Origin: Peribacillus loiseleuriae | GTDB lineage: Bacteria > Bacillota > Bacilli > Bacillales > DSM-1321 | NCBI RefSeq assembly: GCF_001183985.1 | Contig: NZ_LFZW01000001.1 | Span: forward strand, 4,493,621-4,557,620 | Direction: 5' to 3' | Length of the DNA stretch: 64,000 nt | Shown: positions 1 to 64,000 of the stretch, one piece after another | Layout: each line of letters opens with the position of its first letter | Numbering within the stretch: the first letter of the stretch is position 1 | Position numbers and translations under genes: made by a program | Notes under the pieces: model-generated | Database searches by the model: none | Seen by the model: only the letters and a program-made list of their open reading frames with translations | Told to the model about the DNA's origin: nothing

Positions 1-500
1 CCACAAGCAATTCGATCACCAGAATTCCCCGCTGGCTGACTCATGCCGTCGTCCGCTGATGCATGAATGACGATGGACGTTTTGTCTTTAGTAAGGAGCG
101 TATTTTTTCCATTTTTAAGCGTTGCATTTGGCGCATCCAATTTCACTTTCGTTTTTCCGTCATCTTTGACAATTAAATTAGGCAAATCTCCTGCATGTGC
201 CCCTTTTGGATGAAGTAAACCATGTTCCTTTTTATCTGGGTTAAAATGATCACCAGCTGAAATAAAATCAGGTGCCTTACATGAACCTTTGTTATGGATA
301 TGAATCGCATGTACACCCGGCTCTAGCCCTTTTAAATCAATATCTAGCGTAACACCCTTGGACTTCTCCTGAACAGTAATTTTCCCAAGTGAATCTCCAT
401 TTGCATTTCGCATTTTCACATCAATTTTCTTAGGACTTTCTGTTGCACAACCAGCTAGCAAAAGCACCATGATTATAGCACTCAATCTTGTTTTCAACAT
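1..500 (-). CDS. sodC: Superoxide dismutase [Cu-Zn] lipoprotein, 3' end cut by window edge
   Basis: Cu/Zn superoxide dismutase, which converts superoxide to peroxide outside the membrane. Reading from the ATG at 498-500, the first residues give a lipoprotein signal peptide (LLLAGC lipobox, Cys at about residue 18). The SOD fold follows: the [11 protein letters not shown] metal-binding motif, a [10 protein letters not shown] loop and, close to the window edge, a [10 protein letters not shown] stretch. About 166 codons are visible and the C-terminus lies outside the window. A good RBS (GGGAGGG) sits 4 to 10 bases before the ATG. A 55 bp R1 repeat lies just upstream in the same orientation, so the leader or promoter of sodC is repeat-derived. 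Family assignment is confident; metal loading is inferred. Confidence 0.93.
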
Positions 501-520
501 ATTCCCTCCCGACCATTCCG

Positions 521-575
521 TTTATCCCGGTTTAACAGGCTGTAATATCCCCCACTGATGGAAGTTTCACTCTAT
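521..575 (-). repeat. R1 repeat, short form, upstream of sodC
   Basis: A 55 bp copy of repeat family R1, bounded by TTTAT at 521-525 and TCTAT at 571-575. On the minus strand it runs GTGAAACTTCCATCAGTGGG, then a short centre, then GTTAAACCGGGATAAA. It ends about 20 bases before the sodC start codon and points toward the gene. Compare the copies at 8201, 16562, 41506, 45474, 53377 and 59379. Confidence 0.8.
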
Positions 576-792
576 CCCATCTATTTTTTCCTAAAGTGAA
601 AAAGGGTATACTGAAAAAATTGTTTACAAATACATTGAATAATTAATTCCCCTTTTTTTACGACGTTTCAGACTTATGACAGATATATGTTGATTTCAAG
701 TGAGAAACAAGATTTACGCGCCGGATTGAGCCCTTTTCTGATTTATCTTTTCAGACGGACAGTCGTTTTTTATTATTTCAGGCGATTCATCT

Positions 793-833
793 CCTACCCC
801 TTAATTTCGTATGAAATTAAGGGGTGGGTAGTT
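793..833. other. Perfect inverted repeat (hairpin) between sodC and yteA
   Basis: CTACCCCTTAATTTC, a 4 base loop, and its perfect complement form a 15 bp stem. It lies in the gap between the divergently placed sodC promoter and the yteA 3' end. A 70-codon open frame crosses it but has no RBS and looks non-coding. It may be a transcription terminator or a small repeat; I do not recognise it. Confidence 0.6.
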
Positions 834-900
834 CAAAACCGCGCGTTTCTTATTGATGAACATGATAAAATATATGAAGCAATCTACGTAAAGGAATAAA

Positions 901-928
901 GCGTAAAAGCACAATTGCTTTCACGCTT
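901..928 (-). terminator. Rho-independent terminator of yteA
   Basis: GCGTGAAAGC and GCTTTTACGC pair as a 10 bp stem (one G-U) immediately after the yteA stop codon, followed on the minus strand by a T-rich stretch. Confidence 0.75.
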
Positions 929-933
929 ATAAA

Positions 934-1686
934 TCAGTCTTCTTCTACGTAAGGTTCATGTTCATACTGCGGCAAGTCACCGAATGTCGTCATAATCCCT
1001 TCCTCATCTAAAGCATCCTCATATTTTTCGTGTTGCGAGTTCGGATACACCGTAATATTCTTACCGTCCATATCAACACCAACGAAGTTCTCATAATCTT
1101 CCACATAGCCGATATTTTCTTCTGATTCTACATACATATCCTCATAATCATCTGGAGGATAGGCAAAATCTGATGGCGATTCCGAAGTCCCAAAACTAGC
1201 TACGTCCTGCCAAGTATCTTCCGCATCGTAAATCACCGATTCATTCTGGTCATCGTTATCGAATTTCCCAAATGGAGGTGTTAAGACTTCTTCCTCAACA
1301 GGTCGATTATGAGAAGTGTTCTGGGAAGGTGAATGCTCCTTGCAAAATGTTGTCGTCGGAATCGCTTGCAATCGTTCAAGCGGAATCTCCGCTTGACATA
1401 CTTCACATTTCCCATACGTCCCTGCTTCCATCGCTTGTAACGCATGATTGATTTCATCTACATGCTGGCGTGCATGTTCATAAAGCGCTATGTCCTTTTC
1501 TCGCTCATATAATTCTGTACCTTCATCACCTGGATGGTTATCAATACTCGATAATTCTCCTGTTGAGTCATGAGCAAAACTTCTAAGTAGTCCGAAGTTA
1601 CCATTATCACTTACTCTATCTTCTAGCTCCCGTTTGGACTGCTGTAATTGCAGTTTCAATTGGTTTAATTGTTCTTTTGAAGGCAT
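934..1686 (-). CDS. yteA: YteA-type TraR/DksA zinc-finger protein (sporulation-associated)
   Basis: DksA/TraR-like protein of about 250 residues. The N-terminal third is a helical segment (KEQLNQLKLQLQQSKRELEDR). It is followed by a DNxxGDEGTELYEREKDIAL stretch typical of YteA, and then the zinc-finger region CEVCQAEIPLERLQAIPTTTFCKEH. The fourth ligand position appears to be His (CxxC...CxxH) rather than Cys, so zinc binding may differ from the classic C4 type. The long acidic C-terminal tail is family-typical. An ATG at 1684-1686 is chosen because AAGGATGG lies 5 to 6 bases upstream; the longer frame to 1713 lacks a usable RBS. YteA is known as a sporulation-associated member of this family; its exact target is unknown. 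Confidence 0.85.
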   Translation of the reverse strand: MPSKEQLNQLKLQLQQSKRELEDRVSDNGNFGLLRSFAHDSTGELSSIDNHPGDEGTELYEREKDIALYEHARQHVDEINHALQAMEAGTYGKCEVCQAEIPLERLQAIPTTTFCKEHSPSQNTSHNRPVEEEVLTPPFGKFDNDDQNESVIYDAEDTWQDVASFGTSESPSDFAYPPDDYEDMYVESEENIGYVEDYENFVGVDMDGKNITVYPNSQHEKYEDALDEEGIMTTFGDLPQYEHEPYVEED

Positions 1687-2005
1687 ATACTCCATCCTTT
1701 CTTGGTAGACCAAATGGATTTCCTTCTTGTAGTATTTCCTAAGTATTGTGCTTCACTAACGGAAGTTTCTTCCCTTTTTGAATAGATAAAGGCTGATAAA
1801 GTGAGCAAAATATATGCAGGTAGCCAGAAAAAATATAGAAATTATTAGAAAGTTTTCATCTTCCACTTGGCATTAATCTCGTTCTGCCATTACAATGCCT
1901 TACCAACACACCCCAATGAAGTGATATTCGCTACAGAGTATGGCATTAGGGTAGCTAGAAGCCGCAGCTAAATCAGCCGAGAGCAAATCGAAAAAAGAGA
2001 TTCTG

Positions 2006-2197
2006 ATGAAGTATATACATGATTTATCGAGCTTCACGTATCATCAGGCAATGTCTTGTATTTTCCCGGTCGTCATCTTTGGAACACTTGCGCTCTCAAC
2101 CATGCTTCCTACAGTATGCTTGCCACGTTATGATTTTATCCTGCTCGTATGTATTGGAACGCAAATCGTACTTTTAAAATTAATTTTTTTATTGTAA
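2006..2197 (+). pseudogene. DUF817 (YoaT-like) membrane protein, internal fragment
   Basis: A 63-codon open frame whose residues HDLSSFTYHQAMSCIFPVVI and PRYDFILLVCIGTQIVLL resemble an N-terminal to mid part of DUF817 integral membrane proteins (around 270 residues when complete, from memory). The frame ends at TAA right after a hydrophobic segment, and the rest of the family is absent before ywnA starts. No RBS precedes the ATG. This is read as a decayed remnant; an alternative is a chance small membrane peptide. Confidence 0.55.
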
Positions 2198-2285
2198 GCA
2201 TTTTAAAAAATCTTTAAACAAATATTCAATTGAGTATTCGACCCAAAAAATGGGTAAATTATACGCAGAGAAATTACTAGTTAAT

Positions 2286-2314
2286 TTGACAATCAAACCG
2301 AATGTAACTATAAT
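2286..2314 (+). promoter_or_regulatory. Sigma-A promoter of ywnA
   Basis: TTGACA at 2286-2291 and TATAAT at 2309-2314, separated by exactly 17 bases. This is a perfect consensus promoter placed 23 bases before the ywnA start. The -10 box lies inside the dyad at 2303-2321. Confidence 0.88.
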
Positions 2315-2321
2315 GGTTACA
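2303..2321. promoter_or_regulatory. Dyad operator TGTAAC-N7-GTTACA over the ywnA -10 box
   Basis: A 19 base dyad with 6 bp arms, whose spacer carries most of the -10 box. The same arms and spacing recur at 2779-2797 before ywnB. The obvious inference is autoregulation by the Rrf2-type regulator encoded immediately downstream. Confidence 0.7.
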
Positions 2322-2336
2322 TAGGTGGTGAATACG

Positions 2337-2747
2337 ATGATTAACAGTCGCTTTGCTGTTGCCATTCATATTCTTTCCCTTATTGCATCTGGTCCGCGTG
2401 AAAAAGTTACTTCGGAATATATCGCCGGCAGTGTGAACACCAATCCAGTGGTCATTCGTAGAATTACAGGAATGCTAAAAAAAGCAGGGCTTCTTCAATC
2501 ACAAGTTGGAACGCCAGGGGCTGTCTTGACCCGAGATCCAGTAGAGATTTCGCTTTTAGACATTTATCTCGCCGTTCAAGAAAAAGAAGATTTATTTTCG
2601 ATGCATGAAAATCCAAATCCACAATGCCCTGTCGGTAAAAACATCCAATCTGCTTTGGAAGATACGTTTCATACAGCACAGACTGCAATGGAAAAAGAAC
2701 TGGCAAGCAAATCGTTACAAGATATCAGAACGAGGATGGCCCTTTGA
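2337..2747 (+). CDS. ywnA: Rrf2-family transcriptional regulator YwnA
   Basis: A 136 residue winged-helix regulator of the Rrf2 family. The N-terminal helix (MINSRFAVAIHILSLIA) and the HTH segment (SEYIAGSVNTNPVVIRRITG) match YwnA-type members. There is a single Cys in the C-terminal part (NPQCPVG) and none of the three-Cys cluster used by IscR/NsrR to hold an Fe-S cluster, so it is probably a redox- or ligand-sensing member. An ATG at 2337 is chosen over the upstream GTG because GGTGGTG ends 6 bases before it. It precedes ywnB as in B. subtilis. A perfect promoter and a dyad operator lie upstream. Confidence 0.9.
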   Translation: MINSRFAVAIHILSLIASGPREKVTSEYIAGSVNTNPVVIRRITGMLKKAGLLQSQVGTPGAVLTRDPVEISLLDIYLAVQEKEDLFSMHENPNPQCPVGKNIQSALEDTFHTAQTAMEKELASKSLQDIRTRMAL

Positions 2748-2778
2748 TTTAGAGTCAACCTCTTTTTCACCACCAAGT

Positions 2779-2797
2779 TGTAACAAAACTAGTTACA
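2779..2797. promoter_or_regulatory. Second TGTAAC-N7-GTTACA dyad before ywnB
   Basis: Arms, spacing and length are identical to the dyad over the ywnA promoter, 30 bases upstream of the ywnB start and after the ywnA stop. Two copies of one dyad flanking a regulator gene point to a common binding protein, presumably YwnA. Confidence 0.68.
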
Positions 2798-2827
2798 AAT
2801 AGACAATTACTAGGAGGAATCATAATT

Positions 2828-3466
2828 ATGAAAATAGGAATAATTGGAGCAACGGGAAAAGCAGGAAGCCGTATCGCAAAGGAAGCTTTAGAGCGGAATC
2901 ATGAAGTAACAGCCATCGTTCGCGACGCTGCAAAACTTCAAGTAGAGGGAGTAGCTATTTTAGAAAAAAATGTTTTCGATTTAACAACTGATGATGTGAA
3001 AGGTTTTGACGTTGTAGTCAATGCTTTTGGTGCACCATTTGGAGAAGAGCATTTACATGTTGATGCCGGAAACGTTCTAATTGAAGTTTTAAAAGGAGCA
3101 CCAAATACAAAATTGTTCGTAGTCGGTGGAGCAGGTAGCCTGTTTGTTGATCCAGATAAAAAAGTTCGTGTCATTGATACGCCTGACTTCCCAGATATGT
3201 TTAAGCCTACTGCTTCGAATCAAGGGAAGAATCTCGAAATCCTGCAAGGTACGGATTCTATTACTTGGACATTCCTCAGTCCTTCCGCATTATTTGCAGT
3301 TGGTAAAAGAACAGGAACATATCAAGCCGGCAAAGATCACCTTCTCGTAAACTCAAAAGGAAATAGCTATGTAAGCTACGAAGACTACGCTGTAGCTGTG
3401 CTTGATGAACTTGAAAATCCTAAACATGTAAACGAACGCTTCACTGTCGTTTCTGAAGAAGCATAA
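2828..3466 (+). CDS. ywnB: NAD(P)-binding oxidoreductase YwnB (atypical SDR)
   Basis: A 212 residue protein with an N-terminal Rossmann motif MKIGIIGATGKAGSRIAKEA (GATGKAG nucleotide-binding loop) and the NmrA/SDR-atypical layout: VFDLTTDDVKGFDVVVNAFG in the middle and TWTFLSPSALF towards the C-terminus. It belongs to the NAD(P)H-binding family that includes B. subtilis YwnB. Substrate is unknown. TAGGAGG lies 8 bases before the ATG. It follows ywnA by 80 bases with the second dyad in between, so it is probably the regulated target of YwnA. Confidence 0.9.
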   Translation: MKIGIIGATGKAGSRIAKEALERNHEVTAIVRDAAKLQVEGVAILEKNVFDLTTDDVKGFDVVVNAFGAPFGEEHLHVDAGNVLIEVLKGAPNTKLFVVGGAGSLFVDPDKKVRVIDTPDFPDMFKPTASNQGKNLEILQGTDSITWTFLSPSALFAVGKRTGTYQAGKDHLLVNSKGNSYVSYEDYAVAVLDELENPKHVNERFTVVSEEA

Positions 3467-3471
3467 GTAAA

Positions 3472-3541
3472 AAAGGATGTCCTATAAAAAAGAGTCAGAT
3501 CTCTTAACTACTGAGGTCAGGCCCTTTTTAGGAGATCCTTT
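3472..3541. repeat. R2 palindromic repeat, short copy at the ywnB 3' end
   Basis: The ends AAAGGATGTCCT and AGGAGATCCTTT are near-perfect inverted repeats, and inside them lie the R2 inner motifs (GTCAGATCTC and GAGGTCAGGCCC). At 70 bp it is shorter than the other R2 copies (110-125 bp). It lies between the converging ywnB and the gene at 3558, so it may terminate both. Confidence 0.75.
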
Positions 3542-3557
3542 GATTATTTATCCCTCT

Positions 3558-3782
3558 TTAATGCATCGAGTTTTTCTTTAAATGTTGATTCCTACGCGTT
3601 ACTTCTTCTTCTAATTCCTTCGTTTTTAGCGCTTCTTTTTGTGACTTTTTGATAATCCACCTCATCGTAAAAGCACAAGCAATCATGAATATGGTGAACG
3701 AAATGACAGCAGGAAAGTATTCTGACTTGTCTTCTGGAAAATAGAGAAATAAGCCTAGTACTGTAGATAAAAGAACGTTCAT
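3558..3782 (-). CDS. Small membrane protein, unknown
   Basis: A 74 residue protein. The N-terminus is hydrophobic (MNVLLSTVLGLFLYF), a second membrane segment follows (YFPAVISFTIFMIACAFTM), then a basic, charged helical tail (KKSQKEALKTKELEEEVTRR) that could form a short coiled coil in the cytoplasm. AGAAAGGATG lies 6 bases before the ATG. I do not recognise the family. It stands alone, flanked by the R2 copy and the AAA ATPase gene on the same strand. Confidence 0.6.
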   Translation of the reverse strand: MNVLLSTVLGLFLYFPEDKSEYFPAVISFTIFMIACAFTMRWIIKKSQKEALKTKELEEEVTRRNQHLKKNSMH

Positions 3783-3980
3783 CGGTTACATCCTTTCTAA
3801 AATACCAATTCTTGTATCTTAATTATAACAACTACCTTTCCATTTCGCGACTTAAATTGAATCGATTTGTAAGAAGGCTTCAGTTAGAACTTTAAATCGC
3901 ATATTATGCGTCAAATCGAGAAATTACGTGTCGGATTTGTAAAATATACGTCAATCCAATATGTAACAAAAATCTCCGCA

Positions 3981-4727
3981 CTATTTTAACAAATGATAAA
4001 GCAAGCGGTCTTTATCTTCAAAAAACTGCTTCATGATCACATAATGATCGGTGTCTTCAAGCTTTGTTTCTCTCAGTCCTTCTTCTGTCATTTCGATAAT
4101 CTTTGCTTGGGGGTAGGCCATGATGATGGGTGAATGGGTGGCAATAATAAACTGTGAATCCAATTGAACGAGCTCCTGCATTCTTGATAGTAGAGATAGC
4201 TGCCGGAGCGGAGATAAGGCAGCTTCAGGCTCATCTAGTATATAGATTCCTTGTCCGCTAAATCGATTCGTAAATGCAGCGAAAAATGATTCCCCATGGG
4301 ATTGTTCATGAAGTGACTTCCCGCCAAAAGAGTCGATAATTCTCGATCCGAAGCCACCTATATCCAATTCTTCAATCGTAGATGCGACATTATAGAACGT
4401 TTCAGCACGAAGAAAAAATCCGTCTTTCGGCTTTCTCGTCCCTTTCACCAGCCTTACATATTCGTACAATTTAGAATGAGACTCTTTCGTAGAAAAATTG
4501 AAATTATTCGTGCCACCTTCTGCATTAAAACCAAAAGCAACAGCAATCGCCTCCAATAAAGTTGACTTCCCCATTCCATTTTCCCCGACGAAAAATGTGA
4601 CATTCGGATGAAGCTCAACATCAGTTAACGGACGAACAGCTGGTAAACAGAACGGATAAATATCAAATGAAGGAACGGCATCTCTTTTCAACTCAACTCT
4701 TCGAATATAACTTTCTAGAGGAAACAT
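3981..4727 (-). CDS. Orphan ABC-type/AAA ATPase (SMC-RecF-like head domain)
   Basis: A 248 residue soluble ATPase. Visible motifs in order are Walker A GENGMGKST (about residues 50-58), an ABC-like signature QSHGESFFAAF, Walker B IYILDEPEAALS, and the H-loop ATHSPIIM. There is no membrane partner and no coiled-coil arm, so it resembles stand-alone predicted ATPases of the AAA_21/AAA_23 type, not a transporter subunit. The cellular role of these proteins is unknown; relatives occur alone or in defence islands, but nothing here suggests a defence context. Flanking genes are unrelated. Confidence 0.85.
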   Translation of the reverse strand: MFPLESYIRRVELKRDAVPSFDIYPFCLPAVRPLTDVELHPNVTFFVGENGMGKSTLLEAIAVAFGFNAEGGTNNFNFSTKESHSKLYEYVRLVKGTRKPKDGFFLRAETFYNVASTIEELDIGGFGSRIIDSFGGKSLHEQSHGESFFAAFTNRFSGQGIYILDEPEAALSPLRQLSLLSRMQELVQLDSQFIIATHSPIIMAYPQAKIIEMTEEGLRETKLEDTDHYVIMKQFFEDKDRLLYHLLK

Positions 4728-4799
4728 GACTATGCTCCTTTTCTATTTTTAAAAAAATTTATTTGAGGTTTTTTCATGAGGCTCTAAAAGGTGGTTATC

Positions 4800-4833
4800 A
4801 AAAAAGAAACGAGAGACAAATGCCTCCCGCTTC
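4800..4833 (-). terminator. Terminator of ppiB
   Basis: On the minus strand GAAGCGGGAG pairs with CTCTCGTTTC (10 bp including G-U pairs, 8 base loop), followed by a T6 run, 9 bases after the ppiB stop. Confidence 0.75.
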
Positions 4834-4841
4834 CATAAGAT

Positions 4842-5432
4842 TTACACTAATTTAATCGATTGAATGACGATGTCTTCAGCTGGCTTGTCACCGTATGTCG
4901 TTTTTGCATTAGCAATGGCATCGACTACATCCATGCCTTCAACAACTTGTCCAAAAACAGAATGCTTTTGGTCAAGCCATGGAGTACCACCAGTCGCCAT
5001 GTATGCTTCGATGATTTCTTCCGGGTAGCCCGCTTGTTTCATTTGCTCGCCCATTCTGCTGTCAACATGTTGTGCTTGAACGATGAAGAATTGACTTCCG
5101 TTTGTTCCTGGTCCAGCATTTGCCATTGATAGTGCACCGCGAAGATTGAATAGTTGCATAGAAAATTCATCTTCAAATGGCGCACCCCAGATGCTTTCTC
5201 CACCCATACCAGTTCCTTGTGGGTCTCCGCCTTGGATCATGAAATCTTTAATGACACGGTGGAAAGCAATTCCGTCATAATAACCGTTCTCAGCATGTGT
5301 TAAGAAGTTCTCAACTGTTTTTGGTGCTAATTCAGGGAAAAATTTAATTTTAATATTTCCTTGGTTTGTTTCCATAATGACTGCTTTTTCATTTTCTAAT
5401 ACTTCTGATGTTAATTGTGGATAGTTCGTCAT
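4842..5432 (-). CDS. ppiB: Peptidyl-prolyl cis-trans isomerase, cyclophilin type
   Basis: A cyclophilin of 196 residues that speeds proline isomerisation during protein folding in the cytoplasm. Active-site segments are easy to see: [20 protein letters not shown] (the catalytic Arg and the Gln/Gly floor), then [20 protein letters not shown] with the FFIV that follows, and the [15 protein letters not shown]-terminal strand. An insertion around [20 protein letters not shown] is usual in the larger Bacillus cyclophilins. GAAGGGA lies 7 bases before the ATG. It is monocistronic, with its own terminator, and no signal peptide is present. Confidence 0.95.
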
Positions 5433-5680
5433 CTAAAATCCCTTCTTTCCTATAAAAAATCCGCCCATAATCATGAATCTACTATTATGTGCCTTCAATT
5501 GTACACTTTACACGAATCCATTAGTAAAGTGCAAGCGACTTGCCGCTATCGACGTATTCCAACTCAATTTGTCGTTTTTTATACTATTTGAAAGGATTCA
5601 ATCTTCCGCTTGTCCAACTATTTGATTATCATAATCGTTACATACCTAAATTCGTAAATAAGAACTTCCTTCCTCGTTAT

Positions 5681-5709
5681 TTGAAAGCCTTCTCTGAATT
5701 TTGTATGAT
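5681..5709 (+). promoter_or_regulatory. Probable sigma-A promoter of kapB
   Basis: TTGAAA at 5681-5686 and TATGAT at 5704-5709 with a 17 base spacer, 34 bases before the kapB ATG. Confidence 0.65.
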
Positions 5710-5742
5710 AAAGAGAGAATGAGTAGGGAAAGGGGAATTGAA

Positions 5743-6129
5743 ATGAGCGAAGAGCAATTTGCAGTTGGGGACAAAGTGTCTGCGATTTATCGCACAGGGA
5801 AATATATTGGAGAAATTACTGAAGAGAGGCCAAATGCGTATCTTGTCCGTGTTCTTGCTTGCGCCAAGCACCCTATGCAAGGTGATTTACATCATCCAAA
5901 ACAAGTGGATGTCGCCTTGTTTCATCAGCGCCGAGCACTCGCTTTCCGTGAACAGATGAATGTGCCTAAGAATATGGTCAGAGCGTACACGAGTGAAATT
6001 CCCGATTATAAAGAATCGCTACAACAATCAGTTGAATCGATGAAACAGAAGCTGTCTGAGACCCAAGGAGATTGGAATCAAAGAAGTCTGCAAAATATTG
6101 AGGAACTGGAGAAAGACTATTTTAAATAA
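5743..6129 (+). CDS. kapB: Kinase-associated protein KapB
   Basis: A 128 residue protein matching the KapB family: an SH3-like N-terminal barrel (FAVGDKVSAIYRTGKYIGEI), the conserved HPMQGDLHHPKQVDVALFHQ segment, and a helical C-terminal half (SVESMKQKLSETQGDWNQRS). In B. subtilis KapB supports expression of the KinB sporulation phosphorelay branch. The family name says lipoprotein, but this sequence has no signal peptide or lipobox Cys, so it should be cytosolic here. The ATG at 5743 is chosen for its GGAAAGGGGAA RBS; the upstream in-frame ATG has none. It converges on kapD, as in other bacilli. Confidence 0.92.
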   Translation: MSEEQFAVGDKVSAIYRTGKYIGEITEERPNAYLVRVLACAKHPMQGDLHHPKQVDVALFHQRRALAFREQMNVPKNMVRAYTSEIPDYKESLQQSVESMKQKLSETQGDWNQRSLQNIEELEKDYFK

Positions 6130-6135
6130 ATTCCT

Positions 6136-6170
6136 AAAAGCCAAATCAATTCTCATGATTTGGCTTTTAT
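6136..6170. terminator. Bidirectional terminator between kapB and kapD
   Basis: AAAAGCCAAATCA and TGATTTGGCTTTT form a perfect 13 bp stem with a 7 base loop, giving a T-run on both strands. It serves both converging genes. Confidence 0.88.
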
Positions 6171-6793
6171 AATACAAGTTTATTTAAAACTTTAGACCAA
6201 TCAATCCGATCCCCAATCGTTGTAGGCTGGTGATTCTTCATATAGCTTTTATCTTTTTCTACTAATTTAAAAATATTATACGTTGTCATCGCATCATCAA
6301 GTGCACGGTGGTGCCTTCCTGTTCCTTCTTTTCCATATGCCTGTACCGCTTTCCACAAACCCGTTTGATTTTGATCACCAAAAAAGCGTTTGTACTCCAT
6401 TGATAAGTCAATTTGTTCCCCGGTAAAAGGAAACTCCACTCCCGCTCTTTGACAATTGTTACGTAACACCTTCATATCCATATTTCCCCATGTGACAATT
6501 TTTGTTGGACATTTCTGATCATAGCTTTTTAATAACGCAACAAGATCAACAAAACTAATACCTTGATTCACCTGGACTTGCGAAATATGAAGAAATCTTT
6601 TACAGCGTTCTGTTAACTGCGAAAACTTATCCGGAACAACAAACGAAGAAAATTGATCACCCAATCCATCATCTATTACGGAAACAAAGCCAACCTCAAT
6701 AATTTCCGGATAAAAACCAGCAGGCTTCCCCTTCCCCTCTGGCATAGTAAACTCAAAATCAATGAATAAGTATTGTTGCATGTTCTGTTCCAT
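6167..6793 (-). CDS. kapD: 3'-5' exonuclease-like KapD
   Basis: DEDDh-type exonuclease fold of 208 residues. Exo I is FIDFEFTM (D-x-E), Exo II lies in IVTWGNMDMKVLRNN, and Exo III is GRHHRALDDAMTTYNIF with the catalytic His and Asp. KapD in B. subtilis is described as an inhibitor of the KinA branch of sporulation initiation; the nuclease substrate is unknown. The ATG at 6793 is preferred (GGGGG 9 bases upstream); the ATG at 6802 abuts the RBS. Its pairing with kapB is conserved synteny. Confidence 0.92.
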   Translation of the reverse strand: MEQNMQQYLFIDFEFTMPEGKGKPAGFYPEIIEVGFVSVIDDGLGDQFSSFVVPDKFSQLTERCKRFLHISQVQVNQGISFVDLVALLKSYDQKCPTKIVTWGNMDMKVLRNNCQRAGVEFPFTGEQIDLSMEYKRFFGDQNQTGLWKAVQAYGKEGTGRHHRALDDAMTTYNIFKLVEKDKSYMKNHQPTTIGDRIDWSKVLNKLVL

Positions 6794-6934
6794 GTTTTCC
6801 ATCCCCCTTTTCTAAAAACTTATTGTAATATTATAACGGAATATTATAAAAAATTAAGATTTTTTCTTTCAATTAATAATGTTCTACACCTCTATGAACA
6901 ATTCCTCTTCCTATTTTGTTAGATCATACTTCAC

Positions 6935-7023
6935 TGCTTGTTCATCCATCCTCCACCCATTTTTTCTTGTTTCTCTCACAAAGATCGTGATGGCGATATT
7001 ACACTCTGTTAAACCGAGATAAA
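6935..7023 (+). repeat. R1 repeat, 3' part of a long form
   Basis: The segment from CCTCCACCCATTTTTTCTTG to GTTAAACCGAGATAAA closely matches the second half of the R1 copies at 16562 and 59379. It ends in ATAAA at 7019-7023. The 5' half (GTGAAACTTCC...) is not recognisable, so this is a decayed or partial copy. The 5' limit is approximate. Confidence 0.65.
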
Positions 7024-7295
7024 GTAGCAATATATTCTATACGAAAATATATTAGTTAGAGAACCGTTCTATGCCCAAGTTTCTAGCTACATCTTAACGA
7101 TTGTACTACTTCCCACTTTCCCCCTGTTTGTGGTCCTTTCTTATTTGATCGAAAGGCAAAGCATTTACTGCCATCCGAAACTGTCATTGGGATGGTCCGT
7201 GATGTAATAATGCAGAATTGCTCTTTAGGCAAGACTTCAAAATCAGTTGAAGAATACTAAAAGCAGATAGTGCTACAGTTGTTATACAGCATCAT

Positions 7296-7443
7296 ACGCA
7301 TCAGCTTGTCTCGTTGATTGGGGGAAAGAAAGAATTAAAAAAAAAATTCTTTCTTTCCCCCAATCAACACTAGCGTCAGCCAAGGTTGACCATAAAGCCA
7401 ATACTCGTCTATTCGCCTGAACTTGTGGAGACAGCTGATGCGT
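7296..7443. repeat. Nested palindrome of 148 bp
   Basis: The outer arms ACGCATCAGCT(t)GTCTC at 7296-7312 and GAGACAGCTGATGCGT at 7428-7443 are inverted repeats differing by one inserted base. Directly inside the left arm lies a perfect 24 bp inverted repeat (7313-7336 with 7345-7368) with an 8 A loop. The remaining ~60 bases (7369-7427) show no coding potential I can support. It resembles a mobile-element remnant or a recombination-generated palindrome. It has no match to R1-R4. Confidence 0.7.
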
Positions 7444-7453
7444 TAAAAAGCTA

Positions 7454-7482
7454 GAAGGAGCGCAGTTTGCGCTCCTTCTTTT
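7454..7482. terminator. Terminator downstream of the hotdog thioesterase gene
   Basis: GAAGGAGCGCA and TGCGCTCCTTC make a perfect 11 bp stem with a 3 base loop. A T-run (TCTTTT) follows on the plus strand and a weaker T-rich tail on the minus strand. Confidence 0.75.
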
Positions 7483-7502
7483 AGTTAAAATCATATAAAG
7501 TT

Positions 7503-7901
7503 TTAGCTTTTCTGGTTAAGTGAAATAACTGCCAGTGTGCAGCGGGAAACAGAAATAAGCTGTTCTTCTTCATCACGAATTTTAATGTCCCAAACCATGG
7601 TTGTTTTTCCTCTATGAAGAATATTCGCTTCAGCCGTTACCATGCCTGAGCGTTTTCCTTTAATATGATTGGCATTGATCTCAAGTCCCACAACGGCTTC
7701 TTTTGATTTGTCTACAAGCTCATAGCCACCAATACTAGCAGCAGTTTCAGCAAGTGCCACGGAAGCGCCTCCATGAAGCAATCCAACTGGCTGCCACGTC
7801 CTTTCATCAACCGGCATCGTCGCAATGACTCTTCCTTTACTAAGCTCTGTTATTTCAATACCCAATGATTTCAACAATGACTTCTCAATATTGAATTCCA
7901 T
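7503..7901 (-). CDS. yuxO: Hotdog-fold acyl-CoA thioesterase (YuxO/MenI type)
   Basis: A 132 residue PaaI-like hotdog protein. Diagnostic residues are the LLHGGASVALAETAAS motif (HGG and catalytic Glu on the long helix), GLEINANHIKGKRSG, and SVSRCTLAVI at the C-terminal strand. It is close to B. subtilis YuxO. Relatives such as E. coli MenI hydrolyse 1,4-dihydroxy-2-naphthoyl-CoA in menaquinone synthesis; that activity is plausible here but not shown by the sequence. A run of GGGGG lies 9 to 13 bases before the ATG. It is monocistronic. Confidence 0.87.
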   Translation of the reverse strand: MEFNIEKSLLKSLGIEITELSKGRVIATMPVDERTWQPVGLLHGGASVALAETAASIGGYELVDKSKEAVVGLEINANHIKGKRSGMVTAEANILHRGKTTMVWDIKIRDEEEQLISVSRCTLAVISLNQKS

Positions 7902-8200
7902 ATAGCCTTTAGCCCCCTTGTAAAATAATATGTAAACTCTAGTTCTTCACCAAAACATGTACTTGACGGAACTGTTCTATGTTTTGCTCATTGTAACAAC
8001 CTTAATAAATTCCTTTATTTATAACAAGTTGGATTTCATGGGCAAAGTTGTTTTTAGGTCAAGAACAGACTTGGGTGTTGAGCCACTATTCTATCTCATC
8101 TTATTTTACACGTTTTAACAGTTTTAGGGCATTTGGAATGATCTTTTACTCCCATTCACTACTTTCCAGTGTGAGTGGTGTTTCGGCTCGCGACTTGCTT

Positions 8201-8254
8201 ATAAAGTGAAACTTCAATCAGTGGGGGTTTTACTGCCCGTTCATGTGGGATAAA
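8201..8254 (+). repeat. R1 repeat, short form
   Basis: A 54 bp copy with exact ATAAA at both ends (8201-8205 and 8250-8254). It starts ATAAAGTGAAACTTCAATCA, continues with GTGGGGGTTTTACTGCCCGT, and ends GTGGGATAAA. It lies in the 489 base gap between two minus-strand genes, opposite to their direction. The rest of that gap holds nothing else that I recognise apart from the terminator at 8343. Confidence 0.85.
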
Positions 8255-8342
8255 ATTTTTTAGGTAATAGATGATTCTATTTTGACGCATATTTTCTTTT
8301 CGCTTCCGGCACACTAGCATCTTCAGCCATCAAAAATCGCCT

Positions 8343-8385
8343 AAAAAAAAACTGGCCTAAACAGGTACAAGATCTGTTCAGGTCA
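8343..8385 (-). terminator. Terminator of the HAD nucleotidase gene
   Basis: On the minus strand TGACCTGAACAG pairs with CTGTTTAGGCCA (12 bp with G-U and one mismatch), followed by a T9 run, right after the gene at 8392. Confidence 0.85.
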
Positions 8386-8391
8386 GGTTCT

Positions 8392-8955
8392 TTATTCAGA
8401 GATAATCTCTTTTAGCTCAAACCAGCTCGCAAGCCTTGGAATCTTCAATTCCTGATTATAGCTGTTGTCAATCGCATATACTTTTGTCGGTACATCCAAT
8501 AATGTTTCCAGTACAGCTGGCTTATCGTCAAAATAATAATCCAATTGTAGATCCTCTATAATTCGGATTTTTTCTCTGTCCTTCATCCCACAAAAGAAGT
8601 GGCCTTCTTGAACTGGAAATTGATTTTGAATAAGCCAGTCTTTGGTCCGTTCGCAATGCTCAGCATTCCGTGCCGTAATATAGAATACCTCATGGCCATC
8701 CTTGACAAGCTGCTGCAACGTTTCAACTGCTCCATCAAAAGCTGGACAGGATGTGTAATAGATTTCTTCTGCTAAGCTACGCCACATCGCTCCACCTTCT
8801 TCTGCTGACAGTCCAAACGGTTCATGAATTTCCATCGTCTTCAAAGCTTTAAATACAGCTAATTCTACATTTTTGTTCAATTTTTGGTTATATAAATGAA
8901 AGGCATGCTCCCGTAAATTGATCAATGTATCATCGATATCGAAACCAAATCTCAA
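8392..8955 (-). CDS. HAD-superfamily 5'(3')-nucleotidase-like protein
   Basis: A 187 residue HAD hydrolase of the NT5C (deoxyribonucleotidase, type C) kind. Motif I is FGFDIDDTLINL with both Asp, motif II is YITARNAE, the Lys region is CGMKDREKIRIIEDLQ, and motif III is YYFDDKPAVLETL. The cap is the short C1-type helical insert seen in NT5C proteins. It probably dephosphorylates a nucleotide or other small phosphoester; the substrate cannot be told from sequence. It stands alone, with its own terminator. Confidence 0.82.
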   Translation of the reverse strand: MRFGFDIDDTLINLREHAFHLYNQKLNKNVELAVFKALKTMEIHEPFGLSAEEGGAMWRSLAEEIYYTSCPAFDGAVETLQQLVKDGHEVFYITARNAEHCERTKDWLIQNQFPVQEGHFFCGMKDREKIRIIEDLQLDYYFDDKPAVLETLLDVPTKVYAIDNSYNQELKIPRLASWFELKEIISE

Positions 8956-9031
8956 TTTTTTTCCCCCTAATATAATCCTCTATCTACGAATCGATAGGTC
9001 TATCATGCCTCTGGTTCCAACTCATTCCCTT

Positions 9032-10132
9032 TCACCGTTTACATGTAGGATAAGCCGTGATGCATAAATCATCGCCGATTTTATCAATTTGGTGGAAAGA
9101 TAGGTCTATCGCTTCATCCATCGTTTCAGCATCTAGGCCCGAAAAAGGGGTAAGTGAATGTTTGCCGGCTAGAACCTTTGGTGCTACATATACGATATAT
9201 TTATCAATCAAACCAGCTCGTAAAAAAGAAGCATTGATCTCTCCGCCGCCCTCAACTAGGACATCGGTAACACCTCTACGATAAAGTTCATTTAATAGGA
9301 ACTCTAGGTTTAATCCCGTCTCGGTTAATGGGACATCGATGAGCTCAACTCCCTTACCGATTAATGCCGCTCTTTTTTCGGCATCTGTTCCTTCAGCAGT
9401 GACAATCCACGTCTTTGCCTCTTTGCAATCCGTCACTTTTGCTTCTAACGGAGTACGCAATTGGCTATCCAAAATGATTCGGATTGGACTTTTTCCTCCT
9501 TCAGGCAGGCGGGTTGTAAGCGAGGGATCATCTGCTATAACGGTCCCAATTCCGACCAAAATCGAATCGACTTCATTACGTAATTGATGGACGGAAAAGC
9601 GTGCCTCTTCTCCAGTTATCCATTGCGAATGGCCAGCGTGAGTCGCAAGCTTACCATCTAGCGTCATAGCTACTTTAGAGATGACGAAAGGTCGTTTTGT
9701 TTTCATATTGTGGATAAACCGTTCATTGAGCAGCAAGGCCTCTTTCTCAAGAACTCCTACTTCAACTTCTATTCCTGCTTCTCTCAGTAATCCAATCCCT
9801 CTTCCTGCTACAGATGGATTCGGATCTTGAGTAGCTACGACCACGCGACTTACTTCAGACTCTTTCACTAAATTGGCACAAGGCGGTGTTTTTCCGAAGT
9901 GTGAACAAGGCTCAAGTGTTACATAAAGAGTTGCTCCACGTGCATAATCTCCGGCCATTTTAAAAGCATGTACTTCAGCATGGGGTTCGCCTGCTTTTCG
10001 ATGAATTCCAGTGCCGACGATCACTCCATCTTTTACAATAACCGCTCCGACAACGGGGTTCGGATTCGTCTTTCCTTTGGCTGTGGATGCTAAATCAAGC
10101 GCCAACTGCATATACTCTTGATCTGTTTTCAC
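9032..10132 (-). CDS. ribD: Riboflavin biosynthesis deaminase/reductase RibD
   Basis: Bifunctional enzyme of 366 residues carrying out steps two and three of riboflavin synthesis. The N-terminal deaminase domain has the zinc site HAEVHAF and LEPCSHFGKTPPC (about residues 45-85). The C-terminal reductase domain starts near KRPFVISKVAMTLDGKLAT and has the NADPH segment DVLVEGGGEINASFL. The GTG at 10132 is chosen because TATAGGAG lies 9 bases upstream, overlapping the ribA stop; the longer frame opens with TTG at 10156 and no RBS. It follows ribA directly. ribE and ribH are absent here, so this is not a full rib operon. Confidence 0.92.
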   Translation of the reverse strand: MKTDQEYMQLALDLASTAKGKTNPNPVVGAVIVKDGVIVGTGIHRKAGEPHAEVHAFKMAGDYARGATLYVTLEPCSHFGKTPPCANLVKESEVSRVVVATQDPNPSVAGRGIGLLREAGIEVEVGVLEKEALLLNERFIHNMKTKRPFVISKVAMTLDGKLATHAGHSQWITGEEARFSVHQLRNEVDSILVGIGTVIADDPSLTTRLPEGGKSPIRIILDSQLRTPLEAKVTDCKEAKTWIVTAEGTDAEKRAALIGKGVELIDVPLTETGLNLEFLLNELYRRGVTDVLVEGGGEINASFLRAGLIDKYIVYVAPKVLAGKHSLTPFSGLDAETMDEAIDLSFHQIDKIGDDLCITAYPTCKR

Positions 10133-10145
10133 TTTATCATCGCTC

Positions 10146-10901
10146 CTATATAGCAAAAGTATTCTCTTGTGGAATATGTCCTGATTTCTTTATTTTTGTA
10201 TCTAAATAAAAGCTATTTGTATCTGTCAGCCCGCCCCATAAGGAGATATGTTCATCAGCAGCCAAGCCGCGCTCTCGTAACGCTTCTAGCTTCTTCGGGT
10301 TATTAGTAATGAGGACGACTGGTTTATCTCGCAGTGCTTCTAGTACTCGTATGGCTCCTTCGTATGAACGCGTATCATCTTCAAATCCTAACGCATGATT
10401 CGCTTCTACTGTATCTAATCCTTCTTGCTGCAAGATGTAGGCAAGTGATTTCGAGAACAGACCGATGCCTCGCCCTTCATGATCAGCTAAATAAAAGAGA
10501 GCCCCGCTTCCATGCTCTGTTATCATTTTCATCGATTGATGAAGCTGATAACCACAATCGCATCGTTGGCTTCCAAAAATATCGCCAGTATGACAGATGC
10601 TATGCATTCGAACTAACGCCTGTTCAGACTGCTTAAAATCACCATAAACAAGCACAGAAGATTGTTGAGCAAAAGCTAAATTAGCCGTTGCTAACGATTC
10701 AAGTACATCTTCTTTTGTTTGTATCTTATCATCAAGCTCAAGCCATGTGTACCACTGGAATATAGCTGAAAAATCACCCTGTTCAACAGGAAGTTTAATC
10801 GGTCCTACAAGACATATTTCTCCCTTACCTGGATTTTTGATCATTTGCATTTTATCTATTAATAATTCTTTAATTTGTGGAGTTATAATCAAATCGATCA
10901 C
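10146..10901 (-). CDS. ribA: GTP cyclohydrolase II, stand-alone
   Basis: Converts GTP to the first pyrimidine intermediate of riboflavin (or of related compounds). About 251 residues. It carries the zinc site CHTGDIFGSQRCDCGYQ with all three Cys, the catalytic DHEGRGIGL and the VEANHALGF segment. It lacks the DHBP synthase (RibB) domain that is normally fused in the Bacillus ribA gene, and has a ~90 residue N-terminal extension of its own. Start is uncertain: GTG at 10901, or TTG at 10892 with AGGTG 6 bases upstream. No FMN riboswitch is seen in the 217 bases upstream. The ribA-ribD pair may be a second, partial riboflavin-type locus. Confidence 0.88.
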   Translation of the reverse strand: MIDLIITPQIKELLIDKMQMIKNPGKGEICLVGPIKLPVEQGDFSAIFQWYTWLELDDKIQTKEDVLESLATANLAFAQQSSVLVYGDFKQSEQALVRMHSICHTGDIFGSQRCDCGYQLHQSMKMITEHGSGALFYLADHEGRGIGLFSKSLAYILQQEGLDTVEANHALGFEDDTRSYEGAIRVLEALRDKPVVLITNNPKKLEALRERGLAADEHISLWGGLTDTNSFYLDTKIKKSGHIPQENTFAI

Positions 10902-11118
10902 CTGACCTATTAGGATTTTTAAATTCCTTACTTTTTGTAACTAGGTATTAATAATATCATAAACCTATCACATTTAAAATACAAATAATGATGCTCTGAT
11001 TTTAAATTTTTTCCTTTTTGTTCAAATTATTTTTTTAAAAAAATTTTGTTTGAAGCATCATACCATTTAAATTTTCTTCATATGTTGGGAAAAGAACGCC
11101 TTGAAAGGAGTGGTTTTT

Positions 11119-11484
11119 TTGACAGAAAATCATGATGGGTTTCCCCATGCCTATCCACATTCCCAACATCATGATGTATTCCGCCCGTTTCCTTCTGTTA
11201 ATCCGGACTTGCTCATTCAATCGGCAAAAAATTCACAGTCCTTACTACTTGATGCACAGAAAGTTGTAAATACTTTTGCCATGTCTCGTCCATTTTCCGA
11301 GCGACTTATGGCGGCAGCGCAGCAATCAAAAACGGCTATTGTAACAGATATGATTCGAAAAACTGGCGTAAAAACAGTACCTGATACGACTTTTAACCCT
11401 GATGGAATTCGTTTCGATTTTCACCCAAAAGTCCAAGAAAACTGCTGTCATATTATTGTTAGCTTGAAATGGTTGAATTTTTAA
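11119..11484 (+). CDS. YuzC-like spore protein
   Basis: A 121 residue protein, TTG start at 11119 with GAAAGGAGTGG just upstream. The N-terminus is rich in His, Pro and Tyr (PHAYPHSQHHDVFRPFP). A conserved body follows (VNPDLLIQSAKNSQSLLLDA, then SERLMAAAQQSKTAIVTDMI) and it ends with NPDGIRFDF and a CC pair. The pattern resembles B. subtilis YuzC/YwzB-type spore-associated proteins from memory; this assignment is tentative. If right, it would be made in the mother cell or forespore late in sporulation. Monocistronic, with a terminator 27 bases downstream. Confidence 0.68.
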   Translation: MTENHDGFPHAYPHSQHHDVFRPFPSVNPDLLIQSAKNSQSLLLDAQKVVNTFAMSRPFSERLMAAAQQSKTAIVTDMIRKTGVKTVPDTTFNPDGIRFDFHPKVQENCCHIIVSLKWLNF

Positions 11485-11511
11485 TAGAAAAGTTGAAGCA
11501 CATTATAAATG

Positions 11512-11552
11512 AAAGACTGATTCATCAAAGTTCAATTGAATCAGTCTTTTTT
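11512..11552 (+). terminator. Terminator of the YuzC-like gene
   Basis: AAAGACTGATTCA and TGAATCAGTCTTT form a perfect 13 bp stem followed by T-rich sequence. Confidence 0.85.
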
Positions 11553-11653
11553 CATGCGGAGTATGTAAGTATATCAGCCATTTTCCATTTCTATCAGCCA
11601 AAACAGGGTTTTATCAACCGCTTGGCTATTTTCTATGCTGTTGCTAGCATAGA

Positions 11654-11690
11654 ATAAAAAAAACCGGAAGCAAAGGCCTCCGGTTTTCTT
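11654..11690. terminator. Terminator of pepA
   Basis: AAAACCGG and CCGGTTTT with extra pairs inside, flanked by T/A runs on both strands. It abuts the pepA stop codon and could act in both directions. Confidence 0.82.
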
Positions 11691-13192
11691 CAATCTTCTT
11701 CACCAAAACGTTCTACTAGTGTGGCCAATGTTCTTGTCATAACACCGGTTGCCCCTGCAGTGCCTAGATCCGACGCAGAATTGGTTACAGATGTTCCAGC
11801 AATATCTAGGTGTACCCAAGGCTTGTTTTCAGTAAACTCTCCGATGAACGCTCCACCCATAATCGCATGTCCTGCAGCACCTGGCGAGTTGTTCAGATCA
11901 GCAATCTTGCTGTTTCGTACGCGCTCTTTGTCTTTTTCGGTAATTGGAAGGCGCCACATCGGTTCTCCCGTTTCATAAGAGGCTAATAGGACTTCCTCAA
12001 AGAATGCCTCATGATTCGTCATGGCCCCAGTCATATCCATTCCGAGCGCTGTGATCACACCGCCTGTTAATGTAGCAATATCAACAAGGTAATCTGCGCC
12101 TTGATGCAAGGCATATGTTAGTGCATCTGCTAATACAAGTCTTCCTTCTGCGTCTGTATTCAGAACTTCGATCGTTTTTCCACTCATGGACGTAATCACA
12201 TCATCCGGTTTAAAGGCATTTCCACTCACCATATTATCAGTGGAAGGAATGACTGCCACTACATTTTGCCCCGGCTTCAATTCACCAATGATCTCCATTG
12301 CCCCAAGAACAGCTGCTGCACCGCCCATATCCGTTTTCATGCCGACAATACCGGCTTTTGTTTTCAGGGAATAACCACCTGTATCAAAGGTAATTCCTTT
12401 CCCTACTAGACCGATTACGTCTTTCCACTCTTCTTTGCCTTGATATTTTAGAACAATCATTTTGGGCGGTTCAACAGATCCCTGGTTCACGGCAAGAAGA
12501 GCACCCATTCCAAGCTTTAGCATTTCTTCTTTTTCAAGAATTTCCACTTCAAAATCATACTGTTTCCCAAGGTCACGAGCATAATCTGCAAGATCGGTCG
12601 ACGTTAATAGATTTCCTGGCGTATTCACAAGTGTACGTGCTGAATTCGTTGCACTTCCATATACTTTCCCAACTTTTAATGAAGAAAGGATCTCATCCCC
12701 GTCCTCTTCACTATAAACGGTAAAGGACTTAATTTGTATTTCCACGGCGTTTGATTTTTGTTTATACCCTACAAATTGATAAGTCGCAAGCTCGAATGCC
12801 TCACTTAATGCATGAGCTGTATCTAAGATATCGACTTTCTCTGTGACAAACGTATCTAACGCAACAGCTGCTGTTGTCATTTTTGCATCCTTCAACGTTT
12901 TAAATGCTTTTCCAAAAGCCTCGCGTAATGCTTCAAAGGTCAATTCCTTTTCTTTTCCTAGTCCAACGAAAATTAAGCGTTTAACACCGACCTTACCTAA
13001 TGTATGTATTCTTGAGACAGATTTCTTCTTTGCAGAAATCTCTCCATCCTTTACCAATTCCGTTAACTGACCATCTAACAGTTGATCTGCTGTAAGTCCT
13101 ATTCCTTCTAATTTAACCGGCTTCTCAAACACACCAATTAATAAACACTCTTCGTGCTGATCGAAATTCAATTCATTTTTCACTGTAAACAT
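11690..13192 (-). CDS. pepA: Leucyl aminopeptidase (M17 family)
   Basis: Cytosolic two-metal aminopeptidase of 500 residues that removes N-terminal residues from peptides. The catalytic half begins near [20 protein letters not shown], with metal ligands Lys and Asp. It continues [14 protein letters not shown] and the family signature [14 protein letters not shown]. The end [19 protein letters not shown] is family-typical. The ATG at 13192 ([10 protein letters not shown]) has AGGAGTGG 5 bases upstream; the extra 52 codons of the open frame upstream are not family-like. It is the YuiE homologue and lies beside yuiD as in B. subtilis. Confidence 0.95.
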
Positions 13193-13489
13193 GATGACCA
13201 CTCCTTCTGTATTCTTAATTATAGCGAATTTTTCAGTCTGTTTCGAATAATTCCTCCCTGTTCCTAGCACAGGCTTGAAGTTTATGTGATTAGCTTTTAG
13301 TATATAAGGATAAAGATAAGAAAAGTATAGAATCATCTCACTACACATGATACATCATCTATTTTTTTCGGGTGAAACTCAAATACAGTGCAGGTATAGA
13401 ACCATTTTAGGGGAATATAGAAATAAGGATACATCTTAACTACCATATTAAAATTGAATACACATTTTGTTTGAAGGACATGGGGACGG

Positions 13490-13685
13490 GGCTTCGTGGC
13501 TTACTCATATAACCAATCTACTCAGCAGGTATACTGATTTTATCGAGAAAGCATCCAAAATCCGGCTTTGCACCACCACCATTGTGATTAAGTGAGTGTA
13601 GCGTGCTATAGAATGAAGCCTTCATGGTAAATGGTGGCGTTTTAACGCCATATTCGTTTTGTATGAAAAAGTACTCTTTGAAAAG
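13490..13685 (+). repeat. R3 repeat, copy a, upstream of yuiD
   Basis: About 190 bp matching the copies at 22085, 35465 and 51342. Landmarks are GGGGACGGGGCTTCGTGGC, CAGGTATACTGATTTTATCG and AGAAAGCATCC, the CCACCATT...AATGGTGG stem, then TGGCGTTTTAACGCCA and TTTTGTATG. It ends about 20 bases before yuiD and has the same orientation as that gene. The rest of the 508 base gap after pepA shows nothing else. Confidence 0.8.
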
Positions 13686-13701
13686 AAAGTAGGCGGCATC
13701 C

Positions 13702-14181
13702 ATGGATCTATTCTTTAATTTCCCTCTTGTTGCATCTCTTATTGCGATCTTCTTTGCTCAATTTATTAAAGTACCCATTCATTATATTGCACTGCGCAAG
13801 CTTGACTGGTCCCTGCTTACATCAACTGGCGGAATGCCCAGTTCACACTCCGCTGCCGTAACAGCACTTGCAACAGGTGTTGGCATTCAGTCAGGCATTG
13901 CATCTCCTATTTTTGCTGTCGCAACCGTATTTGCTATCATCACGATGTTTGATGCAACGGGCGTTAGAAGACAAGCTGGTGAACAAGCCGCTGTTCTCAA
14001 TAAACTTGTTGCTGATTTCAATGTTTTCGTAGAAGAAGCAAAAAACTGGCAAAAGAAAGAAGAGCAGCAAAAACAACATAAACTGAAGGAACTACTTGGA
14101 CATAAGCCCATTGAAGTTTTCTTCGGTGGATTGACTGGCATCTTCATCGCCGTACTTCTACATTTTTTCGTATTTAAATAA
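13702..14181 (+). CDS. yuiD: Divergent PAP2-family membrane protein YuiD
   Basis: A 159 residue membrane protein. The active-site-like segment STGGMPSSHSAAVTALATG holds the GGMPSSHS motif of acid phosphatase/vanadium haloperoxidase relatives. Hydrophobic segments are VASLIAIFFAQFI, ISPIFAVATVFAIITMFDA-like and a C-terminal GGLTGIFIAVLLHFFVF. The middle loop (KNWQKKEEQQKQHKLKE) is charged and cytoplasmic. Function is unknown; a lipid phosphate substrate is a guess from the motif. The AGGCGG sequence 6 bases upstream serves as RBS. The upstream leader is an R3 repeat. Confidence 0.9.
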   Translation: MDLFFNFPLVASLIAIFFAQFIKVPIHYIALRKLDWSLLTSTGGMPSSHSAAVTALATGVGIQSGIASPIFAVATVFAIITMFDATGVRRQAGEQAAVLNKLVADFNVFVEEAKNWQKKEEQQKQHKLKELLGHKPIEVFFGGLTGIFIAVLLHFFVFK

Positions 14182-14249
14182 GAAACACATCTACATAATC
14201 TATTTTGAAGATAGATTTATATAAAATAGGGAAATTAAATTAATATACC

Positions 14250-14332
14250 CTATGCAAGTCCGACTAGCGTAAGCCAATCAATCTCGGTGGAAAGTAGGTG
14301 GGCCCCCATCAAATTGATTGGTTTATGACTAG
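14250..14332. repeat. Imperfect long hairpin downstream of yuiD
   Basis: The segments GACTAGCGTAAGCCAATCAAT and ATTGATTGGTTTATGACTAG are inverted repeats with mismatches, enclosing GTAGGTGGGCCCCC. It does not match R1-R4 and has no T-run. It may be another repeat with one copy in this window, or a structured RNA. Confidence 0.5.
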
Positions 14333-14395
14333 AGGATTTGGCTGCTTGAGCTGGATGTAGACAGGCATAACAAAATGAACTACATTCTTAAAAAA

Positions 14396-14435
14396 CAAAA
14401 AAACCCAGCTTATTTTTAACGAACTGGGACTTTTA
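14396..14435 (-). terminator. Terminator of yuiC
   Basis: CCCAG and CTGGG around an A/T-rich loop, followed on the minus strand by a T7 run, just after the yuiC stop. Confidence 0.7.
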
Positions 14436-14444
14436 ATGTTTTAT

Positions 14445-15158
14445 TTAATTTGATATATCTTTCTTAAATTGCTGACGAAACACTTGGATTGTTTTATCTT
14501 CATTAAGTAAAGTTAGAGTATCCTCAGTAAGTACGCCCCCTCCTTCTTTTACGATGTAAACATCCAAGGTCTTTTTGCCCCAATTTTCATAAACTTCCTG
14601 AACGGTATCATAATACAAATCTAGTTTGTTTCCTTTTATGGCACTTCCCGTATCTGCAACAACCCCATAACCGTATCCTGGGATCCATAAAACCGTTCCG
14701 ATTGGGAACACGTTCGGGTCTGCAGCAATCGTTGAATATACATCACGCTTTACTTTAACACCTGAATAAGTGATGCCATATAGAGGGTGTCCCGGTTTTT
14801 TCCCTGTCGATTCGTAGCCCGCTGTATAACCAGTAGCAATCATTGTTTTGACAGGGTATTGACTAAAGTTTATTGTATCATCTAAAGTTTGCGGAGCTCC
14901 TGTTTCCTCCGTAGCTTGAATCGCTTCACTTGAAGAAACTAGCGTCTTATTACGGAATACGTTCAATGATTTGAACGGGAAAGCAAGCTGCCGTTTTCCA
15001 TCTTCCCATTTTGCACTCAAACCACCTTTATAATCAACTAGCGCTTTATTTAAGATTTTTGCTTCTACACCCGTAACATGATAAAACGTAGAATGAAGTG
15101 CAGCTACAAACAAGAAGACAACTACTACTCTTTTCAATATCCCTTTTATACTATTCAT
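14445..15158 (-). CDS. yuiC: YuiC, membrane-anchored 3D-domain protein (predicted muralytic)
   Basis: A 237 residue protein with an uncleaved or cleaved N-terminal membrane segment ([18 protein letters not shown]) and a C-terminal 3D domain. Key segments of that double-psi barrel are [40 protein letters not shown], and the Asp triad region [19 protein letters not shown]. Relatives include the resuscitation/stationary-phase survival YuiC and SpoIID/MltA-like lytic enzymes that cleave peptidoglycan glycan strands. It should act at the outer face of the membrane. It is in line with yuiB upstream, 146 bases away, each with its own terminator. Confidence 0.9.
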
Positions 15159-15270
15159 ATAATCCTCTCTCCTCCTACACCATATATTTCTTTCCCGAAC
15201 GGAAATGAAATATTCATGTAAGAAGAAAAAGCTTGATCAGCTATCACCTTAACTAGGCATCAGACATTGC

Positions 15271-15303
15271 AAAAACAGGATGCCCCAAAGGACAGCCTGT
15301 TTG
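15271..15303 (-). terminator. Terminator of yuiB
   Basis: AAACAGGCTGTCC and GGGGCATCCTGTTT pair with two mismatches, followed by T-rich sequence on the minus strand directly after the yuiB stop. Confidence 0.75.
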
Positions 15304-15304
15304 T

Positions 15305-15622
15305 TTAAAACATTTGATAGCCTTTCTTTCTCAAGACCTTAATGATAATCCCAGCCAAGATCGCTCCTACTAGTCCACTTAATAATATCGTTATATCAGC
15401 TGCATAAAGAGCAGCCAATTTTCCGCCTAAGCCGCTGAAAGCAACACCTGGGTGTCTGAAATATTCAATCAGCTTCAATTCATTTACAATATAAATGGCT
15501 ATAATCGGAAATATTACGACCATTATCCAAGAAGAGCGGAATAACATATTTAATAAAAAACCGATTCCAAAAAACAATAAAAAGAAAAGTACAACAGAAA
15601 TAATTAATGTAGGAAGTGCCAT
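15305..15622 (-). CDS. yuiB: YuiB-family small membrane protein
   Basis: A 105 residue integral membrane protein with three hydrophobic stretches (LIISVVLFFLLFFGIGFLL, IMVVIFPIIAIYIV, ITILLSGLVGAILAGIIIKV) and a basic end (LRKKGYQMF). It matches the conserved Bacillaceae YuiB family by sequence and by position next to yuiC. Function unknown. AGGAGG lies 9 bases before the ATG. Confidence 0.85.
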   Translation of the reverse strand: MALPTLIISVVLFFLLFFGIGFLLNMLFRSSWIMVVIFPIIAIYIVNELKLIEYFRHPGVAFSGLGGKLAALYAADITILLSGLVGAILAGIIIKVLRKKGYQMF

Positions 15623-15779
15623 ATTCTTTCATATCCTCCTCAAAAAGCCTCACTATAAGTGTACTTAATGAGTCTGGACACGTCAATGAAATACACTACA
15701 AAATACATGAATTGTGCAAACACTCTGATTAGCTCATTAGACACTCAAAATCCTATCTATTCTATACAAATACCTATTA

Positions 15780-16269
15780 TTATAAAAATAACTTATATGA
15801 CGTGTATTCAAATTGATTGCCTGGATTCACTCCATCAAGCATTTGCTGCATACTATCTTTTTTATAGGAAAGAAGGTGATCCAATAATACAGAATGGTTA
15901 CCTTCTTGCATTAAGCGTTGCGGATCTTCAAATTTAGCCTCGTATAACTCCTCCTCTTGAGCCGTAACATCAAAGCTCAGAGGCGTTAGCCGAAAGATTA
16001 ACATATTATCGCTGATCTCGTTCCGAATAACTCCACTTCTCACACCCATTAACCCATCTACTGATGTATGAATGCCTGTTTCTTCAAGAACTTCTCTAAC
16101 AACGGCTTCATCAACCGTTTCATCAAATTTTACAAACCCAGCCGGAAGTGACCACTTTCCTTTTAAACCGCCGTATTTCTTTTTCACAACTAACCATCTT
16201 CCATCTTCCATCTTCCAAAATCACAAACCCAGATACAGCGAGCCATACATTACGGCAACGTTCTTTCAT
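15780..16269 (-). pseudogene. NUDIX hydrolase with a 7 bp tandem-repeat frameshift near its start
   Basis: The body from 16211 down is a clean NUDIX hydrolase: GLKGKWSLPAGFVKFDETVD leading to AVVREVLEETGI, which is the full GX5EX7REUXEEXGU box. The natural start appears to be the ATG at 16269, with AAGGAGTG 8 bases upstream, giving MKERCRNVWLAVSGFVILED. Between them CCATCTT is repeated three times (16194-16216). With three units the start and the body are in different frames; with two units they join exactly. The body could still be translated from the ATG inside the repeat (16211), but it would lose 19 or so N-terminal residues, including the first strand. It is either a disrupted gene or a slippage switch. 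Confidence 0.85.
16194..16216. repeat. Tandem heptamer CCATCTT x3 within the NUDIX gene
   Basis: Three perfect copies of a 7 base unit plus CC. As 7 is not a multiple of 3, gain or loss of one unit by slippage changes the reading frame of the NUDIX gene. Confidence 0.95.
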
Positions 16270-16561
16270 CTCTCACTCACTCCTTGAACAGGTTATCCTA
16301 TCCTTATTGTAATGCTCATCACACAATGTGAAAAGGAATACAAAAACATTGTGAGACAGTTATGAAAGATTCTCTTAATCAAGAGAAATGTGTAAAGTTT
16401 TACATCCACTCTACCTTTTTCAGGAAAAACATTCCTAAAAAAGACATTTCACTTGTACTTTTCATGCAATTTTATGTTTTTCTAGATAATTTCCCGAACA
16501 TTCCATCTATATTATGTAATTATCATGCTGTCCTTTCCTCATTTTATGTTAAAATACTATC

Positions 16562-16712
16562 ATAAAGTGAAACTTCCATCATGGGGATTCCACCACTGAT
16601 GGTTAGTTGAACCAATCGGGGATTTACAGGCTGTTTACCCCCCACCCATATTTATCTTGATTCTTGCATGAAAATTGAGGTGGGGTATTACAGCCGGTTA
16701 AACCGGGATAAA
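16562..16712 (+). repeat. R1 repeat, full-length form, upstream of yumC
   Basis: A 151 bp copy with ATAAA at both ends (16562-16566, 16708-16712). It contains stem 1 (CCATCA.TGG with CCACTGATGG), the linker GGTTAGTTGAACCAATCGGG, then a long stem 2 (GGCTGTTTACCCC with GGGGTATTACAGCC) enclosing an A/T-rich loop, and the tail GGTTAAACCGGGATAAA. It ends 30 bases before the yumC start, same orientation, so it probably forms the yumC leader or promoter. The 290 bases before it (16270-16561) show no gene. Confidence 0.88.
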
Positions 16713-16741
16713 ATTGATACTCTAATTCGGAGGGATTCATT

Positions 16742-17737
16742 TTGGAAGAAAATCAAAAGGTTTATGATATTACAATAATTGGGGGCGGTCCTGTCGGTTT
16801 ATTCACAGCATTCTATGGTGGAATGCGACAAGCCTCTGTAAAAATAATTGAAAGTTTACCACAACTAGGCGGACAGTTATCAGCTCTATATCCAGAGAAA
16901 TACATTTATGATATAGCCGGTTTTCCAAAAGTACGTGCTCAAGAGTTAGTTGATAACTTAAAAGAGCAAATGGCAAGATTCAATCAAACGATTGCGCTTG
17001 AACAAGCTGTGCAAACGGTGGAAAAGCAAGAAGATGGTGTCTTCAAGCTAACAACTGAAAATGACGTCCACTATACGAAATCCATTATTATTACAGCTGG
17101 AAATGGTGCGTTCCAACCGCGTCGAATCGAAATCGAAGATGCCATTCAATACGAAAAAAGCAATCTTCATTACTATATCGATGATTTAAACCATTTTACA
17201 GGCAAGAAGGTTGTCATTTTTGGTGGCGGCGATTCAGCAGTTGACTGGGCACTCATGCTTGAACCAATTGCTGAAAAAGTAACACTTGTTCACCGTCGCG
17301 ATAAATTCCGCGCACATGAACACAGTGTAGAAAACTTAAGGAATTCGAAAGTCGAAATCAAAACGCCATACTTACCAGCTGAGTTCATTGGTAACGGCAG
17401 CGAAATTACTCAAGTTGTTCTACAAGACGCGAAGGGTGAAGATCGTGAAACACTTGATGTGGACGCAGTCATAGTCAATTACGGCTTCGTATCCTCCCTT
17501 GGTCCTATTAAAGACTGGGGCCTTGACATCCAGAAAAATAACATCGTTGTAAATTCCAAAATGGAAACGAACATTCCTGGAATTTATGCTGCAGGTGACA
17601 TTTGCACATACGACGGAAAAGTCAAACTAATTGCAAGCGGATTTGGCGAAGCACCAACTGCCGTTAACAACGCGAAGCAATATATGGATCCTAAAGCAAA
17701 AGTTCAACCGATGCATAGTACTTCTATGTTTGAATAA
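16742..17737 (+). CDS. yumC: Ferredoxin/flavodoxin--NADP+ reductase type 2
   Basis: Thioredoxin-reductase-like flavoenzyme of 331 residues that passes electrons between NADPH and ferredoxin or flavodoxin. The FAD site is [19 protein letters not shown], the NADPH site is [18 protein letters not shown] with [12 protein letters not shown], and the second FAD contact is [20 protein letters not shown]. It lacks the CxxC of thioredoxin reductase, which fits the YumC class. TTG start at 16742 with GGAGGG 8 bases upstream. It is an essential gene in B. subtilis. Monocistronic, ended by the terminator at 17750; its leader holds a full R1 repeat. Confidence 0.94.
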
Positions 17738-17749
17738 TTCCACCACCAA

Positions 17750-17779
17750 TGAGACAGGATACTTGCCTGTCTCATTTTT
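17750..17779 (+). terminator. Terminator of yumC
   Basis: GAGACAGG and CCTGTCTC, 7 base loop, followed by ATTTTTA. Confidence 0.88.
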
Positions 17780-17837
17780 ATAAAAAAAAGGGCTCCTAAC
17801 CATTCAATCAGTCAGAAGCCTTATCTATATATTATTG

Positions 17838-18200
17838 TTAACAGTTTTCAGGTGTACCAGCATTTTTCGCCGTTTTAAATGAAGACCCACAGCCACATGA
17901 TGCGATTGCATTAGGATTTTCAATCGTAAAGCCGCCGCCCATTAGGGACTGTTTATAATCAATGACTGTACCGTTTAGAATCGGGCTGTCTTGTTTGTCG
18001 ACAAGGATTTTTATTCCGAACTGTTCAAGCTCTTCATCTGCTTCGCCAGCATCTGGCTCAAAACCCATTCCATAGGAAAGTCCCGTACAGCCGCCGCCTT
18101 TTACAGCAACTCGTAAAAACGAACCTTCTTCACCGTTATGTTTCATCATTTCCTTTATTTGAAAAGAAGCTGCTTCTGTAATTATAACAACTTGACTCAT
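17838..18200 (-). CDS. yutM: A-type Fe-S cluster carrier (HesB/ErpA/SufA-like)
   Basis: A 120 residue A-type carrier that passes Fe-S clusters from the SUF machinery to target enzymes. The three cluster Cys are visible: VKGGGCTGLSYGM and SCGCGSSF near the C-terminus. The ATG at 18200 (MSQVVIITEA) has AAGGAGGG 6 bases upstream; the 7 extra codons upstream are not family-like. The sufCDSUB operon lies 22 kb away in this window, and yutI (NfuA-like) 3.6 kb away. Confidence 0.92.
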   Translation of the reverse strand: MSQVVIITEAASFQIKEMMKHNGEEGSFLRVAVKGGGCTGLSYGMGFEPDAGEADEELEQFGIKILVDKQDSPILNGTVIDYKQSLMGGGFTIENPNAIASCGCGSSFKTAKNAGTPENC

Positions 18201-18388
18201 GTTAAACCCTCCTTTTTCCATTTCACATGAGAAATACTCTATAACTAGTATATACTATCAAAACCTTTATTCTCAACTCTCCAACATTGACATAGGAAAT
18301 TAGTACAGCATATTTTCTGCTTCTCCTCTATAATAGGAATATAAGACCACGTATATATAACTATTTTTTTGATAAAGAGGTGAGCATT

Positions 18389-19102
18389 GTGGAGACGATA
18401 CAACCGTTATATGATAAACAATTGAAATGCCTAGTGTGTGAATATTCCTTTACATCTAAGAAAGTCCGCTCCCGATTCGTAAAAGTAATCGCATACGATA
18501 CTGACTTTTGCCCTACATACAATGATGAAGAAGGCAATGCTCTTTATTATAATATTCACGTCTGTCCATGTTGCGGCTTTTCCAGCTCAGATGATTTCTC
18601 AAAATATTTCCCTCCGCTTACTAAGGAAGAAATCCAAACAAAGATATCCGCTCACTGGGTTCCCCATCACTTCGGAGACAAACGAACGATTCAAGATGCA
18701 ATCAGTACATATAAACTAGCTGGCTATTCTGCTATTCTCAAAAAGGAAAAGCACATCACAACAGCTGGAATCTTCTTGCGTCTTGCATGGCTATTCCGTG
18801 GCAAGGAAGATCATGAGCAAGAAATCCGATTCTTAAAAATCGCGCGACAGAAATATATGGAATCCTATTCAACGGATGACTTTAAAGGTACGCAAGTTTC
18901 CGAAATTCGGATTCTGTATTTAATCGGGGAGCTGTCCCGACGAATATCTGATGTTCAAACAGCGGTTAAATATTTTTCCATCGTCATAGAGCAGCAAAGC
19001 AAGGCTGTCGAAACAACTATTATAGAAATGGCCCGAGAACGCTGGCAGGAAATTCGGGAACAACGAGATAATAATCAAGACCATGAACTCATTAACTCGT
19101 AA
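18389..19102 (+). CDS. DUF2225 family protein
   Basis: A 237 residue soluble protein. The N-terminal third has a zinc-ribbon-like arrangement (CLVCEYSF, then FCPTYN, then CPCCGFSS). The C-terminal part is helical and looks TPR-like (AGIFLRLAWLFRGKEDHEQE, IRILYLIGELSRRISDVQTA). It matches the DUF2225 family common in Firmicutes, where function is unknown. GTG start at 18389 preferred, with GAGGTGA 5 bases upstream; the earlier in-frame GTG overlaps that RBS. Confidence 0.85.
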   Translation: METIQPLYDKQLKCLVCEYSFTSKKVRSRFVKVIAYDTDFCPTYNDEEGNALYYNIHVCPCCGFSSSDDFSKYFPPLTKEEIQTKISAHWVPHHFGDKRTIQDAISTYKLAGYSAILKKEKHITTAGIFLRLAWLFRGKEDHEQEIRFLKIARQKYMESYSTDDFKGTQVSEIRILYLIGELSRRISDVQTAVKYFSIVIEQQSKAVETTIIEMARERWQEIREQRDNNQDHELINS

Positions 19103-19156
19103 ATAAATCATTAAGTTTACCAAGTTCCGTCCCCTTTCTTTCCTTCATACAAAAAC

Positions 19157-19275
19157 GAGGGTGTCCATAACAAAAGGGTCAGACCCCACATCTCCTATAT
19201 CTCGTTTATATGACATGTACATGACACAATGAACGAGATATAGAGTGTGAGGTCAGACCCTTTGGGACATCCTCT
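19157..19275. repeat. R2 palindromic repeat between DUF2225 gene and yuzB
   Basis: A 119 bp copy. Outer inverted repeats are GAGGGTGTCC and GGGACATCCTC; inner ones are AAAGGGTCAGACCCC and GAGGTCAGACCCTTT; the innermost are ATATCTCGTT and AACGAGATAT. It lies between converging gene ends, consistent with a bidirectional terminator. Confidence 0.85.
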
Positions 19276-19297
19276 ACCTACTCAATTGACCTATATA

Positions 19298-19534
19298 TTA
19301 AAACAACGGATTCTCTTCAATATGTTGATAGATACTTTTGACAAGCTCTTCATTCGTTTCTCCTGTGACAACTTCTCCATCTACAAGGGCAAACATGGAA
19401 CGCGCGCATTTTCCACAGAAATTAAGGCAACCGTACTCAATAACATCTAAATCCGGATCCCTCTCTAATTGCTCCATTGCTTGCTGCGAACCGCTTGCCA
19501 AGTTGCTGACACAAAATTCAATTAGCGGCTTCAT
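19298..19534 (-). CDS. yuzB: DUF1450 protein YuzB
   Basis: A 78 residue protein with conserved Cys at [25 protein letters not shown] and the pattern [16 protein letters not shown]. The CxxxCxxC cluster resembles a thioredoxin-like ferredoxin site. It matches the YuzB/DUF1450 family of unknown function, next to yutJ as in B. subtilis. Gene transcribed divergently from yutJ. Confidence 0.88.
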
Positions 19535-19832
19535 TCCCTCACCTCACTGTTACTAACAGATTATCCTACTCCATATTTTAAAATTAGTCAAATAAAATAC
19601 AACGGTAAATCTCCTTTAATTCAGACGATGCTGTTGTGGTTTTACACCAACTTCGATATACTTTTTAGTGATATGTAAACTATGCGACAGCATATATACA
19701 GAAAACAATTCGAGATATGTACGGAACGGTTGCAAAGTGGAGGAGGAGATGTTCGAAAAGGATCGAACCCTTTTTGGGCATCCTCGAGAGTTACAGAATT
19801 ATTATGCAAAACAAACAAAGGGGATATTCACA

Positions 19833-20900
19833 ATGAAGAATTTAGTTATACTTGGCGGTGGGTATGGGGGACTTAGAATGCTACATAGGTTGCTGCCTAA
19901 TCAACTTCCAGAAGATAGGTCCATTACACTTATTGATCGTAATCCATATCATTGCTTGAAAACTGAATACTATGGACTTGCTGCAGGAACAATTCCAGAT
20001 CACCATATTCGAGTAGCTTTCCCAGAACACCCTCAGCTTCATTCTGTCTATGGAGAAATTCTTTCTGTAGATTTAGAAAATAAACAAGTCATTCTTAAAG
20101 ACCAAGAACCTGTTTCTTATGATGATTTAGTCATCGGTCTAGGTTGTGAAGATAAGTTTCATAACATTCCAGGTGCGGATATATATACACATAGCATTCA
20201 GACGATAGATAAAACACGCCAAACATATCAAGCCTTGAATAACTTAGGGAATGGCGCGACCGTTTCCATCGTTGGCGGCGGGCTTAGTGGAGTGGAATTG
20301 GCAAGTGAGCTAATTGAAAGCCGTCCTGATTTACATATTCGGTTATTCGACCGCGGACCGCATATTCTGTCAGCCTTTCCTGAACGATTAAGCACGTACG
20401 TTGAAAGCTGGTTTAAGAAACATACAATCGATATCGTTCATCATTCAAATATCACAAAAGTTGAACCGAATACTCTTTATAATGGCGACGAGCCTGTTCA
20501 TAGTGATGTCATCGTCTGGACAGCTGGTATTCAGCCGAGTAAAATTGTCCGAGACCTCGATGTTAAAAAGGACAAACAAGGACGGGTTATCCTTACACCA
20601 CAGCATTTCCTTCCAAATGACGACAGCGTTTTTGTAGTGGGGGACTGCGCGAGCTTACCGCAAGCCCCAAGTGCTCAATTAGCCGAAGGACAAGCAGAAC
20701 AAATCGTTACCGTTTTAGTGAAAAAATGGGCAAACGAGCCGCTACCTGAAAGCTTTCCTGTCATTAAACTAAAAGGAACACTCGGCTCACTTGGTAGTAA
20801 ACATGGCTTCGGTCTTGTTGGTGAACGCCAAATCACGGGAAGAATGGCGCGTTTATTAAAATCAGGAATTTTGTGGTTATATAAGTATCATAATGGTTGA
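19833..20900 (+). CDS. yutJ: Type II NADH dehydrogenase-like protein YutJ
   Basis: A 355 residue flavoprotein of the NDH-2 family. The FAD motif is MKNLVILGGGYGGLRMLHRL, the NADH motif is GATVSIVGGGLSGVELASEL, and the second FAD motif is DDSVFVVGDCASLPQAPSAQ. The C-terminus is short and lacks the long amphipathic membrane anchor of Ndh, but ends in a hydrophobic/aromatic patch (SGILWLYKYHNG). It probably oxidises NADH to reduce quinone. ATG at 19833 with AAAGGGG upstream; the 55 extra in-frame codons before it are not family-like. They include a fragment of R2 (FGHPRELQNYY region, 19755-19787). Confidence 0.9.
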   Translation: MKNLVILGGGYGGLRMLHRLLPNQLPEDRSITLIDRNPYHCLKTEYYGLAAGTIPDHHIRVAFPEHPQLHSVYGEILSVDLENKQVILKDQEPVSYDDLVIGLGCEDKFHNIPGADIYTHSIQTIDKTRQTYQALNNLGNGATVSIVGGGLSGVELASELIESRPDLHIRLFDRGPHILSAFPERLSTYVESWFKKHTIDIVHHSNITKVEPNTLYNGDEPVHSDVIVWTAGIQPSKIVRDLDVKKDKQGRVILTPQHFLPNDDSVFVVGDCASLPQAPSAQLAEGQAEQIVTVLVKKWANEPLPESFPVIKLKGTLGSLGSKHGFGLVGERQITGRMARLLKSGILWLYKYHNG

Positions 20901-20905
20901 CTTCT

Positions 20906-20946
20906 CCCACGCCTCAAGACCGGTTAACGCTCTTGGTGGGTTTTCT
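20906..20946 (+). terminator. Terminator of yutJ
   Basis: CCCAC..CAAGA pairs with TCTTG.GTGGG, followed by TTTT. Confidence 0.65.
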
Positions 20947-20976
20947 CGTTTGGAAAAGTTATAATCAGTTGATGAA

Positions 20977-21099
20977 GAGGGTGTCCCATAACAACAGGAT
21001 CAGAAACCCCGCAACCCAAAAATACAATTCATATTAAGCGTAGGTGCTATTATGAACGATGTATAGAGTGCGTGGTCAGATTCTTTTGGTACGCCCTCT
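20977..21099. repeat. R2 palindromic repeat between yutJ and yuzD
   Basis: Outer arms GAGGGTGTCCCATAAC and TTTTGGTACGCCCTC, inner motif TGGTCAGATTC. It lies between converging gene ends. The arms are more diverged than in the 19157 copy. Confidence 0.78.
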
Positions 21100-21106
21100 A
21101 TTTTTT

Positions 21107-21439
21107 TCATGCTTCTAGCGCTTGATACCCATACCTCTCCATTTCCTTCACGATTGCCTTAAGACGAGGATTGCCTTCACCGACAATTTCATCACCAATG
21201 AGTACAAGTGGATAAAATAAGTCTTCTTCTATAATCCTTTCGGTCATCTCCTGGCGTTTAGGATTTTCTTGCTGTTGGTAGATGTCAATGTAAGTAATGG
21301 AGAATGGCTGCCCTGGAAATTTCCGGGATAGCGCTGCTTCCAGCCATTCATAGGTGTCCTTTGACGATGGCAGGTTCACACAGCTTGTACAGATTCGTTC
21401 AGCTCCATACACTTGTATTTCAATCAGCTTGTTTTCCAT
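21107..21439 (-). CDS. yuzD: DUF1462 protein YuzD
   Basis: A 110 residue thioredoxin-like protein matching the YuzD/DUF1462 family. It has GAERICTSCVNLPSSKDTYE with a CTSC motif in the redox position, FSITYIDIYQ as a second strand, and LFYPLVLIGDEIVGEGNPRL with the cis-Pro-like region. Function is unknown; a redox role is suggested by the CxxC. It is in the same neighbourhood as yutJ, yuzB and yutI, all with Cys clusters. Confidence 0.87.
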   Translation of the reverse strand: MENKLIEIQVYGAERICTSCVNLPSSKDTYEWLEAALSRKFPGQPFSITYIDIYQQQENPKRQEMTERIIEEDLFYPLVLIGDEIVGEGNPRLKAIVKEMERYGYQALEA

Positions 21440-21530
21440 ATCGATCTCCCTTCACATGTATTCTTATTTTCATTTTACCTGAATTTTTAAAAAAGTATAA
21501 TGGAAAGGTTATAGAATTCCTATAAAGTCG

Positions 21531-21704
21531 TGTTCAAAAAGAAGGGTAAAAAGAGCCGAGAAGTTCTAGGGGTTAGCCTCTAATATTCCCATATTCTGTA
21601 ACGTATGAGGATTAGGCTTCCACAAGCCGTGCCAAAGTTTAACAGAAGGTCATTAATGTGCTTCGATGCAATTCGCAAGCTTTTTTACCGGACTTTTTGA
21701 ATTG
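21531..21704 (+). repeat. R4 repeat, copy 1
   Basis: Starts TGTTCAAAAAGAAGGGTAAA and then AAGAGCCGAGAAGTTC; ends GATGCAATTCGCAAG and TTTTTTACCGGACTTTTTGA. The two ends are inverted repeats (TTCAAAAAG and CTTTTTGAA). The reverse complement of the 45684-45834 region has the same beginning and end, with a different centre. No gene in it. Confidence 0.75.
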
Positions 21705-21737
21705 CCACTATAATCTTTCCGATGGATTTTTTCATAG

Positions 21738-21761
21738 CATACTATTATAATAAGTAGTATG
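21738..21761. promoter_or_regulatory. Dyad over the yutI -10 box
   Basis: CATACTA and TAGTATG flank a TATAAT (21746-21751). No good -35 is seen at the right distance. The dyad sits 17 bases before the yutI start and could be an operator. Confidence 0.5.
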
Positions 21762-21777
21762 AAAGGAGTCGATTGTA

Positions 21778-22014
21778 ATGTCTGAACAAACGATGGAAGT
21801 TCAAGTACAGGAAGTACTTGATAAGCTTCGTCCGTTTCTTCTTCGTGACGGCGGTGACTGTGAACTTGTAGATATAGAGGATGGAATTGTTAAATTACGT
21901 CTGCTTGGTGCATGCGGAAGCTGTCCGAGTTCTACAATTACCCTTAAAGCCGGTATAGAGCGTGCTCTTCTTGAGGAAGTTCCAGGAGTAGTTGAAGTAG
22001 AACAAGTATTCTAA
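21778..22014 (+). CDS. yutI: NifU C-terminal-like Fe-S scaffold protein YutI
   Basis: A 78 residue Nfu domain. [20 protein letters not shown] is the Nfu core, and [19 protein letters not shown] holds the CxxC that binds a [4Fe-4S] cluster at a dimer interface. It delivers clusters to target enzymes. GAAAGGAG lies 11 bases before the ATG. Essential or near-essential in relatives (from memory). Ended by a strong terminator. Confidence 0.94.
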
Positions 22015-22028
22015 TAGTAGGAATAAAA

Positions 22029-22077
22029 TAAAAGCTGACACCTCTGCATTGCGCATAAATGGTAGTCAGCTTTTTTA
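22029..22077 (+). terminator. Terminator of yutI
   Basis: AAAGCTGAC and GTCAGCTTT with a long loop (25 bases) containing further pairing, followed by a T-run. Confidence 0.8.
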
Positions 22078-22084
22078 TTGGATG

Positions 22085-22256
22085 GCTACTATTCAGCCAA
22101 TCCACTTAGCAGGTATACTTATTTTGTCGAGAAAGCATTCCTAAATTCCAGCTCCACACCGCCACCATTATGATTAGGCGAGTGTAGTGTGATAAATGGT
22201 ACATCCTTCATAATAACTGGTGGTGTTTTAACACCATTCAGATTTTGTATGTTCAT
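22085..22256 (+). repeat. R3 repeat, copy b, overlapping the thrB 3' end
   Basis: About 170 bp. Landmarks: CAGGTATACTTATTTTGTCG, the stem CCACCATTATGA with TCATAATAACTGGTGG, then TGGTGTTTTAACACCA and TTTTGTATG. Compared with copies a and d, several changes are compensatory (GGCG/CGCC becomes GGTG/CACC). Its last 29 bases lie inside the thrB frame. Confidence 0.85.
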
Positions 22257-23163
22257 CCTCTAAAAACAATGGTTTACTTCCTTCGTTATCAACGTCCAAA
22301 ACTTTAACATCGAAATCAGGAAATTCATTTTGAAGCGTTTCCTGCACGCTACAAGCTGCACTCTCTGGAACTAGACATAGCACAGTCGGACCAGCGCCGC
22401 TTAGTGCCGTACCAAAAGCACCGTTTGCTTTTGCCAGCTCTTCGACTCGCGGTAAATGCGGCACTAAATGAGCTCGATAGGTTTGATGAAAACGATCTCG
22501 TTTCATCATCTCCCCAGCCAATGGCCAATTACCAGATAATACAGCTCCTAAAAATACATTGGCGGCTGCACTTCCGTGGATTGCATCTTTAAACGCCAAT
22601 TTCTCAGGAAGGGCATTTCTTGAATCCTCTGTCCTTAACTCATAATCTGGAATAACAGCGATGACCTTGATTCCTTCAATTGGAAACGAAAGCACATCTG
22701 TAACTTCAGCGGAATGCCAGCCGACAACAAGCCCCCCCATTACTGAAGCAGCTGCATTGTCGGGATGACCTTCGAAAATGGAAGCGTGTCTTGATTTTTC
22801 TTGCGTTGAAAGGTTCAAATCTGCTGCAATATTAGCCAGTTCTATTCCAGCAACGATAGCCGATGCGCTACTTCCAAGTCCCCTTGCAAGCGGGATTTCA
22901 CTTGAAATTTCCAATCTGCATGGTCGAAGTTTTTTTCCATAATATTCAGCGACTTCTTTAGCAACCATAACAATATAATTCGAATCGTCACTTGGAAAAC
23001 TGCTTAGTTCTTCTGACAATGGAATAACTTCCCACCGATCAGAATATCGGCCTTGTATATCTAAATATAAACCGAGCGCCATCCCAATTGAATCAAATCC
23101 AGGTCCCAGATTTGCTGTACTTGCTGGGACCCGGATGTAAAACATTTCACTTTCTACGCTCAT
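22228..23163 (-). CDS. thrB: Homoserine kinase
   Basis: A GHMP-family kinase of 311 residues that phosphorylates homoserine in threonine synthesis. The ATP loop is [20 protein letters not shown], the first motif is [20 protein letters not shown], and the C-terminal motif is [17 protein letters not shown]. The last nine residues (EHTKSEWC with the stop) are encoded by the R3 copy at 22085-22256, so the native C-terminus has been replaced. ATG overlaps the thrC stop by 4 bases (ATGA). The alternative start is Met7 at 23145. Confidence 0.94.
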
Positions 23164-24224
23164 GATTGAACCAAGCCTTGCTGCAAATGCTCTAAGATCA
23201 CTTTCTCATCCATTGGAAGCAATTGTGGTTTGATCTCACTATAATCGACGGCAACATTTGGATCTTTTAATCCATTTCCAGTTAAGACGGCGACAATTTT
23301 GCTGCCCTTTTTAATTTCACCACTTTGTAATTGTTTGATGATTCCTGCAATGGATGCACATGATGCCGGTTCAGCAAATATACCTTCTGAACGCGCAAGT
23401 AAGCGATATGCATCAAGAATTTCTTCATCGGACACTTCATCAATTTTTCCATTCGACTCATTCGCAGCCTCAACAGCGAATTTCCAGCTTGCAGGATTGC
23501 CGATACGAATCGCTGTCGCAATCGTTTCCGGCTCTTTAAAGACACGGTCATGAACGATAGCAGCTGATCCTTCCGCCTCAAATCCTCGCATTTCCGGTAG
23601 ACCTGTCTGCTTTTGTTCGTTATATTCTTTAAATCCTTTCCAGTAAGCCGTAATATTCCCAGCATTTCCAACAGGAAGAGCTAAGATGTCTGGAGCTGAA
23701 CCAAGCGCATCGCAAATTTCAAATGCTGCTGTTTTTTGTCCTTCAATTCTATATGGATTCACGGAGTTAACAAGTGTAATCGGCGCTTTTTCACTAATGC
23801 TTTTAACAATCTCCAAAGCGTCATCGAAGTTCCCTTCAATGGAGACGATTTCCGCACCATACATGACGGCTTGTGCAAGTTTGCCCATCGCAATTTTTCC
23901 TTCTGGAATGACAACGATACATCTCAAATTCGCACGTGCTGCATAGGCAGCAGCAGCAGCGGAAGTATTTCCCGTTGATGCACAGATAATGGCGTTACTG
24001 CCTGCTTCAACCGCTTTCGCAACAGCCATCACCATGCCGCGGTCCTTAAATGAGCCAGTTGGATTCAAGCCTTCGTATTTTACATATAGCTCAATCCCCC
24101 ACTCCTTAGAAAGGTTTTCACATTTAATGAGAGGCGTATTTCCTTCATGTAGGGATAAATCAGGTGTCTTCTCGTTCACAGGTAACATTTCTCGATATTC
24201 GCTTAATAGGCCTCTCCAGCTCAT
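23160..24224 (-). CDS. thrC: Threonine synthase
   Basis: PLP enzyme of 354 residues that converts O-phosphohomoserine to threonine. The PLP lysine lies in [20 protein letters not shown], the phosphate loop is [13 protein letters not shown], and [15 protein letters not shown] is the second conserved segment. Overlaps hom by 4 bases upstream and thrB by 4 downstream, so the three are translationally coupled as an operon hom-thrC-thrB. Confidence 0.96.
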
Positions 24225-25519
24225 TTGCCATTCTCTCCTTCAACACGATACGTGCTTTTGATTTCTTTAACCATTTCATAATCATTTAGTTTTTGTTGGA
24301 TTTTTTCAAATTCAGTTAATGTTGCGTGATGTGTAACAAGGACAATTTCAGATGAACCTTTTTCATTTAACGGAAGCTGCAGGATTTTATCAAAACTTAC
24401 TCCGTGCTCCGCAAACAGCATCGTGATCTTTGCTAGCACGCCCACTTCATCCTTCACATGTAATCTAATGAAGAATTTCGCATGAATTTCAGATGGCTGT
24501 TTCATCGTCTTCGGATATTGTGGTGCAACTGCACTTCGGCCATTCACACCAAGTCGCATATTTTTTAACACAGCCACCAAATCAGAAACGACGGAAGTAG
24601 CCGTTGGAAGGCTTCCAGCACCTGGACCATAGAACATCGTTTCGCCAACAGCTTCGCCATACACATAAACTGCATTATACTCATTATGCACAGATGCTAG
24701 TGGATGATGCTCAGGCAGTAGTGCTGGCTGTACGCTTACTTCAACCTTCTCGCCATCTCTTGAAGACAAGCCAATTAGCTTCATTGTATAACCAAGCTTC
24801 TTACTGTATGCTAAATCTTCTTCAGAAATTTCGGTAATCCCTTGCACGGTTACATCATCAAGATCAATCGTCATCGAAAATCCGAGCGTGGAAAGAATCG
24901 CCATTTTCCGTGCAGCATCCAGTCCGCTCACATCTGCTGTAGGGTCCGCTTCAGCAAACCCCAAACTTTGAGCTTCCTTTAATACATCTTCATAAGCGCT
25001 TCCGTCTTGACTCATTTTCGTTAAGATGAAATTCGTTGTACCGTTCACAATTCCCATCATTTTCGTAATTCTGTCAGAGGCAAGTCCGTCTGCAAGTCCG
25101 CGAAGAATCGGAATTCCCCCGGCAACACTTGCTTCATAAAATAAATCACATTCATTTGCCGTTGCTTCTTTTAGTAACTGCGAACCGTATAAAGCCATTA
25201 AATCTTTATTGGCTGTAATAATATGTTTTTTGTTTCTTATTGCATGAAGGAGATGATCTTTCGTTTCTTCAATTCCTCCCATAACCTCAATGATGACATC
25301 GATTTCGGGATCGTCTAAAATATCATCTACATTGGATGTTAGTAGACTCTTATCTATAGCAACCTGACGTTCTTTCGCAGGATCATTCACAAGGATCTTC
25401 TTAATCGTAACTGGGCATCCAATTTGGTGCATCAGCTTATCTTGGTGTTGTTCGATAATCTTTACAACCCCAGATCCGACCGTACCGAGGCCTAATAATC
25501 CAATTGACATTGCTTTCAT
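24221..25519 (-). CDS. hom: Homoserine dehydrogenase
   Basis: NAD(P)-dependent reduction of aspartate semialdehyde to homoserine, feeding threonine and methionine. 432 residues: Rossmann motif [19 protein letters not shown], catalytic domain with [11 protein letters not shown] and the [19 protein letters not shown] signature, C-terminal ACT regulatory domain ([20 protein letters not shown]) for threonine feedback. AGAGGTGG lies 6 bases before the ATG. First gene of the operon. Confidence 0.96.
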
Positions 25520-25668
25520 ACGGCTCCACCTCTTATGTTTTTATCAAAAATACATTTGTGTTTGTATAGTAGACATTATACGTGTTATTTTTTATATTTA
25601 CAATAGTTAGATAATACTTTTTTCTATTATTCTGCAAACTTTTTTTAAGTTAAAAAAATACACGAAAT

Positions 25669-25780
25669 AAAAGTATCCCGTAACAATTAGGCTGACCCGC
25701 AACAACTATATACAGCATACATACTGCTTTATAGACTGTATATAGAGTGCGAAATCAAATCTATTAAGGACACCATCTCT
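25669..25780. repeat. R2 palindromic repeat upstream of hom
   Basis: A diverged copy: AAGTATCCCGTAACAATTAG at one end, ATTAAGGACACCATCTCT at the other, with the inner inverted ATATACAG and CTGTATAT. It sits between the hom start and the 3' end of the dehydrogenase gene at 25800. Confidence 0.65.
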
Positions 25781-25799
25781 CGTGATTGGAATAAATATT

Positions 25800-26768
25800 T
25801 TATAGTTTCACAATCGTTTTAGGTTGCTTGCCCGAAAGGACATGCGTAATATTGTCGAGACAAAGCATGATCATTCCTTGACGCGTTTCAACACTTGCAC
25901 TGCCGATATGCGGCAATGCAACTACATTTGGTAAAGTTAGCAGTGGATGGTCTGGACCAATCGGTTCTTGCTTAAATACATCTAAACCAGCGCCTGCTAT
26001 TTCCCCCTTCACAAGCGCCTCATAAAGAGCTTCTTCATCCGCGACCGCACCTCTGGCTACATTAATAAAGATTGCCGACTGCTTCATTTTCATAAATGCT
26101 TCCTTATTAAACATTCCAGCTGTTTCATTTGTTAACGGTGTTAGGCAAACAATGAAATCTGACGTTGTAATTAACTCTTCAAAGCTTGTATAACGAGCCC
26201 CTAGTCTTTCCTCAGCTGCTACATTTCTGCTACGATTATGATAGAGAATGTCCATGTCAAAGCCTGTAGCACGTTTTGCAACAGTCTCGCCAATTTTCCC
26301 CATTCCTACGACCCCAATCGTTTTATGGTGGATGTCATGTCCTGCAAGTAGCATTGGACTCCATCCGGTCCATTTCCCTTCTTTCACGATTTCAGCCGCT
26401 TCAACAATCCTTCTTGCCGTTGCCATTAATAGGGCAAACGCCAAGTCTGCAGTCGTGTCCGTTAAAACATCAGGCGTATTGCACACAGTGATTCCTTTTT
26501 CAGTTGCAGACGGGACATCAATATTGTCATAACCGACAGCAAGATTCGCAATGACTTTCAAGTTTTTCGCAACATCTAGTAATTCACGGTCCATTTTATC
26601 TGAAAGCATGGTTAATAACGCATCTGCTTTCGCTGCTTCTTCCAGTAAAATAGCTCGCGGGACGGGACGCTCCTCGTATTCCCACATTTTCACTTCGAAT
26701 GTTTCGGTCCATTCTTTTAGAACTTCTGTTTCAATCTTTCTTGTGATAAAAACATAAGGTTTCGTCAT
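25800..26768 (-). CDS. D-isomer 2-hydroxyacid dehydrogenase (glyoxylate/hydroxypyruvate reductase-like)
   Basis: A 322 residue NAD(P)-dependent dehydrogenase of the GhrB/YvcT kind. Motifs: ANLAVGYDNIDVPSATEKGI, the Rossmann GVVGMGKIGETVAKRATGF, FINVARGAVADEEALYEAL (Arg of the active site), and VALPHIGSASVETR with the catalytic His/Glu pair. It probably reduces glyoxylate, hydroxypyruvate or a related 2-keto acid. The ATG at 26768 (MTKPYVFITR) is chosen by homology and a GAAGGA RBS; the 13 extra codons upstream are not family-like. Confidence 0.9.
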   Translation of the reverse strand: MTKPYVFITRKIETEVLKEWTETFEVKMWEYEERPVPRAILLEEAAKADALLTMLSDKMDRELLDVAKNLKVIANLAVGYDNIDVPSATEKGITVCNTPDVLTDTTADLAFALLMATARRIVEAAEIVKEGKWTGWSPMLLAGHDIHHKTIGVVGMGKIGETVAKRATGFDMDILYHNRSRNVAAEERLGARYTSFEELITTSDFIVCLTPLTNETAGMFNKEAFMKMKQSAIFINVARGAVADEEALYEALVKGEIAGAGLDVFKQEPIGPDHPLLTLPNVVALPHIGSASVETRQGMIMLCLDNITHVLSGKQPKTIVKL

Positions 26769-26849
26769 TGAATTCAAATCCTTCACTTTTATATTCGCTT
26801 TCATCATATCATAAGAGAAGTAAAGGATGGAGAAAAATGTAAGCTTTAT

Positions 26850-27851
26850 TCATAACCAACTTACATCCGGAAGCCGAAGTTGCTTGGATGGAATATGTGC
26901 AATCTCATAAAATCTGCGAAGGAATTCTTCGTAGTAAGTAGACGTATTAGCCATTGTCTGAATCTGTTCCTCCAATTCATTCGCCCTTGCCTCTGTTGGA
27001 CTTGAAAAATACTCTTCTACCACTTCATAATAATGAATGGGAAACATTAAGCGTGAATAAAGCAAACGTGAAGAAAAGCTTGAAAGCGGACCAATTGTTT
27101 GATAATCGCTCATAAAAGTGGAAACGCCTGGCTGATACGTATGTTGATTATGCAAATAATGATGCCGAACCCATTCCGCGATATCTCTGCTACCATGGTC
27201 AAATATCCATTCAAACGGATTTTTTATACAATATTTCCCGTTCCACGTCTCAGATGTAAATCTGTCATAGCAAACTGTCCCACTATCACTGGCTGTTGGT
27301 GTATCATCGATTTCGGTATCAACCAAATATTGAATCGCCGTTTCACCCAATGCCATATAATAAGGAAATGTGGCAATAAACTCCTCTTCAAAAGGGTTAT
27401 TCGGATGGGCCTTCAATTTCTCATTCCAAATTTGCTCTAGCTGATCAATCCGCTGTTCCCATAGCTCCTTCCACTGACCGATTCTCGAACAAACTTTAAT
27501 AGGCTCAGAGATACCACGAGCTCGATAATGGAATTTGGCTACCTTCCTGCCAAGCTGATGACTTCTCGGTTCATGTAAGGTTCTGACCGCTACGAGCACA
27601 AATGGTTGTTCTTCTGCCTCCGATACAAAGCCCCCATGATTCGCCATCACAAAATCAGCAACGTATCGATCTCCTTGATTGATTAATTGATCAGCCATCA
27701 TTTTTCTTTCCTTCAGCTCGTCTTGATTCACCTCACCAAGTGGAATAATGCTGTAAATGGTTGGGCCGGATATAAAGGAAGGATATTTCCCTCCAGCCTC
27801 TTCGCGTTCAGGATTAATTCCATACGATTCAAAAATAATCTCCTCAATCAT
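26850..27851 (-). CDS. yutH: Spore coat protein YutH (CotS/kinase-like fold)
   Basis: A 333 residue protein matching the YutH family of spore coat proteins, distantly related to CotS and aminoglycoside phosphotransferases. Conserved pieces: YVADFVMANHGGFVSEAEE, GETAIQYLVDTEID, CYDRFTSETWNGKYCIKNPF and IFDHGSRDIAEWVRHHYL. The HGSRD segment is at the place of the kinase catalytic loop. AAAGGTG lies 8 bases before the ATG at 27851. Made late in the mother cell, by analogy. Position after hom matches B. subtilis. Confidence 0.9.
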   Translation of the reverse strand: MIEEIIFESYGINPEREEAGGKYPSFISGPTIYSIIPLGEVNQDELKERKMMADQLINQGDRYVADFVMANHGGFVSEAEEQPFVLVAVRTLHEPRSHQLGRKVAKFHYRARGISEPIKVCSRIGQWKELWEQRIDQLEQIWNEKLKAHPNNPFEEEFIATFPYYMALGETAIQYLVDTEIDDTPTASDSGTVCYDRFTSETWNGKYCIKNPFEWIFDHGSRDIAEWVRHHYLHNQHTYQPGVSTFMSDYQTIGPLSSFSSRLLYSRLMFPIHYYEVVEEYFSSPTEARANELEEQIQTMANTSTYYEEFLRRFYEIAHIPSKQLRLPDVSWL

Positions 27852-28071
27852 ACGATCCGCACCTTTCATTTATGTGATTCTCATTCCGTCTGTGTTTTAA
27901 AGAAAAGGATAATAAACGAGAAATCGGGCAATTTAAATAGGCGATAACAAATAAATATGGCACTTAACTTATATATATGAAGAACAATTAGTTTTCTGAA
28001 TGTTTATTGAATTTCAGAATAAACATATCTATACATAGTTACCGAAATCCAGACGAAATGGGTGATCTGTA

Positions 28072-28566
28072 ATGGATGAAGTTATTAACGTATCAGAACA
28101 GACAGCAAGAAGATGGTTAAAAGAAAGAGGAGTGAAAATTGAAGATATTGCGGAGCTTGTAATGTATTTACAAGCAAGCTATCATGAAAACCTCGAAATG
28201 AAGGACTGTATTGAGAACGTTGAACGCGTTATATCAAAACGCGAAGTTCAAAACGCAATTCTGACCGGCATTCAACTTGATGTCCTTGCTGAAAAAAAAT
28301 TGTTGGAGGAACCGTTGCAAAAAATCGTGGAAATAGATGAAAGCTTGTATGGTGTAGATGAAATCCTTGCCTTATCCATCGTAAACGTATACGGTTCAAT
28401 TGGCTTTACGAACTATGGGTATATCGATAAGCAAAAACCAGGTATTCTAAAAACTTTAAATGATAAAAGTACAGGCAAAGTCCATACGTTTCTCGATGAT
28501 ATCGTCGGTGCCATCGCTGCCGCTGCGTCGAGCAGGCTAGCACACCGAGCTAAAAGTAGGAAGTAG
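28072..28566 (+). CDS. yutG: Phosphatidylglycerophosphatase A-family protein YutG
   Basis: A 164 residue protein of the PgpA/YutG family. The active-site-like segments are SLYGVDEILALSIVNVYGSI, GSIGFTNYGYIDKQKPG and the C-terminal HTFLDDIVGAIAAAASSRLA with the DD pair. The family hydrolyses phosphatidylglycerophosphate in Proteobacteria; this shorter soluble Bacillus type has no clear membrane segments, so substrate is inferred only. GTGATCTGTA upstream gives a weak RBS. Confidence 0.85.
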   Translation: MDEVINVSEQTARRWLKERGVKIEDIAELVMYLQASYHENLEMKDCIENVERVISKREVQNAILTGIQLDVLAEKKLLEEPLQKIVEIDESLYGVDEILALSIVNVYGSIGFTNYGYIDKQKPGILKTLNDKSTGKVHTFLDDIVGAIAAAASSRLAHRAKSRK

Positions 28567-28645
28567 TTTTAGAAAAATAGACGTGCATATCACAGAATGT
28601 CTACTAAAATCTCTTATATTCCCTTAATATCCAAATACAAAAAAA

Positions 28646-28771
28646 GAAGAGGATGTCCCATAAGTAAAAGGTCAGAGCCTACAACTACTACATACAGTTT
28701 AAATGGAGTGTAAGTAACACGATAAACTATGTAGTGAGTACTGGTCAGAACCTCTTGGGACGCCCTCTTCT
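28646..28771. repeat. R2 palindromic repeat between yutG and yutF
   Basis: A 126 bp copy with clear outer arms GAAGAGGATGTCCCATAA and TTGGGACGCCCTCTTC, and inner AAGGTCAGAGCC and GGTCAGAACC. It lies between converging genes. Confidence 0.85.
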
Positions 28772-28777
28772 TCCGTT

Positions 28778-29545
28778 TTAGAACTTCCAGTCATCCAATG
28801 CATCAATAGCATATGTCGGTTGTTCTTGATAATTTTTCAATAACTCTTTCGTCGTAACGCCAGAATGTACTAACAATGTATCAATCCCTGCATGAATCCC
28901 AGCAAGAATATCCGTATCATAATTATCGCCGACCATGATTGTATCTTTCTTATCAACACCGAGAACCTTTAGTGCTTGTTCAATGATAATTGATTCTGGC
29001 TTGCCAATAAAAATAGGCTGTACCCCTGTTGATACTGATATAACTGAGACTAACGAGCCATTGCCCGGCAGAAGACCTCTTTCAGTTACAAGTGCTGCAT
29101 CACTATTTGTTGCAATAAAGGTTGCACCATTCCGTACCGCCAGACAAGCTTTTACTAGCTTTTCATAATTGATGTTTCGATCAATTCCCATTACGACAAA
29201 ATCAGGGTTTTCATCAGCGAGGGTGAATCCCTTTTCTTGAATTGCATTCGAAAGTCCTTCTTCTCCAATAACATAGACTGATGCCTCTGTTTGACGTTCT
29301 GCAATAAAGGTCGCAGTCGCCATCCCACTTGTAAATACTTGATTGGCTTCCGTTTCAATCCCAAAATCACAAAGCACTTGAGCCACTTTTGCTGGAGTTC
29401 TAGATGAATTATTTGTCACGAACAGATAAGGAATATTCCGGCTTCTTAAGCCTTCAATAAAACCGGCTGCTTCTTTAATTTCTTCAGTACCTCGATAGAT
29501 TGTGCCATCTAAATCAATCAGATAGCCTTTATATTCTTTTTTCAT
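28778..29545 (-). CDS. yutF: HAD-type sugar/phenyl phosphatase YutF (NagD family)
   Basis: A 255 residue HAD phosphatase of the NagD/YutF class (TIGR01457). Motif I is GYLIDLDGTIYRGTEEI, motif II is YLFVTNNSSRT, and motif III is GKPESIIIEQAL with MVGDNYDTDILAGI. The C2 cap lies between motifs II and III. It has phosphatase activity in relatives, on unknown small substrates. In an operon with yutE upstream (22 base gap), as in B. subtilis. Confidence 0.93.
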   Translation of the reverse strand: MKKEYKGYLIDLDGTIYRGTEEIKEAAGFIEGLRSRNIPYLFVTNNSSRTPAKVAQVLCDFGIETEANQVFTSGMATATFIAERQTEASVYVIGEEGLSNAIQEKGFTLADENPDFVVMGIDRNINYEKLVKACLAVRNGATFIATNSDAALVTERGLLPGNGSLVSVISVSTGVQPIFIGKPESIIIEQALKVLGVDKKDTIMVGDNYDTDILAGIHAGIDTLLVHSGVTTKELLKNYQEQPTYAIDALDDWKF

Positions 29546-29567
29546 ATGATCCCTCTTCTTATGTTTG

Positions 29568-30014
29568 TTAATCTTTAAATGCTGAAACTGGGCCTAATTC
29601 ATTTATTAAATAGCTTCTTACTACTTTAGGGTATTCAATAAATGCTTGAATATTTTCGCTAAAAACAGTGGCCACCGTTTTCGTGTCTGCTACTAAATAA
29701 TCCAGAACTAGCATTTTTCTAAGCGGAAGAATCCGTTTAAATTGATGAGCCATTTTTTCATCTATTACTTTTTCATCCAATAAAATATCCACGATATCTT
29801 CATAACTTCCTGGATCTCGCATAATGAAGCCATCAATAATCGCATTCCCTGTATCTAATACAGCATCAATGGAAGTCTGAACAATTCGGCAAAGAGCAAG
29901 GCCCGCCAGTTCATAATCCCAATTAGAATGTTCCTCGAAAAAGCGAAGCCGTTGTTCCAAATATACTAAATGTTTTTCAATTTGCTGTCTGTCAACAAAA
30001 TACACGATATTCAA
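29568..30014 (-). CDS. yutE: DUF86 (HepT-like) protein YutE
   Basis: A 148 residue, all-helical DUF86 protein. The HepT toxin motif is normally R-x4-6-H near ILPLRKMLVLDYLVAD; here the His is replaced (RKMLVLDY), so the ribonuclease active site looks lost. No MNT nucleotidyltransferase gene is adjacent, so this is not a toxin-antitoxin pair but the conserved chromosomal YutE. Function unknown. It precedes yutF as in B. subtilis. Confidence 0.88.
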   Translation of the reverse strand: MNIVYFVDRQQIEKHLVYLEQRLRFFEEHSNWDYELAGLALCRIVQTSIDAVLDTGNAIIDGFIMRDPGSYEDIVDILLDEKVIDEKMAHQFKRILPLRKMLVLDYLVADTKTVATVFSENIQAFIEYPKVVRSYLINELGPVSAFKD

Positions 30015-30351
30015 TCCTTTCTAATTGAAAAGGATACCATATCCTCTTCTCTAGTCTTGACGCAAACATAATTTCCTATGTATTAAGTGTTTTTAATCGA
30101 CTTATGCAGGATTATAAACATCTTTGAAAAAAACCACAATATATCTGTTAGTATCTTAACCAAACGACTTTATTCTTGTTAGATTTCAACATGATGCAAG
30201 ATGATACTAATATAATTTTATCATAGTTCACACCATTATTGTATGATGTTCTATGTTTGAAAAAAGTAACTGTTACATAGTTATCGCACGTCATTTTTTC
30301 AACAGAAAAGGACATCCTAAGATTTACATTAAAGTAGAAAGGATGTTGGAC

Positions 30352-30639
30352 ATGAACGATAAAAGGCGTTTCCATGAGATTTCAAATGGGGAAAAACAAA
30401 AGAATGATTTACTTCCTGAAGAACTGCCTGAAGGGCCTTATGGTGCACCCCGTGGCGAGATGACACCTGTTGAAAACAAAAGCTCACCATGGCAGGACGG
30501 GCAGCGCTATACGAGTGCCTTCAATTACGAATACAAATCGCTTCATGAAGGTCTGCCTCGTCAAATGGACGGCTCCCATCCACCTCATGACGATCCTGAC
30601 AAACACGAACAAGCCCCGTATTCTACAACCCCTGACTAG
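30352..30639 (+). CDS. DUF3905-like small hydrophilic protein
   Basis: A 95 residue, strongly hydrophilic, Pro/Gly-rich protein. Notable stretches are LLPEELPEGPYGAPRGEMTP, SSPWQDGQRYTSAFNYEYKS and LPRQMDGSHPPHDDPDKHEQ. It resembles the DUF3905 family of spore-formers from memory; the assignment is tentative. AGAAAGG lies 9 bases before the ATG at 30352. The 337 bases before it hold no gene and nothing I recognise. Its 3' end runs into an R2 repeat. Confidence 0.65.
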   Translation: MNDKRRFHEISNGEKQKNDLLPEELPEGPYGAPRGEMTPVENKSSPWQDGQRYTSAFNYEYKSLHEGLPRQMDGSHPPHDDPDKHEQAPYSTTPD

Positions 30640-30643
30640 AGGA

Positions 30644-30757
30644 AAAAAGGCTGCTTTGTAACGAAAGGGTCAGACCCCAACATCTCCTATATATCGTTTA
30701 TATGACAATAAACGGTTTAAAGAGTGTGAGGTCTGACCCTTTTTGAACAACCTCTTT
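30644..30757. repeat. R2 palindromic repeat between the DUF3905-like gene and yutD
   Basis: Inner arms AAAGGGTCAGACCCC and GAGGTCTGACCCTTTT, with the outer part AGGCTGCTTTGTAAC and TTTGAACAACCTCTTT. The centre contains ATATCGTTTATATGAC and AATAAACGG, as in the 19157 copy. Confidence 0.83.
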
Positions 30758-30785
30758 CCATTTTCATTTTACTCTAGTTCTTGTT

Positions 30786-31058
30786 TCACTTTAGTTTCTT
30801 CAAAACAAAATATGGACATCCAAAATTACAGTACTCATAAAGGTATTCAGTCAATGTACTAATTTTTGTATCAAAGGTGGCTTTTTGATTATCGTCTTCA
30901 AAGAAACCGCGCAGACGTAATTGTCCATATCCCCAATCGCCTACAATATAATCGTATTTGGTCAATATCTCACTATAACGCGCTTTAAATGCTTCTTCAT
31001 TGTAGCCATCTCTTCGTTCTTCTACAATGTCATAGGCTAAATTATTGATGCTTATCAT
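30786..31058 (-). CDS. yutD: DUF1027 protein YutD
   Basis: A 90 residue protein matching YutD: SINNLAYDIVEERRDGYNEE, YDYIVGDWGYGQLRLRGFFE and the Cys-bearing end YEYCNFGCPYFVLKKLK. Function unknown; conserved in Firmicutes. The ATG at 31058 has AGAGGTG 6 bases upstream; the upstream in-frame GTG is part of that RBS. Confidence 0.9.
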   Translation of the reverse strand: MISINNLAYDIVEERRDGYNEEAFKARYSEILTKYDYIVGDWGYGQLRLRGFFEDDNQKATFDTKISTLTEYLYEYCNFGCPYFVLKKLK

Positions 31059-31171
31059 CCATATCACCTCTTTTTAGTCCAATTCCTTCTTAAATTATAC
31101 CTGATTAGCCATCAATTACTAAGCGAAATTTAGAGAAATTTGCCCATCCTATCTCATAGGGGGTGTTTTCA

Positions 31172-31819
31172 TTGAAAAAAGCAGTTCTAGCGTTAAGCTT
31201 ATGTTCTGTTACGTTATTTACAGGTTGTTCTGCTTCCAAACAGCAAGGGAGTGAAGTAACCGATAACATCTCAAATCCAGTAAAAGTCAACTCGCCAACT
31301 AAATTTTATGATGAAGATTATAACAACAGCACCTATCAAGGGTCTGATTTTGGCTTTACTCGAATGAACAGTGCAACGATTAACGGAAAAAATATTGCAA
31401 ACGTTGCGAATGAAAATGTAGCCATTGATCGGGAACAATTGGCTAGTGTGATTACTTCGCTTGCAGCATCACTTCCTAATGTAAAACGTGCAGCTACGCT
31501 TGTTACAGATGAGGATGTTCTTGTCGTATACGAAACCCATTCATCAGACCGATCAGAAACCGCTGATCAAGTGAAGCGAACAGCTATGTCCGTTGTTCCT
31601 CGCTATTATCACGCATATGTAAGTGATGATTGGAAACTTGCTCAAGATATCGAAAACTTCGCTACTTTAGGTTCCAACGTTAAACATATCGACCATACCA
31701 TTGATAAAACGATACAAAATATGCTGAAATCACCGCAAGGAAAAGAGTATAGTAAAGGAGAGAATGCAAATGGGGAAATGATCCATCAAAAAGATGAACG
31801 TATGAATACAAATCGGTAA
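31172..31819 (+). CDS. yutC: YhcN/YlaJ-family sporulation lipoprotein YutC
   Basis: A 215 residue lipoprotein: signal peptide AVLALSLCSVTLFTGC with the lipobox Cys at about residue 17-18, then a spacer, then the YhcN/YlaJ domain (VAIDREQLASVITSLAASLP, VKRAATLVTDEDVLVVYET, DQVKRTAMSVVPRYYHAYVS). Proteins of this family sit in the spore inner membrane or germination apparatus. TTG start at 31172 with GGGGGTG 6 bases upstream. It is divergent from yutD. Confidence 0.88.
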   Translation: MKKAVLALSLCSVTLFTGCSASKQQGSEVTDNISNPVKVNSPTKFYDEDYNNSTYQGSDFGFTRMNSATINGKNIANVANENVAIDREQLASVITSLAASLPNVKRAATLVTDEDVLVVYETHSSDRSETADQVKRTAMSVVPRYYHAYVSDDWKLAQDIENFATLGSNVKHIDHTIDKTIQNMLKSPQGKEYSKGENANGEMIHQKDERMNTNR

Positions 31820-31840
31820 CACCTTCATTCCAATTCAAGA

Positions 31841-31956
31841 GAGTATCCAAAAAGGGTCTGACACTACACTCTATACACCGTTTATTGTGTCTATTACACG
31901 TCAAATAAACGATTTATAGTCGAGTGGGGTCTGACCCTTTCGTTATAGGACTACGT
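31841..31956. repeat. R2 palindromic repeat between yutC and lipA
   Basis: Inner arms AAAGGGTCTGACACTACACT and AGTGGGGTCTGACCCTTT, with AAACGATTTATAG type centre. It lies between converging gene ends. Confidence 0.78.
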
Positions 31957-31967
31957 CTGTAATTGAA

Positions 31968-32885
31968 TTATTTCGCTTCAATAATTTTCTCACCCTGCTC
32001 TTGCATATGTTTTGCCGCAGCATTCACTTGCTCATCTGCATGATAAGAAGAACGAACTAATGGTCCTGCTTCACAATGACTGAAACCTTTTGTAAGAGCA
32101 ATTTGTTTTAACTCGTTAAATTCTTCAGGGCTATAATACTTTTGTACCTTTAAATGCTTTTTCGATGGCTGCAGATATTGACCTATTGTCATAATATTAA
32201 CGTCATGTGCACGTAAATCATCCATCGTTTCAATAATTTCTTCTTTCGTTTCACCCAGACCAATCATAAGACTCGACTTCGTTGGAATTTCTGGGTACAT
32301 TTCCTTCGCTCTCTGTAATAATTCCAATGAACGATTATATTTTGCACGGGCACGAACTCGATCAGACAAACGACGTACTGTCTCAATATTATGATTTAGA
32401 ATATCTGGCTTCGCATCCATAAGGGCTTTTAAGTTCTCAAACACCCCCCCCATATCTGAAGGCAATACTTCTATTGTAGTAAATGGATTTTTTCTACGAA
32501 TGGCGCGCACTGTTTCAGCGAATACAGCTGAGCCTCCATCCTTCAAATCGTCGCGAGCTACAGCCGTAATAACGACATGCTTTAGGTTCATCGTTACCAC
32601 TGAATCCGCAACACGTTCCGGCTCTGCCAAATCCAATTCAGTTGGAAGACCCGTTTTAACAGCACAGAAGCGACAAGCTCTTGTGCAAATCGCTCCAAGA
32701 ATCATGAAGGTCGCAGTCCGACGAACAGCCCAACATTCATGGATATTGGGACATTTTGCTTCTTCACAAACTGTATGTAAGTTCTGCTCTCTCATCATTT
32801 TTTTTAAGCCAGTATAATTTTCATTCGTATTCAGTTTAATTTTTAACCAATCTGGTTTACGAAGATATTCTTCCTTTGTGGTCAT
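31968..32885 (-). CDS. lipA: Lipoyl synthase
   Basis: Radical-SAM enzyme of 305 residues that inserts two sulfurs into octanoyl groups to make lipoyl cofactors, for example on GcvH (also in this window). The auxiliary cluster Cys are [12 protein letters not shown], the radical-SAM CxxxCxxC is CTRACRFC, and the conserved end is [15 protein letters not shown]. The ATG at 32885 has GGAGTGA 7-8 bases upstream; the GTG at 32897 lies in the RBS region. Terminal residues are variable. Ended near an R2 repeat. Confidence 0.96.
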
Positions 32886-33068
32886 GAAGAGATTCACTCC
32901 ATTTCTTTATTAGAAAAATTGGGATACATCCCCTATATGTGTCACAATATCATAATAAAGCAAACGGATACAACTAATTCACCCAATTGGGAAAAATTAA
33001 TCAAATTAAATCTCTCTCATTTCAGCAAACTAACTATATTCATTATCATCAGAAGGGAGAATTAGAAA

Positions 33069-34061
33069 GTGAAGCATAAAATTTTGCTATCATTTCTGCT
33101 GCTTTCCATGCTTAGTTTTCCTGAAAGCCACTCTGCTGCTTCAGTGACAGCAGCTTCAGAAAAGGAAATGTTGGAAAAGCGGTTAGAGTTATTTAAAAAT
33201 ATGGAGACTGCTGTCCAACTCCCATGGTATTATCTTGCAGCGGCCGATCAATATGAACGTAGCATTCGACAGGCAAGAAATGATGTAGAATCTGTAAAGG
33301 GGAACATTTCCATTACAATAAATCCGGCCCAATGGAGTGGTGCCTTAAATCCAAATCAAGCGGACACGAATCCATTTTCCATCTCAGTATTCAATGGGAT
33401 CGGAAAAGATGGAAATGGGGATAACGTTGCCGATCTTACGAGTGATGATGACCGATTATTCACATTTGCTAATCATCTATTGGCATATGGGACAGATGAA
33501 GATAATATCCGAATTGGATTGTGGAATTTTTATAAAAGAGATAAAGCCGTTGGGATCATAATAGGAAATGCAAAACTATTCAAGAAATTCAATCGAATTG
33601 ATTTACAAGAAAAAGCATTCCCTGTTCCGATCAGGACCGATTACACCTATCGCAGTACCTGGGGAGTTGCGCGCGGGTGGGGTGGCCGGAGATCCCATGA
33701 AGGGACAGACATCTTTGCCCACTATAGTTTACCGGTACGCTCTACATGCTATGGAATTGTTGAAATGAAAGGCTGGAATAAATTCGGCGGATGGCGGGTT
33801 GGCATCCGTGATATTAATAATACGTATCATTATTTCGCCCATTTAAATGGCTTTAAAGATGGAATCAAAGTTGGAGACATCGTTGAACCAGGGCAAGTCA
33901 TTGGCGGGGTAGGTAGCTCAGGCTACGGCCCTCCAGGAACTTCAGGAAAGTTCCCTCCCCACCTTCACTTTGGGATGTACAAAGATAACGGCAGAATCGA
34001 ATGGAGCTTTGACCCAACACCACATTTACGTGCATGGGAACGCAAAGAACTTTCGAAGTAA
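33069..34061 (+). CDS. lytH: L-Ala--D-Glu endopeptidase LytH (M23 family)
   Basis: A 330 residue exported peptidase needed for making spore cortex peptidoglycan (it leaves single L-Ala side chains). There is a signal peptide (HKILLSFLLLSMLSF), an N-terminal domain with NMETAVQLPWYYLAAADQYE, and the C-terminal M23 domain with zinc ligands HEGTDIFA and HLHFGMY. GTG start at 33069 with AGAAGGGAG 9 bases upstream. In B. subtilis it is sigma-K-dependent; no sigma-K promoter was confirmed by eye. Divergent from lipA. Confidence 0.93.
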   Translation: MKHKILLSFLLLSMLSFPESHSAASVTAASEKEMLEKRLELFKNMETAVQLPWYYLAAADQYERSIRQARNDVESVKGNISITINPAQWSGALNPNQADTNPFSISVFNGIGKDGNGDNVADLTSDDDRLFTFANHLLAYGTDEDNIRIGLWNFYKRDKAVGIIIGNAKLFKKFNRIDLQEKAFPVPIRTDYTYRSTWGVARGWGGRRSHEGTDIFAHYSLPVRSTCYGIVEMKGWNKFGGWRVGIRDINNTYHYFAHLNGFKDGIKVGDIVEPGQVIGGVGSSGYGPPGTSGKFPPHLHFGMYKDNGRIEWSFDPTPHLRAWERKELSK

Positions 34062-34091
34062 TAAGAAAAGCGAGCATTTATATCCCAAAAA

Positions 34092-34128
34092 GCAGAGACC
34101 AACTATCATATTGGTCTCTGCCTTTTTC
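34092..34128 (+). terminator. Terminator of lytH
   Basis: GCAGAGACCAA and TTGGTCTCTGC, 11 bp perfect stem, 8 base loop, then CTTTTT. Confidence 0.92.
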
Positions 34129-34337
34129 TATTTGATGCATATTTTTGGATGTCAATGCAGAATTAAATGTTCCCACCTATTTTCTCTTTAATTAAGCAAC
34201 TTTTGCTGCATATGAAGAGGTCCATCCAAGTGTCTTTGTCAAAATATATGCCTATCGGGCAGCTTTTTTCTTATCTATCAGCCAACTTCTTACTAAGTAT
34301 TTGTTAAAAACCATTTTCTACTTGGCTCACTTTCCCT

Positions 34338-35426
34338 TCATTCATCTACTAAACAGCTCGTGATCAACAAATGATTATGGTCTTTTAGGTTACATGTGTA
34401 TGTCTGTTCAAGTTCTACACCATTTTCTTCAATGATTAGAAGAAGTGGTCGATCACTTAATCCGACATTTTGGGATGAGACGACTCCCTTTCGCCCATCG
34501 TTTAATTGTACAGTTAAGCCATCTGGATAAATCGTAACTGAACGCCGGAATGCTTCGACAATCTTTGTTTCAAATTGAGTTCCAGAGCCTGCATACAAAA
34601 TTTCTAGGGCTTCATGTGGAAGCATCGCCTGTCGATATACTCGATTAGATGTGATTGCATCAAATACATCTGCAACAGCAATAATTTTAGCAAAATAATG
34701 GATATTGTCTGCACATAATCCACGAGGGTATCCTGAACCATCCAACCGCTCATGATGCTGGTATGCACAATGAGCAACTAAAAGTGGGACTGAGTAAATT
34801 TTTCTAAGCAGTTGAAACCCCAATTCTGAATGTTGTTGGATCATGGAGTATTCTTCTTTTGATAATGCACCTGGTTTTTTTAATATGTCTGGTGGAATCA
34901 GCATTTTTCCGACATCATGAAGAATTGCCCCCAGACCGAGCATTGCCATTTGCTTAGAATTCATTTTCATCTCCTTAGCAATTGCTAAAGTATACAATGT
35001 CACATTCATGGAGTGGGTAAAGATATAATCATCATGAATATAAACATCAGCAAGCAATGTCAAAAGTCGTTTACTACTTTTGATTTCCGTAGTAATGTCT
35101 TCGAGTAATTTACTAAATCGTTGTGTTGCCCCTTCAATTACAAACGAACATTCATGTGTATTCATGAACCTAACATCAAGAAAAATATTCTCAATGGTCT
35201 TAACTGTACTTCTTCTCAATTCTTGTGAGATGGTAGATTCTGCTTTAATATCCTTGGTTCGTTCATCTTGAACATAAACGAAAGAAACATCCAATGAGAG
35301 TAATCTTTGTTTAATCTTGTCCGATATTTCACAACCTTCGCTCAGCAGAACCGTTCCCCGGTCATTAAAAATACTTTTACCCAGCCGCATACCTTGCTTT
35401 AACGCTTGCGTTTTCAGTAACCTCAT
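34338..35426 (-). CDS. HD-GYP domain cyclic-di-GMP phosphodiesterase
   Basis: A 362 residue protein. The N-terminal ~120 residues are a small domain often found before HD-GYP (MRLLKTQALKQGMRLGKSIF). The HD-GYP domain follows with HSMNVTLYTLAIAKEM, LGAILHDVGKMLIPPDILKK, the HHERLDGSGYPRG motif and VADVFDAITSNRVYR. It should hydrolyse c-di-GMP. A short C-terminal domain (about 85 residues, YPDGLTVQLNDGRKG) follows. No DGC lies nearby. The region upstream of it is an R3 repeat in the same orientation. Confidence 0.92.
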   Translation of the reverse strand: MRLLKTQALKQGMRLGKSIFNDRGTVLLSEGCEISDKIKQRLLSLDVSFVYVQDERTKDIKAESTISQELRRSTVKTIENIFLDVRFMNTHECSFVIEGATQRFSKLLEDITTEIKSSKRLLTLLADVYIHDDYIFTHSMNVTLYTLAIAKEMKMNSKQMAMLGLGAILHDVGKMLIPPDILKKPGALSKEEYSMIQQHSELGFQLLRKIYSVPLLVAHCAYQHHERLDGSGYPRGLCADNIHYFAKIIAVADVFDAITSNRVYRQAMLPHEALEILYAGSGTQFETKIVEAFRRSVTIYPDGLTVQLNDGRKGVVSSQNVGLSDRPLLLIIEENGVELEQTYTCNLKDHNHLLITSCLVDE

Positions 35427-35464
35427 AACATATTCTGTATCCTCTCTATAACTGGAAAGTTGGA

Positions 35465-35690
35465 ATTTTCATACAAAATCTGTATGGCGTTATAACGCCA
35501 CCATTTACCATGAAGGATAAATCATGTACCACGCTACACTCACCTAATCACAATGGTGGCAGTACGAAGCTGGATTTGGGGGTACTTTCTATAACAAAAA
35601 TAAGTATCCCTGCTAAGTAGAGGGCTTATTAGTAATTCGCGAAGCCTTCGTCCCCACGTCCTCCATACAAAGAATTATGGCTTATAGATA
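35465..35690 (-). repeat. R3 repeat, copy c, upstream of the HD-GYP gene
   Basis: On the minus strand: GGACGTGGGGACGAAGGCTT, then a TATTTTTGTTATAGAAAG region, the stem CCACCATTGTGATTAGG with TTCATGGTAAATGGTGG, then TGGCGTTATAACGCCA and TTTTGTATG. It points to the HD-GYP gene, which starts about 40 bases after it. Confidence 0.8.
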
Positions 35691-35923
35691 AATATTCATT
35701 CGTTAGCCTCTATCTAATTTACTTATTATTATTTTATAACCTACATTTTATTTTATCGGTAATGCAGACAATTCTTTTAAGTATATAGAACGTATTAAAG
35801 AAATTATAAAATCAAACACAGTCGATCAATGACCTTTTTCGGAGTCTGGTTGATTTCAGATATAAAGGCCTGAACATTTTTACGAATTTCCTGTACGGAC
35901 TCATAAAACACATTGTAAATAAC

Positions 35924-36307
35924 TTACATTTTCAGCCACTTCCATTGCCCTTCAATCGGGTTTGGATCTGGACTGTACGGCGGTAAAAATAGAAGTTCTA
36001 GACGCTCTTTATGTTCATCTAAAAAAGGTTGAATCAACTTGGCATGGTGAATACGAGCATGATCCAATACCATTACGATTTTTCCGATAGGATACTGAAT
36101 CAAGACGTTTTTCAGAAAATAAAGGAACGTTTCTGCATTAAATGTATGGTCTTGCATGCAGAAAACGGATCCATTTTCATAATCAAGTACGCCTAGTAAC
36201 TTTACGCTTTGATGCTGGCCGTACGTTGGGATTTTACGTTGCTGTCCCTTTGGAAACCAAGTATATCCAATGGCAAGGTAGTCACGGATTGCCGATTCAT
36301 CTTGCAA
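35924..36307 (-). pseudogene. IS630 transposase, DDE part (orfB) with a premature stop
   Basis: The DDE catalytic half: LLQDESAIRDYLAIGYTWFP (first Asp), KIVMVLDHARIHHAKLIQPF (second Asp), PPYSPDPNPIEGQWKWLK (Glu). The frame is open upstream to about 36334. It stops at the TAA at 35924-35926, but the same frame continues for another 38 codons (VIYNVFYESVQEIRKNVQAF) to 35804, so this stop looks like a nonsense mutation that removes the C-terminal helix. All three catalytic residues remain. It joins orfA by a -1 shift in a run of nine A. Confidence 0.85.
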
Positions 36308-36333
36308 TAAGATCGTATCGATTTCACCCGATT

Positions 36334-36882
36334 CTAATTTTTTTTTACGTGATTAAATGTGTCACGAAAAGCAGCTTGCTTGACTGGATCCGCTTTTGCT
36401 AGTGTGTAGGAAGGACGTGTATGACTAAATCCTAACCGATGGAGGAGATTAAGTACTCCGCGATCGGCATACTGAATACCAAATTCCCGTAGAATCCATT
36501 CGCGTAACAACGGACTCGTCCAATTCATATTCGTTTTCAAACCAACTTCTGCAGGCGTCTGGTGCAAGATAACGTCCCGCACCTGTGCTTCTTGTTCTTG
36601 TGTCAACCGACGAGGCGCTCCAGGAGAATGCCCCAGTTTCAAGCCATCAATGCCAAGTTTCTGGTATTTTTTAATATACGTGCTAATCGTATTCTCATTA
36701 AGGTTTACAATTTTAGCAATTTCCCGATTCATATGGTCTTGTAAGTGAAGGAGAATCACTTGATACCGTTGATATAAACGTACGTTCTTTTCTATTTTCA
36801 GTACCTGTTGGATTTCTTCTAGTCGTCTTCCTAGGTCATCGTACCCCTTTTTTTTCATTTCTTCACACACCCTCTTGATCAT
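36334..36882 (-). CDS. IS630 transposase, DNA-binding part (orfA)
   Basis: The 182 residue N-terminal part: helix-turn-helix region HMNREIAKIVNLNENTISTY (about 52-71), the proline-rich linker GLKLGHSPGAPRRLTQEQEA and a second helical DNA-binding part, TSPLLREWILREFGIQYADR. It ends in KKN and stop at a run of nine A (36336-36344 region on the opposite strand as T9). A -1 frameshift in the A-run would fuse it to the DDE part. Confidence 0.85.
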   Translation of the reverse strand: MIKRVCEEMKKKGYDDLGRRLEEIQQVLKIEKNVRLYQRYQVILLHLQDHMNREIAKIVNLNENTISTYIKKYQKLGIDGLKLGHSPGAPRRLTQEQEAQVRDVILHQTPAEVGLKTNMNWTSPLLREWILREFGIQYADRGVLNLLHRLGFSHTRPSYTLAKADPVKQAAFRDTFNHVKKN

Positions 36883-36972
36883 CTATACTAGACAGAATTC
36901 GACAAGAGATACTCAAAAACCTTTAATGCGTTTCATATAGTTCAATAAATTTATGCCTATCTTTTACAAATG

Positions 36973-37094
36973 AAAAAGGCCGACTAAAACTGAGGGCTAG
37001 ACTCCACATTGCAATATCTAGTATCAGACGAATGTTCGCCATTCTTAATACAGATTATTTTGTAGGAGTTAGGCCCTTTTTAGTCGCCCTCTTT
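36973..37094. repeat. R2-like palindromic repeat downstream of yunC
   Basis: Outer arms AAAGGCCGACTAAAA and TTTTTAGTCGCCCTCTTT, inner GAGGGCTAGACTCC and GGAGTTAGGCCC. Same plan as R2 but more diverged. Confidence 0.65.
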
Positions 37095-37109
37095 CATACT
37101 ATATATATA

Positions 37110-37412
37110 TCACCCGTGCATGAGCAGTAAAGCATCGCTACCCTTCATGCCAACGGAAATTCCCAATCTTTCTGCCTCTAGCGTTACCGATTCTAATGGT
37201 GCCGTAAGCAGCTGTTCCATTGTACGTACACCTGTCGCTCGGCCAGCGATAATTTTGCGGGCACTCAGTTTTTCATTGAGCAGGGCAACATCTAGCGCAC
37301 CACACATGATATATCCTGTTTCTGAAGCAACAGCTAGTAAGTTGGTTTTCGGCAAGGCTACAGAAATGCCGATAAATGTCTTACCCGCTATCGTAATAGG
37401 AGTTACATTCAT
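37110..37412 (-). CDS. yunC: DUF1805 protein YunC
   Basis: A 100 residue protein matching YunC: LPKTNLLAVASETGYIMCGA, DVALLNEKLSARKIIAGRAT, GVRTMEQLLTAPLESVTLEA and a GISVGMKGSDALL end. Function unknown. ATG at 37412, or the TTG just before it at 37415; GGGGGCGA upstream. Adjacent to yunD as in B. subtilis. Confidence 0.9.
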   Translation of the reverse strand: MNVTPITIAGKTFIGISVALPKTNLLAVASETGYIMCGALDVALLNEKLSARKIIAGRATGVRTMEQLLTAPLESVTLEAERLGISVGMKGSDALLLMHG

Positions 37413-37469
37413 CAATGTAATCGCCCCCTTTCATTCATCATACTGTATGAATAAAAGAGCCATTATGTG

Positions 37470-38855
37470 TCATTGTCCAAGATTATTCTTTACTAATTTC
37501 CAGCCTAAAAGATCTCTCAGAAATTCTGGCATGAAGTATTCTTTTGCTTCTGTCCTCTGTATTTGCGGAAAAAAACGACCAAACGTAAACATATCAGGAA
37601 TCGCAAGCTTATACTTTTGATCAGAGTGTAGTTCATTTCCATTTATCATGACTTTTTTTATAAGCCCATCTTCATTTTTCACAAAGTCAATTCCCTCATA
37701 CACCATTATACCCATTATTTTACCTCTGAAGCCTAGTCCCTTTAACAGAATGTGGGGCCATTCTACATCTCTGGATTGCAAAAGTATTTCTTTCAATTCT
37801 GCACCATTTAATTCAATCACACAAGGATTGATAGGATGCGGACAAATCCTGTGAATATCCCCTTTTGTCACAGGTCCCTTTGGCAAAGCTTCCAGAAGAA
37901 GTCCAGCATTGAGAATTGCGCAGTCCGCTGTTGTCCATTCTTTTAATGATTCACAAAGCAACTTTGATAGAGGAGATGGTTGAAACCAGTTATTTTCAAT
38001 TGATTCTGTAAGTGTTACTACCTCTTCTTCAAGCTCCAACCTGCCGGCATTATTTAGGCTCTCAATCCATTGCTCCTCATTCGGTGCTTCTTCCAGCTCA
38101 TTTGTATCATATAGTCGTGCTGCTTTATTGATTATTCTTTTCTTGGCATCCAGCTTGACTTCCACATGACCAACAAATTGGCCATACTTCCCAGCTCCGC
38201 AAAGAAGCGTGTTTCCTATCATTCTTCCTTGGTGAAGAACATGATGGGTATGAGCTCCAAGAATTACATCCACTTCGGGAAATTCAGCTGCCATTCTTTC
38301 ATCGTCATGAATGCCTAAATGGGAAAGTACCACAACCAAATCTGCTTGATTATGAATATCTTGAAGTTGTTTTTTTAATTCATCAAAAGGCTCATTTAGA
38401 TGCCAGCCCAAAGTAACATAAAACTTTTGAAAATAGGCGGTGATTCCAATCAAAGCGATCTTTGTACCATGATTGGTAGTATGTATGAAATATGGATGCG
38501 CCCAATCAGGTCGAATTCTATTTTCATTATATAAATTAGCTACTAGAACTTTAAATGTTGCTTGATCATATAGAGATGACAATGCTTCATACGGGAGTGT
38601 TATCCCTTCATTATTTCCAATCGTCACGTATTGATAGCCTGAGTCATTCAACAAGCATACATTTCCTTTACCAAGCGTCCCTTCTGTATAGGGATGCCAT
38701 CGATCAACATGGTCACCAATGTCAAGTAAGAGCGTGTCTTCGCCAGTCTCCTGATGCAAATTTTTTCTTTTTTGTAAAAAATGAGCGATACGAGGCCAAT
38801 TTTCAAAATGACTATGCACATCATTTGTATGATATAAATGGATGATCTCTGACAA
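37470..38855 (-). CDS. yunD: Metallophosphatase/5'-nucleotidase-like protein YunD
   Basis: A 461 residue two-domain enzyme. Metal ligands in the N-terminal calcineurin-like domain: LYHTNDVHSHFENW, LLLDIGDHVDRWHPYTE, TIGNNEG, VVLSHLGIHDDER and ILGAHTHHVLH. The C-terminal domain resembles 5_nucleotid_C (ADCAILNAGLLLEALPKGPV, INPCVIELNGAEL). No signal peptide, so it appears cytosolic, unlike classic exported UshA. TTG start with GGGGGA 8 bases upstream. Confidence 0.92.
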   Translation of the reverse strand: MSEIIHLYHTNDVHSHFENWPRIAHFLQKRKNLHQETGEDTLLLDIGDHVDRWHPYTEGTLGKGNVCLLNDSGYQYVTIGNNEGITLPYEALSSLYDQATFKVLVANLYNENRIRPDWAHPYFIHTTNHGTKIALIGITAYFQKFYVTLGWHLNEPFDELKKQLQDIHNQADLVVVLSHLGIHDDERMAAEFPEVDVILGAHTHHVLHQGRMIGNTLLCGAGKYGQFVGHVEVKLDAKKRIINKAARLYDTNELEEAPNEEQWIESLNNAGRLELEEEVVTLTESIENNWFQPSPLSKLLCESLKEWTTADCAILNAGLLLEALPKGPVTKGDIHRICPHPINPCVIELNGAELKEILLQSRDVEWPHILLKGLGFRGKIMGIMVYEGIDFVKNEDGLIKKVMINGNELHSDQKYKLAIPDMFTFGRFFPQIQRTEAKEYFMPEFLRDLLGWKLVKNNLGQ

Positions 38856-39017
38856 TGTTTTTTCCCCCTATGTATCCAATATGCCTCCGAATAATGTAAA
38901 GCCCACTGTAATTTATGGCATACTTCCTCTAAAGATATGCTCTGTCGATCTTAGAAAGTAAGAAAGAACATATAGATATTCTCACTCTGCATGTCTAAGG
39001 CAACCTGTTGCACCTTG

Positions 39018-39062
39018 CCAAAAAACAAGTGAGACTAAAAATTCATTTCACCTTGTCGTTTT
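39018..39062 (-). terminator. Terminator of yunF
   Basis: ACAAGGTGA pairs with TCACTTGT (one bulge), followed by a T6 run on the minus strand, after the yunF stop. Confidence 0.65.
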
Positions 39063-39073
39063 AAATCTTACAT

Positions 39074-39922
39074 TCAAAATAAATCCAGCTGTTTAGGGGC
39101 TAATCCACTGTACTCAATTCCGAGTAAGTCAATCATTTGTTTCGCGTTGTCTGCTGCGTCTCCACCTGAATTATTGTTAAATAAAACATACACATCTTTA
39201 GCGGATTCTTCAAGTTTTCTGAGCCTGCTTACCCATTGTTGCAATTCTTCTTGATTATAGCGGTATAGATAGCGGACTTCACGCCAATTTTGTCCACCAC
39301 TTGCCTTTTGCCAGCCATGAATATTTCGACCGTGAAAACGGACAAGTGCTTTTTTACGATTAGTCGTTGCAAGTACAAGTGGGACCGATCCAACTCCTGC
39401 TTGAGGTTCATCACATACTGTATGAATCCAACCTTCTTCTTCCAAAAAAGTGAGCGTCTTCTCATACATCCCTGGTGCAAACCAGCTTTGATTGCGAAAT
39501 TCCAAAGCAACAGGAACCTTGCCCATTTCCGCTTTACACCAGCGTAAATAATCCACATTTTCACGCTTACAATCAAACCATGGAGGAAACTGAAATAGGA
39601 CCATCCCAAGTTTATTTGCTTTCTGATAGGGTTCAAGTGAATCATGAAACGCACTAAACATTTCCTTTTTACTTTTATAGTAATTTTCCCCACGTAAATG
39701 CCCCGTCATACCTTGATAGGCCTTTACAACAAACTGAAAAGAAGGAGGAGTCTCTATGACCCATTTTTCGCCATTCCGCTTTGGCTGCACTGCATAAAAC
39801 GACGCATCCACCTCAACCGTCGGAAAATGTGCCCCATACTCCCGTAGCCGATCACGTTTCGAAACCCCATCCCCATACAAACGATCATGATCCCCCCAAC
39901 CAGTCACACCAATATAAATCAT
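39074..39922 (-). CDS. yunF: DUF72 protein YunF
   Basis: A 282 residue TIM-barrel-like DUF72 protein. Conserved segments are IYIGVTGWGDHDRLYGDGVS, FPTVEVDASFYAVQPKRNGE, LGMVLFQFPPWFDCKRENVD, VALEFRNQSWF and the C-terminal VYVLFNNNSGGDAADNAKQM. Function unknown. AAAGGAGGGG lies 5 bases before the ATG. The yunE gene that lies between yunD and yunF in B. subtilis is missing here. Confidence 0.9.
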   Translation of the reverse strand: MIYIGVTGWGDHDRLYGDGVSKRDRLREYGAHFPTVEVDASFYAVQPKRNGEKWVIETPPSFQFVVKAYQGMTGHLRGENYYKSKKEMFSAFHDSLEPYQKANKLGMVLFQFPPWFDCKRENVDYLRWCKAEMGKVPVALEFRNQSWFAPGMYEKTLTFLEEEGWIHTVCDEPQAGVGSVPLVLATTNRKKALVRFHGRNIHGWQKASGGQNWREVRYLYRYNQEELQQWVSRLRKLEESAKDVYVLFNNNSGGDAADNAKQMIDLLGIEYSGLAPKQLDLF

Positions 39923-39970
39923 CGAACCCCTCCTTTAGGGGTCAGACCCCATTTCCCAATTTATTTCCCA

Positions 39971-40002
39971 ATAAAAAACCTGCCAAGTGAATCGGCAGGT
40001 TT
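39971..40002 (-). terminator. Terminator of the suf operon
   Basis: AAACCTGCC and GGCAGGTTT, followed on the minus strand by a T-run; it lies 19 bases after the sufB stop. Confidence 0.92.
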
Positions 40003-40020
40003 GGTGGTGTTTAGGGTGTG

Positions 40021-41418
40021 TTATCCGATTGAACCTTCCATTTCGAACTTGATCAGGCGGTTCATCTCTACGGCGTATTCCATTGGTAGTTCTTTTGTGA
40101 ACGGTTCAATGAAGCCCATAACAATCATTTCTGTAGCTTCTTGCTCAGAGATTCCGCGGCTCATCAGGTAGAACAATTGCTCTTCTGATACTTTGGAAAC
40201 TTTAGCTTCATGCTCTAAAGAAATATTATCATTTAAAATTTCATTGTATGGAATCGTATCAGATGTTGAACTATTATCCATAATTAACGTATCACACTCG
40301 ATGTTTGAACGAGCACCGTCCGCTTTACGTCCAAAGTGAACAATTCCGCGGTACGTTACTTTTCCGCCTTGTTTCGAGATTGATTTGGATACAATGGTAG
40401 AAGATGTATTCGGTGCCAAGTGCAACATTTTTGCTCCTGCATCTTGATGCTGACCTTTACCCGCAATTGCAATCGATAATGTCATACCACGTGCGCCTTC
40501 TCCTTTAAGAATAACAGCAGGGTATTTCATCGTTAATTTAGATCCGATGTTACCATCAATCCATTCCATCGTCGCATTCGCATCACATACTGCTCGCTTC
40601 GTAACTAGGTTGTATACGTTGTTCGCCCAGTTTTGAATCGTTGTATAACGACAGTATGCATCTTTCTTGATGATGATTTCAACAACCGCACTATGAAGTG
40701 AGTTTGTTGTGTAAACTGGTGCTGTACAGCCTTCAACATAGTGAACGCTTGCGCCTTCATCAACGATAATTAACGTACGTTCGAACTGCCCCATGTTTTC
40801 CGAATTGATACGGAAATAAGCTTGTAGCGGCGTATCTACTTTAATGCCTTTAGGCACATAGATGAATGATCCACCAGACCATACTGCTGAGTTTAGTGCA
40901 GAAAATTTATTATCAGATGGTGGAATTGTTTTTCCAAAATACTCGCGGAAAATATCTTCATTTTCTTTAAGCGCTGAATCTGTATCCTTAAAAACAATTC
41001 CCAAGTCTTCAAGATCTTTCTTCATGTTATGGTAAACAACCTCTGATTCATATTGAGCTGAAACCCCAGCCAAATACTTTTGCTCTGCTTCAGGAATTCC
41101 TAACTTATCAAACGTTTGTTTAATTTCCTCTGGAACTTCATCCCAAGATTTCTCAGATTTCTCAGACGGTTTTACGTAATACGTAATTTCATCGAAATTC
41201 AAGCTGTTTAAGTCGCCGCCCCATTGAGGCATTGGCATCTTATAAAAAATTTCCAATGACTTTAATCGGAAATCAAGCATCCATTGCGGTTCTTCTTTCA
41301 TACGAGAGATTTCTTCGACAATTTCTTTTGTCAAACCACGTTTTGAACGAAAAATCGATACATCTCGATCCGCAAAGCCATATTTATAATCACCGATATC
41401 AGGCATTTTCTTAGCCAT
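40021..41418 (-). CDS. sufB: Fe-S cluster assembly scaffold SufB
   Basis: A 465 residue scaffold protein of the SufBCD complex on which clusters are built. Typical segments: [60 protein letters not shown] and the C-terminal [35 protein letters not shown] precedes the ATG. It is last in the operon and separated from sufU by 168 bases containing an R1 repeat, so its leader is different from that in relatives with tight spacing. Confidence 0.96.
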
Positions 41419-41505
41419 AGCTCGTTTTCCTCCATTTCAAAATGGCAAGGATGTCTCATTAGAGTCTAACCCCTTGTCAGAGACGCTTCTTACACATTGT
41501 GTTTA

Positions 41506-41586
41506 TTTATTCCGGATTAACAGGCTGTAAATCCCCGATTGATTCAACTAACCATCAGTGGGAAATGTCTCCCTCTGATGAAAGTT

Positions 41587-41595
<9 letters not shown>
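41506..41595 (-). repeat. R1 repeat, mid-length form, inside the suf operon
   Basis: About 88 bp between sufU and sufB. On the minus strand: GTGAAACTTTCATCAGAGGG, CACTGATGG as the other stem arm, GGTTAGTTGAATCAATCGGG, TTACAGCCTGTTAATCCGGA and ATAAA (TTTAT at 41506-41510). It has stem 1 and the linker of the 16562 copy but not its stem 2. It provides the sufU stop codon. Confidence 0.85.
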
Positions 41596-44541
<2,946 letters not shown>

Positions 44542-44556
44542 GACAAATCCTCCTAC

Positions 44557-45342
44557 TTACGCTTCTTGGCCAACAGTTTCGTCTTCAATGCCTAATTCAT
44601 CTTTAATCCACTCGTATCCTTCTGCTTCTAGGCGTTGTGCAAGCTCAGGACCGCCTGATTTAACAACACGCCCTTGCATCATAACGTGAACGAAATCAGG
44701 AGTGATATAATTCAATAGACGTTGATAGTGAGTGATGATCAAGCAACCGAAATCTTCGCCACGCATATCATTGATCCCTTTTGAAACGACTTTAAGAGCG
44801 TCAATATCCAAACCTGAGTCAATCTCATCAAGGATTGCAACTTTTGGTTCAATCATCATTAATTGTAGTATTTCATTACGTTTTTTCTCTCCGCCTGAGA
44901 ATCCTTCATTTAAGTAACGTTGAGCCATATCTTGATCCATTTCAAGGAAATCCATTTTCTCATCCATTTTGCGAATGAATTTCATAAGTGAAATTTCATC
45001 GCCTTCTTCGCGGCGTGCGTTAATTGCTGAGCGAAGGAAGTCCGCGTTTGTTACACCGCTGATTTCACTTGGATATTGCATAGCAAGGAAAAGACCAGCT
45101 TGGGCACGTTCGTCAACTTCCATTTCAAGAACATCTTTGCCGTCAAATGTAATACTTCCGCTAGTTACTTCATACTTAGGGTGTCCCATGATTGCTGAAG
45201 AAAGAGTAGACTTACCTGTTCCATTAGGTCCCATGATTGCATGGATTTCTCCACCTTTGACTTCAAGGTTAACACCTTTTAAAATTTCTTTTCCTTCAAT
45301 TGAAACATGAAGATCTTTAATCGTTAATGTTGAACCTGACAT
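44557..45342 (-). CDS. sufC: SUF system ATPase SufC
   Basis: ABC-type ATPase of 261 residues which drives SufBCD. Walker A is MGPNGTGKSTLSSA, the signature is FSGGEKKRNEI, Walker B is VAILDEIDSGLD, and the H-loop is LIITHYQRLL. First gene of the operon sufC-sufD-sufS-sufU-sufB. GGAGGTATTACT precedes the ATG. Confidence 0.96.
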   Translation of the reverse strand: MSGSTLTIKDLHVSIEGKEILKGVNLEVKGGEIHAIMGPNGTGKSTLSSAIMGHPKYEVTSGSITFDGKDVLEMEVDERAQAGLFLAMQYPSEISGVTNADFLRSAINARREEGDEISLMKFIRKMDEKMDFLEMDQDMAQRYLNEGFSGGEKKRNEILQLMMIEPKVAILDEIDSGLDIDALKVVSKGINDMRGEDFGCLIITHYQRLLNYITPDFVHVMMQGRVVKSGGPELAQRLEAEGYEWIKDELGIEDETVGQEA

Positions 45343-45473
45343 AGTAATACCTCCGTGATCTAAATCCTATTTTATAGCTAGAAAGTAAGATACCTTCTTT
45401 TCTATGACCTTTAAAATGATTCTCACTTTATTCTCATTATAATCTTATATCAAATTTAAACTGGAAGCAACTA

Positions 45474-45584
45474 ATAAAGTGAAACTGCAATCAGTGGGGG
45501 CTTTCTTCATCCCCCACCCACGCTTTTTCGATTTCTCTAAGCCTTAAGATTGGAGTCTTACTGCCCGCTAAAGCGGTATATAGA
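45474..45584 (+). repeat. R1 repeat, 111 bp form, upstream of sufC
   Basis: Starts ATAAAGTGAAACTGCAATCA, continues GTGGGGGCTTTCTTCATCCC with CCCACCCACG, and ends CTTACTGCCCGCTAAAGCGG and TATATAG. Orientation is opposite to sufC. The right end is degenerate. Confidence 0.8.
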
Positions 45585-45683
45585 TGCTTTTCTACTATAA
45601 GGATAGTGTTTTCCTATTTATATTGCAAGTGAAGCCCGTCTCTTGAATCTTCCTACAAGCACCTCATTATTTTCCCCATAAAA

Positions 45684-45834
45684 GAGGATTTTCAAAAGGT
45701 CCGGTAAAAATAGCTATCGAATTGCATCAAAACTCTGTCTCTCCAGTCCTCACGTATTACTGCATACGCGCAGCTCTAGAGACAATCACTCCTCGAACTT
45801 CTCGGCTCTTTTTATCCTCCTTTTTGAACAAGCT
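45684..45834 (-). repeat. R4 repeat, copy 2
   Basis: Reverse-complemented it runs GAGCTTGTTCAAAAAGGAGG, then ATAAAAAGAGCCGAGAAGTT, a CTGCGCGTATGCAGTAATAC centre, then GATGCAATTCGATAGC and TTTTTACCGGACCTTTTGAA. The ends agree with the copy at 21531. Confidence 0.75.
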
Positions 45835-45898
45835 CTAAAAAAACGTTAATTCGATTCTTTAAAATTATTATACTAAAGACAATGGTATAGACGGTTGA

Positions 45899-46021
45899 TA
45901 AGGATGTCCCAAAAGGTCTTGAGCTCATTCTCTATACACAATTTATAGTGTTATATATACATCATTTTGAACAATATATTGTAGTTAGGAGGTCTGACCC
46001 TGTCATTACGGGACACCCTCA
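45899..46021. repeat. R2 palindromic repeat
   Basis: Outer arms AAGGATGTCCC and GGGACACCCT, inner AAAGGTCTTGAGC and GGTCTGACCC. It lies in the sufC-metQ gap, with R1 and R4 copies just before it. Three repeat families are stacked within 550 bases here. Confidence 0.78.
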
Positions 46022-46057
46022 TCATCTTCTCTACAATATCGTTTAACCCAGCAACCC

Positions 46058-46105
46058 CAAAAAAATCGACCGCTGTTCACTCTAATGAACTTCGGCCGAT
46101 CTTTT
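46058..46105 (-). terminator. Strong terminator hairpin after the small ORF at 46126
   Basis: GATCGGCCG pairs with CGGTCGATT, with an internal GTTCA/TGAAC pairing, followed by a T7 run on the minus strand. Confidence 0.85.
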
Positions 46106-46125
46106 GCCTGGCTATACAAATGGAA

Positions 46126-46278
46126 TTATAAATAAATCTGCCGTTGCAAATTATTCACGATTCGGTTGCTTTCCTCATAATCCCTCTCTCTTCGTTCCTC
46201 GACTTGGAGCCTAATATCCAATCGCCTGCTATACTCACTGTAGCCTATTCCATGTGATTGTTGCATCGCCTTTTCCAT
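46126..46278 (-). CDS. Small charged ORF, possibly a 3' gene remnant
   Basis: A 50 residue frame (MEKAMQQSHGIGYSEYSRRL, then DIRLQVEERRERDYEESNRI). It has strongly biased amino-acid composition (Arg, Glu), helical, followed 20 bases on by a strong terminator. The frame is open 14 codons further upstream, without a start codon, and there is no clear RBS. This suggests the tail of a truncated gene that kept its terminator, or a small real gene. I do not recognise it. The 423 bases between it and metQ hold only the terminator at 46644. Confidence 0.4.
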   Translation of the reverse strand: MEKAMQQSHGIGYSEYSRRLDIRLQVEERRERDYEESNRIVNNLQRQIYL

Positions 46279-46643
46279 TTCGCTCGTTACGGTTAACTCT
46301 AGAGAGTTGATAATGAATCATCCTTCCATTTTTTATTGGGTTTTAGTGTAACATCTCAGCAATTTACTTTTCAAAACCCATATACCCGGCACAGAGTCGA
46401 TTACACATGATCAGCTGGTGAATACAACTAATATCCTTATTATTACGGACCATTGCTATGCAATATATAAATCGCCCATTCATTAAAGGACACTTTCCAG
46501 TAAAAACGATCCCCCTTTCTTCTTTATTTAGCGAGCGAATTGGGTGTTTACAAAAAATAGGGTGTCTTATAAGGAGCTGGCTGACTATAGTGTTAATCGT
46601 TATTGGGTCTGATCTTCTTAGTGAAGCTGATAATCATTCACAA

Positions 46644-46697
46644 AAAAGAAGATGTCCCTAAATGTGCCAAGCACTTTTATGAGACATCCTCTTTCTT
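46644..46697 (-). terminator. Terminator of metQ, resembling R2 arms
   Basis: GAGGATGTCTC pairs with GGGACATCTTC (with G-U pairs) around a second small stem (AAGTGC/GCACATT), followed by a T6 run on the minus strand. The arms are the same as the outer arms of R2, so an R2-derived short form may act as this terminator. Confidence 0.75.
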
Positions 46698-46702
46698 TAT
46701 CA

Positions 46703-47560
46703 TTATTCAGCAGGTAAAACAGCACCCTTATACTTTTCAGTAATGAAATCTTTAATTTCTTGTGAGTGTAGAACTTCTATTAGTGTTTTAATTTCTTTAC
46801 GGTTCTCGTCACCAGCACGAACGGCAATAATATTTACGTACGGATTGTCTTTTGCTGACTCAACTGCAATTGGATCTTTTATCGGATCAAGTCCAGCATC
46901 TAATGCATAGTTTGCATTGATTACTACAGCGTCCCCTTCACCATTATTAAAGACCTGTGGAAGCAATGCCGCTTCAATATTAGGTTGGAATACAAGTTTC
47001 TTCGGATTTTCAACAATATCATTGATCGTTGCTTTTGTTTTATTTACGCCTTCTTTTAACTTAATCAAACCATGTTCTTGAAAAATAGAAAGAATTCTTC
47101 CTTCATCTGATACAGCATCACGCATAATAATTTTTCCGCCTTCAGGGATTTCATCTAAACTTTTATACTTTTTAGAGTAAATCCCGATCGGCTCAATGTG
47201 AACAGCGCCAGCATTAACGAGATTATAGCCCTCATCCGCATTCGCCTCTTCTAAATACGGTAAATGTTGGAAATAGTTCGCATCAATTTCTTTTGCAGCC
47301 AATGCTTTATTTGGCAAAATAAAATCCGAGAATACTTTTACTTGAAGATCGATTCCTTTTTCCTTTAAAATTGGTTTTGCTTTTTCCAGAATTTCAGCGT
47401 GTGGGATATTGGAAGCACCAATTACAAGCTTTGTTAATCCTTTATCATCCGCAGAACCATTGCCGCTTTCTTTCTCATTAGTAGCACCTCCACATGCCGT
47501 CAGACCTAATAGTAATGCAGAAGTAATCGCTAAAGTTGATAACCACTTTTTCACTTTCAT
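46703..47560 (-). CDS. metQ: Methionine ABC transporter, substrate-binding lipoprotein
   Basis: NlpA/MetQ-family lipoprotein of 285 residues. The signal peptide ends LLLGLTACGG (lipid Cys about residue 22-23). The mature part has LVIGASNIPHAEILEKAKPI, ANYFQHLPYLEEANADEGYN, VHIEPIGIYSKKYKSLDEIP and AVVINANYALDAGLDP. It binds methionine outside the cell for MetNP. The ATG at 47560 has GGAGGG 7 bases upstream. It follows metP by 16 bases. Confidence 0.95.
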   Translation of the reverse strand: MKVKKWLSTLAITSALLLGLTACGGATNEKESGNGSADDKGLTKLVIGASNIPHAEILEKAKPILKEKGIDLQVKVFSDFILPNKALAAKEIDANYFQHLPYLEEANADEGYNLVNAGAVHIEPIGIYSKKYKSLDEIPEGGKIIMRDAVSDEGRILSIFQEHGLIKLKEGVNKTKATINDIVENPKKLVFQPNIEAALLPQVFNNGEGDAVVINANYALDAGLDPIKDPIAVESAKDNPYVNIIAVRAGDENRKEIKTLIEVLHSQEIKDFITEKYKGAVLPAE

Positions 47561-47576
47561 TTTCTTTCCCTCCATC

Positions 47577-48245
47577 TTATCTTTTGTCTAATTTTGAAGT
47601 TATGAAGTCACCAATAAATTGGATGACGAACACAATCAGTAATATAAGAATCGTCGCTAACATCGTTACATCATTTTTGCTTCTCTGGAATCCTTCTTTA
47701 TAAGCAAGATCTCCTAGTCCACCCGCACCAATTGCCCCAGCCATTGCCGTATAACCAATCAATGCGATAGCCGTAACTGTGATACCTGAAACAAGAGCAG
47801 GCATGGATTCTGGTAATAATACTTTAAAAATAATCGTGCTCGTTTTAGCCCCCATGGATCTCGCAGCTTCTATGACACCCTTATCAACTTCTCTAAGACC
47901 AATCTCAACCATTCTCGCATAAAACGGCGCAGCGCCAATTATCAATGCAGGAAGTGCCGCCTTTGCACCTAACATAGAACCTACAACAATAATCGTAAAC
48001 GGAATTAATAAGATAAGAAGAATAATAAATGGAATCGAACGGAATATATTAACCACTGCAGAAACAATCACGTTAATAAATTTACTTTCCCACATCTGTC
48101 CTTTTGATGTTAAAAATAACAACAAGCCTAGTACGATTCCTAATATAAAAGTCGCAAGTAAAGCAATGCCTGACATATACAATGTTTCTTTCGTAGCAAG
48201 CCAGATATTTTCCCAAATGACATTCGGAAACCAATTATTCAGCAT
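47577..48245 (-). CDS. metP: Methionine ABC transporter permease
   Basis: Five or so membrane segments (222 residues), including GIALLATFILGIVLGLLLFL, IPFIILLILLIPFTIIVVGS and a C-terminal ATILILLIVFVIQFIGDFIT. The EAA loop EAARSMGAKTSTIIFKVLLP contacts MetN. Starts inside the end of metN (11 base overlap), with AGGTGATTT upstream. Confidence 0.95.
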   Translation of the reverse strand: MLNNWFPNVIWENIWLATKETLYMSGIALLATFILGIVLGLLLFLTSKGQMWESKFINVIVSAVVNIFRSIPFIILLILLIPFTIIVVGSMLGAKAALPALIIGAAPFYARMVEIGLREVDKGVIEAARSMGAKTSTIIFKVLLPESMPALVSGITVTAIALIGYTAMAGAIGAGGLGDLAYKEGFQRSKNDVTMLATILILLIVFVIQFIGDFITSKLDKR

Positions 48246-49272
48246 CTGAAATCACCTCCACGCCAACCTGCTGTTCTTTGATGAATGTAATTGCGTGGGC
48301 GATTTCCTCATCAGTACCGTCCATATGAATGAACAAGGTGCCATACGATCCATTTTGAGTTTGCGAAATTTTCCCTTGAACGATATTAACGTCCAATTGA
48401 AAATTACGGATAAGCTTTGTAATCAGCGGACTTTCCGTATTTTCCCCTACAAACGTTAATTGAACAACTTTGCCTTGTGGATAGTTCTCGAGTAAATGCG
48501 CAACAGTGTCCTTCGTTTCCTCCGGCTCAGTTACTTGTTGAACAAACCGCTTTGTAATTTGTGCAGTTGGGTTTTTAAATACGTCAAGAACTGGTCCTTG
48601 CTCAACCATCCTGCCGCCTTCCATGACGGCTACCCGATGACAAATTTTGCGAATTACATGCATTTCATGAGTTATTAGGACAATGGTTAATCCTAATCGT
48701 TTATTAATATCCACCAAAAGTTCTAGAATCGAGTCTGTTGTTTGCGGATCGAGCGCAGATGTCGCCTCATCACAAAGAAGTACTTTTGGGTTATTCGCTA
48801 AAGCTCGTGCTATTCCAACCCTTTGCTTTTGCCCGCCGCTCAATTGGGAAGGGTAGGCATTTTCTCGGCCCTCTAAGCCGACCAACTTAATTAATTCATT
48901 CACTCGTTTTTGGCGTTCACTTTTCTTGACTCCGGCAATTTCAAGTGGAAATGCGATATTATCGTGTACAGTACGAGACCACAATAAGTTGAAATGTTGA
49001 AAAATCATGCTGATCTCTTGACGTGCCTTTCGCAAGTTACGGCCTTTAATGCTTGAAATGGTATTTCCTGCAACAACGACAGACCCTGTAGACGGGGTTT
49101 CCAGACCATTCAGCATTCGAATGAGGGTACTTTTTCCAGCACCACTATAACCAATAATTCCAAATATTTCACCTTTATCAATCGTTAAATTGACTTCATC
49201 AACCGCCTTAATCGGTTGGGACTTCAAGGATCTTGTACCAAATACCTTACTAACTTTCGACAATGTTATCAT
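48235..49272 (-). CDS. metN: Methionine ABC transporter ATPase
   Basis: A 345 residue ATPase. Walker A GYSGAGKSTLIR, signature QLSGGQKQRVGIARALANNP, Walker B VLLCDEATSALDP, and a C-terminal NIL (ACT-like) domain from about residue 265 (GKVVQLTFVGENTESPLITK) that senses methionine. The ATG at 49272 has AGAGGTGAG upstream; the frame to 49293 includes that RBS. First gene of metNPQ, behind a SAM riboswitch. Confidence 0.95.
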   Translation of the reverse strand: MITLSKVSKVFGTRSLKSQPIKAVDEVNLTIDKGEIFGIIGYSGAGKSTLIRMLNGLETPSTGSVVVAGNTISSIKGRNLRKARQEISMIFQHFNLLWSRTVHDNIAFPLEIAGVKKSERQKRVNELIKLVGLEGRENAYPSQLSGGQKQRVGIARALANNPKVLLCDEATSALDPQTTDSILELLVDINKRLGLTIVLITHEMHVIRKICHRVAVMEGGRMVEQGPVLDVFKNPTAQITKRFVQQVTEPEETKDTVAHLLENYPQGKVVQLTFVGENTESPLITKLIRNFQLDVNIVQGKISQTQNGSYGTLFIHMDGTDEEIAHAITFIKEQQVGVEVISDAE

Positions 49273-49392
49273 TGAACTCACCTCTTTATGCAATAAACCC
49301 TATGAACCTACTCAAGTTGTTTGTAAAAACCTTCTACATAAATAAGATTTCACGAACCGCTCCATTCATGCATTGATTAATTGCATGATTGG

Positions 49393-49430
49393 AAATAAAA
49401 AATGCCTTTCCGCATGAGCAGAAAGGCATT
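49393..49430 (-). terminator. Riboswitch-controlled terminator before metN
   Basis: AATGCCTTTC and GGAAAGGCATT with a short loop, followed by a T-run. It is the expression platform of the SAM riboswitch at 49447-49558. Confidence 0.92.
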
Positions 49431-49446
49431 ATGAAAAAAGACCTTT

Positions 49447-49558
49447 CTCTCATCTCCCAAAGCAATCCGCTTTGTGTGAATTGGCACCTTTTCAAAGCAA
49501 TTGCTTTGCCGGTTGCCGGGCTTCATCGGGCACATCCCTCCACCTCTCTTGATAAGAG
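49447..49558 (-). promoter_or_regulatory. SAM-I (S-box) riboswitch upstream of metNPQ
   Basis: On the minus strand, CTCTTATCAAGAGAGGTGGA opens the aptamer, GCCCGATGAAGCCCGGCAAC is the conserved core, GGTGCCAATTC the P3-P4 junction, and GATGAGAG closes P1. Followed by a terminator (49393-49430) whose 5' arm partly overlaps a possible antiterminator. SAM binding should turn off methionine uptake genes. Confidence 0.95.
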
Positions 49559-49711
49559 CAAACAAGTATAAGAAATTGATGAATCATCAATTAAAGTTCA
49601 TTTCGTTTTCGTTGGAATAATACCATGCAAAAAGATAGAGTGTCAATGTATTATATTTCTATTTTTTGAAACTTTGTAAAAAAAACCTTGTTCTTAACCA
49701 TCTTAGAAAAG

Positions 49712-51025
49712 TTATTTTACCGTAAGTGACTGAATCCCTGTGGCCTGTTCAATCGCTTGTTCAAGATCATCAATTAAGTCTTTGGCATTTTCAATTCCAA
49801 CCGATAAGCGTACTAAATCCTCACTTACACCCGATTTCTCAAGCTCTTTGGCTGAAAGCTGTTGGTGCGTTGTGCTCGCAGGGTGGATAATTAAACTCTT
49901 TGCATCCCCTACATTGGCGACATGAGACCATAAATGGATGGAGTTGATAAGTTTCGCTCCTGCTTCTCTACCACCTTTAATACCAAACGTAACAATGGAT
50001 CCCGCACCTTTTGGTAAATATTTGTCAGCCAAGTTTTTATCTGGATGATCTTCATTTCCGGGATAGTAAACCCAGGAAATCGCTGGATGTTTTTGCAGAT
50101 AATCGATGATAATCTTCGTATTCAAAATATGTTCCTTCATTCTTACATGTAAGGTTTCCAACCCAATAGCAAATTGGAAAGCACTTTGCGGACTTAATGC
50201 TGGTCCAAGATCTCGGAGTAGCTGCACACGTGCTTTGGTAATAAAGGCGGCTGGACCAACTGCTTCTGCGTAAACGATTCCGTCATAGCTTGGATCTGGT
50301 TCAGTGAATCCCGGGAAATTAGGTGAGTTGTAATCGAATTTCCCTGCGTCTACAATGATCCCGCCCAATGTTGTTCCATTTCCAAGCAGCCATTTTGTTG
50401 CTGAATGAACGACAATATCCGCGCCAAATTCAATCGGTCTGCAAAGATATGGAGTAGCAAACGTGTTATCGATAATGAGCGGAACGCCTGCTTCATGCGC
50501 AATGTCAGCCACCGCTTCAATGTCAAACACGCGTAAACTTGGGTTGCCAATTGTTTCTGCAAAGACTGCTCTTGTTCTTGAAGTAATCGCATCTCTAAAG
50601 TTTTCGGGATCATCAGGTGATACAAAACGAACCTTTATCCCATATTTCGGAAGTGTGTTGGCAAATAAATTATATGTACCACCATATAAGGTTGAAGCTG
50701 ATACAATTTCATCTCCCGCACTAGCAATATTTAAAATGGCTAAAGTGATTGCAGCCATTCCACTGGATACTGCTAAGGCACCAATTCCCCCTTCTAATAA
50801 GGCCACTCTTTCCTCGAATGTCGTTACTGTCGGATTATGAATTCTTGAATAGATGTAACCAGCTTCTTTTAATCCAAACAAATTGGCAGCATGTTCTGTG
50901 CTTTTGAATGCAAATGCATTACTCTGGTAAATAGGTAATGATCTTGCTCCAGTTACCGGATCTGCCGCAAGGCCTCCGTGTACACTCAATGTCTCAAACC
51001 GATAATTGTTTTTTTCTTCTCCCAT
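49712..51025 (-). CDS. metY: O-acetylhomoserine sulfhydrylase (MetY)
   Basis: PLP enzyme of 437 residues that joins O-acetylhomoserine with sulfide to give homocysteine. The PLP lysine is in ADIVVHSATKWLLGNGTTLG, other conserved segments are YSRIHNPTVTTFEERVALLE, LIIDNTFATPYLCRP and SLIIHPASTTHQQLSAKELE. It is in the long MetY class (about 430 residues) rather than the ~380-residue MetI/MetC class. Monocistronic behind a second SAM riboswitch. Confidence 0.94.
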   Translation of the reverse strand: MGEEKNNYRFETLSVHGGLAADPVTGARSLPIYQSNAFAFKSTEHAANLFGLKEAGYIYSRIHNPTVTTFEERVALLEGGIGALAVSSGMAAITLAILNIASAGDEIVSASTLYGGTYNLFANTLPKYGIKVRFVSPDDPENFRDAITSRTRAVFAETIGNPSLRVFDIEAVADIAHEAGVPLIIDNTFATPYLCRPIEFGADIVVHSATKWLLGNGTTLGGIIVDAGKFDYNSPNFPGFTEPDPSYDGIVYAEAVGPAAFITKARVQLLRDLGPALSPQSAFQFAIGLETLHVRMKEHILNTKIIIDYLQKHPAISWVYYPGNEDHPDKNLADKYLPKGAGSIVTFGIKGGREAGAKLINSIHLWSHVANVGDAKSLIIHPASTTHQQLSAKELEKSGVSEDLVRLSVGIENAKDLIDDLEQAIEQATGIQSLTVK

Positions 51026-51096
51026 GCAAATCCACTCCCTCTTCTACATTTTTATAATACTGTCAGCTCTGACATGGAAAGGTTGTATGAGGATTT

Positions 51097-51128
51097 AAAA
51101 AAACCCCTTCTTTAAGAAGAGGTTTTTT
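51097..51128 (-). terminator. Riboswitch-controlled terminator before metY
   Basis: AAACCTCTTCTT and AAGAAGGGGTTT (one G-U) followed by a T-run. It is the expression platform of the riboswitch at 51139-51243. Confidence 0.92.
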
Positions 51129-51138
51129 ATAAACTCTC

Positions 51139-51243
51139 CTTATCTTCCAGAGCTAAAACTCTGCTGGAATTAGCACCGTGTATGCGATACATACCGGTTG
51201 CCGGGCTTCGTAGGACCAGTTCCTCCACCACTCTTGATAAGAA
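51139..51243 (-). promoter_or_regulatory. SAM-I (S-box) riboswitch upstream of metY
   Basis: On the minus strand, CTTATCAAGAGTGGTGGAGG opens, ACGAAGCCCGGCAACCGGT is the core, GGTGCTAATTCCAGC follows, and GATAAGGAGA closes P1. Confidence 0.94.
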
Positions 51244-51341
51244 ATTAATTAAATTTTCGGTAAATTAAACTTTAAATAAATATATCATGAGCAATCATGC
51301 TCGTCAACTTCATTTTTACATTTCAATCACTGCTTTTTTAT

Positions 51342-51535
51342 GAAGGCCATAGGGACAGGTCTACGCGTCTTATTAATTTAACCAATCTGTTTAGCGGGTA
51401 TACTTATTTTATCGAGAAAGCATTCGAAATTCTAGCTCCGCACCGCCACCATTGTGATGAGGGGAGGGTAGTGTGATAAATGGTAGATCCCTCATCACAA
51501 TGGTGGCGTTTTAACGCCATTTAGGTTTTCCATTC
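51342..51535 (+). repeat. R3 repeat, copy d
   Basis: Landmarks: GGCCATAGGGACAGGTCTAC, CGGGTATACTTATTTTATCG, a perfect 18 bp stem CCACCATTGTGATGAGGG (51446-51463) with its complement at 51489-51506, then TGGCGTTTTAACGCCA. This copy has the best-paired main stem. Confidence 0.88.
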
Positions 51536-51580
51536 GACTATGTTACACCATATGGTTATTAAAAAGATTTTTGGCTCATT

Positions 51581-51604
51581 CGTGTGAAACCTTGGTTTCA
51601 CACG
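51581..51604. other. Perfect 11 bp hairpin
   Basis: CGTGTGAAACC and GGTTTCACACG with a 2 base loop. It could be a second terminator for yusE or part of the flank of R3. Confidence 0.6.
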
Positions 51605-51619
51605 CCTTTCAGCTATATA

Positions 51620-51668
51620 ACAAATACCCGAGTAATGAATAGTAATCTACTTCATCATTCGGGTATTT
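51620..51668 (-). terminator. Probable terminator of yusE
   Basis: AAATACCCGAATGATGA pairs with TCATTACTCGGGTATTT (two mismatches), with a T-rich tail on the minus strand. Confidence 0.72.
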
Positions 51669-51695
51669 ATTCGTAGTAGGTTAAGATATGATTGC

Positions 51696-52019
51696 TCACG
51701 AGTTTAGCTCCTTTAAGAGCATATAAAGATGGGGTACGGATTGAAAGGCATATATTTTTTCAATCAATTGTCCCTCTTTAAAAAGCAGTAAGCAAGGTAC
51801 ACTTTCTATTTTATATTGCATAGCAATAGATGGGATAAAGTTCACATTCATCTTCCCACTTGTTAGGTTAGGAAACAGTTCCAATGCAACAGAAAGCATT
51901 TTTGAAGCGACCTGACATGTTCCACACATCGGTGTGTACAAATATAAGCAAATCGTCTCCTTCTGTAAAATTGCATCGTTCAGTTCCTTTTCGTTCCATT
52001 CTTGCATGGTCACACTCAT
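51696..52019 (-). CDS. yusE: Thioredoxin-like protein YusE
   Basis: A 107 residue thioredoxin fold. Active site LYTPMCGTCQVASKML (CGTC), cis-Pro region IESVPCLLLFKEGQLI. It differs from TrxA in its active-site dipeptide (GT rather than GP). Redox partner unknown. Three bases after yusF stops, so co-transcribed with yusF. Confidence 0.9.
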   Translation of the reverse strand: MSVTMQEWNEKELNDAILQKETICLYLYTPMCGTCQVASKMLSVALELFPNLTSGKMNVNFIPSIAMQYKIESVPCLLLFKEGQLIEKIYAFQSVPHLYMLLKELNS

Positions 52020-52022
52020 CCT

Positions 52023-52385
52023 CTATTCTAAATATTCCACTTTCACGTCGATTTTAGCTGAAAGAAGCATCGTTGAAAGGTGTTTTAGAGGAGCGTCTGC
52101 TACTTGTCGATACATTTTGTCGATATAAATATGGGAAGCGTTTGGCATTTCACGCTTTAGCTGCTTCCGAAGCTTTTCTCCAGATTCATCTGCATCAACA
52201 AGGATATACACATCCTTATCTTCCAATTCCTCCACAAGTTCATCCAATCTCACTAAAGAGATTGTCCCGTTTGTACAGATAATCTCTACATCTTCGTTCA
52301 AAATCTTTTTTACTTGACGCTTATCAGAAGTCCCTTCGACAATGAGAATTTTTTCAACCTCAGACTGCCTCAACAACATCATCAC
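52023..52385 (-). CDS. yusF: Toprim-domain protein YusF
   Basis: A 120 residue stand-alone toprim domain. The Glu is in EKILIVEGTSDKRQVKKILN, the DxD in KDVYILVDADESGEKLRKQL. It may be a nuclease or primase-like accessory; family function is unknown, distantly like RNase M5. Operon with yusE. Confidence 0.9.
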   Translation of the reverse strand: MMMLLRQSEVEKILIVEGTSDKRQVKKILNEDVEIICTNGTISLVRLDELVEELEDKDVYILVDADESGEKLRKQLKREMPNASHIYIDKMYRQVADAPLKHLSTMLLSAKIDVKVEYLE

Positions 52386-52493
52386 CCATCTTACTTACTT
52401 TCTTTCAATATATAAGAAACTTGAAACAAGTGCCTAACAATCACCTGTAAAAAACAAGGAAGACCGTCACTGCAGCCTTCCTCATTTACATTG

Positions 52494-52877
52494 TTACCCT
52501 TCGTTAATCATTTCTTCGTATGTCTCTGCAGTCATCAATTTCTCGATTTCACTTCTGTCAGATGGCTCGACCACAATCATCCAAGCCTTTTCATAAGGAG
52601 ACTCGTTTACAAACTCAGGGCTATCATTTAGCTCTTCATTCACTGCAACGATTTTACCACTGATTGGCGCATATAATTCAGAAACTGTTTTAACAGATTC
52701 AACGCTACCGAATGGCTCGTCCGCTTTAATTTCATCGCCTACTTCTGGAAGCTCAACAAACACGATATCACCAAGCTCTGATTGCGCAAAGTGAGTAATC
52801 CCGATACGAACCGTTTCGCCTTCTGTTTTTACCCATTCATGTTCTTCTGAATAACGTAATTCTTTTGGTGTTGTCAT
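52494..52877 (-). CDS. gcvH: Glycine cleavage system H protein
   Basis: Carries the aminomethyl group on a lipoyl arm. 127 residues: lipoylated Lys in [20 protein letters not shown], second conserved piece [20 protein letters not shown]. In B. subtilis-type bacteria it is also the relay for lipoyl assembly, so it links to lipA at 32 kb. GGAGGG lies 7 bases before the ATG. Confidence 0.96.
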
Positions 52878-52954
52878 TAGTAAATCCCTCCAAATATGTA
52901 GTAGTATTCCTCTTCTAGTATATAAGTAGAGTTTTTAATTGGAAAGTACAATCT

Positions 52955-53311
52955 TTAAATCCAGTTCTTCTCAAATTCTTCTTCTTTAAAACCTACAGTG
53001 ACTTTCGTCCCATCTGTAACAATCGGGCGTTTTATTAACATCCCATCAGAAGCCAGAATCTCTAGCATTTCTTGTTCAGATGCTTCTTTCAAACGATCCT
53101 TTAAACCCAATTCACGATACTTTTGGCCACTTGTGTTGAAGAATTTTTTTAAATCGAGACCACTGTTTTGAAACAACTCTTTCAATTCAGAACTTGAAGG
53201 CGGATTTTCCGCGATGTGGATGTCTTTGTATGTAAATTCATGTGCATCTAGCCACTTCTTAGCATTGCGGCAGGTTCCGCATTTTGGATACCAATAAAAT
53301 GTTAAGGACAT
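52955..53311 (-). CDS. yusI: ArsC/Spx-family protein YusI
   Basis: A 118 residue ArsC-like protein. The N-terminal redox motif is FYWYPKCGTCRNAKKWLDAH (CGTC), and the C-terminal LLIKRPIV-type motif is GMLIKRPIVTDGTKVTVGFK. It belongs to the Spx/ArsC/YusI group; it may be a thiol reductase instead of a regulator. AGGTGGTGAG upstream. Confidence 0.9.
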   Translation of the reverse strand: MSLTFYWYPKCGTCRNAKKWLDAHEFTYKDIHIAENPPSSSELKELFQNSGLDLKKFFNTSGQKYRELGLKDRLKEASEQEMLEILASDGMLIKRPIVTDGTKVTVGFKEEEFEKNWI

Positions 53312-53376
53312 TTTCTCACCACCTATTGATAGAATACCCTTTTTTCAATAGCAATACAAAAGTTACAGCAACGAAA

Positions 53377-53440
53377 ATAAAATGGAACTTCCATAAGTGG
53401 GGTTTTTCATCCCCACTTATGGTTAGCTCCGTTCTACTGT
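53377..53440 (+). repeat. R1 repeat, 5' part with a perfect stem 1
   Basis: Starts ATAAAATGGAACTTCC, then CCATAAGTGGGG (53391-53402) pairing perfectly with CCCCACTTATGG (53411-53422), then GGTTAGCTCC. The 3' part is not recognisable. Stem 1 carries compensatory changes compared with the 16562 copy. It lies between yusI and the fadE 3' end. Confidence 0.8.
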
Positions 53441-53486
53441 CGCTCAAGCACTAGGTCCGAATAGGAATCTTTTCTCATTTCTAAAT

Positions 53487-55271
53487 TTATAAAACAAATT
53501 TTCCTGCTTCAATTAATTTAACAGAAGCTTCACGCTTTTTTGCAATAACATTGATCGGAGTGTGTCTAGTTAATTTACGAAGGGAGGAAAGCATGATACG
53601 CAATGGGTCACCTATTTCTACAGCAATTAATGTTTCTTTTGCATGCTGCTCGATTTCATTGAACGCTTCTTGAACGAAGATTTCTGTATAAAGTACTTTT
53701 TGTTGGTTCTTTTCTATTCCAATTGTAGCGATTGCTTTTTCTGTACGCAGAATAACAGATTCAGCCGCATAAGTAAGAGACGCGATATCAGCAATGTTTA
53801 CCAGAATTTCTTGCTCTTCTTCAAGCTTAGGTCCAAATTTTTGTGCTGCGAGTCCTGCAACAAGCAAACCGATTTTCTTTGCATTTCTCACCAGCATTTT
53901 TTCTTGTGCCAACGGCTCATCATTTGGTTCCTCAGGCATCATCATCATTAATTCTTCTTTTAGAGTCTGAGCTTTCTGAAGAAGTGGCAGCTCGCCTGTT
54001 AACGCTTTTTTCAAGAATGTTCCTGGCACCAATAAACGGTTGATTTCATTTGTTCCTTCAAAAATACGATTGATTCGCGAATCGCGGTATGCACGTTCAA
54101 TTTCGTATTCTTGCATGAAACCATAACCACCATGTAGCTGGACGCCTTCATCTACAACATAATCCAAAACTTCAGTCGCAAAGAATTTATTTAATGAACA
54201 TTCAATCGCATATTCGGCAATGGATGCTGCAACAGCCTTGCCGTCTTTCACTTCTTCATCTGATAGCTGACTCATTCTTTGTTCAAAAAGACCAACTGTA
54301 CGGTAGACAGAACTTTCCGCTGCAAAGATTTTCGAAGCCATTGTCGCCAATTTTTCTTTTGTTAAGTTAAAAGAAGATATGGCCGTTTTGAATTGTTGGC
54401 GTTGATTCGTATAGCTAGCAGCCAATTCGAAAGCACGCTTAGCCCCACCGACTACACCTACACCTAATTTATAACGTCCGACATTTAAAATGTTGAAAGC
54501 AATGACGTGCCCACGACCAGCTTCACCAAGAAGATTCTCAACTGGCACTTGAGCGTCTTCAAGGATCAGCGTACGTGTAGACGAACTTTTGATTCCCATT
54601 TTCTTCTCTTCAGCGCCGACGGATACACCAGAAAATTCACGCTCGATGATAAATGCTGAAAATTTTTTCCCATCAATTTTTGCATAAACAATGAATACAT
54701 CCGCAAAAGCTGAATTGGTGATCCACTGTTTTTCGCCATTTAATACGTAATGAGTTCCTTTTGCATTCAGTCGTGCTAGAGTTTTTGCTCCTAAAGCATC
54801 CGAACCTGAACTTGGCTCAGTCAAAGCATAAGCGGCAATTTTTTCACCAGTTGCAAGCAATGGAAGGTATTTTTGCTTTTGATCTTCGTTCCCAAAAAGA
54901 ACAATCGGCAGAGATCCAATTCCTACGTGAGCACCATGTGTAATTCCGAAACCACCTGCACGAGACATCTTTTCAGCAATTAATGCTGAGCTGATTTTAT
55001 CAAGACCAAGTCCACCGTACTCTTCAGGTACATCCGCTCCTAGTAGTCCAAGGTCACCAGCTTGTTTAAGCAATTTTACTGAACGGTCGAATTCGTGCTT
55101 CTCTAAATACTCAACTTCCGGTACTACTTTATTAATGACGAAGTCCTCCGTTGTTTTTGCAATCATTTTTTGCTCGTCTGTGTAATCCTCTGGGGTGAAC
55201 ATTTGATCATACGTAATGTCTTCTACTAAAAAACCGCCGCCTTTGATTAACTTCTCAGTTTGCTTAGCCAT
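53487..55271 (-). CDS. fadE: Acyl-CoA dehydrogenase FadE
   Basis: First step of fatty-acid beta-oxidation, 594 residues, FAD-dependent. Core domain signatures YALTEPSSGSDALGAKTLAR, QWITNSAFADVFIVYAKIDG and MQEYEIERAYRDSRINRIFE (near the catalytic Glu), with a C-terminal ~200 residue extension found in the YusJ type. AAGGAGG 10 bases before the ATG. Last in fadN-fadA-fadE. Confidence 0.95.
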   Translation of the reverse strand: MAKQTEKLIKGGGFLVEDITYDQMFTPEDYTDEQKMIAKTTEDFVINKVVPEVEYLEKHEFDRSVKLLKQAGDLGLLGADVPEEYGGLGLDKISSALIAEKMSRAGGFGITHGAHVGIGSLPIVLFGNEDQKQKYLPLLATGEKIAAYALTEPSSGSDALGAKTLARLNAKGTHYVLNGEKQWITNSAFADVFIVYAKIDGKKFSAFIIEREFSGVSVGAEEKKMGIKSSSTRTLILEDAQVPVENLLGEAGRGHVIAFNILNVGRYKLGVGVVGGAKRAFELAASYTNQRQQFKTAISSFNLTKEKLATMASKIFAAESSVYRTVGLFEQRMSQLSDEEVKDGKAVAASIAEYAIECSLNKFFATEVLDYVVDEGVQLHGGYGFMQEYEIERAYRDSRINRIFEGTNEINRLLVPGTFLKKALTGELPLLQKAQTLKEELMMMMPEEPNDEPLAQEKMLVRNAKKIGLLVAGLAAQKFGPKLEEEQEILVNIADIASLTYAAESVILRTEKAIATIGIEKNQQKVLYTEIFVQEAFNEIEQHAKETLIAVEIGDPLRIMLSSLRKLTRHTPINVIAKKREASVKLIEAGKFVL

Positions 55272-55330
55272 CTACTCGTGCCTCCTTATCGAATTCAAGG
55301 TCAGACCTTTCTTGCCAACCGCACAATCCA

Positions 55331-56509
55331 TTATCCGATCAATTCAAATACTCCAGCAGCTCCCATTCCGCCGCCAATGCACATTGTTACTACTCCAAAT
55401 TGCTGATTTCTGCGTTTCATTTCATGAAGCAGGCTAAGTGTTAATTTTGCACCGGTACAACCAAGTGGATGACCGAGGGCAATTGCGCCACCGTTTACGT
55501 TCACGATTTCTTCATTTAGTCCAAGCTCACGGACGATTTGGATCGATTGAGAGGCAAACGCTTCATTCAATTCAAATAAACCAATGTTTGAAAGATCCAG
55601 CCCTGCTAGTTTTAATGCTTTAGGAATCGCCGCCACCGGACCAATCCCCATGATTTCAGGAGGAACGCCAGCTACTGCAAATGAACGAAATTTCCCCATT
55701 GGAACGAAGCCAAGTGAAGTTGCTTTCTCACGATCCATGACCATAACAGCCGCCGCCCCGTCACTTGTTTGTGATGCATTGCCAGCTGTTACTGTTCCCG
55801 TTAGCGAAAAGGCTGGCCGTAGTCTGCTAAGAATATCTGTCGTTGTCCCTTCACGCACACCTTCGTCTGTCGTAAATTGAAAGCTCCTTGATTCGGGCCT
55901 TAAATCTGCACCAACAGAGTGAATGGTCACGTCAACTGGAACAATTTCATCAACAAATTTCCCTTCAGCAATTGCTTTTACAGCTTTTTGATGGCTCCGA
56001 ACGGCAAAAGCATCTTGTTCCTCACGAGAAATTCCAAATTTCTTTGCTACTTCTTCAGCTGTATGTCCCATTCCCATATAATACTCAGGAGCCGTTTCTG
56101 CAAGCTTCGCATTCGGACGAGTTACATGTCCCATCATCGGTACCATACTCATTGATTCTACTCCACCGGCAATGACTGTATCGCTAAACCCGAGCATGAT
56201 TCTTTCAGCACCATACGCAATACTGTTCAAACCGCTTGAACAATAGCGATTGATGGTAATCGCAGGAACAGAATAAGGTAAACCAGCAAGTGCACCGATG
56301 TTCCTTGCCATGTTTAAGCCTTGTTCGGCTTCTGGCGTGGCACAACCAATGATTAAATCATCAATGTTTCCTTTGTAATTGCTGGCACGCTTTAATGTCT
56401 CTTTCACAACAAGAGCACCTAAGTCATCCGGCCGCGCTTCGGCAAGAGAACCTTTTTTCGCTTTCCCAACTGGCGTTCTTGCTCCAGCCACTATGACCGC
56501 TTCTCTCAT
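55331..56509 (-). CDS. fadA: Acetyl-CoA acyltransferase (3-ketoacyl-CoA thiolase) FadA
   Basis: Last step of beta-oxidation. 392 residues: active-site Cys in INRYCSSGLNSIAYGAERIM, His in NGGAIALGHPLGCTGAKLTL, and the second Cys in VTMCIGGGMGAAGVFELIG. AAGGAGGG lies 5 bases before the ATG. Middle gene of the operon. Confidence 0.96.
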   Translation of the reverse strand: MREAVIVAGARTPVGKAKKGSLAEARPDDLGALVVKETLKRASNYKGNIDDLIIGCATPEAEQGLNMARNIGALAGLPYSVPAITINRYCSSGLNSIAYGAERIMLGFSDTVIAGGVESMSMVPMMGHVTRPNAKLAETAPEYYMGMGHTAEEVAKKFGISREEQDAFAVRSHQKAVKAIAEGKFVDEIVPVDVTIHSVGADLRPESRSFQFTTDEGVREGTTTDILSRLRPAFSLTGTVTAGNASQTSDGAAAVMVMDREKATSLGFVPMGKFRSFAVAGVPPEIMGIGPVAAIPKALKLAGLDLSNIGLFELNEAFASQSIQIVRELGLNEEIVNVNGGAIALGHPLGCTGAKLTLSLLHEMKRRNQQFGVVTMCIGGGMGAAGVFELIG

Positions 56510-56653
56510 GAGGACCCTCCTTACGCAAATTTAAGCTATCAATCTATTAGGGGCTATTAAAAAAAGGGTAATTTTAGATTCATCCTCGCTTCATTATTCT
56601 CTTTTTGAACGCGCCGGATGCTTATAAATGGTCGATTCAATATCATCTAAAAA

Positions 56654-59047
56654 TCAATTACTCAGCGGCTTTCCTTTAAGAAGCATATGTTGCATTCTCT
56701 GCTGTGATTCCGGCATAGAAATTAAGCTCAAAAATGCCTCTTTTTCTAAGTTCAATAAATATTGTTCATCCACTTCTGTACCATATGGAACTCTTCCGCC
56801 TGCAAGAACAAAGGCAAGCTTTTTCGCTATGACCATGTCATGCTCAGAGATATATCCTGTTAAACGCATAGACTCGGCACCTAATAGAAGAGTTGCATAT
56901 CCTGATTCACCCACAACTGGAATTTTTGTCTTTACCGGAGCCGTGTAGCCTTGCTCATATAACGCAAGAACCGCTTGTTTTGCATCATAAATTAAGTGAT
57001 CTGAATTTACACTGATTCCATCTGCGAAATTCAAGAAATTATTTTCACGTGCTTCTTCTCCTGAAGTGGAAACCTTTGCCGTTGCAACCATTTCAAATAC
57101 TTTGTTTGCAACTTGCTGCAAATCAAATCCCACACCTTTTGGCAAGCCCTTCAACGTCTTATAATAGAGCTCCTTCGCTCCACCGCCGCCTGGAATTAAA
57201 CCAACTCCCGCTTCAACAAGACCCATGTACGTTTCCATAGATGCCTGAATACGAGAAGCTGGAAGACAAACTTCAGCTCCTCCACCTAAGGTCATATTAA
57301 ATGGTGCTACAACAACCGGTTTCGAGCTGTATTTAATTTTCAGCATCGCTTTTTGGAATTGAGTGATCACCATATCTAATTCGAAAATATTATCGTCTTG
57401 CGCTTCCATAAGCATTAAGGCTATATTCGCTCCGACACAGAAGTTCTTCCCTTGGTTACCAATGACAAGACCTTTGTAATTCGCTGCTACTTCCTCAATT
57501 GTAAAGTTAATCATTTGGATGATATCAAGTCCAATTGCATTGTTCTGTGAGGTGAATTCAAGCAATGCCACACCATCACCGATATCGATTAATGTTGCAC
57601 CACTATTCTTTTTGATGATCCCTTTTTGCTTTTTCATCTTTTTCAAATTGATTGCTTTAGGATTTTCGATAAGTGGCTTGTATTCACCTAGATGAAAGTA
57701 TAACGTTTCTCCTCGCTCATTTTCTTTGTAAAAGTGAGTGAATCCATTTCCGAGCATCTCTTTTACCCATTTTGGTACATGAACGCCTTCTTGCTCTAAT
57801 TTCGTAACGGATTTCTCTATTCCAATTGCATCCCATGTTTCAAACGGACCTTTAGACCAGCCGAATCCCCATTTCATCGCTTGGTCGATTGCCACGATAT
57901 CGTCTGCAATTTCACCAAGTTGCTGCGCAGAGTAAGTAAGCATTGGCGTCAAAATATTCCACAAGAGCTGTCCGGCACGATCATCCGAATATATAAGTGC
58001 TTTCATTTTATTTGAAAAACCTTTTGCCTGCTTGCTCATTTCAGTAGAGGCCGTTTTTAGTTTCTTTCTCGGCCCGTAGTCCAAAGCTTGCGAATCAAGT
58101 TCAAGAATTTCCTTTCCTTTTTTCAAAAAAAATCCCTGGCCGCTTTTACTCCCCAGCCACCCTTTTTCAATCATCTTGGTTACGAAGTCAGGAATCTGAA
58201 AGACATCCTTCTCTTTACCATCTACCTGTTCATATACGTTTTTCGCTACATGTGCAAATGTATCTAATCCAACAACGTCTAATGTACGAAACGTTGCACT
58301 TTTCGGTCTACCAATTATTGGTCCTGTAATGGAATCTACTTCGCCGATGCTATAACCGCCTTTTAACATTTCCTGAACCGTTACAAGTAAGCCATATGTC
58401 CCAATTCGATTAGCGATGAAGTTTGGTGTATCTTTCGCTTCAACAACCCCTTTTCCGAGGATATCTTCACCAAATTGTTTCATGAATAAGAGTACTTCTG
58501 GATCAGTTGATTTCGTTGGGATGACTTCAAGCAACTTTAAATACCGTGGCGGGTTAAAAAAGTGGGTTCCTAGAAAGTTCTTTTGGAAATCTGACGAACG
58601 CCCATCCGCCATAGCTTCGATCGATATGCCTGATGTATTGGAGCTGATAATGCTACCTTGTTTTCTATATTGGTCAACTTTTGCGAAGATTTCCTTTTTC
58701 ACATGTAGATTTTCAACAACTACCTCAATGATCCAATCGACAGAGCTAAGTTTCTCTAAGTCATCTTCAAAGTTACCTGCTTCAATTAATGCGAGTTTAC
58801 TTTTTGAAGTAAGTGGGGCAGGCTTTTGTTTCAAGAGTTTTTGAATAGATGAAAGGCTTATTCGGTTTCTCACCATTTTATCTTTAAGTGATAATCCTAG
58901 TTTCTTTTCATCCTCGGAAAGCTCTCGAGGCACAATATCTAAAAGATAAGTTGGTATTCCTATGTTAGCAAGATGTGCAGCAATCCCTGAGCCCATAACT
59001 CCAGACCCTAGAACAGCAGCCTTTCTGATTTGTCGAACCAAATTCAT
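56654..59047 (-). CDS. fadN: 3-hydroxyacyl-CoA dehydrogenase / enoyl-CoA hydratase FadN
   Basis: Bifunctional beta-oxidation enzyme, about 797 residues. The Rossmann motif AAVLGSGVMGSGIAAHLANI is N-terminal, GTHFFNPPRYLKLLEVIPT and DTPNFIANRIGTYGLLVTVQ are the HADH core, and VVVAPFNMTLGGGAEVCLPA starts the crotonase-like part at the C-terminus. Start is ATG at 59047 or TTG at 59041 (GGGGG lies 8 bases before the TTG); the further upstream frame overlaps the FadR operator, so is excluded. First gene of the operon fadN-fadA-fadE. Confidence 0.95.
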   Translation of the reverse strand: MNLVRQIRKAAVLGSGVMGSGIAAHLANIGIPTYLLDIVPRELSEDEKKLGLSLKDKMVRNRISLSSIQKLLKQKPAPLTSKSKLALIEAGNFEDDLEKLSSVDWIIEVVVENLHVKKEIFAKVDQYRKQGSIISSNTSGISIEAMADGRSSDFQKNFLGTHFFNPPRYLKLLEVIPTKSTDPEVLLFMKQFGEDILGKGVVEAKDTPNFIANRIGTYGLLVTVQEMLKGGYSIGEVDSITGPIIGRPKSATFRTLDVVGLDTFAHVAKNVYEQVDGKEKDVFQIPDFVTKMIEKGWLGSKSGQGFFLKKGKEILELDSQALDYGPRKKLKTASTEMSKQAKGFSNKMKALIYSDDRAGQLLWNILTPMLTYSAQQLGEIADDIVAIDQAMKWGFGWSKGPFETWDAIGIEKSVTKLEQEGVHVPKWVKEMLGNGFTHFYKENERGETLYFHLGEYKPLIENPKAINLKKMKKQKGIIKKNSGATLIDIGDGVALLEFTSQNNAIGLDIIQMINFTIEEVAANYKGLVIGNQGKNFCVGANIALMLMEAQDDNIFELDMVITQFQKAMLKIKYSSKPVVVAPFNMTLGGGAEVCLPASRIQASMETYMGLVEAGVGLIPGGGGAKELYYKTLKGLPKGVGFDLQQVANKVFEMVATAKVSTSGEEARENNFLNFADGISVNSDHLIYDAKQAVLALYEQGYTAPVKTKIPVVGESGYATLLLGAESMRLTGYISEHDMVIAKKLAFVLAGGRVPYGTEVDEQYLLNLEKEAFLSLISMPESQQRMQHMLLKGKPLSN

Positions 59048-59069
59048 ATCCCCCTTACTCATATACTTT

Positions 59070-59087
59070 GAATGAACACTCATTCAT
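59070..59087. promoter_or_regulatory. FadR-type operator upstream of fadN
   Basis: TGAATGA-ACAC-TCATTCA, a perfect 7 bp dyad with a 4 base centre. It agrees with the B. subtilis FadR (YsiA) box as I remember it (TGAATGA-N4-TCATTCA). Its 22 base distance to the fadN ATG places it near the transcription start. Confidence 0.88.
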
Positions 59088-59250
59088 TTTTTCATTAAAA
59101 AATAAGCAATCTTTTTTCTACTTTAAATATAGGTGATTTCAGAAAATTCCGCAATCATTATTGGCTAAAAACGTCATTTTTTCATTCAACAAATGGTGAC
59201 ATATTATTTCTCTAACCACAAAGAATAACAAGGTAGGAGGTGATTCGTAA

Positions 59251-59382
59251 ATGGTCAAACGTAAAGATAATCCATCAAAGGCTGCAGTAAGTGCAGCGAG
59301 CGTAAAAGGAAACGCAGGTCCTGGAGTAGAAGGACATGGACAAAACAAAGTGAACAGTACAAATAATCAATTTAAAAAATAA
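59251..59382 (+). CDS. yuzL: YuzL-family small spore-associated protein
   Basis: A 43 residue basic peptide (MVKRKDNPSKAAVSAASVKG, then NAGPGVEGHGQNKVNSTNNQ and FKK). AGGAGGTGA lies 7 bases before the ATG. It matches the YuzL family next to fadN in B. subtilis. It looks like a small acid-soluble-type spore protein in composition (Lys, Asn, Gly, Ala) but its role is unknown. Its stop codon is the TAA in the ATAAA of an R1 repeat. Confidence 0.85.
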   Translation: MVKRKDNPSKAAVSAASVKGNAGPGVEGHGQNKVNSTNNQFKK

Positions 59383-59515
59383 AGTGAAACTTCCATAAGT
59401 TTTATCCACTAGGGATGGGCAGTCCCGTTTGACAGGCTGTTTATCTCTACCTATTTTTTCTTGATGCTCTCACAAAGGCGAGTTGGAGGACTACAACCTG
59501 TTAAACCGAGATAAA
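59379..59515 (+). repeat. R1 repeat, long form, between yuzL and yusN
   Basis: A 137 bp copy with ATAAA at both ends (59379-59383 and 59511-59515). It has GTGAAACTTCCATAAG, CAGTCCCGTTTGACAGGCTG, CCTATTTTTTCTTG, a GAGTTGGAGGACTACAACCTG arm and TTAAACCGAGATAAAG. Its end is 80 bases before the yusN start; same orientation. Confidence 0.86.
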
Positions 59516-59594
59516 GTCGTTACTCGCCATAGTATATAAAGCAATTAACAACGGTATTTTTTTAGAAGAAACATAATTTTAAGGAGGCATGATG

Positions 59595-59873
59595 ATGCAA
59601 CAAAGTATACAAGGAAACCAGCCACAGAGTAATGTACCTGTTGGAATTATGAAACAGCCGCCAAAAATGGTTTCAACGAAAGATAGCCTTTATTTAAAAG
59701 ATATGCTGTCCTGGAATTTACTAGCTATGAAAAAGGCCCATTTCTTCGCCGCTCAATGCCAAGATCAACAAGTCGTGCAAGCCTTGAATAAATATGGTCA
59801 AATGCATCAGCGCCATTATAATACCATCCTTACACATCTTGATCCGGCTCAACAAAATCAACAGCTACAATAA
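59595..59873 (+). CDS. yusN: Spore coat protein YusN (CotF-like)
   Basis: A 92 residue protein with the CotF-type helical core STKDSLYLKDMLSWNLLAMK, KKAHFFAAQCQDQQVVQALN and KYGQMHQRHYNTILTHL, plus Gln-rich ends. The third of three ATGs (59595) has best spacing to AAGGAGG. Expressed in the mother cell by analogy with CotF. Upstream lies an R1 repeat. Confidence 0.87.
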   Translation: MQQSIQGNQPQSNVPVGIMKQPPKMVSTKDSLYLKDMLSWNLLAMKKAHFFAAQCQDQQVVQALNKYGQMHQRHYNTILTHLDPAQQNQQLQ

Positions 59874-59897
59874 TAACTTTGAAAGGAGATATGCAAA

Positions 59898-60233
59898 TTG
59901 TCCAATCAAAATAAAATACAAAACCCTGAAGCTCCCATTCCCAAAACACCACAAATGAATGAACGTGATTTCATTAATGATATGCTTAGTACGGAAAAAT
60001 ATTTAAAAAGTTCTTATGGAGTGGCATTGAATGAATTGAGCAATCAGACTCTGTACCAGGATATTCAATCCATCAATACCGAAGTGGAAACAGCGCAAAG
60101 GGAACTATATTACTTAATGTTCGAAAAAGGCTGGTATGCTCTTGAAAAAGAAGAACCTCAAAAAGTCGGTCAAGCCTACCAACAATTTAACGGCTATAAA
60201 AACCAATTTCCTTATAGTCCTGGAATACAATAA
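59898..60233 (+). CDS. CotF-family spore coat protein
   Basis: A 111 residue protein with the CotF-type helices ERDFINDMLSTEKYLKSSYG, ALNELSNQTLYQDIQSINTE and ETAQRELYYLMFEKGWYALE, and a Pro-rich N-terminus. TTG start with AAAGGAGAT 7 bases upstream. It follows yusN by 24 bases, so the two are an operon of coat proteins. Confidence 0.87.
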   Translation: MSNQNKIQNPEAPIPKTPQMNERDFINDMLSTEKYLKSSYGVALNELSNQTLYQDIQSINTEVETAQRELYYLMFEKGWYALEKEEPQKVGQAYQQFNGYKNQFPYSPGIQ

Positions 60234-60245
60234 TGTTCATAACGA

Positions 60246-60280
60246 ACAAAAGGAGAAGGCTAAGCCTTCTCCTTTTGTTC
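60246..60280. terminator. Bidirectional terminator between the CotF-like gene and yusU
   Basis: AAAAGGAGAAGGC and GCCTTCTCCTTTT, a perfect 13 bp stem with a 3 base loop. The yusU stop codon is inside the loop region. Confidence 0.92.
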
Positions 60281-60514
60281 TCGATAGTCGTCGTTCAGTT
60301 TTTTTATTTCTTGAATCAGCTTAATCATGTCTTGTTTTGCTTCTGGATAGGTAGCATTCCAATGCTTAGCAAGGGCAGGCATCGATTTAGCTATATACGA
60401 ATAAAGTGCCCAATACCGGACCTTTTCCTGAAGCTCAAAATCATTTTCTCCAGTAAGAAGCTCCGTATATTTCTCAATCAAACCATCAAATTGCTCAGTA
60501 AATTGATCGTTCAT
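60260..60514 (-). CDS. yusU: DUF2573 protein YusU
   Basis: An 84 residue helical protein (MNDQFTEQFDGLIEKYTELL, KVRYWALYSYIAKSMPALAK, HWNATYPEAKQDMIKLIQEI). Matches YusU/DUF2573; function unknown. AAAGGAGTG lies 7 bases before the ATG at 60514. Confidence 0.9.
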   Translation of the reverse strand: MNDQFTEQFDGLIEKYTELLTGENDFELQEKVRYWALYSYIAKSMPALAKHWNATYPEAKQDMIKLIQEIKKLNDDYREQKEKA

Positions 60515-60626
60515 ATCAACACTCCTTTGCAAGTGACTTTATGTTTTAACGAGCTCTCTATTTTCGTACAGGATAAGAATGTATAAGTCTTTTGAACGAG
60601 TTTTGATGTCTAGCTTCAGCGCTTTC

Positions 60627-61811
60627 TTATTTATCCGTAGAAAACATATATTTCTTATAATGATATCTAATACTAAAAATCAAGCCCATCGCCATCATAT
60701 TCCCCATCAACGAGCTCCCACCATAGCTAATGAAAGGAAGCGGAATACCTGTAATCGGCAAAACACCAATCGTCATGCCAATATTTTGAAATACATGGAA
60801 CGTAATCATACTAATTACCCCAACACAAATATACGTATAGAAGTTATTTTTCGTGTCCATCCCTGTTTTCGTTATGTGATAAAGTAGTAAGAAAAACAGA
60901 CTAACGACAATACTTGATCCAAGAAAGCCGAATTCTTCGCCAATCACACTAAAGATGAAATCAGAATGACTTTCCGGCAAATATACTTCTCTAGCACCGA
61001 TTCCACCTTCTAATGCTTTCCCTGTAGTTTGTCCTGATCCGATCGCCAGCAATGATTTCGTTAATTGATACCCTGTTGAACTGGCGTAATTATACGGATC
61101 TAACCAAGAATAAATTCGTCCAAATTGATATTGCTTAACTCCTAAGTATTTTTCTAAAATATCAGGTTGCCATAGAACGAAATAAAATATCGTTCCAGCG
61201 ACAGCTGCCCCGCCTGCAAAAATAGGTGTTAGTATCTTCCATGAAACACCTGAAACAAAAATCACTCCAACTAAAATCGCAATTAATACAAGTGAAGTAC
61301 CTAAGTCAGGTTGCAACATAACTAGCATAATCGGCGCCATCGTTACAAGACCTAGCTTCAATAGCAGCCAGAAATCCGTTTTAATCGTCTTAATTGGATT
61401 TTTTTCATGATGAGTGGTCGCCACGTTGGCAAGCGCTACAATCAAAAACGTCTTCATGAATTCAGAAGGCTGAATCGACCCCACCTTTTTAATGACAAAC
61501 CAACTCTTGGCTCCATTTATGTTAGGAGCTAATGAATCTGGGGCTATCACTAGCAAGAAAAGTAGAAAAAGCCCAAAGCCATACGCATACCAAGTTATTT
61601 TCTTTAATTGATCTGAATCAAAGGTAATAATGGATGCTATAATACCTACACCAACCGCGTACCAAAACACTTGTTGAATTAAAAAGTTATTGGCATATTG
61701 CCCAGATGTCTGCGCACTGTAAATCGCAATACAGCTCGTAATAAACAGAAGAAATAGTAAAAAGGCTAATGTATAATCAATTCTAGATGAAAATTTATTA
61801 TTTGATTCCAT
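60627..61811 (-). CDS. RodA/FtsW/SpoVE-family (SEDS) peptidoglycan polymerase
   Basis: A 394 residue SEDS protein with about ten membrane segments. Conserved SEDS residues: GAKSWFVIKKVGSIQPSEFM (E in the catalytic region; usually QPSE), MLQPDLGTSLVLIAIL, GYQLTKSLLAIGSGQTTGKA, LPESHSDFIFSVIGEEFGFL and GIPLPFISYGGSSLMGNMMA. It polymerises glycan strands with a class-B PBP. Shape matches RodA-like members; whether it is main RodA or a paralogue cannot be told from this window. No PBP lies nearby. AGGGGAGAG precedes the ATG. Confidence 0.92.
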   Translation of the reverse strand: MESNNKFSSRIDYTLAFLLFLLFITSCIAIYSAQTSGQYANNFLIQQVFWYAVGVGIIASIITFDSDQLKKITWYAYGFGLFLLFLLVIAPDSLAPNINGAKSWFVIKKVGSIQPSEFMKTFLIVALANVATTHHEKNPIKTIKTDFWLLLKLGLVTMAPIMLVMLQPDLGTSLVLIAILVGVIFVSGVSWKILTPIFAGGAAVAGTIFYFVLWQPDILEKYLGVKQYQFGRIYSWLDPYNYASSTGYQLTKSLLAIGSGQTTGKALEGGIGAREVYLPESHSDFIFSVIGEEFGFLGSSIVVSLFFLLLYHITKTGMDTKNNFYTYICVGVISMITFHVFQNIGMTIGVLPITGIPLPFISYGGSSLMGNMMAMGLIFSIRYHYKKYMFSTDK

Positions 61812-61960
61812 ATAACTCTCCCCTAAGAAGGATTAAGGGAACTATGATCTATAGCATATTTTGCGAAAATAATCCCTTTCGTACACCTATCCATTATACT
61901 GTAAACAGACAAAATCACAACTATATCGTTATATTGGATATTTCCCCACACAGTCCCAAC

Positions 61961-62632
61961 TTATCGTCTTTCTGCGCTAAGGCGCCTTCTCTTCATGTAG
62001 GTGGTTACAAGACCCTGATTTGGAGAAAATAGAAAAGCCAATCCAAAGATTGCACCCGCAACACTGACCATACATCCTGCTATCGATGCATCTAGCATCA
62101 CCGCGATGTAATAGCCCATTAATGTGCTCAACACCCCAATCCCCATACTAATGAGAATCATCCGGTTTAATTTCTCCGTCAGCATATACGCAGTTGTTGC
62201 TGGAATAATCAACATGCCAACAACAAGAATGGATCCGACACTATCAAAGGAAGCAACGATCGTAACAGACACCATGCCCATTAATAAATAATGAAAGAAA
62301 ACGCCCGGGATTCCAATCGCTGCAATTTTAAACTGTTAAAAAAAAAGCGTTACTACTAAAATATTTAATAAAAAAATACTACCAACAATCCAAAATGCTT
62401 TCGGTGCTTCCATTCCAAACACCTGCCATGTATCCCAAGGTACATAGGCGATTTCCCCATATAAAACATGCTCCAGATCGAAATCAATCTGCTGAGTAAA
62501 TAAACTTACGAGCAATACTCCAACAGCAAATAATGATGTGAATACGACACCTACTACTTGAATGCCTATCACAACAGCCAAAACAAGCAGGAGCATAATC
62601 AGATAATCGAGAAATACGATCGGTAGCCCGTT
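61961..62632 (-). pseudogene. Mn/Zn ABC transporter permease (MntD/ZnuB family), broken
   Basis: One reading frame interrupted by a stop. The upper part (62596 down to 62336) holds VVGVVFTSLFAVGVLLVSLF and DFDLEHVLYGEIAYVPWDTW, the family-typical periplasmic loop. It stops at TAA (62336-62338), where a Lys (AAA) is expected. The same frame goes on: QFKIAAIGIPGVFFHYLLMG, FDSVGSILVVGMLIIPATTA and VSVAGAIFGLAFLFSPNQG. About eight residues (FDPALAxA) are missing between KIAA and IGIP, a small deletion. The N-terminal third is also absent. No MntA or MntB gene is nearby. Three lesions, so a pseudogene. Confidence 0.88.
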
Positions 62633-62677
62633 TCATATATTCTTGTCTAATTATTACTTCCCTTTCAAAATTAAACA

Positions 62678-62706
62678 TTGCTTGTCCACTTGAAATATAC
62701 TATACT
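62678..62706 (+). promoter_or_regulatory. Probable promoter of the lysine riboswitch-permease transcript
   Basis: TTGCTT (62678-62683), 17 base spacer, TATACT (62701-62706). The predicted start would be about 35 bases before the riboswitch P1. Confidence 0.65.
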
Positions 62707-62744
62707 ACAATCATATTTAATTAAATATTCCCATTCACCGATGG

Positions 62745-62912
62745 GATAGAGGCTGCAGTTTATAAGAGTAAAACGGACGAGATTCAATGAAATTCACGAC
62801 TCCGTTTGAAAGGATAAGTTGCCGAAGTTTGGATAAATCATTGAATATCCGGACTGGCGATGTTTTCGAATAGGAACATCACTGTCACGTTTATTAACGT
62901 GGAGAGCTATCT
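62745..62912 (+). promoter_or_regulatory. Lysine riboswitch (L-box)
   Basis: Conserved blocks in order: GATAGAGGCTGCAGTTTATA, AGAGTAA, GAAAGGATAAGTTGCCGAAG, ACTGGCGATG, GAACATCACTGTCACG and GTGGAGAGCTATC. These match the lysine class (AGAGG..GC, GCCGAAG, CTGGCA/G, ACTGTCA, GTGGAGxGCTA). Followed by a terminator. It controls the permease gene downstream, which indicates lysine as the substrate. Confidence 0.93.
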
Positions 62913-62936
62913 TCGGAAGGATTTAACGGACTTATC

Positions 62937-62972
62937 AAACAGCCGTCGATCTTTTTCGACTGCTGTTTTTTT
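62937..62972 (+). terminator. Riboswitch-controlled terminator
   Basis: AACAGCCGTCGA and TCGACTGCTGTT with a small loop, followed by TTTTTTA. Expression platform of the lysine riboswitch. Confidence 0.92.
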
Positions 62973-63027
62973 ATTTGTCCTAAAATACCATGTAACCTTC
63001 CATCATAAAAAGGAGTGTACAATACAA

Positions 63028-64000
63028 TTGGAAAATTCGTCCAAAACATCTAACCCCACTCAATTAAAAAGAACTCTTAAAGCACGCCATCTGATGATGA
63101 TTTCTCTTGGAGGTTCAATCGGAACTGGGATATTTTTAGCAAGTGGTGGCGCTATTCATACAGCTGGTCCAGGTGGAGCGCTGCTCGCCTATGCGGCTGT
63201 CGGCATCATGGTTTATTTCTTAATGACCAGTCTTGCCGAGATGGCCGCCTACATGCCAGTAGCTGGTTCATTCAAAGTGTATGCAACGAATTTTGTTGAT
63301 CCAGCATTTGGTTTTGCTATTGGCTGGAATTATTGGTATAACTGGGCAATTACAATTGCCGCGGAGCTTGCTGCGGTTGTACTAATTATGAAATTTTGGT
63401 TTCCAGAAAGTCCTTCAGTTATGTGGAGCGCACTTGCACTCGCGATTATGTTTGGCTTCAACTATTTGTCTGTTAAGGGCTTTGGAGAAGCAGAGTTTTG
63501 GTTTGCACTCATTAAAGTTGTAACAGTCATCATCTTTATTGTTACTGGATTTTTAATGATTTTTGGCATTATGGGCGGAGAATCAATTGGCTTTACAAAC
63601 TTCACAATCGAGGATGCACCGTTTAATGGCGGATTCTTCGCCATTCTTGGAATCTTCATGGCAGCTGGTTTTTCTTTTCAAGGTACGGAATTACTCGGCG
63701 TAGCTGCTGGAGAAAGTGAAGAGCCAGAAAAAAATATTCCAAAAGCAATTAGCACTGTATTTTGGCGAATTCTTCTTTTTTACATTTTATCTATTTTTGT
63801 CATTGGGATGATTCTTCCGTACACAGATGAACGATTAATGAGTGAAGCGATTTCCGTAAGCCCGTTTACACTCGTTTTTGAACGCGCAGGATTTGCCTTC
63901 GCTGCATCCGTCATGAACGCCATCATTTTAACATCCGTCTTGTCTGCAGGTAACTCAGGCATGTACGCCTCTACTCGTATGCTTTGGGATTTAGCACGTG
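63028..64000 (+). CDS. lysP: Lysine-specific amino acid permease (APC family), 3' end outside window
   Basis: 324 codons of an APC-family permease. N-terminus RHLMMISLGGSIGTGIFLAS is the consensus helix 1 substrate region (GGSIGTGIFLASG); then AAYMPVAGSFKVYATNFVDP, GWNYWYNWAITIAAELAAVV, GIFMAAGFSFQGTELLGVAA with the GESEEPEKNIPKAI motif, and ILTSVLSAGNSGMYASTRML at the window edge. It is of the LysP/YvsH type and is downstream of a lysine riboswitch. TTG start with AAAAGGAGTG 10 bases upstream. Confidence 0.93.
   Translation, partial: MENSSKTSNPTQLKRTLKARHLMMISLGGSIGTGIFLASGGAIHTAGPGGALLAYAAVGIMVYFLMTSLAEMAAYMPVAGSFKVYATNFVDPAFGFAIGWNYWYNWAITIAAELAAVVLIMKFWFPESPSVMWSALALAIMFGFNYLSVKGFGEAEFWFALIKVVTVIIFIVTGFLMIFGIMGGESIGFTNFTIEDAPFNGGFFAILGIFMAAGFSFQGTELLGVAAGESEEPEKNIPKAISTVFWRILLFYILSIFVIGMILPYTDERLMSEAISVSPFTLVFERAGFAFAASVMNAIILTSVLSAGNSGMYASTRMLWDLAR

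Follow-up and report, generated by a model that had tools for sequence, protein, structure and literature searches.

REP and REPIN sequences, with their RAYT transposases (TnpA-REP), and the PATEs of the IS200/IS605 family insert beside a fixed short target. Both groups of repeats are described as non-autonomous and as carrying a hairpin near the right end (PMC8266576, PMC6006769, PMC7290912), and a length of 20–40 bp is given for REPs (PMC3733652). In the B. cereus group, bcr1 (group A) is portrayed as a short intergenic repeat with dozens of mainly chromosomal copies, with features of a mobile element and with a repeated T-rich 5-mer, TTTAT (PMC6542083, PMC3446304); copies on plasmids are recorded as well (PMC6542083).

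R3, the repeat under study, resembles bcr1 in being mobile, intergenic, high in copy number and restricted to one group, a likeness by description, and TTTTGTA in R3 has the role that these accounts give to TTTAT in bcr1. R3 differs from bcr1 in its ends, which are TTTTGTATG and not TTTAT (the latter is present only inside the R3 consensus), in its host range, which among the genomes searched comprises three Peribacillus genomes only, and in having no match in 72,556 plasmids, whereas plasmid copies of bcr1 are described (PMC6542083). With the REP/REPIN-RAYT systems and PATEs it has in common its lack of autonomy, the hairpin near the right end and a position beside a fixed short target; however, it is longer than a REP (~193 bp compared with 20–40 bp, PMC3733652), its ends bear no similarity to the sampled Y1 and TnpB loci and it has no stable hairpin at the left end. 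Classical MITEs are likewise small, non-coding, high in copy number and mostly intergenic, but no terminal inverted repeats were found in the R3 consensus and exact target duplication was not seen at eight of ten sites. R3 is a new mobile repeat that is restricted to one clade and belongs to the bcr1 kind, although its core and host range are different. We put at about 0.86 the probability that it is a short (~193 bp), non-coding, non-autonomous mobile DNA element that is mobilised in trans and whose effects on neighbouring genes are incidental. The finding suggests that trans-mobilised repeats like bcr1 also occur outside the B. cereus group. No description of R3 was found in the literature on Peribacillus repeats, and it is called new on the strength of these searches alone.

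The window, that is, the whole 64-kb stretch of DNA that was analysed, contains four copies of R3, as the preliminary description had stated, and all four were recovered by a covariance model with 164–233 bits. Copy a (13465–13665, plus strand, 233 bits), copy c (35470–35672, minus strand, 202 bits) and copy d (51334–51534, plus strand, 206 bits, and 186 bits with nhmmer) are full length, the last with the cores TTTTTTATG and TTTTCCATT at its bounds. Copy b (22071–22251, plus strand, 164 bits) has lost its left end and is alignable from ~22091. Two copies had been said to end shortly before genes of the same orientation, and they do so at distances of 36 and 43 bases from the ATG: copy a precedes a gene whose protein matches PF02681, which we take to be the YuiD type, and copy c precedes an HD-GYP gene whose protein matches the HD domains PF13487/PF01966. 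At 15268–15275 (minus strand) the window has the vacant target TTTTTGCA, where the related genome G009 has an R3 copy. Two SAM riboswitches and one lysine riboswitch are also found in the window, at 49447–49558, 51137–51243 and 62739–62917.

The covariance model (R1) was built from 49 aligned copies. In the 5.43-Mb genome to which the window belongs (G000), it gave at least 90 matches at E ≤ 0.01 and at least 76 above 80 bits, with the best 150 of 1474 candidates scored, and a blastn search with copy a gave at least 45 listed matches, 44 of them substantial, with the best 40 of 87 candidates scored. The genome-wide search thus revealed many further copies in this genome and in two close relatives, and the family, which had not been recognised at the outset, corresponds to no Rfam family at the gathering threshold. 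Among 61 genomes, 36 of them from the genus Peribacillus including G000, high copy number (at least 40 matches each) was confined to G000, FJAT-29882 (G009) and P. huizhouensis (G029); a single weak match (40–45 bits) was obtained in each of three further genomes, and R3 was not found with the model in 55 of the 61. The YuiD-type protein of G000 has 94% identity with each of its counterparts in the nearest named relatives, ‘Paenibacillus sp. FJAT-29882’ and Peribacillus huizhouensis, and a search of 80 yuiD loci placed R3 copies in these two genomes only (seven matches at E ≤ 1). When 397 genomes of the order were searched under strict filters, with the best six candidates per genome scored, R3 was found only in G000 and, as a single weak match, in G021 (the results include neither G009 nor G029), and R1 had no match outside the genus. 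A 29-mer from the left end, allowing up to three mismatches, gave 38, 34, and 32 hits in G000, G009, and G029, respectively, and its reversed control gave none. R3 was not found in 50,697 phage records, and viral contigs had no match for one exact 29-base R3 pattern.

A diverged cousin of R3 is present as one match each in G011 and G021, where it precedes a gene identified by eye as proS-like. It is located at L054:1498–1642 and, in reverse, in L056, and the G011 and G021 sequences are 97% alike. L055:1540–1690 (G031) is a possible further cousin with the ends TATGAAGGAA and TTCCTTCATA, i.e. inverted.

Measured from each TTTTGTATG to the following one, the R3 unit is ~193 bp long, with head-to-tail copies having one core in common. 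The TTTTGTATG ends are direct repeats, and the target and the two element ends all bear TTTTGTA-like sequence. An inverted pair, ATGAAGGA near the left end and TCCTTCAT ~40 bp inside the right end, is paired in 89.1% of 366 cells, with covariation not above that of shuffles. Over 96 copies, conservation reaches 0.95 in AGGACATGGG, 0.92–0.96 in GGCTCCGCACCGCCACCATT and 0.94 in GAGTGTAGCG, and the lowest value among full blocks is 0.75, at positions 91–100. No reading frame is common to the copies, being broken by indels in the alignment as read by eye, and R3 is, to judge from its letters, non-coding.

Occupied and empty orthologous sites show that R3 is mobile, as ~193 bp beside a TTTTGTA-like target. 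The comparison covered 444 kb of G000, 460 kb of G009, and 331 kb of G029, which are largely collinear, and then a further 800 kb of G009. For 11 of 41 copies, a near-empty orthologous site (gap below 40 bp) was found in at least one relative. Among 96 copies, 13 were flagged as empty, 14 had an R3-length insert in the relative, four fell into other categories and 65 were without a usable ortholog in the compared sequence; inspection by eye resolved the 13 into eight simple sites, four array members differing in copy number, and one mis-hit. Because 14 of the 96 sites are occupied by an R3-length insert in a relative, the spread is partly old. Within the window, copy a is absent from the orthologous yuiD site in the close relative G009, and is therefore no conserved regulator at that site. 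G029 too has a copy at the HD-GYP site of copy c, and the orthologs of the copy b site in G029 and G009 contain shortened relatives or remnants.

The junctions were read by eye at ten sites, comprising the eight simple ones together with g9:88873 and g29:112362 (gaps of 23 and 18, respectively). Target and element core differ at positions 4–7 in nine of the ten, with g29A:161934 being uninformative. The left core carries the target's base in six of the nine informative sites, and the right core differs from the target in eight, where it has the element's base in five and is unclear in three. Three of the nine do not fit this rule: the right core is target-like at g29 L070, and the left core is element-like at g29 L058 and g29:112362, so that the relative's sequence at these two sites may differ from the real target. 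At the copy a site, position 3 of the left core resembles the element as well. Left and right cores are the same in two of the ten sites (g29 L058 and g29A:161934), as a duplication would give, and different in eight; a 5-bp duplication could account for g29 L070. With six of nine left cores target-like and eight of nine right cores off-target, exact duplication of the target is unlikely. Insertion on the 3′ side of a TTTTGTA-like target, with the right core borne by the element, is the preferred interpretation, supported but not settled by these sites, clean ones being few in number.

Four head-to-tail pairs are 94.5–99.0% identical, compared with a within-genome mean of 79.4%, and, as the members of these pairs are near-identical, the arrays appear to derive from local duplication or conversion. 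One pair between genomes, L059 (G009) and L005 (G000), is 96.0% identical. Nearly all copies (39 of 41) lie outside the ORFs of at least 80 aa called by a simple ORF caller; the gene on the 3′ side is co-oriented in 29 of 41, and its start is within 50 bp in nine. In co-directional settings, 20 of 28 copies point in the direction of transcription (p 0.036, in a sample largely from one part of the chromosome), a bias behind which replication or selection may stand. The minus strand is favoured 32 to 16 in the second half of G000 and no strand bias is seen in the first half (14 of 28); the overall bias toward the leading strand is weak (46 of 76, p 0.085, with strands tallied by hand, the terminus assumed at mid-contig and dnaA near the contig end).

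R3 had been introduced as a two-stem repeat with covariation. The perfect stem reported for copy d is present on the plus strand, where 51445–51463 pairs with 51489–51507 in the sequence and by pair counts, and its perfection is peculiar to a few copies, depending on the pairs 133-181, 136-178, and 140-167, which are standard in three, six, and three of 49 copies, respectively. In this register 80.0% of 920 cells are paired, compared with 79.9% in shuffles, and two cells are two-sided, compared with 2.8 expected. A bulged 13-pair register of the first stem is paired in 92.7% of 630 cells, with one two-sided cell where 1.0 is expected, and the terminal hairpin TGGCG/CGCCA near the right end of copy d (51504–51519, plus strand) is paired in 90.6% of 245 cells, with one two-sided cell and no covariation. 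Two-sided changes were at the level of shuffles in all four stem tests, such that the covariation does not survive in the 49-copy alignment, and this larger alignment goes against the original claim. The first-stem change in copy b, said to be matched in the partner arm, proved one-sided when read by eye (U-G to U-A and G-U to A-U). The second-stem change from GGCG/CGCC to GGTG/CACC is genuinely two-sided (C-G to U-A), but it is found in only one of the 49 copies. The imperfect stem is part of the family sequence and there is no sign of its upkeep by compensation across copies; a perfect stem in one copy and matched changes among four can, as a warning, vanish once 49 are aligned.

Folding was assessed for 96 copies, with 25 shuffles each, and proved hardly better than that of shuffled sequence. 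The mean z was −0.48 on the plus strand and −1.28 on the minus strand, compared with −1.53 for the left flanks, and values below −2 were obtained for 11 copies on the plus strand, 24 on the minus strand, and 36 of the 96 left flanks; copy d, with a z of −3.67, is an outlier among the copies. RNAalifold gave −2.1 kcal/mol for the R3 alignment with no two-sided change, and permissive Rfam searches with copies a and d returned implausible weak matches only. A structured RNA kept by selection was rejected on the stem tests, the folding z, RNAalifold, and Rfam, and it is very improbable that R3 is a cis-acting 5′-UTR regulator of this kind. Such a regulator would agree with the distances of 36–43 bp from copies a and c to their genes, with the nine of 41 copies that end less than 50 bp from a co-oriented start, with the frequent pairing of the bulged stem, with a terminator-like copy a (one found, compared with 0.1 in shuffles) and with the occupation of the HD-GYP site in two species. 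The absence of R3 from the yuiD site of G009 counts against it, as does the scan of two regions in which a promoter-like match was not found.

The 3′ arm of the copy d stem and the terminal hairpin overlap in bases, and consequently the two exclude each other in their full form. From this overlap and the terminator-like tail of copy a, R3 could be imagined as a mobile terminator/antiterminator switch: as the stem 122–134/170–193 and the terminal hairpin have columns 190–193 in common and exclude each other, an inserted R3 would render read-through conditional. The idea is barely credible, however, given that copy c scores no terminator, that the stems do not covary and that for most of the 41 copies no copy was found at the orthologous site.

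If R3 is, as preferred here, a mobile DNA element moved in trans, the supplied enzyme would attach it 3′ of the target core. One short crossover may then leave the target core on the left and place the element's own core on the right, without true duplication of the target; the junctions lend both steps moderate support. Arrays would grow or shrink by recombination or by re-insertion at the common core, and effects on neighbouring genes would be side effects. Either an HUH single-strand transposase or a site-specific recombinase would be compatible with the role of the enzyme.

Neither the mobilising enzyme nor an autonomous relative was found in the search with the left-end 29-mer or at the Y1 and TnpB loci. 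A long autonomous element with an R3 left end was rejected on the observation, made by eye, that all 38 left-end hits in G000 overlap R3 model matches, at up to three mismatches, so that a more diverged left end would escape; the hit at 3819579 overlaps only a 32-bit match and reads as a shortened R3/R3b-like copy. Y1 transposase matches number three, one, and four in G000, G009, and G029, several of them broken, and TnpB matches number ten, six, and zero, respectively. At ten Y1 loci (eight in the carriers and two in G011) no match to R3 or R3b ends was found at E ≤ 0.05, and the same holds for 16 TnpB loci, except for one ordinary R3 adjoining a TnpB. The RAYT loci L076, L080, and L081 bear GGGTCTGAC or GGGTCAGAC motifs and not R3 ends. 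RAYT, IS200, or TnpB as a partner by end similarity is therefore unsupported, there being no common ends.

These loci bear on one specific form of the preferred reading, in which R3 would be PATE- or REPIN-like and moved through single-stranded DNA by an IS200/IS605-type or RAYT (Y1, HUH) transposase. Such a system would be expected to place the element next to a short T-rich target, as is seen here, with most informative sites showing a right-end copy that the element itself carries (six of nine sites fit insertion 3′ of a fixed target without duplication and three do not), and the right-end hairpin, the Y1 genes in all three carriers and the weak leading-strand bias point the same way. The form is tentative and on balance doubtful, in view of the Y1, TnpB, and RAYT loci without R3 ends of their own, the lack of a TnpB match in G029 and the lack of strand preference over the chromosome's first half. 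Moreover, subterminal hairpins at both ends are a trait of IS200/IS605/RAYT elements, and a DNA fold of the R3 consensus ends gives a z of −2.92 on the right but 0.25 on the left, where no stable hairpin is formed. No paper was found in the literature that links IS200, TTTAT, TnpA, and Geobacillus stearothermophilus. Alternatively, R3 may move as a circle by means of a site-specific tyrosine or serine recombinase with TTTTGTAT as the crossover core. The same core on both sides, tandem units with one core in common and the lack of a clear duplication would follow naturally from a circle, but the core is short, and degenerate at the targets, and we regard this form as likewise doubtful.

R3 has a sister family, R3b, of ~134 bp (30 aligned rows, with one locus entered twice; an example row is L203:13585–13718), which has the modules GGGGnCGGGGCTTCGC and GCTCCGCACCGCCACC in common with R3 and a different right end. 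R3b is found in the same three of the 36 genus genomes, with at least 24 matches each, and the window contains no match to it at E ≤ 1e-6. Seven of 36 R3b copies were flagged as empty in a relative, and by eye they resemble joining at a run of T. Both families could be substrates of one unrecognised enzyme in a small Peribacillus clade, which would recognise GGGGnCGGGGCTTCGC and GCTCCGCACCGCCACC and insert elements devoid of inverted repeats 3′ of T-rich cores, leaving the target unduplicated, although a single enzyme of this description is unlikely. As two families with modules in common, found within the genus sample only in three related genomes, R3 and R3b make a tractable case for finding what moves such repeats.

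A further family, bounded by TTTAT, interrupts the central part of R3 in L254 and L250 and, with an altered start, in L252, all from the relatives. It starts with TTTATCCCG and ends with GTTTCACTTTAT, the TTTAT at both ends recalls bcr1, and a full-length match of 80% is found on a plasmid of Pseudalkalibacillus hwajinpoensis. Pieces of this nested family are located in the window at 521–551, 8198–8231, 16559–16592, 16593–16640, 16682–16712, 41514–41561, 45471–45504, and 53374–53407. The window also includes repeats with GGTCTGACC or GGTCAGACC, at 19226–19263, 21049–21086, 30705–30742, and 31837–31919; these motifs are paired around three RAYT-type genes (L076, L080, and L081) in the three carrier genomes and, because the pairs flank such genes, the repeats look like RAYT-linked REPs. 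Finally, an inverted repeat pair, TGTTCAAAAAG ... CTTTTTGAACA, with arms 79–91% complementary, is seen at 21531–21573, 21682–21714, 45678–45710, and 45788–45830.
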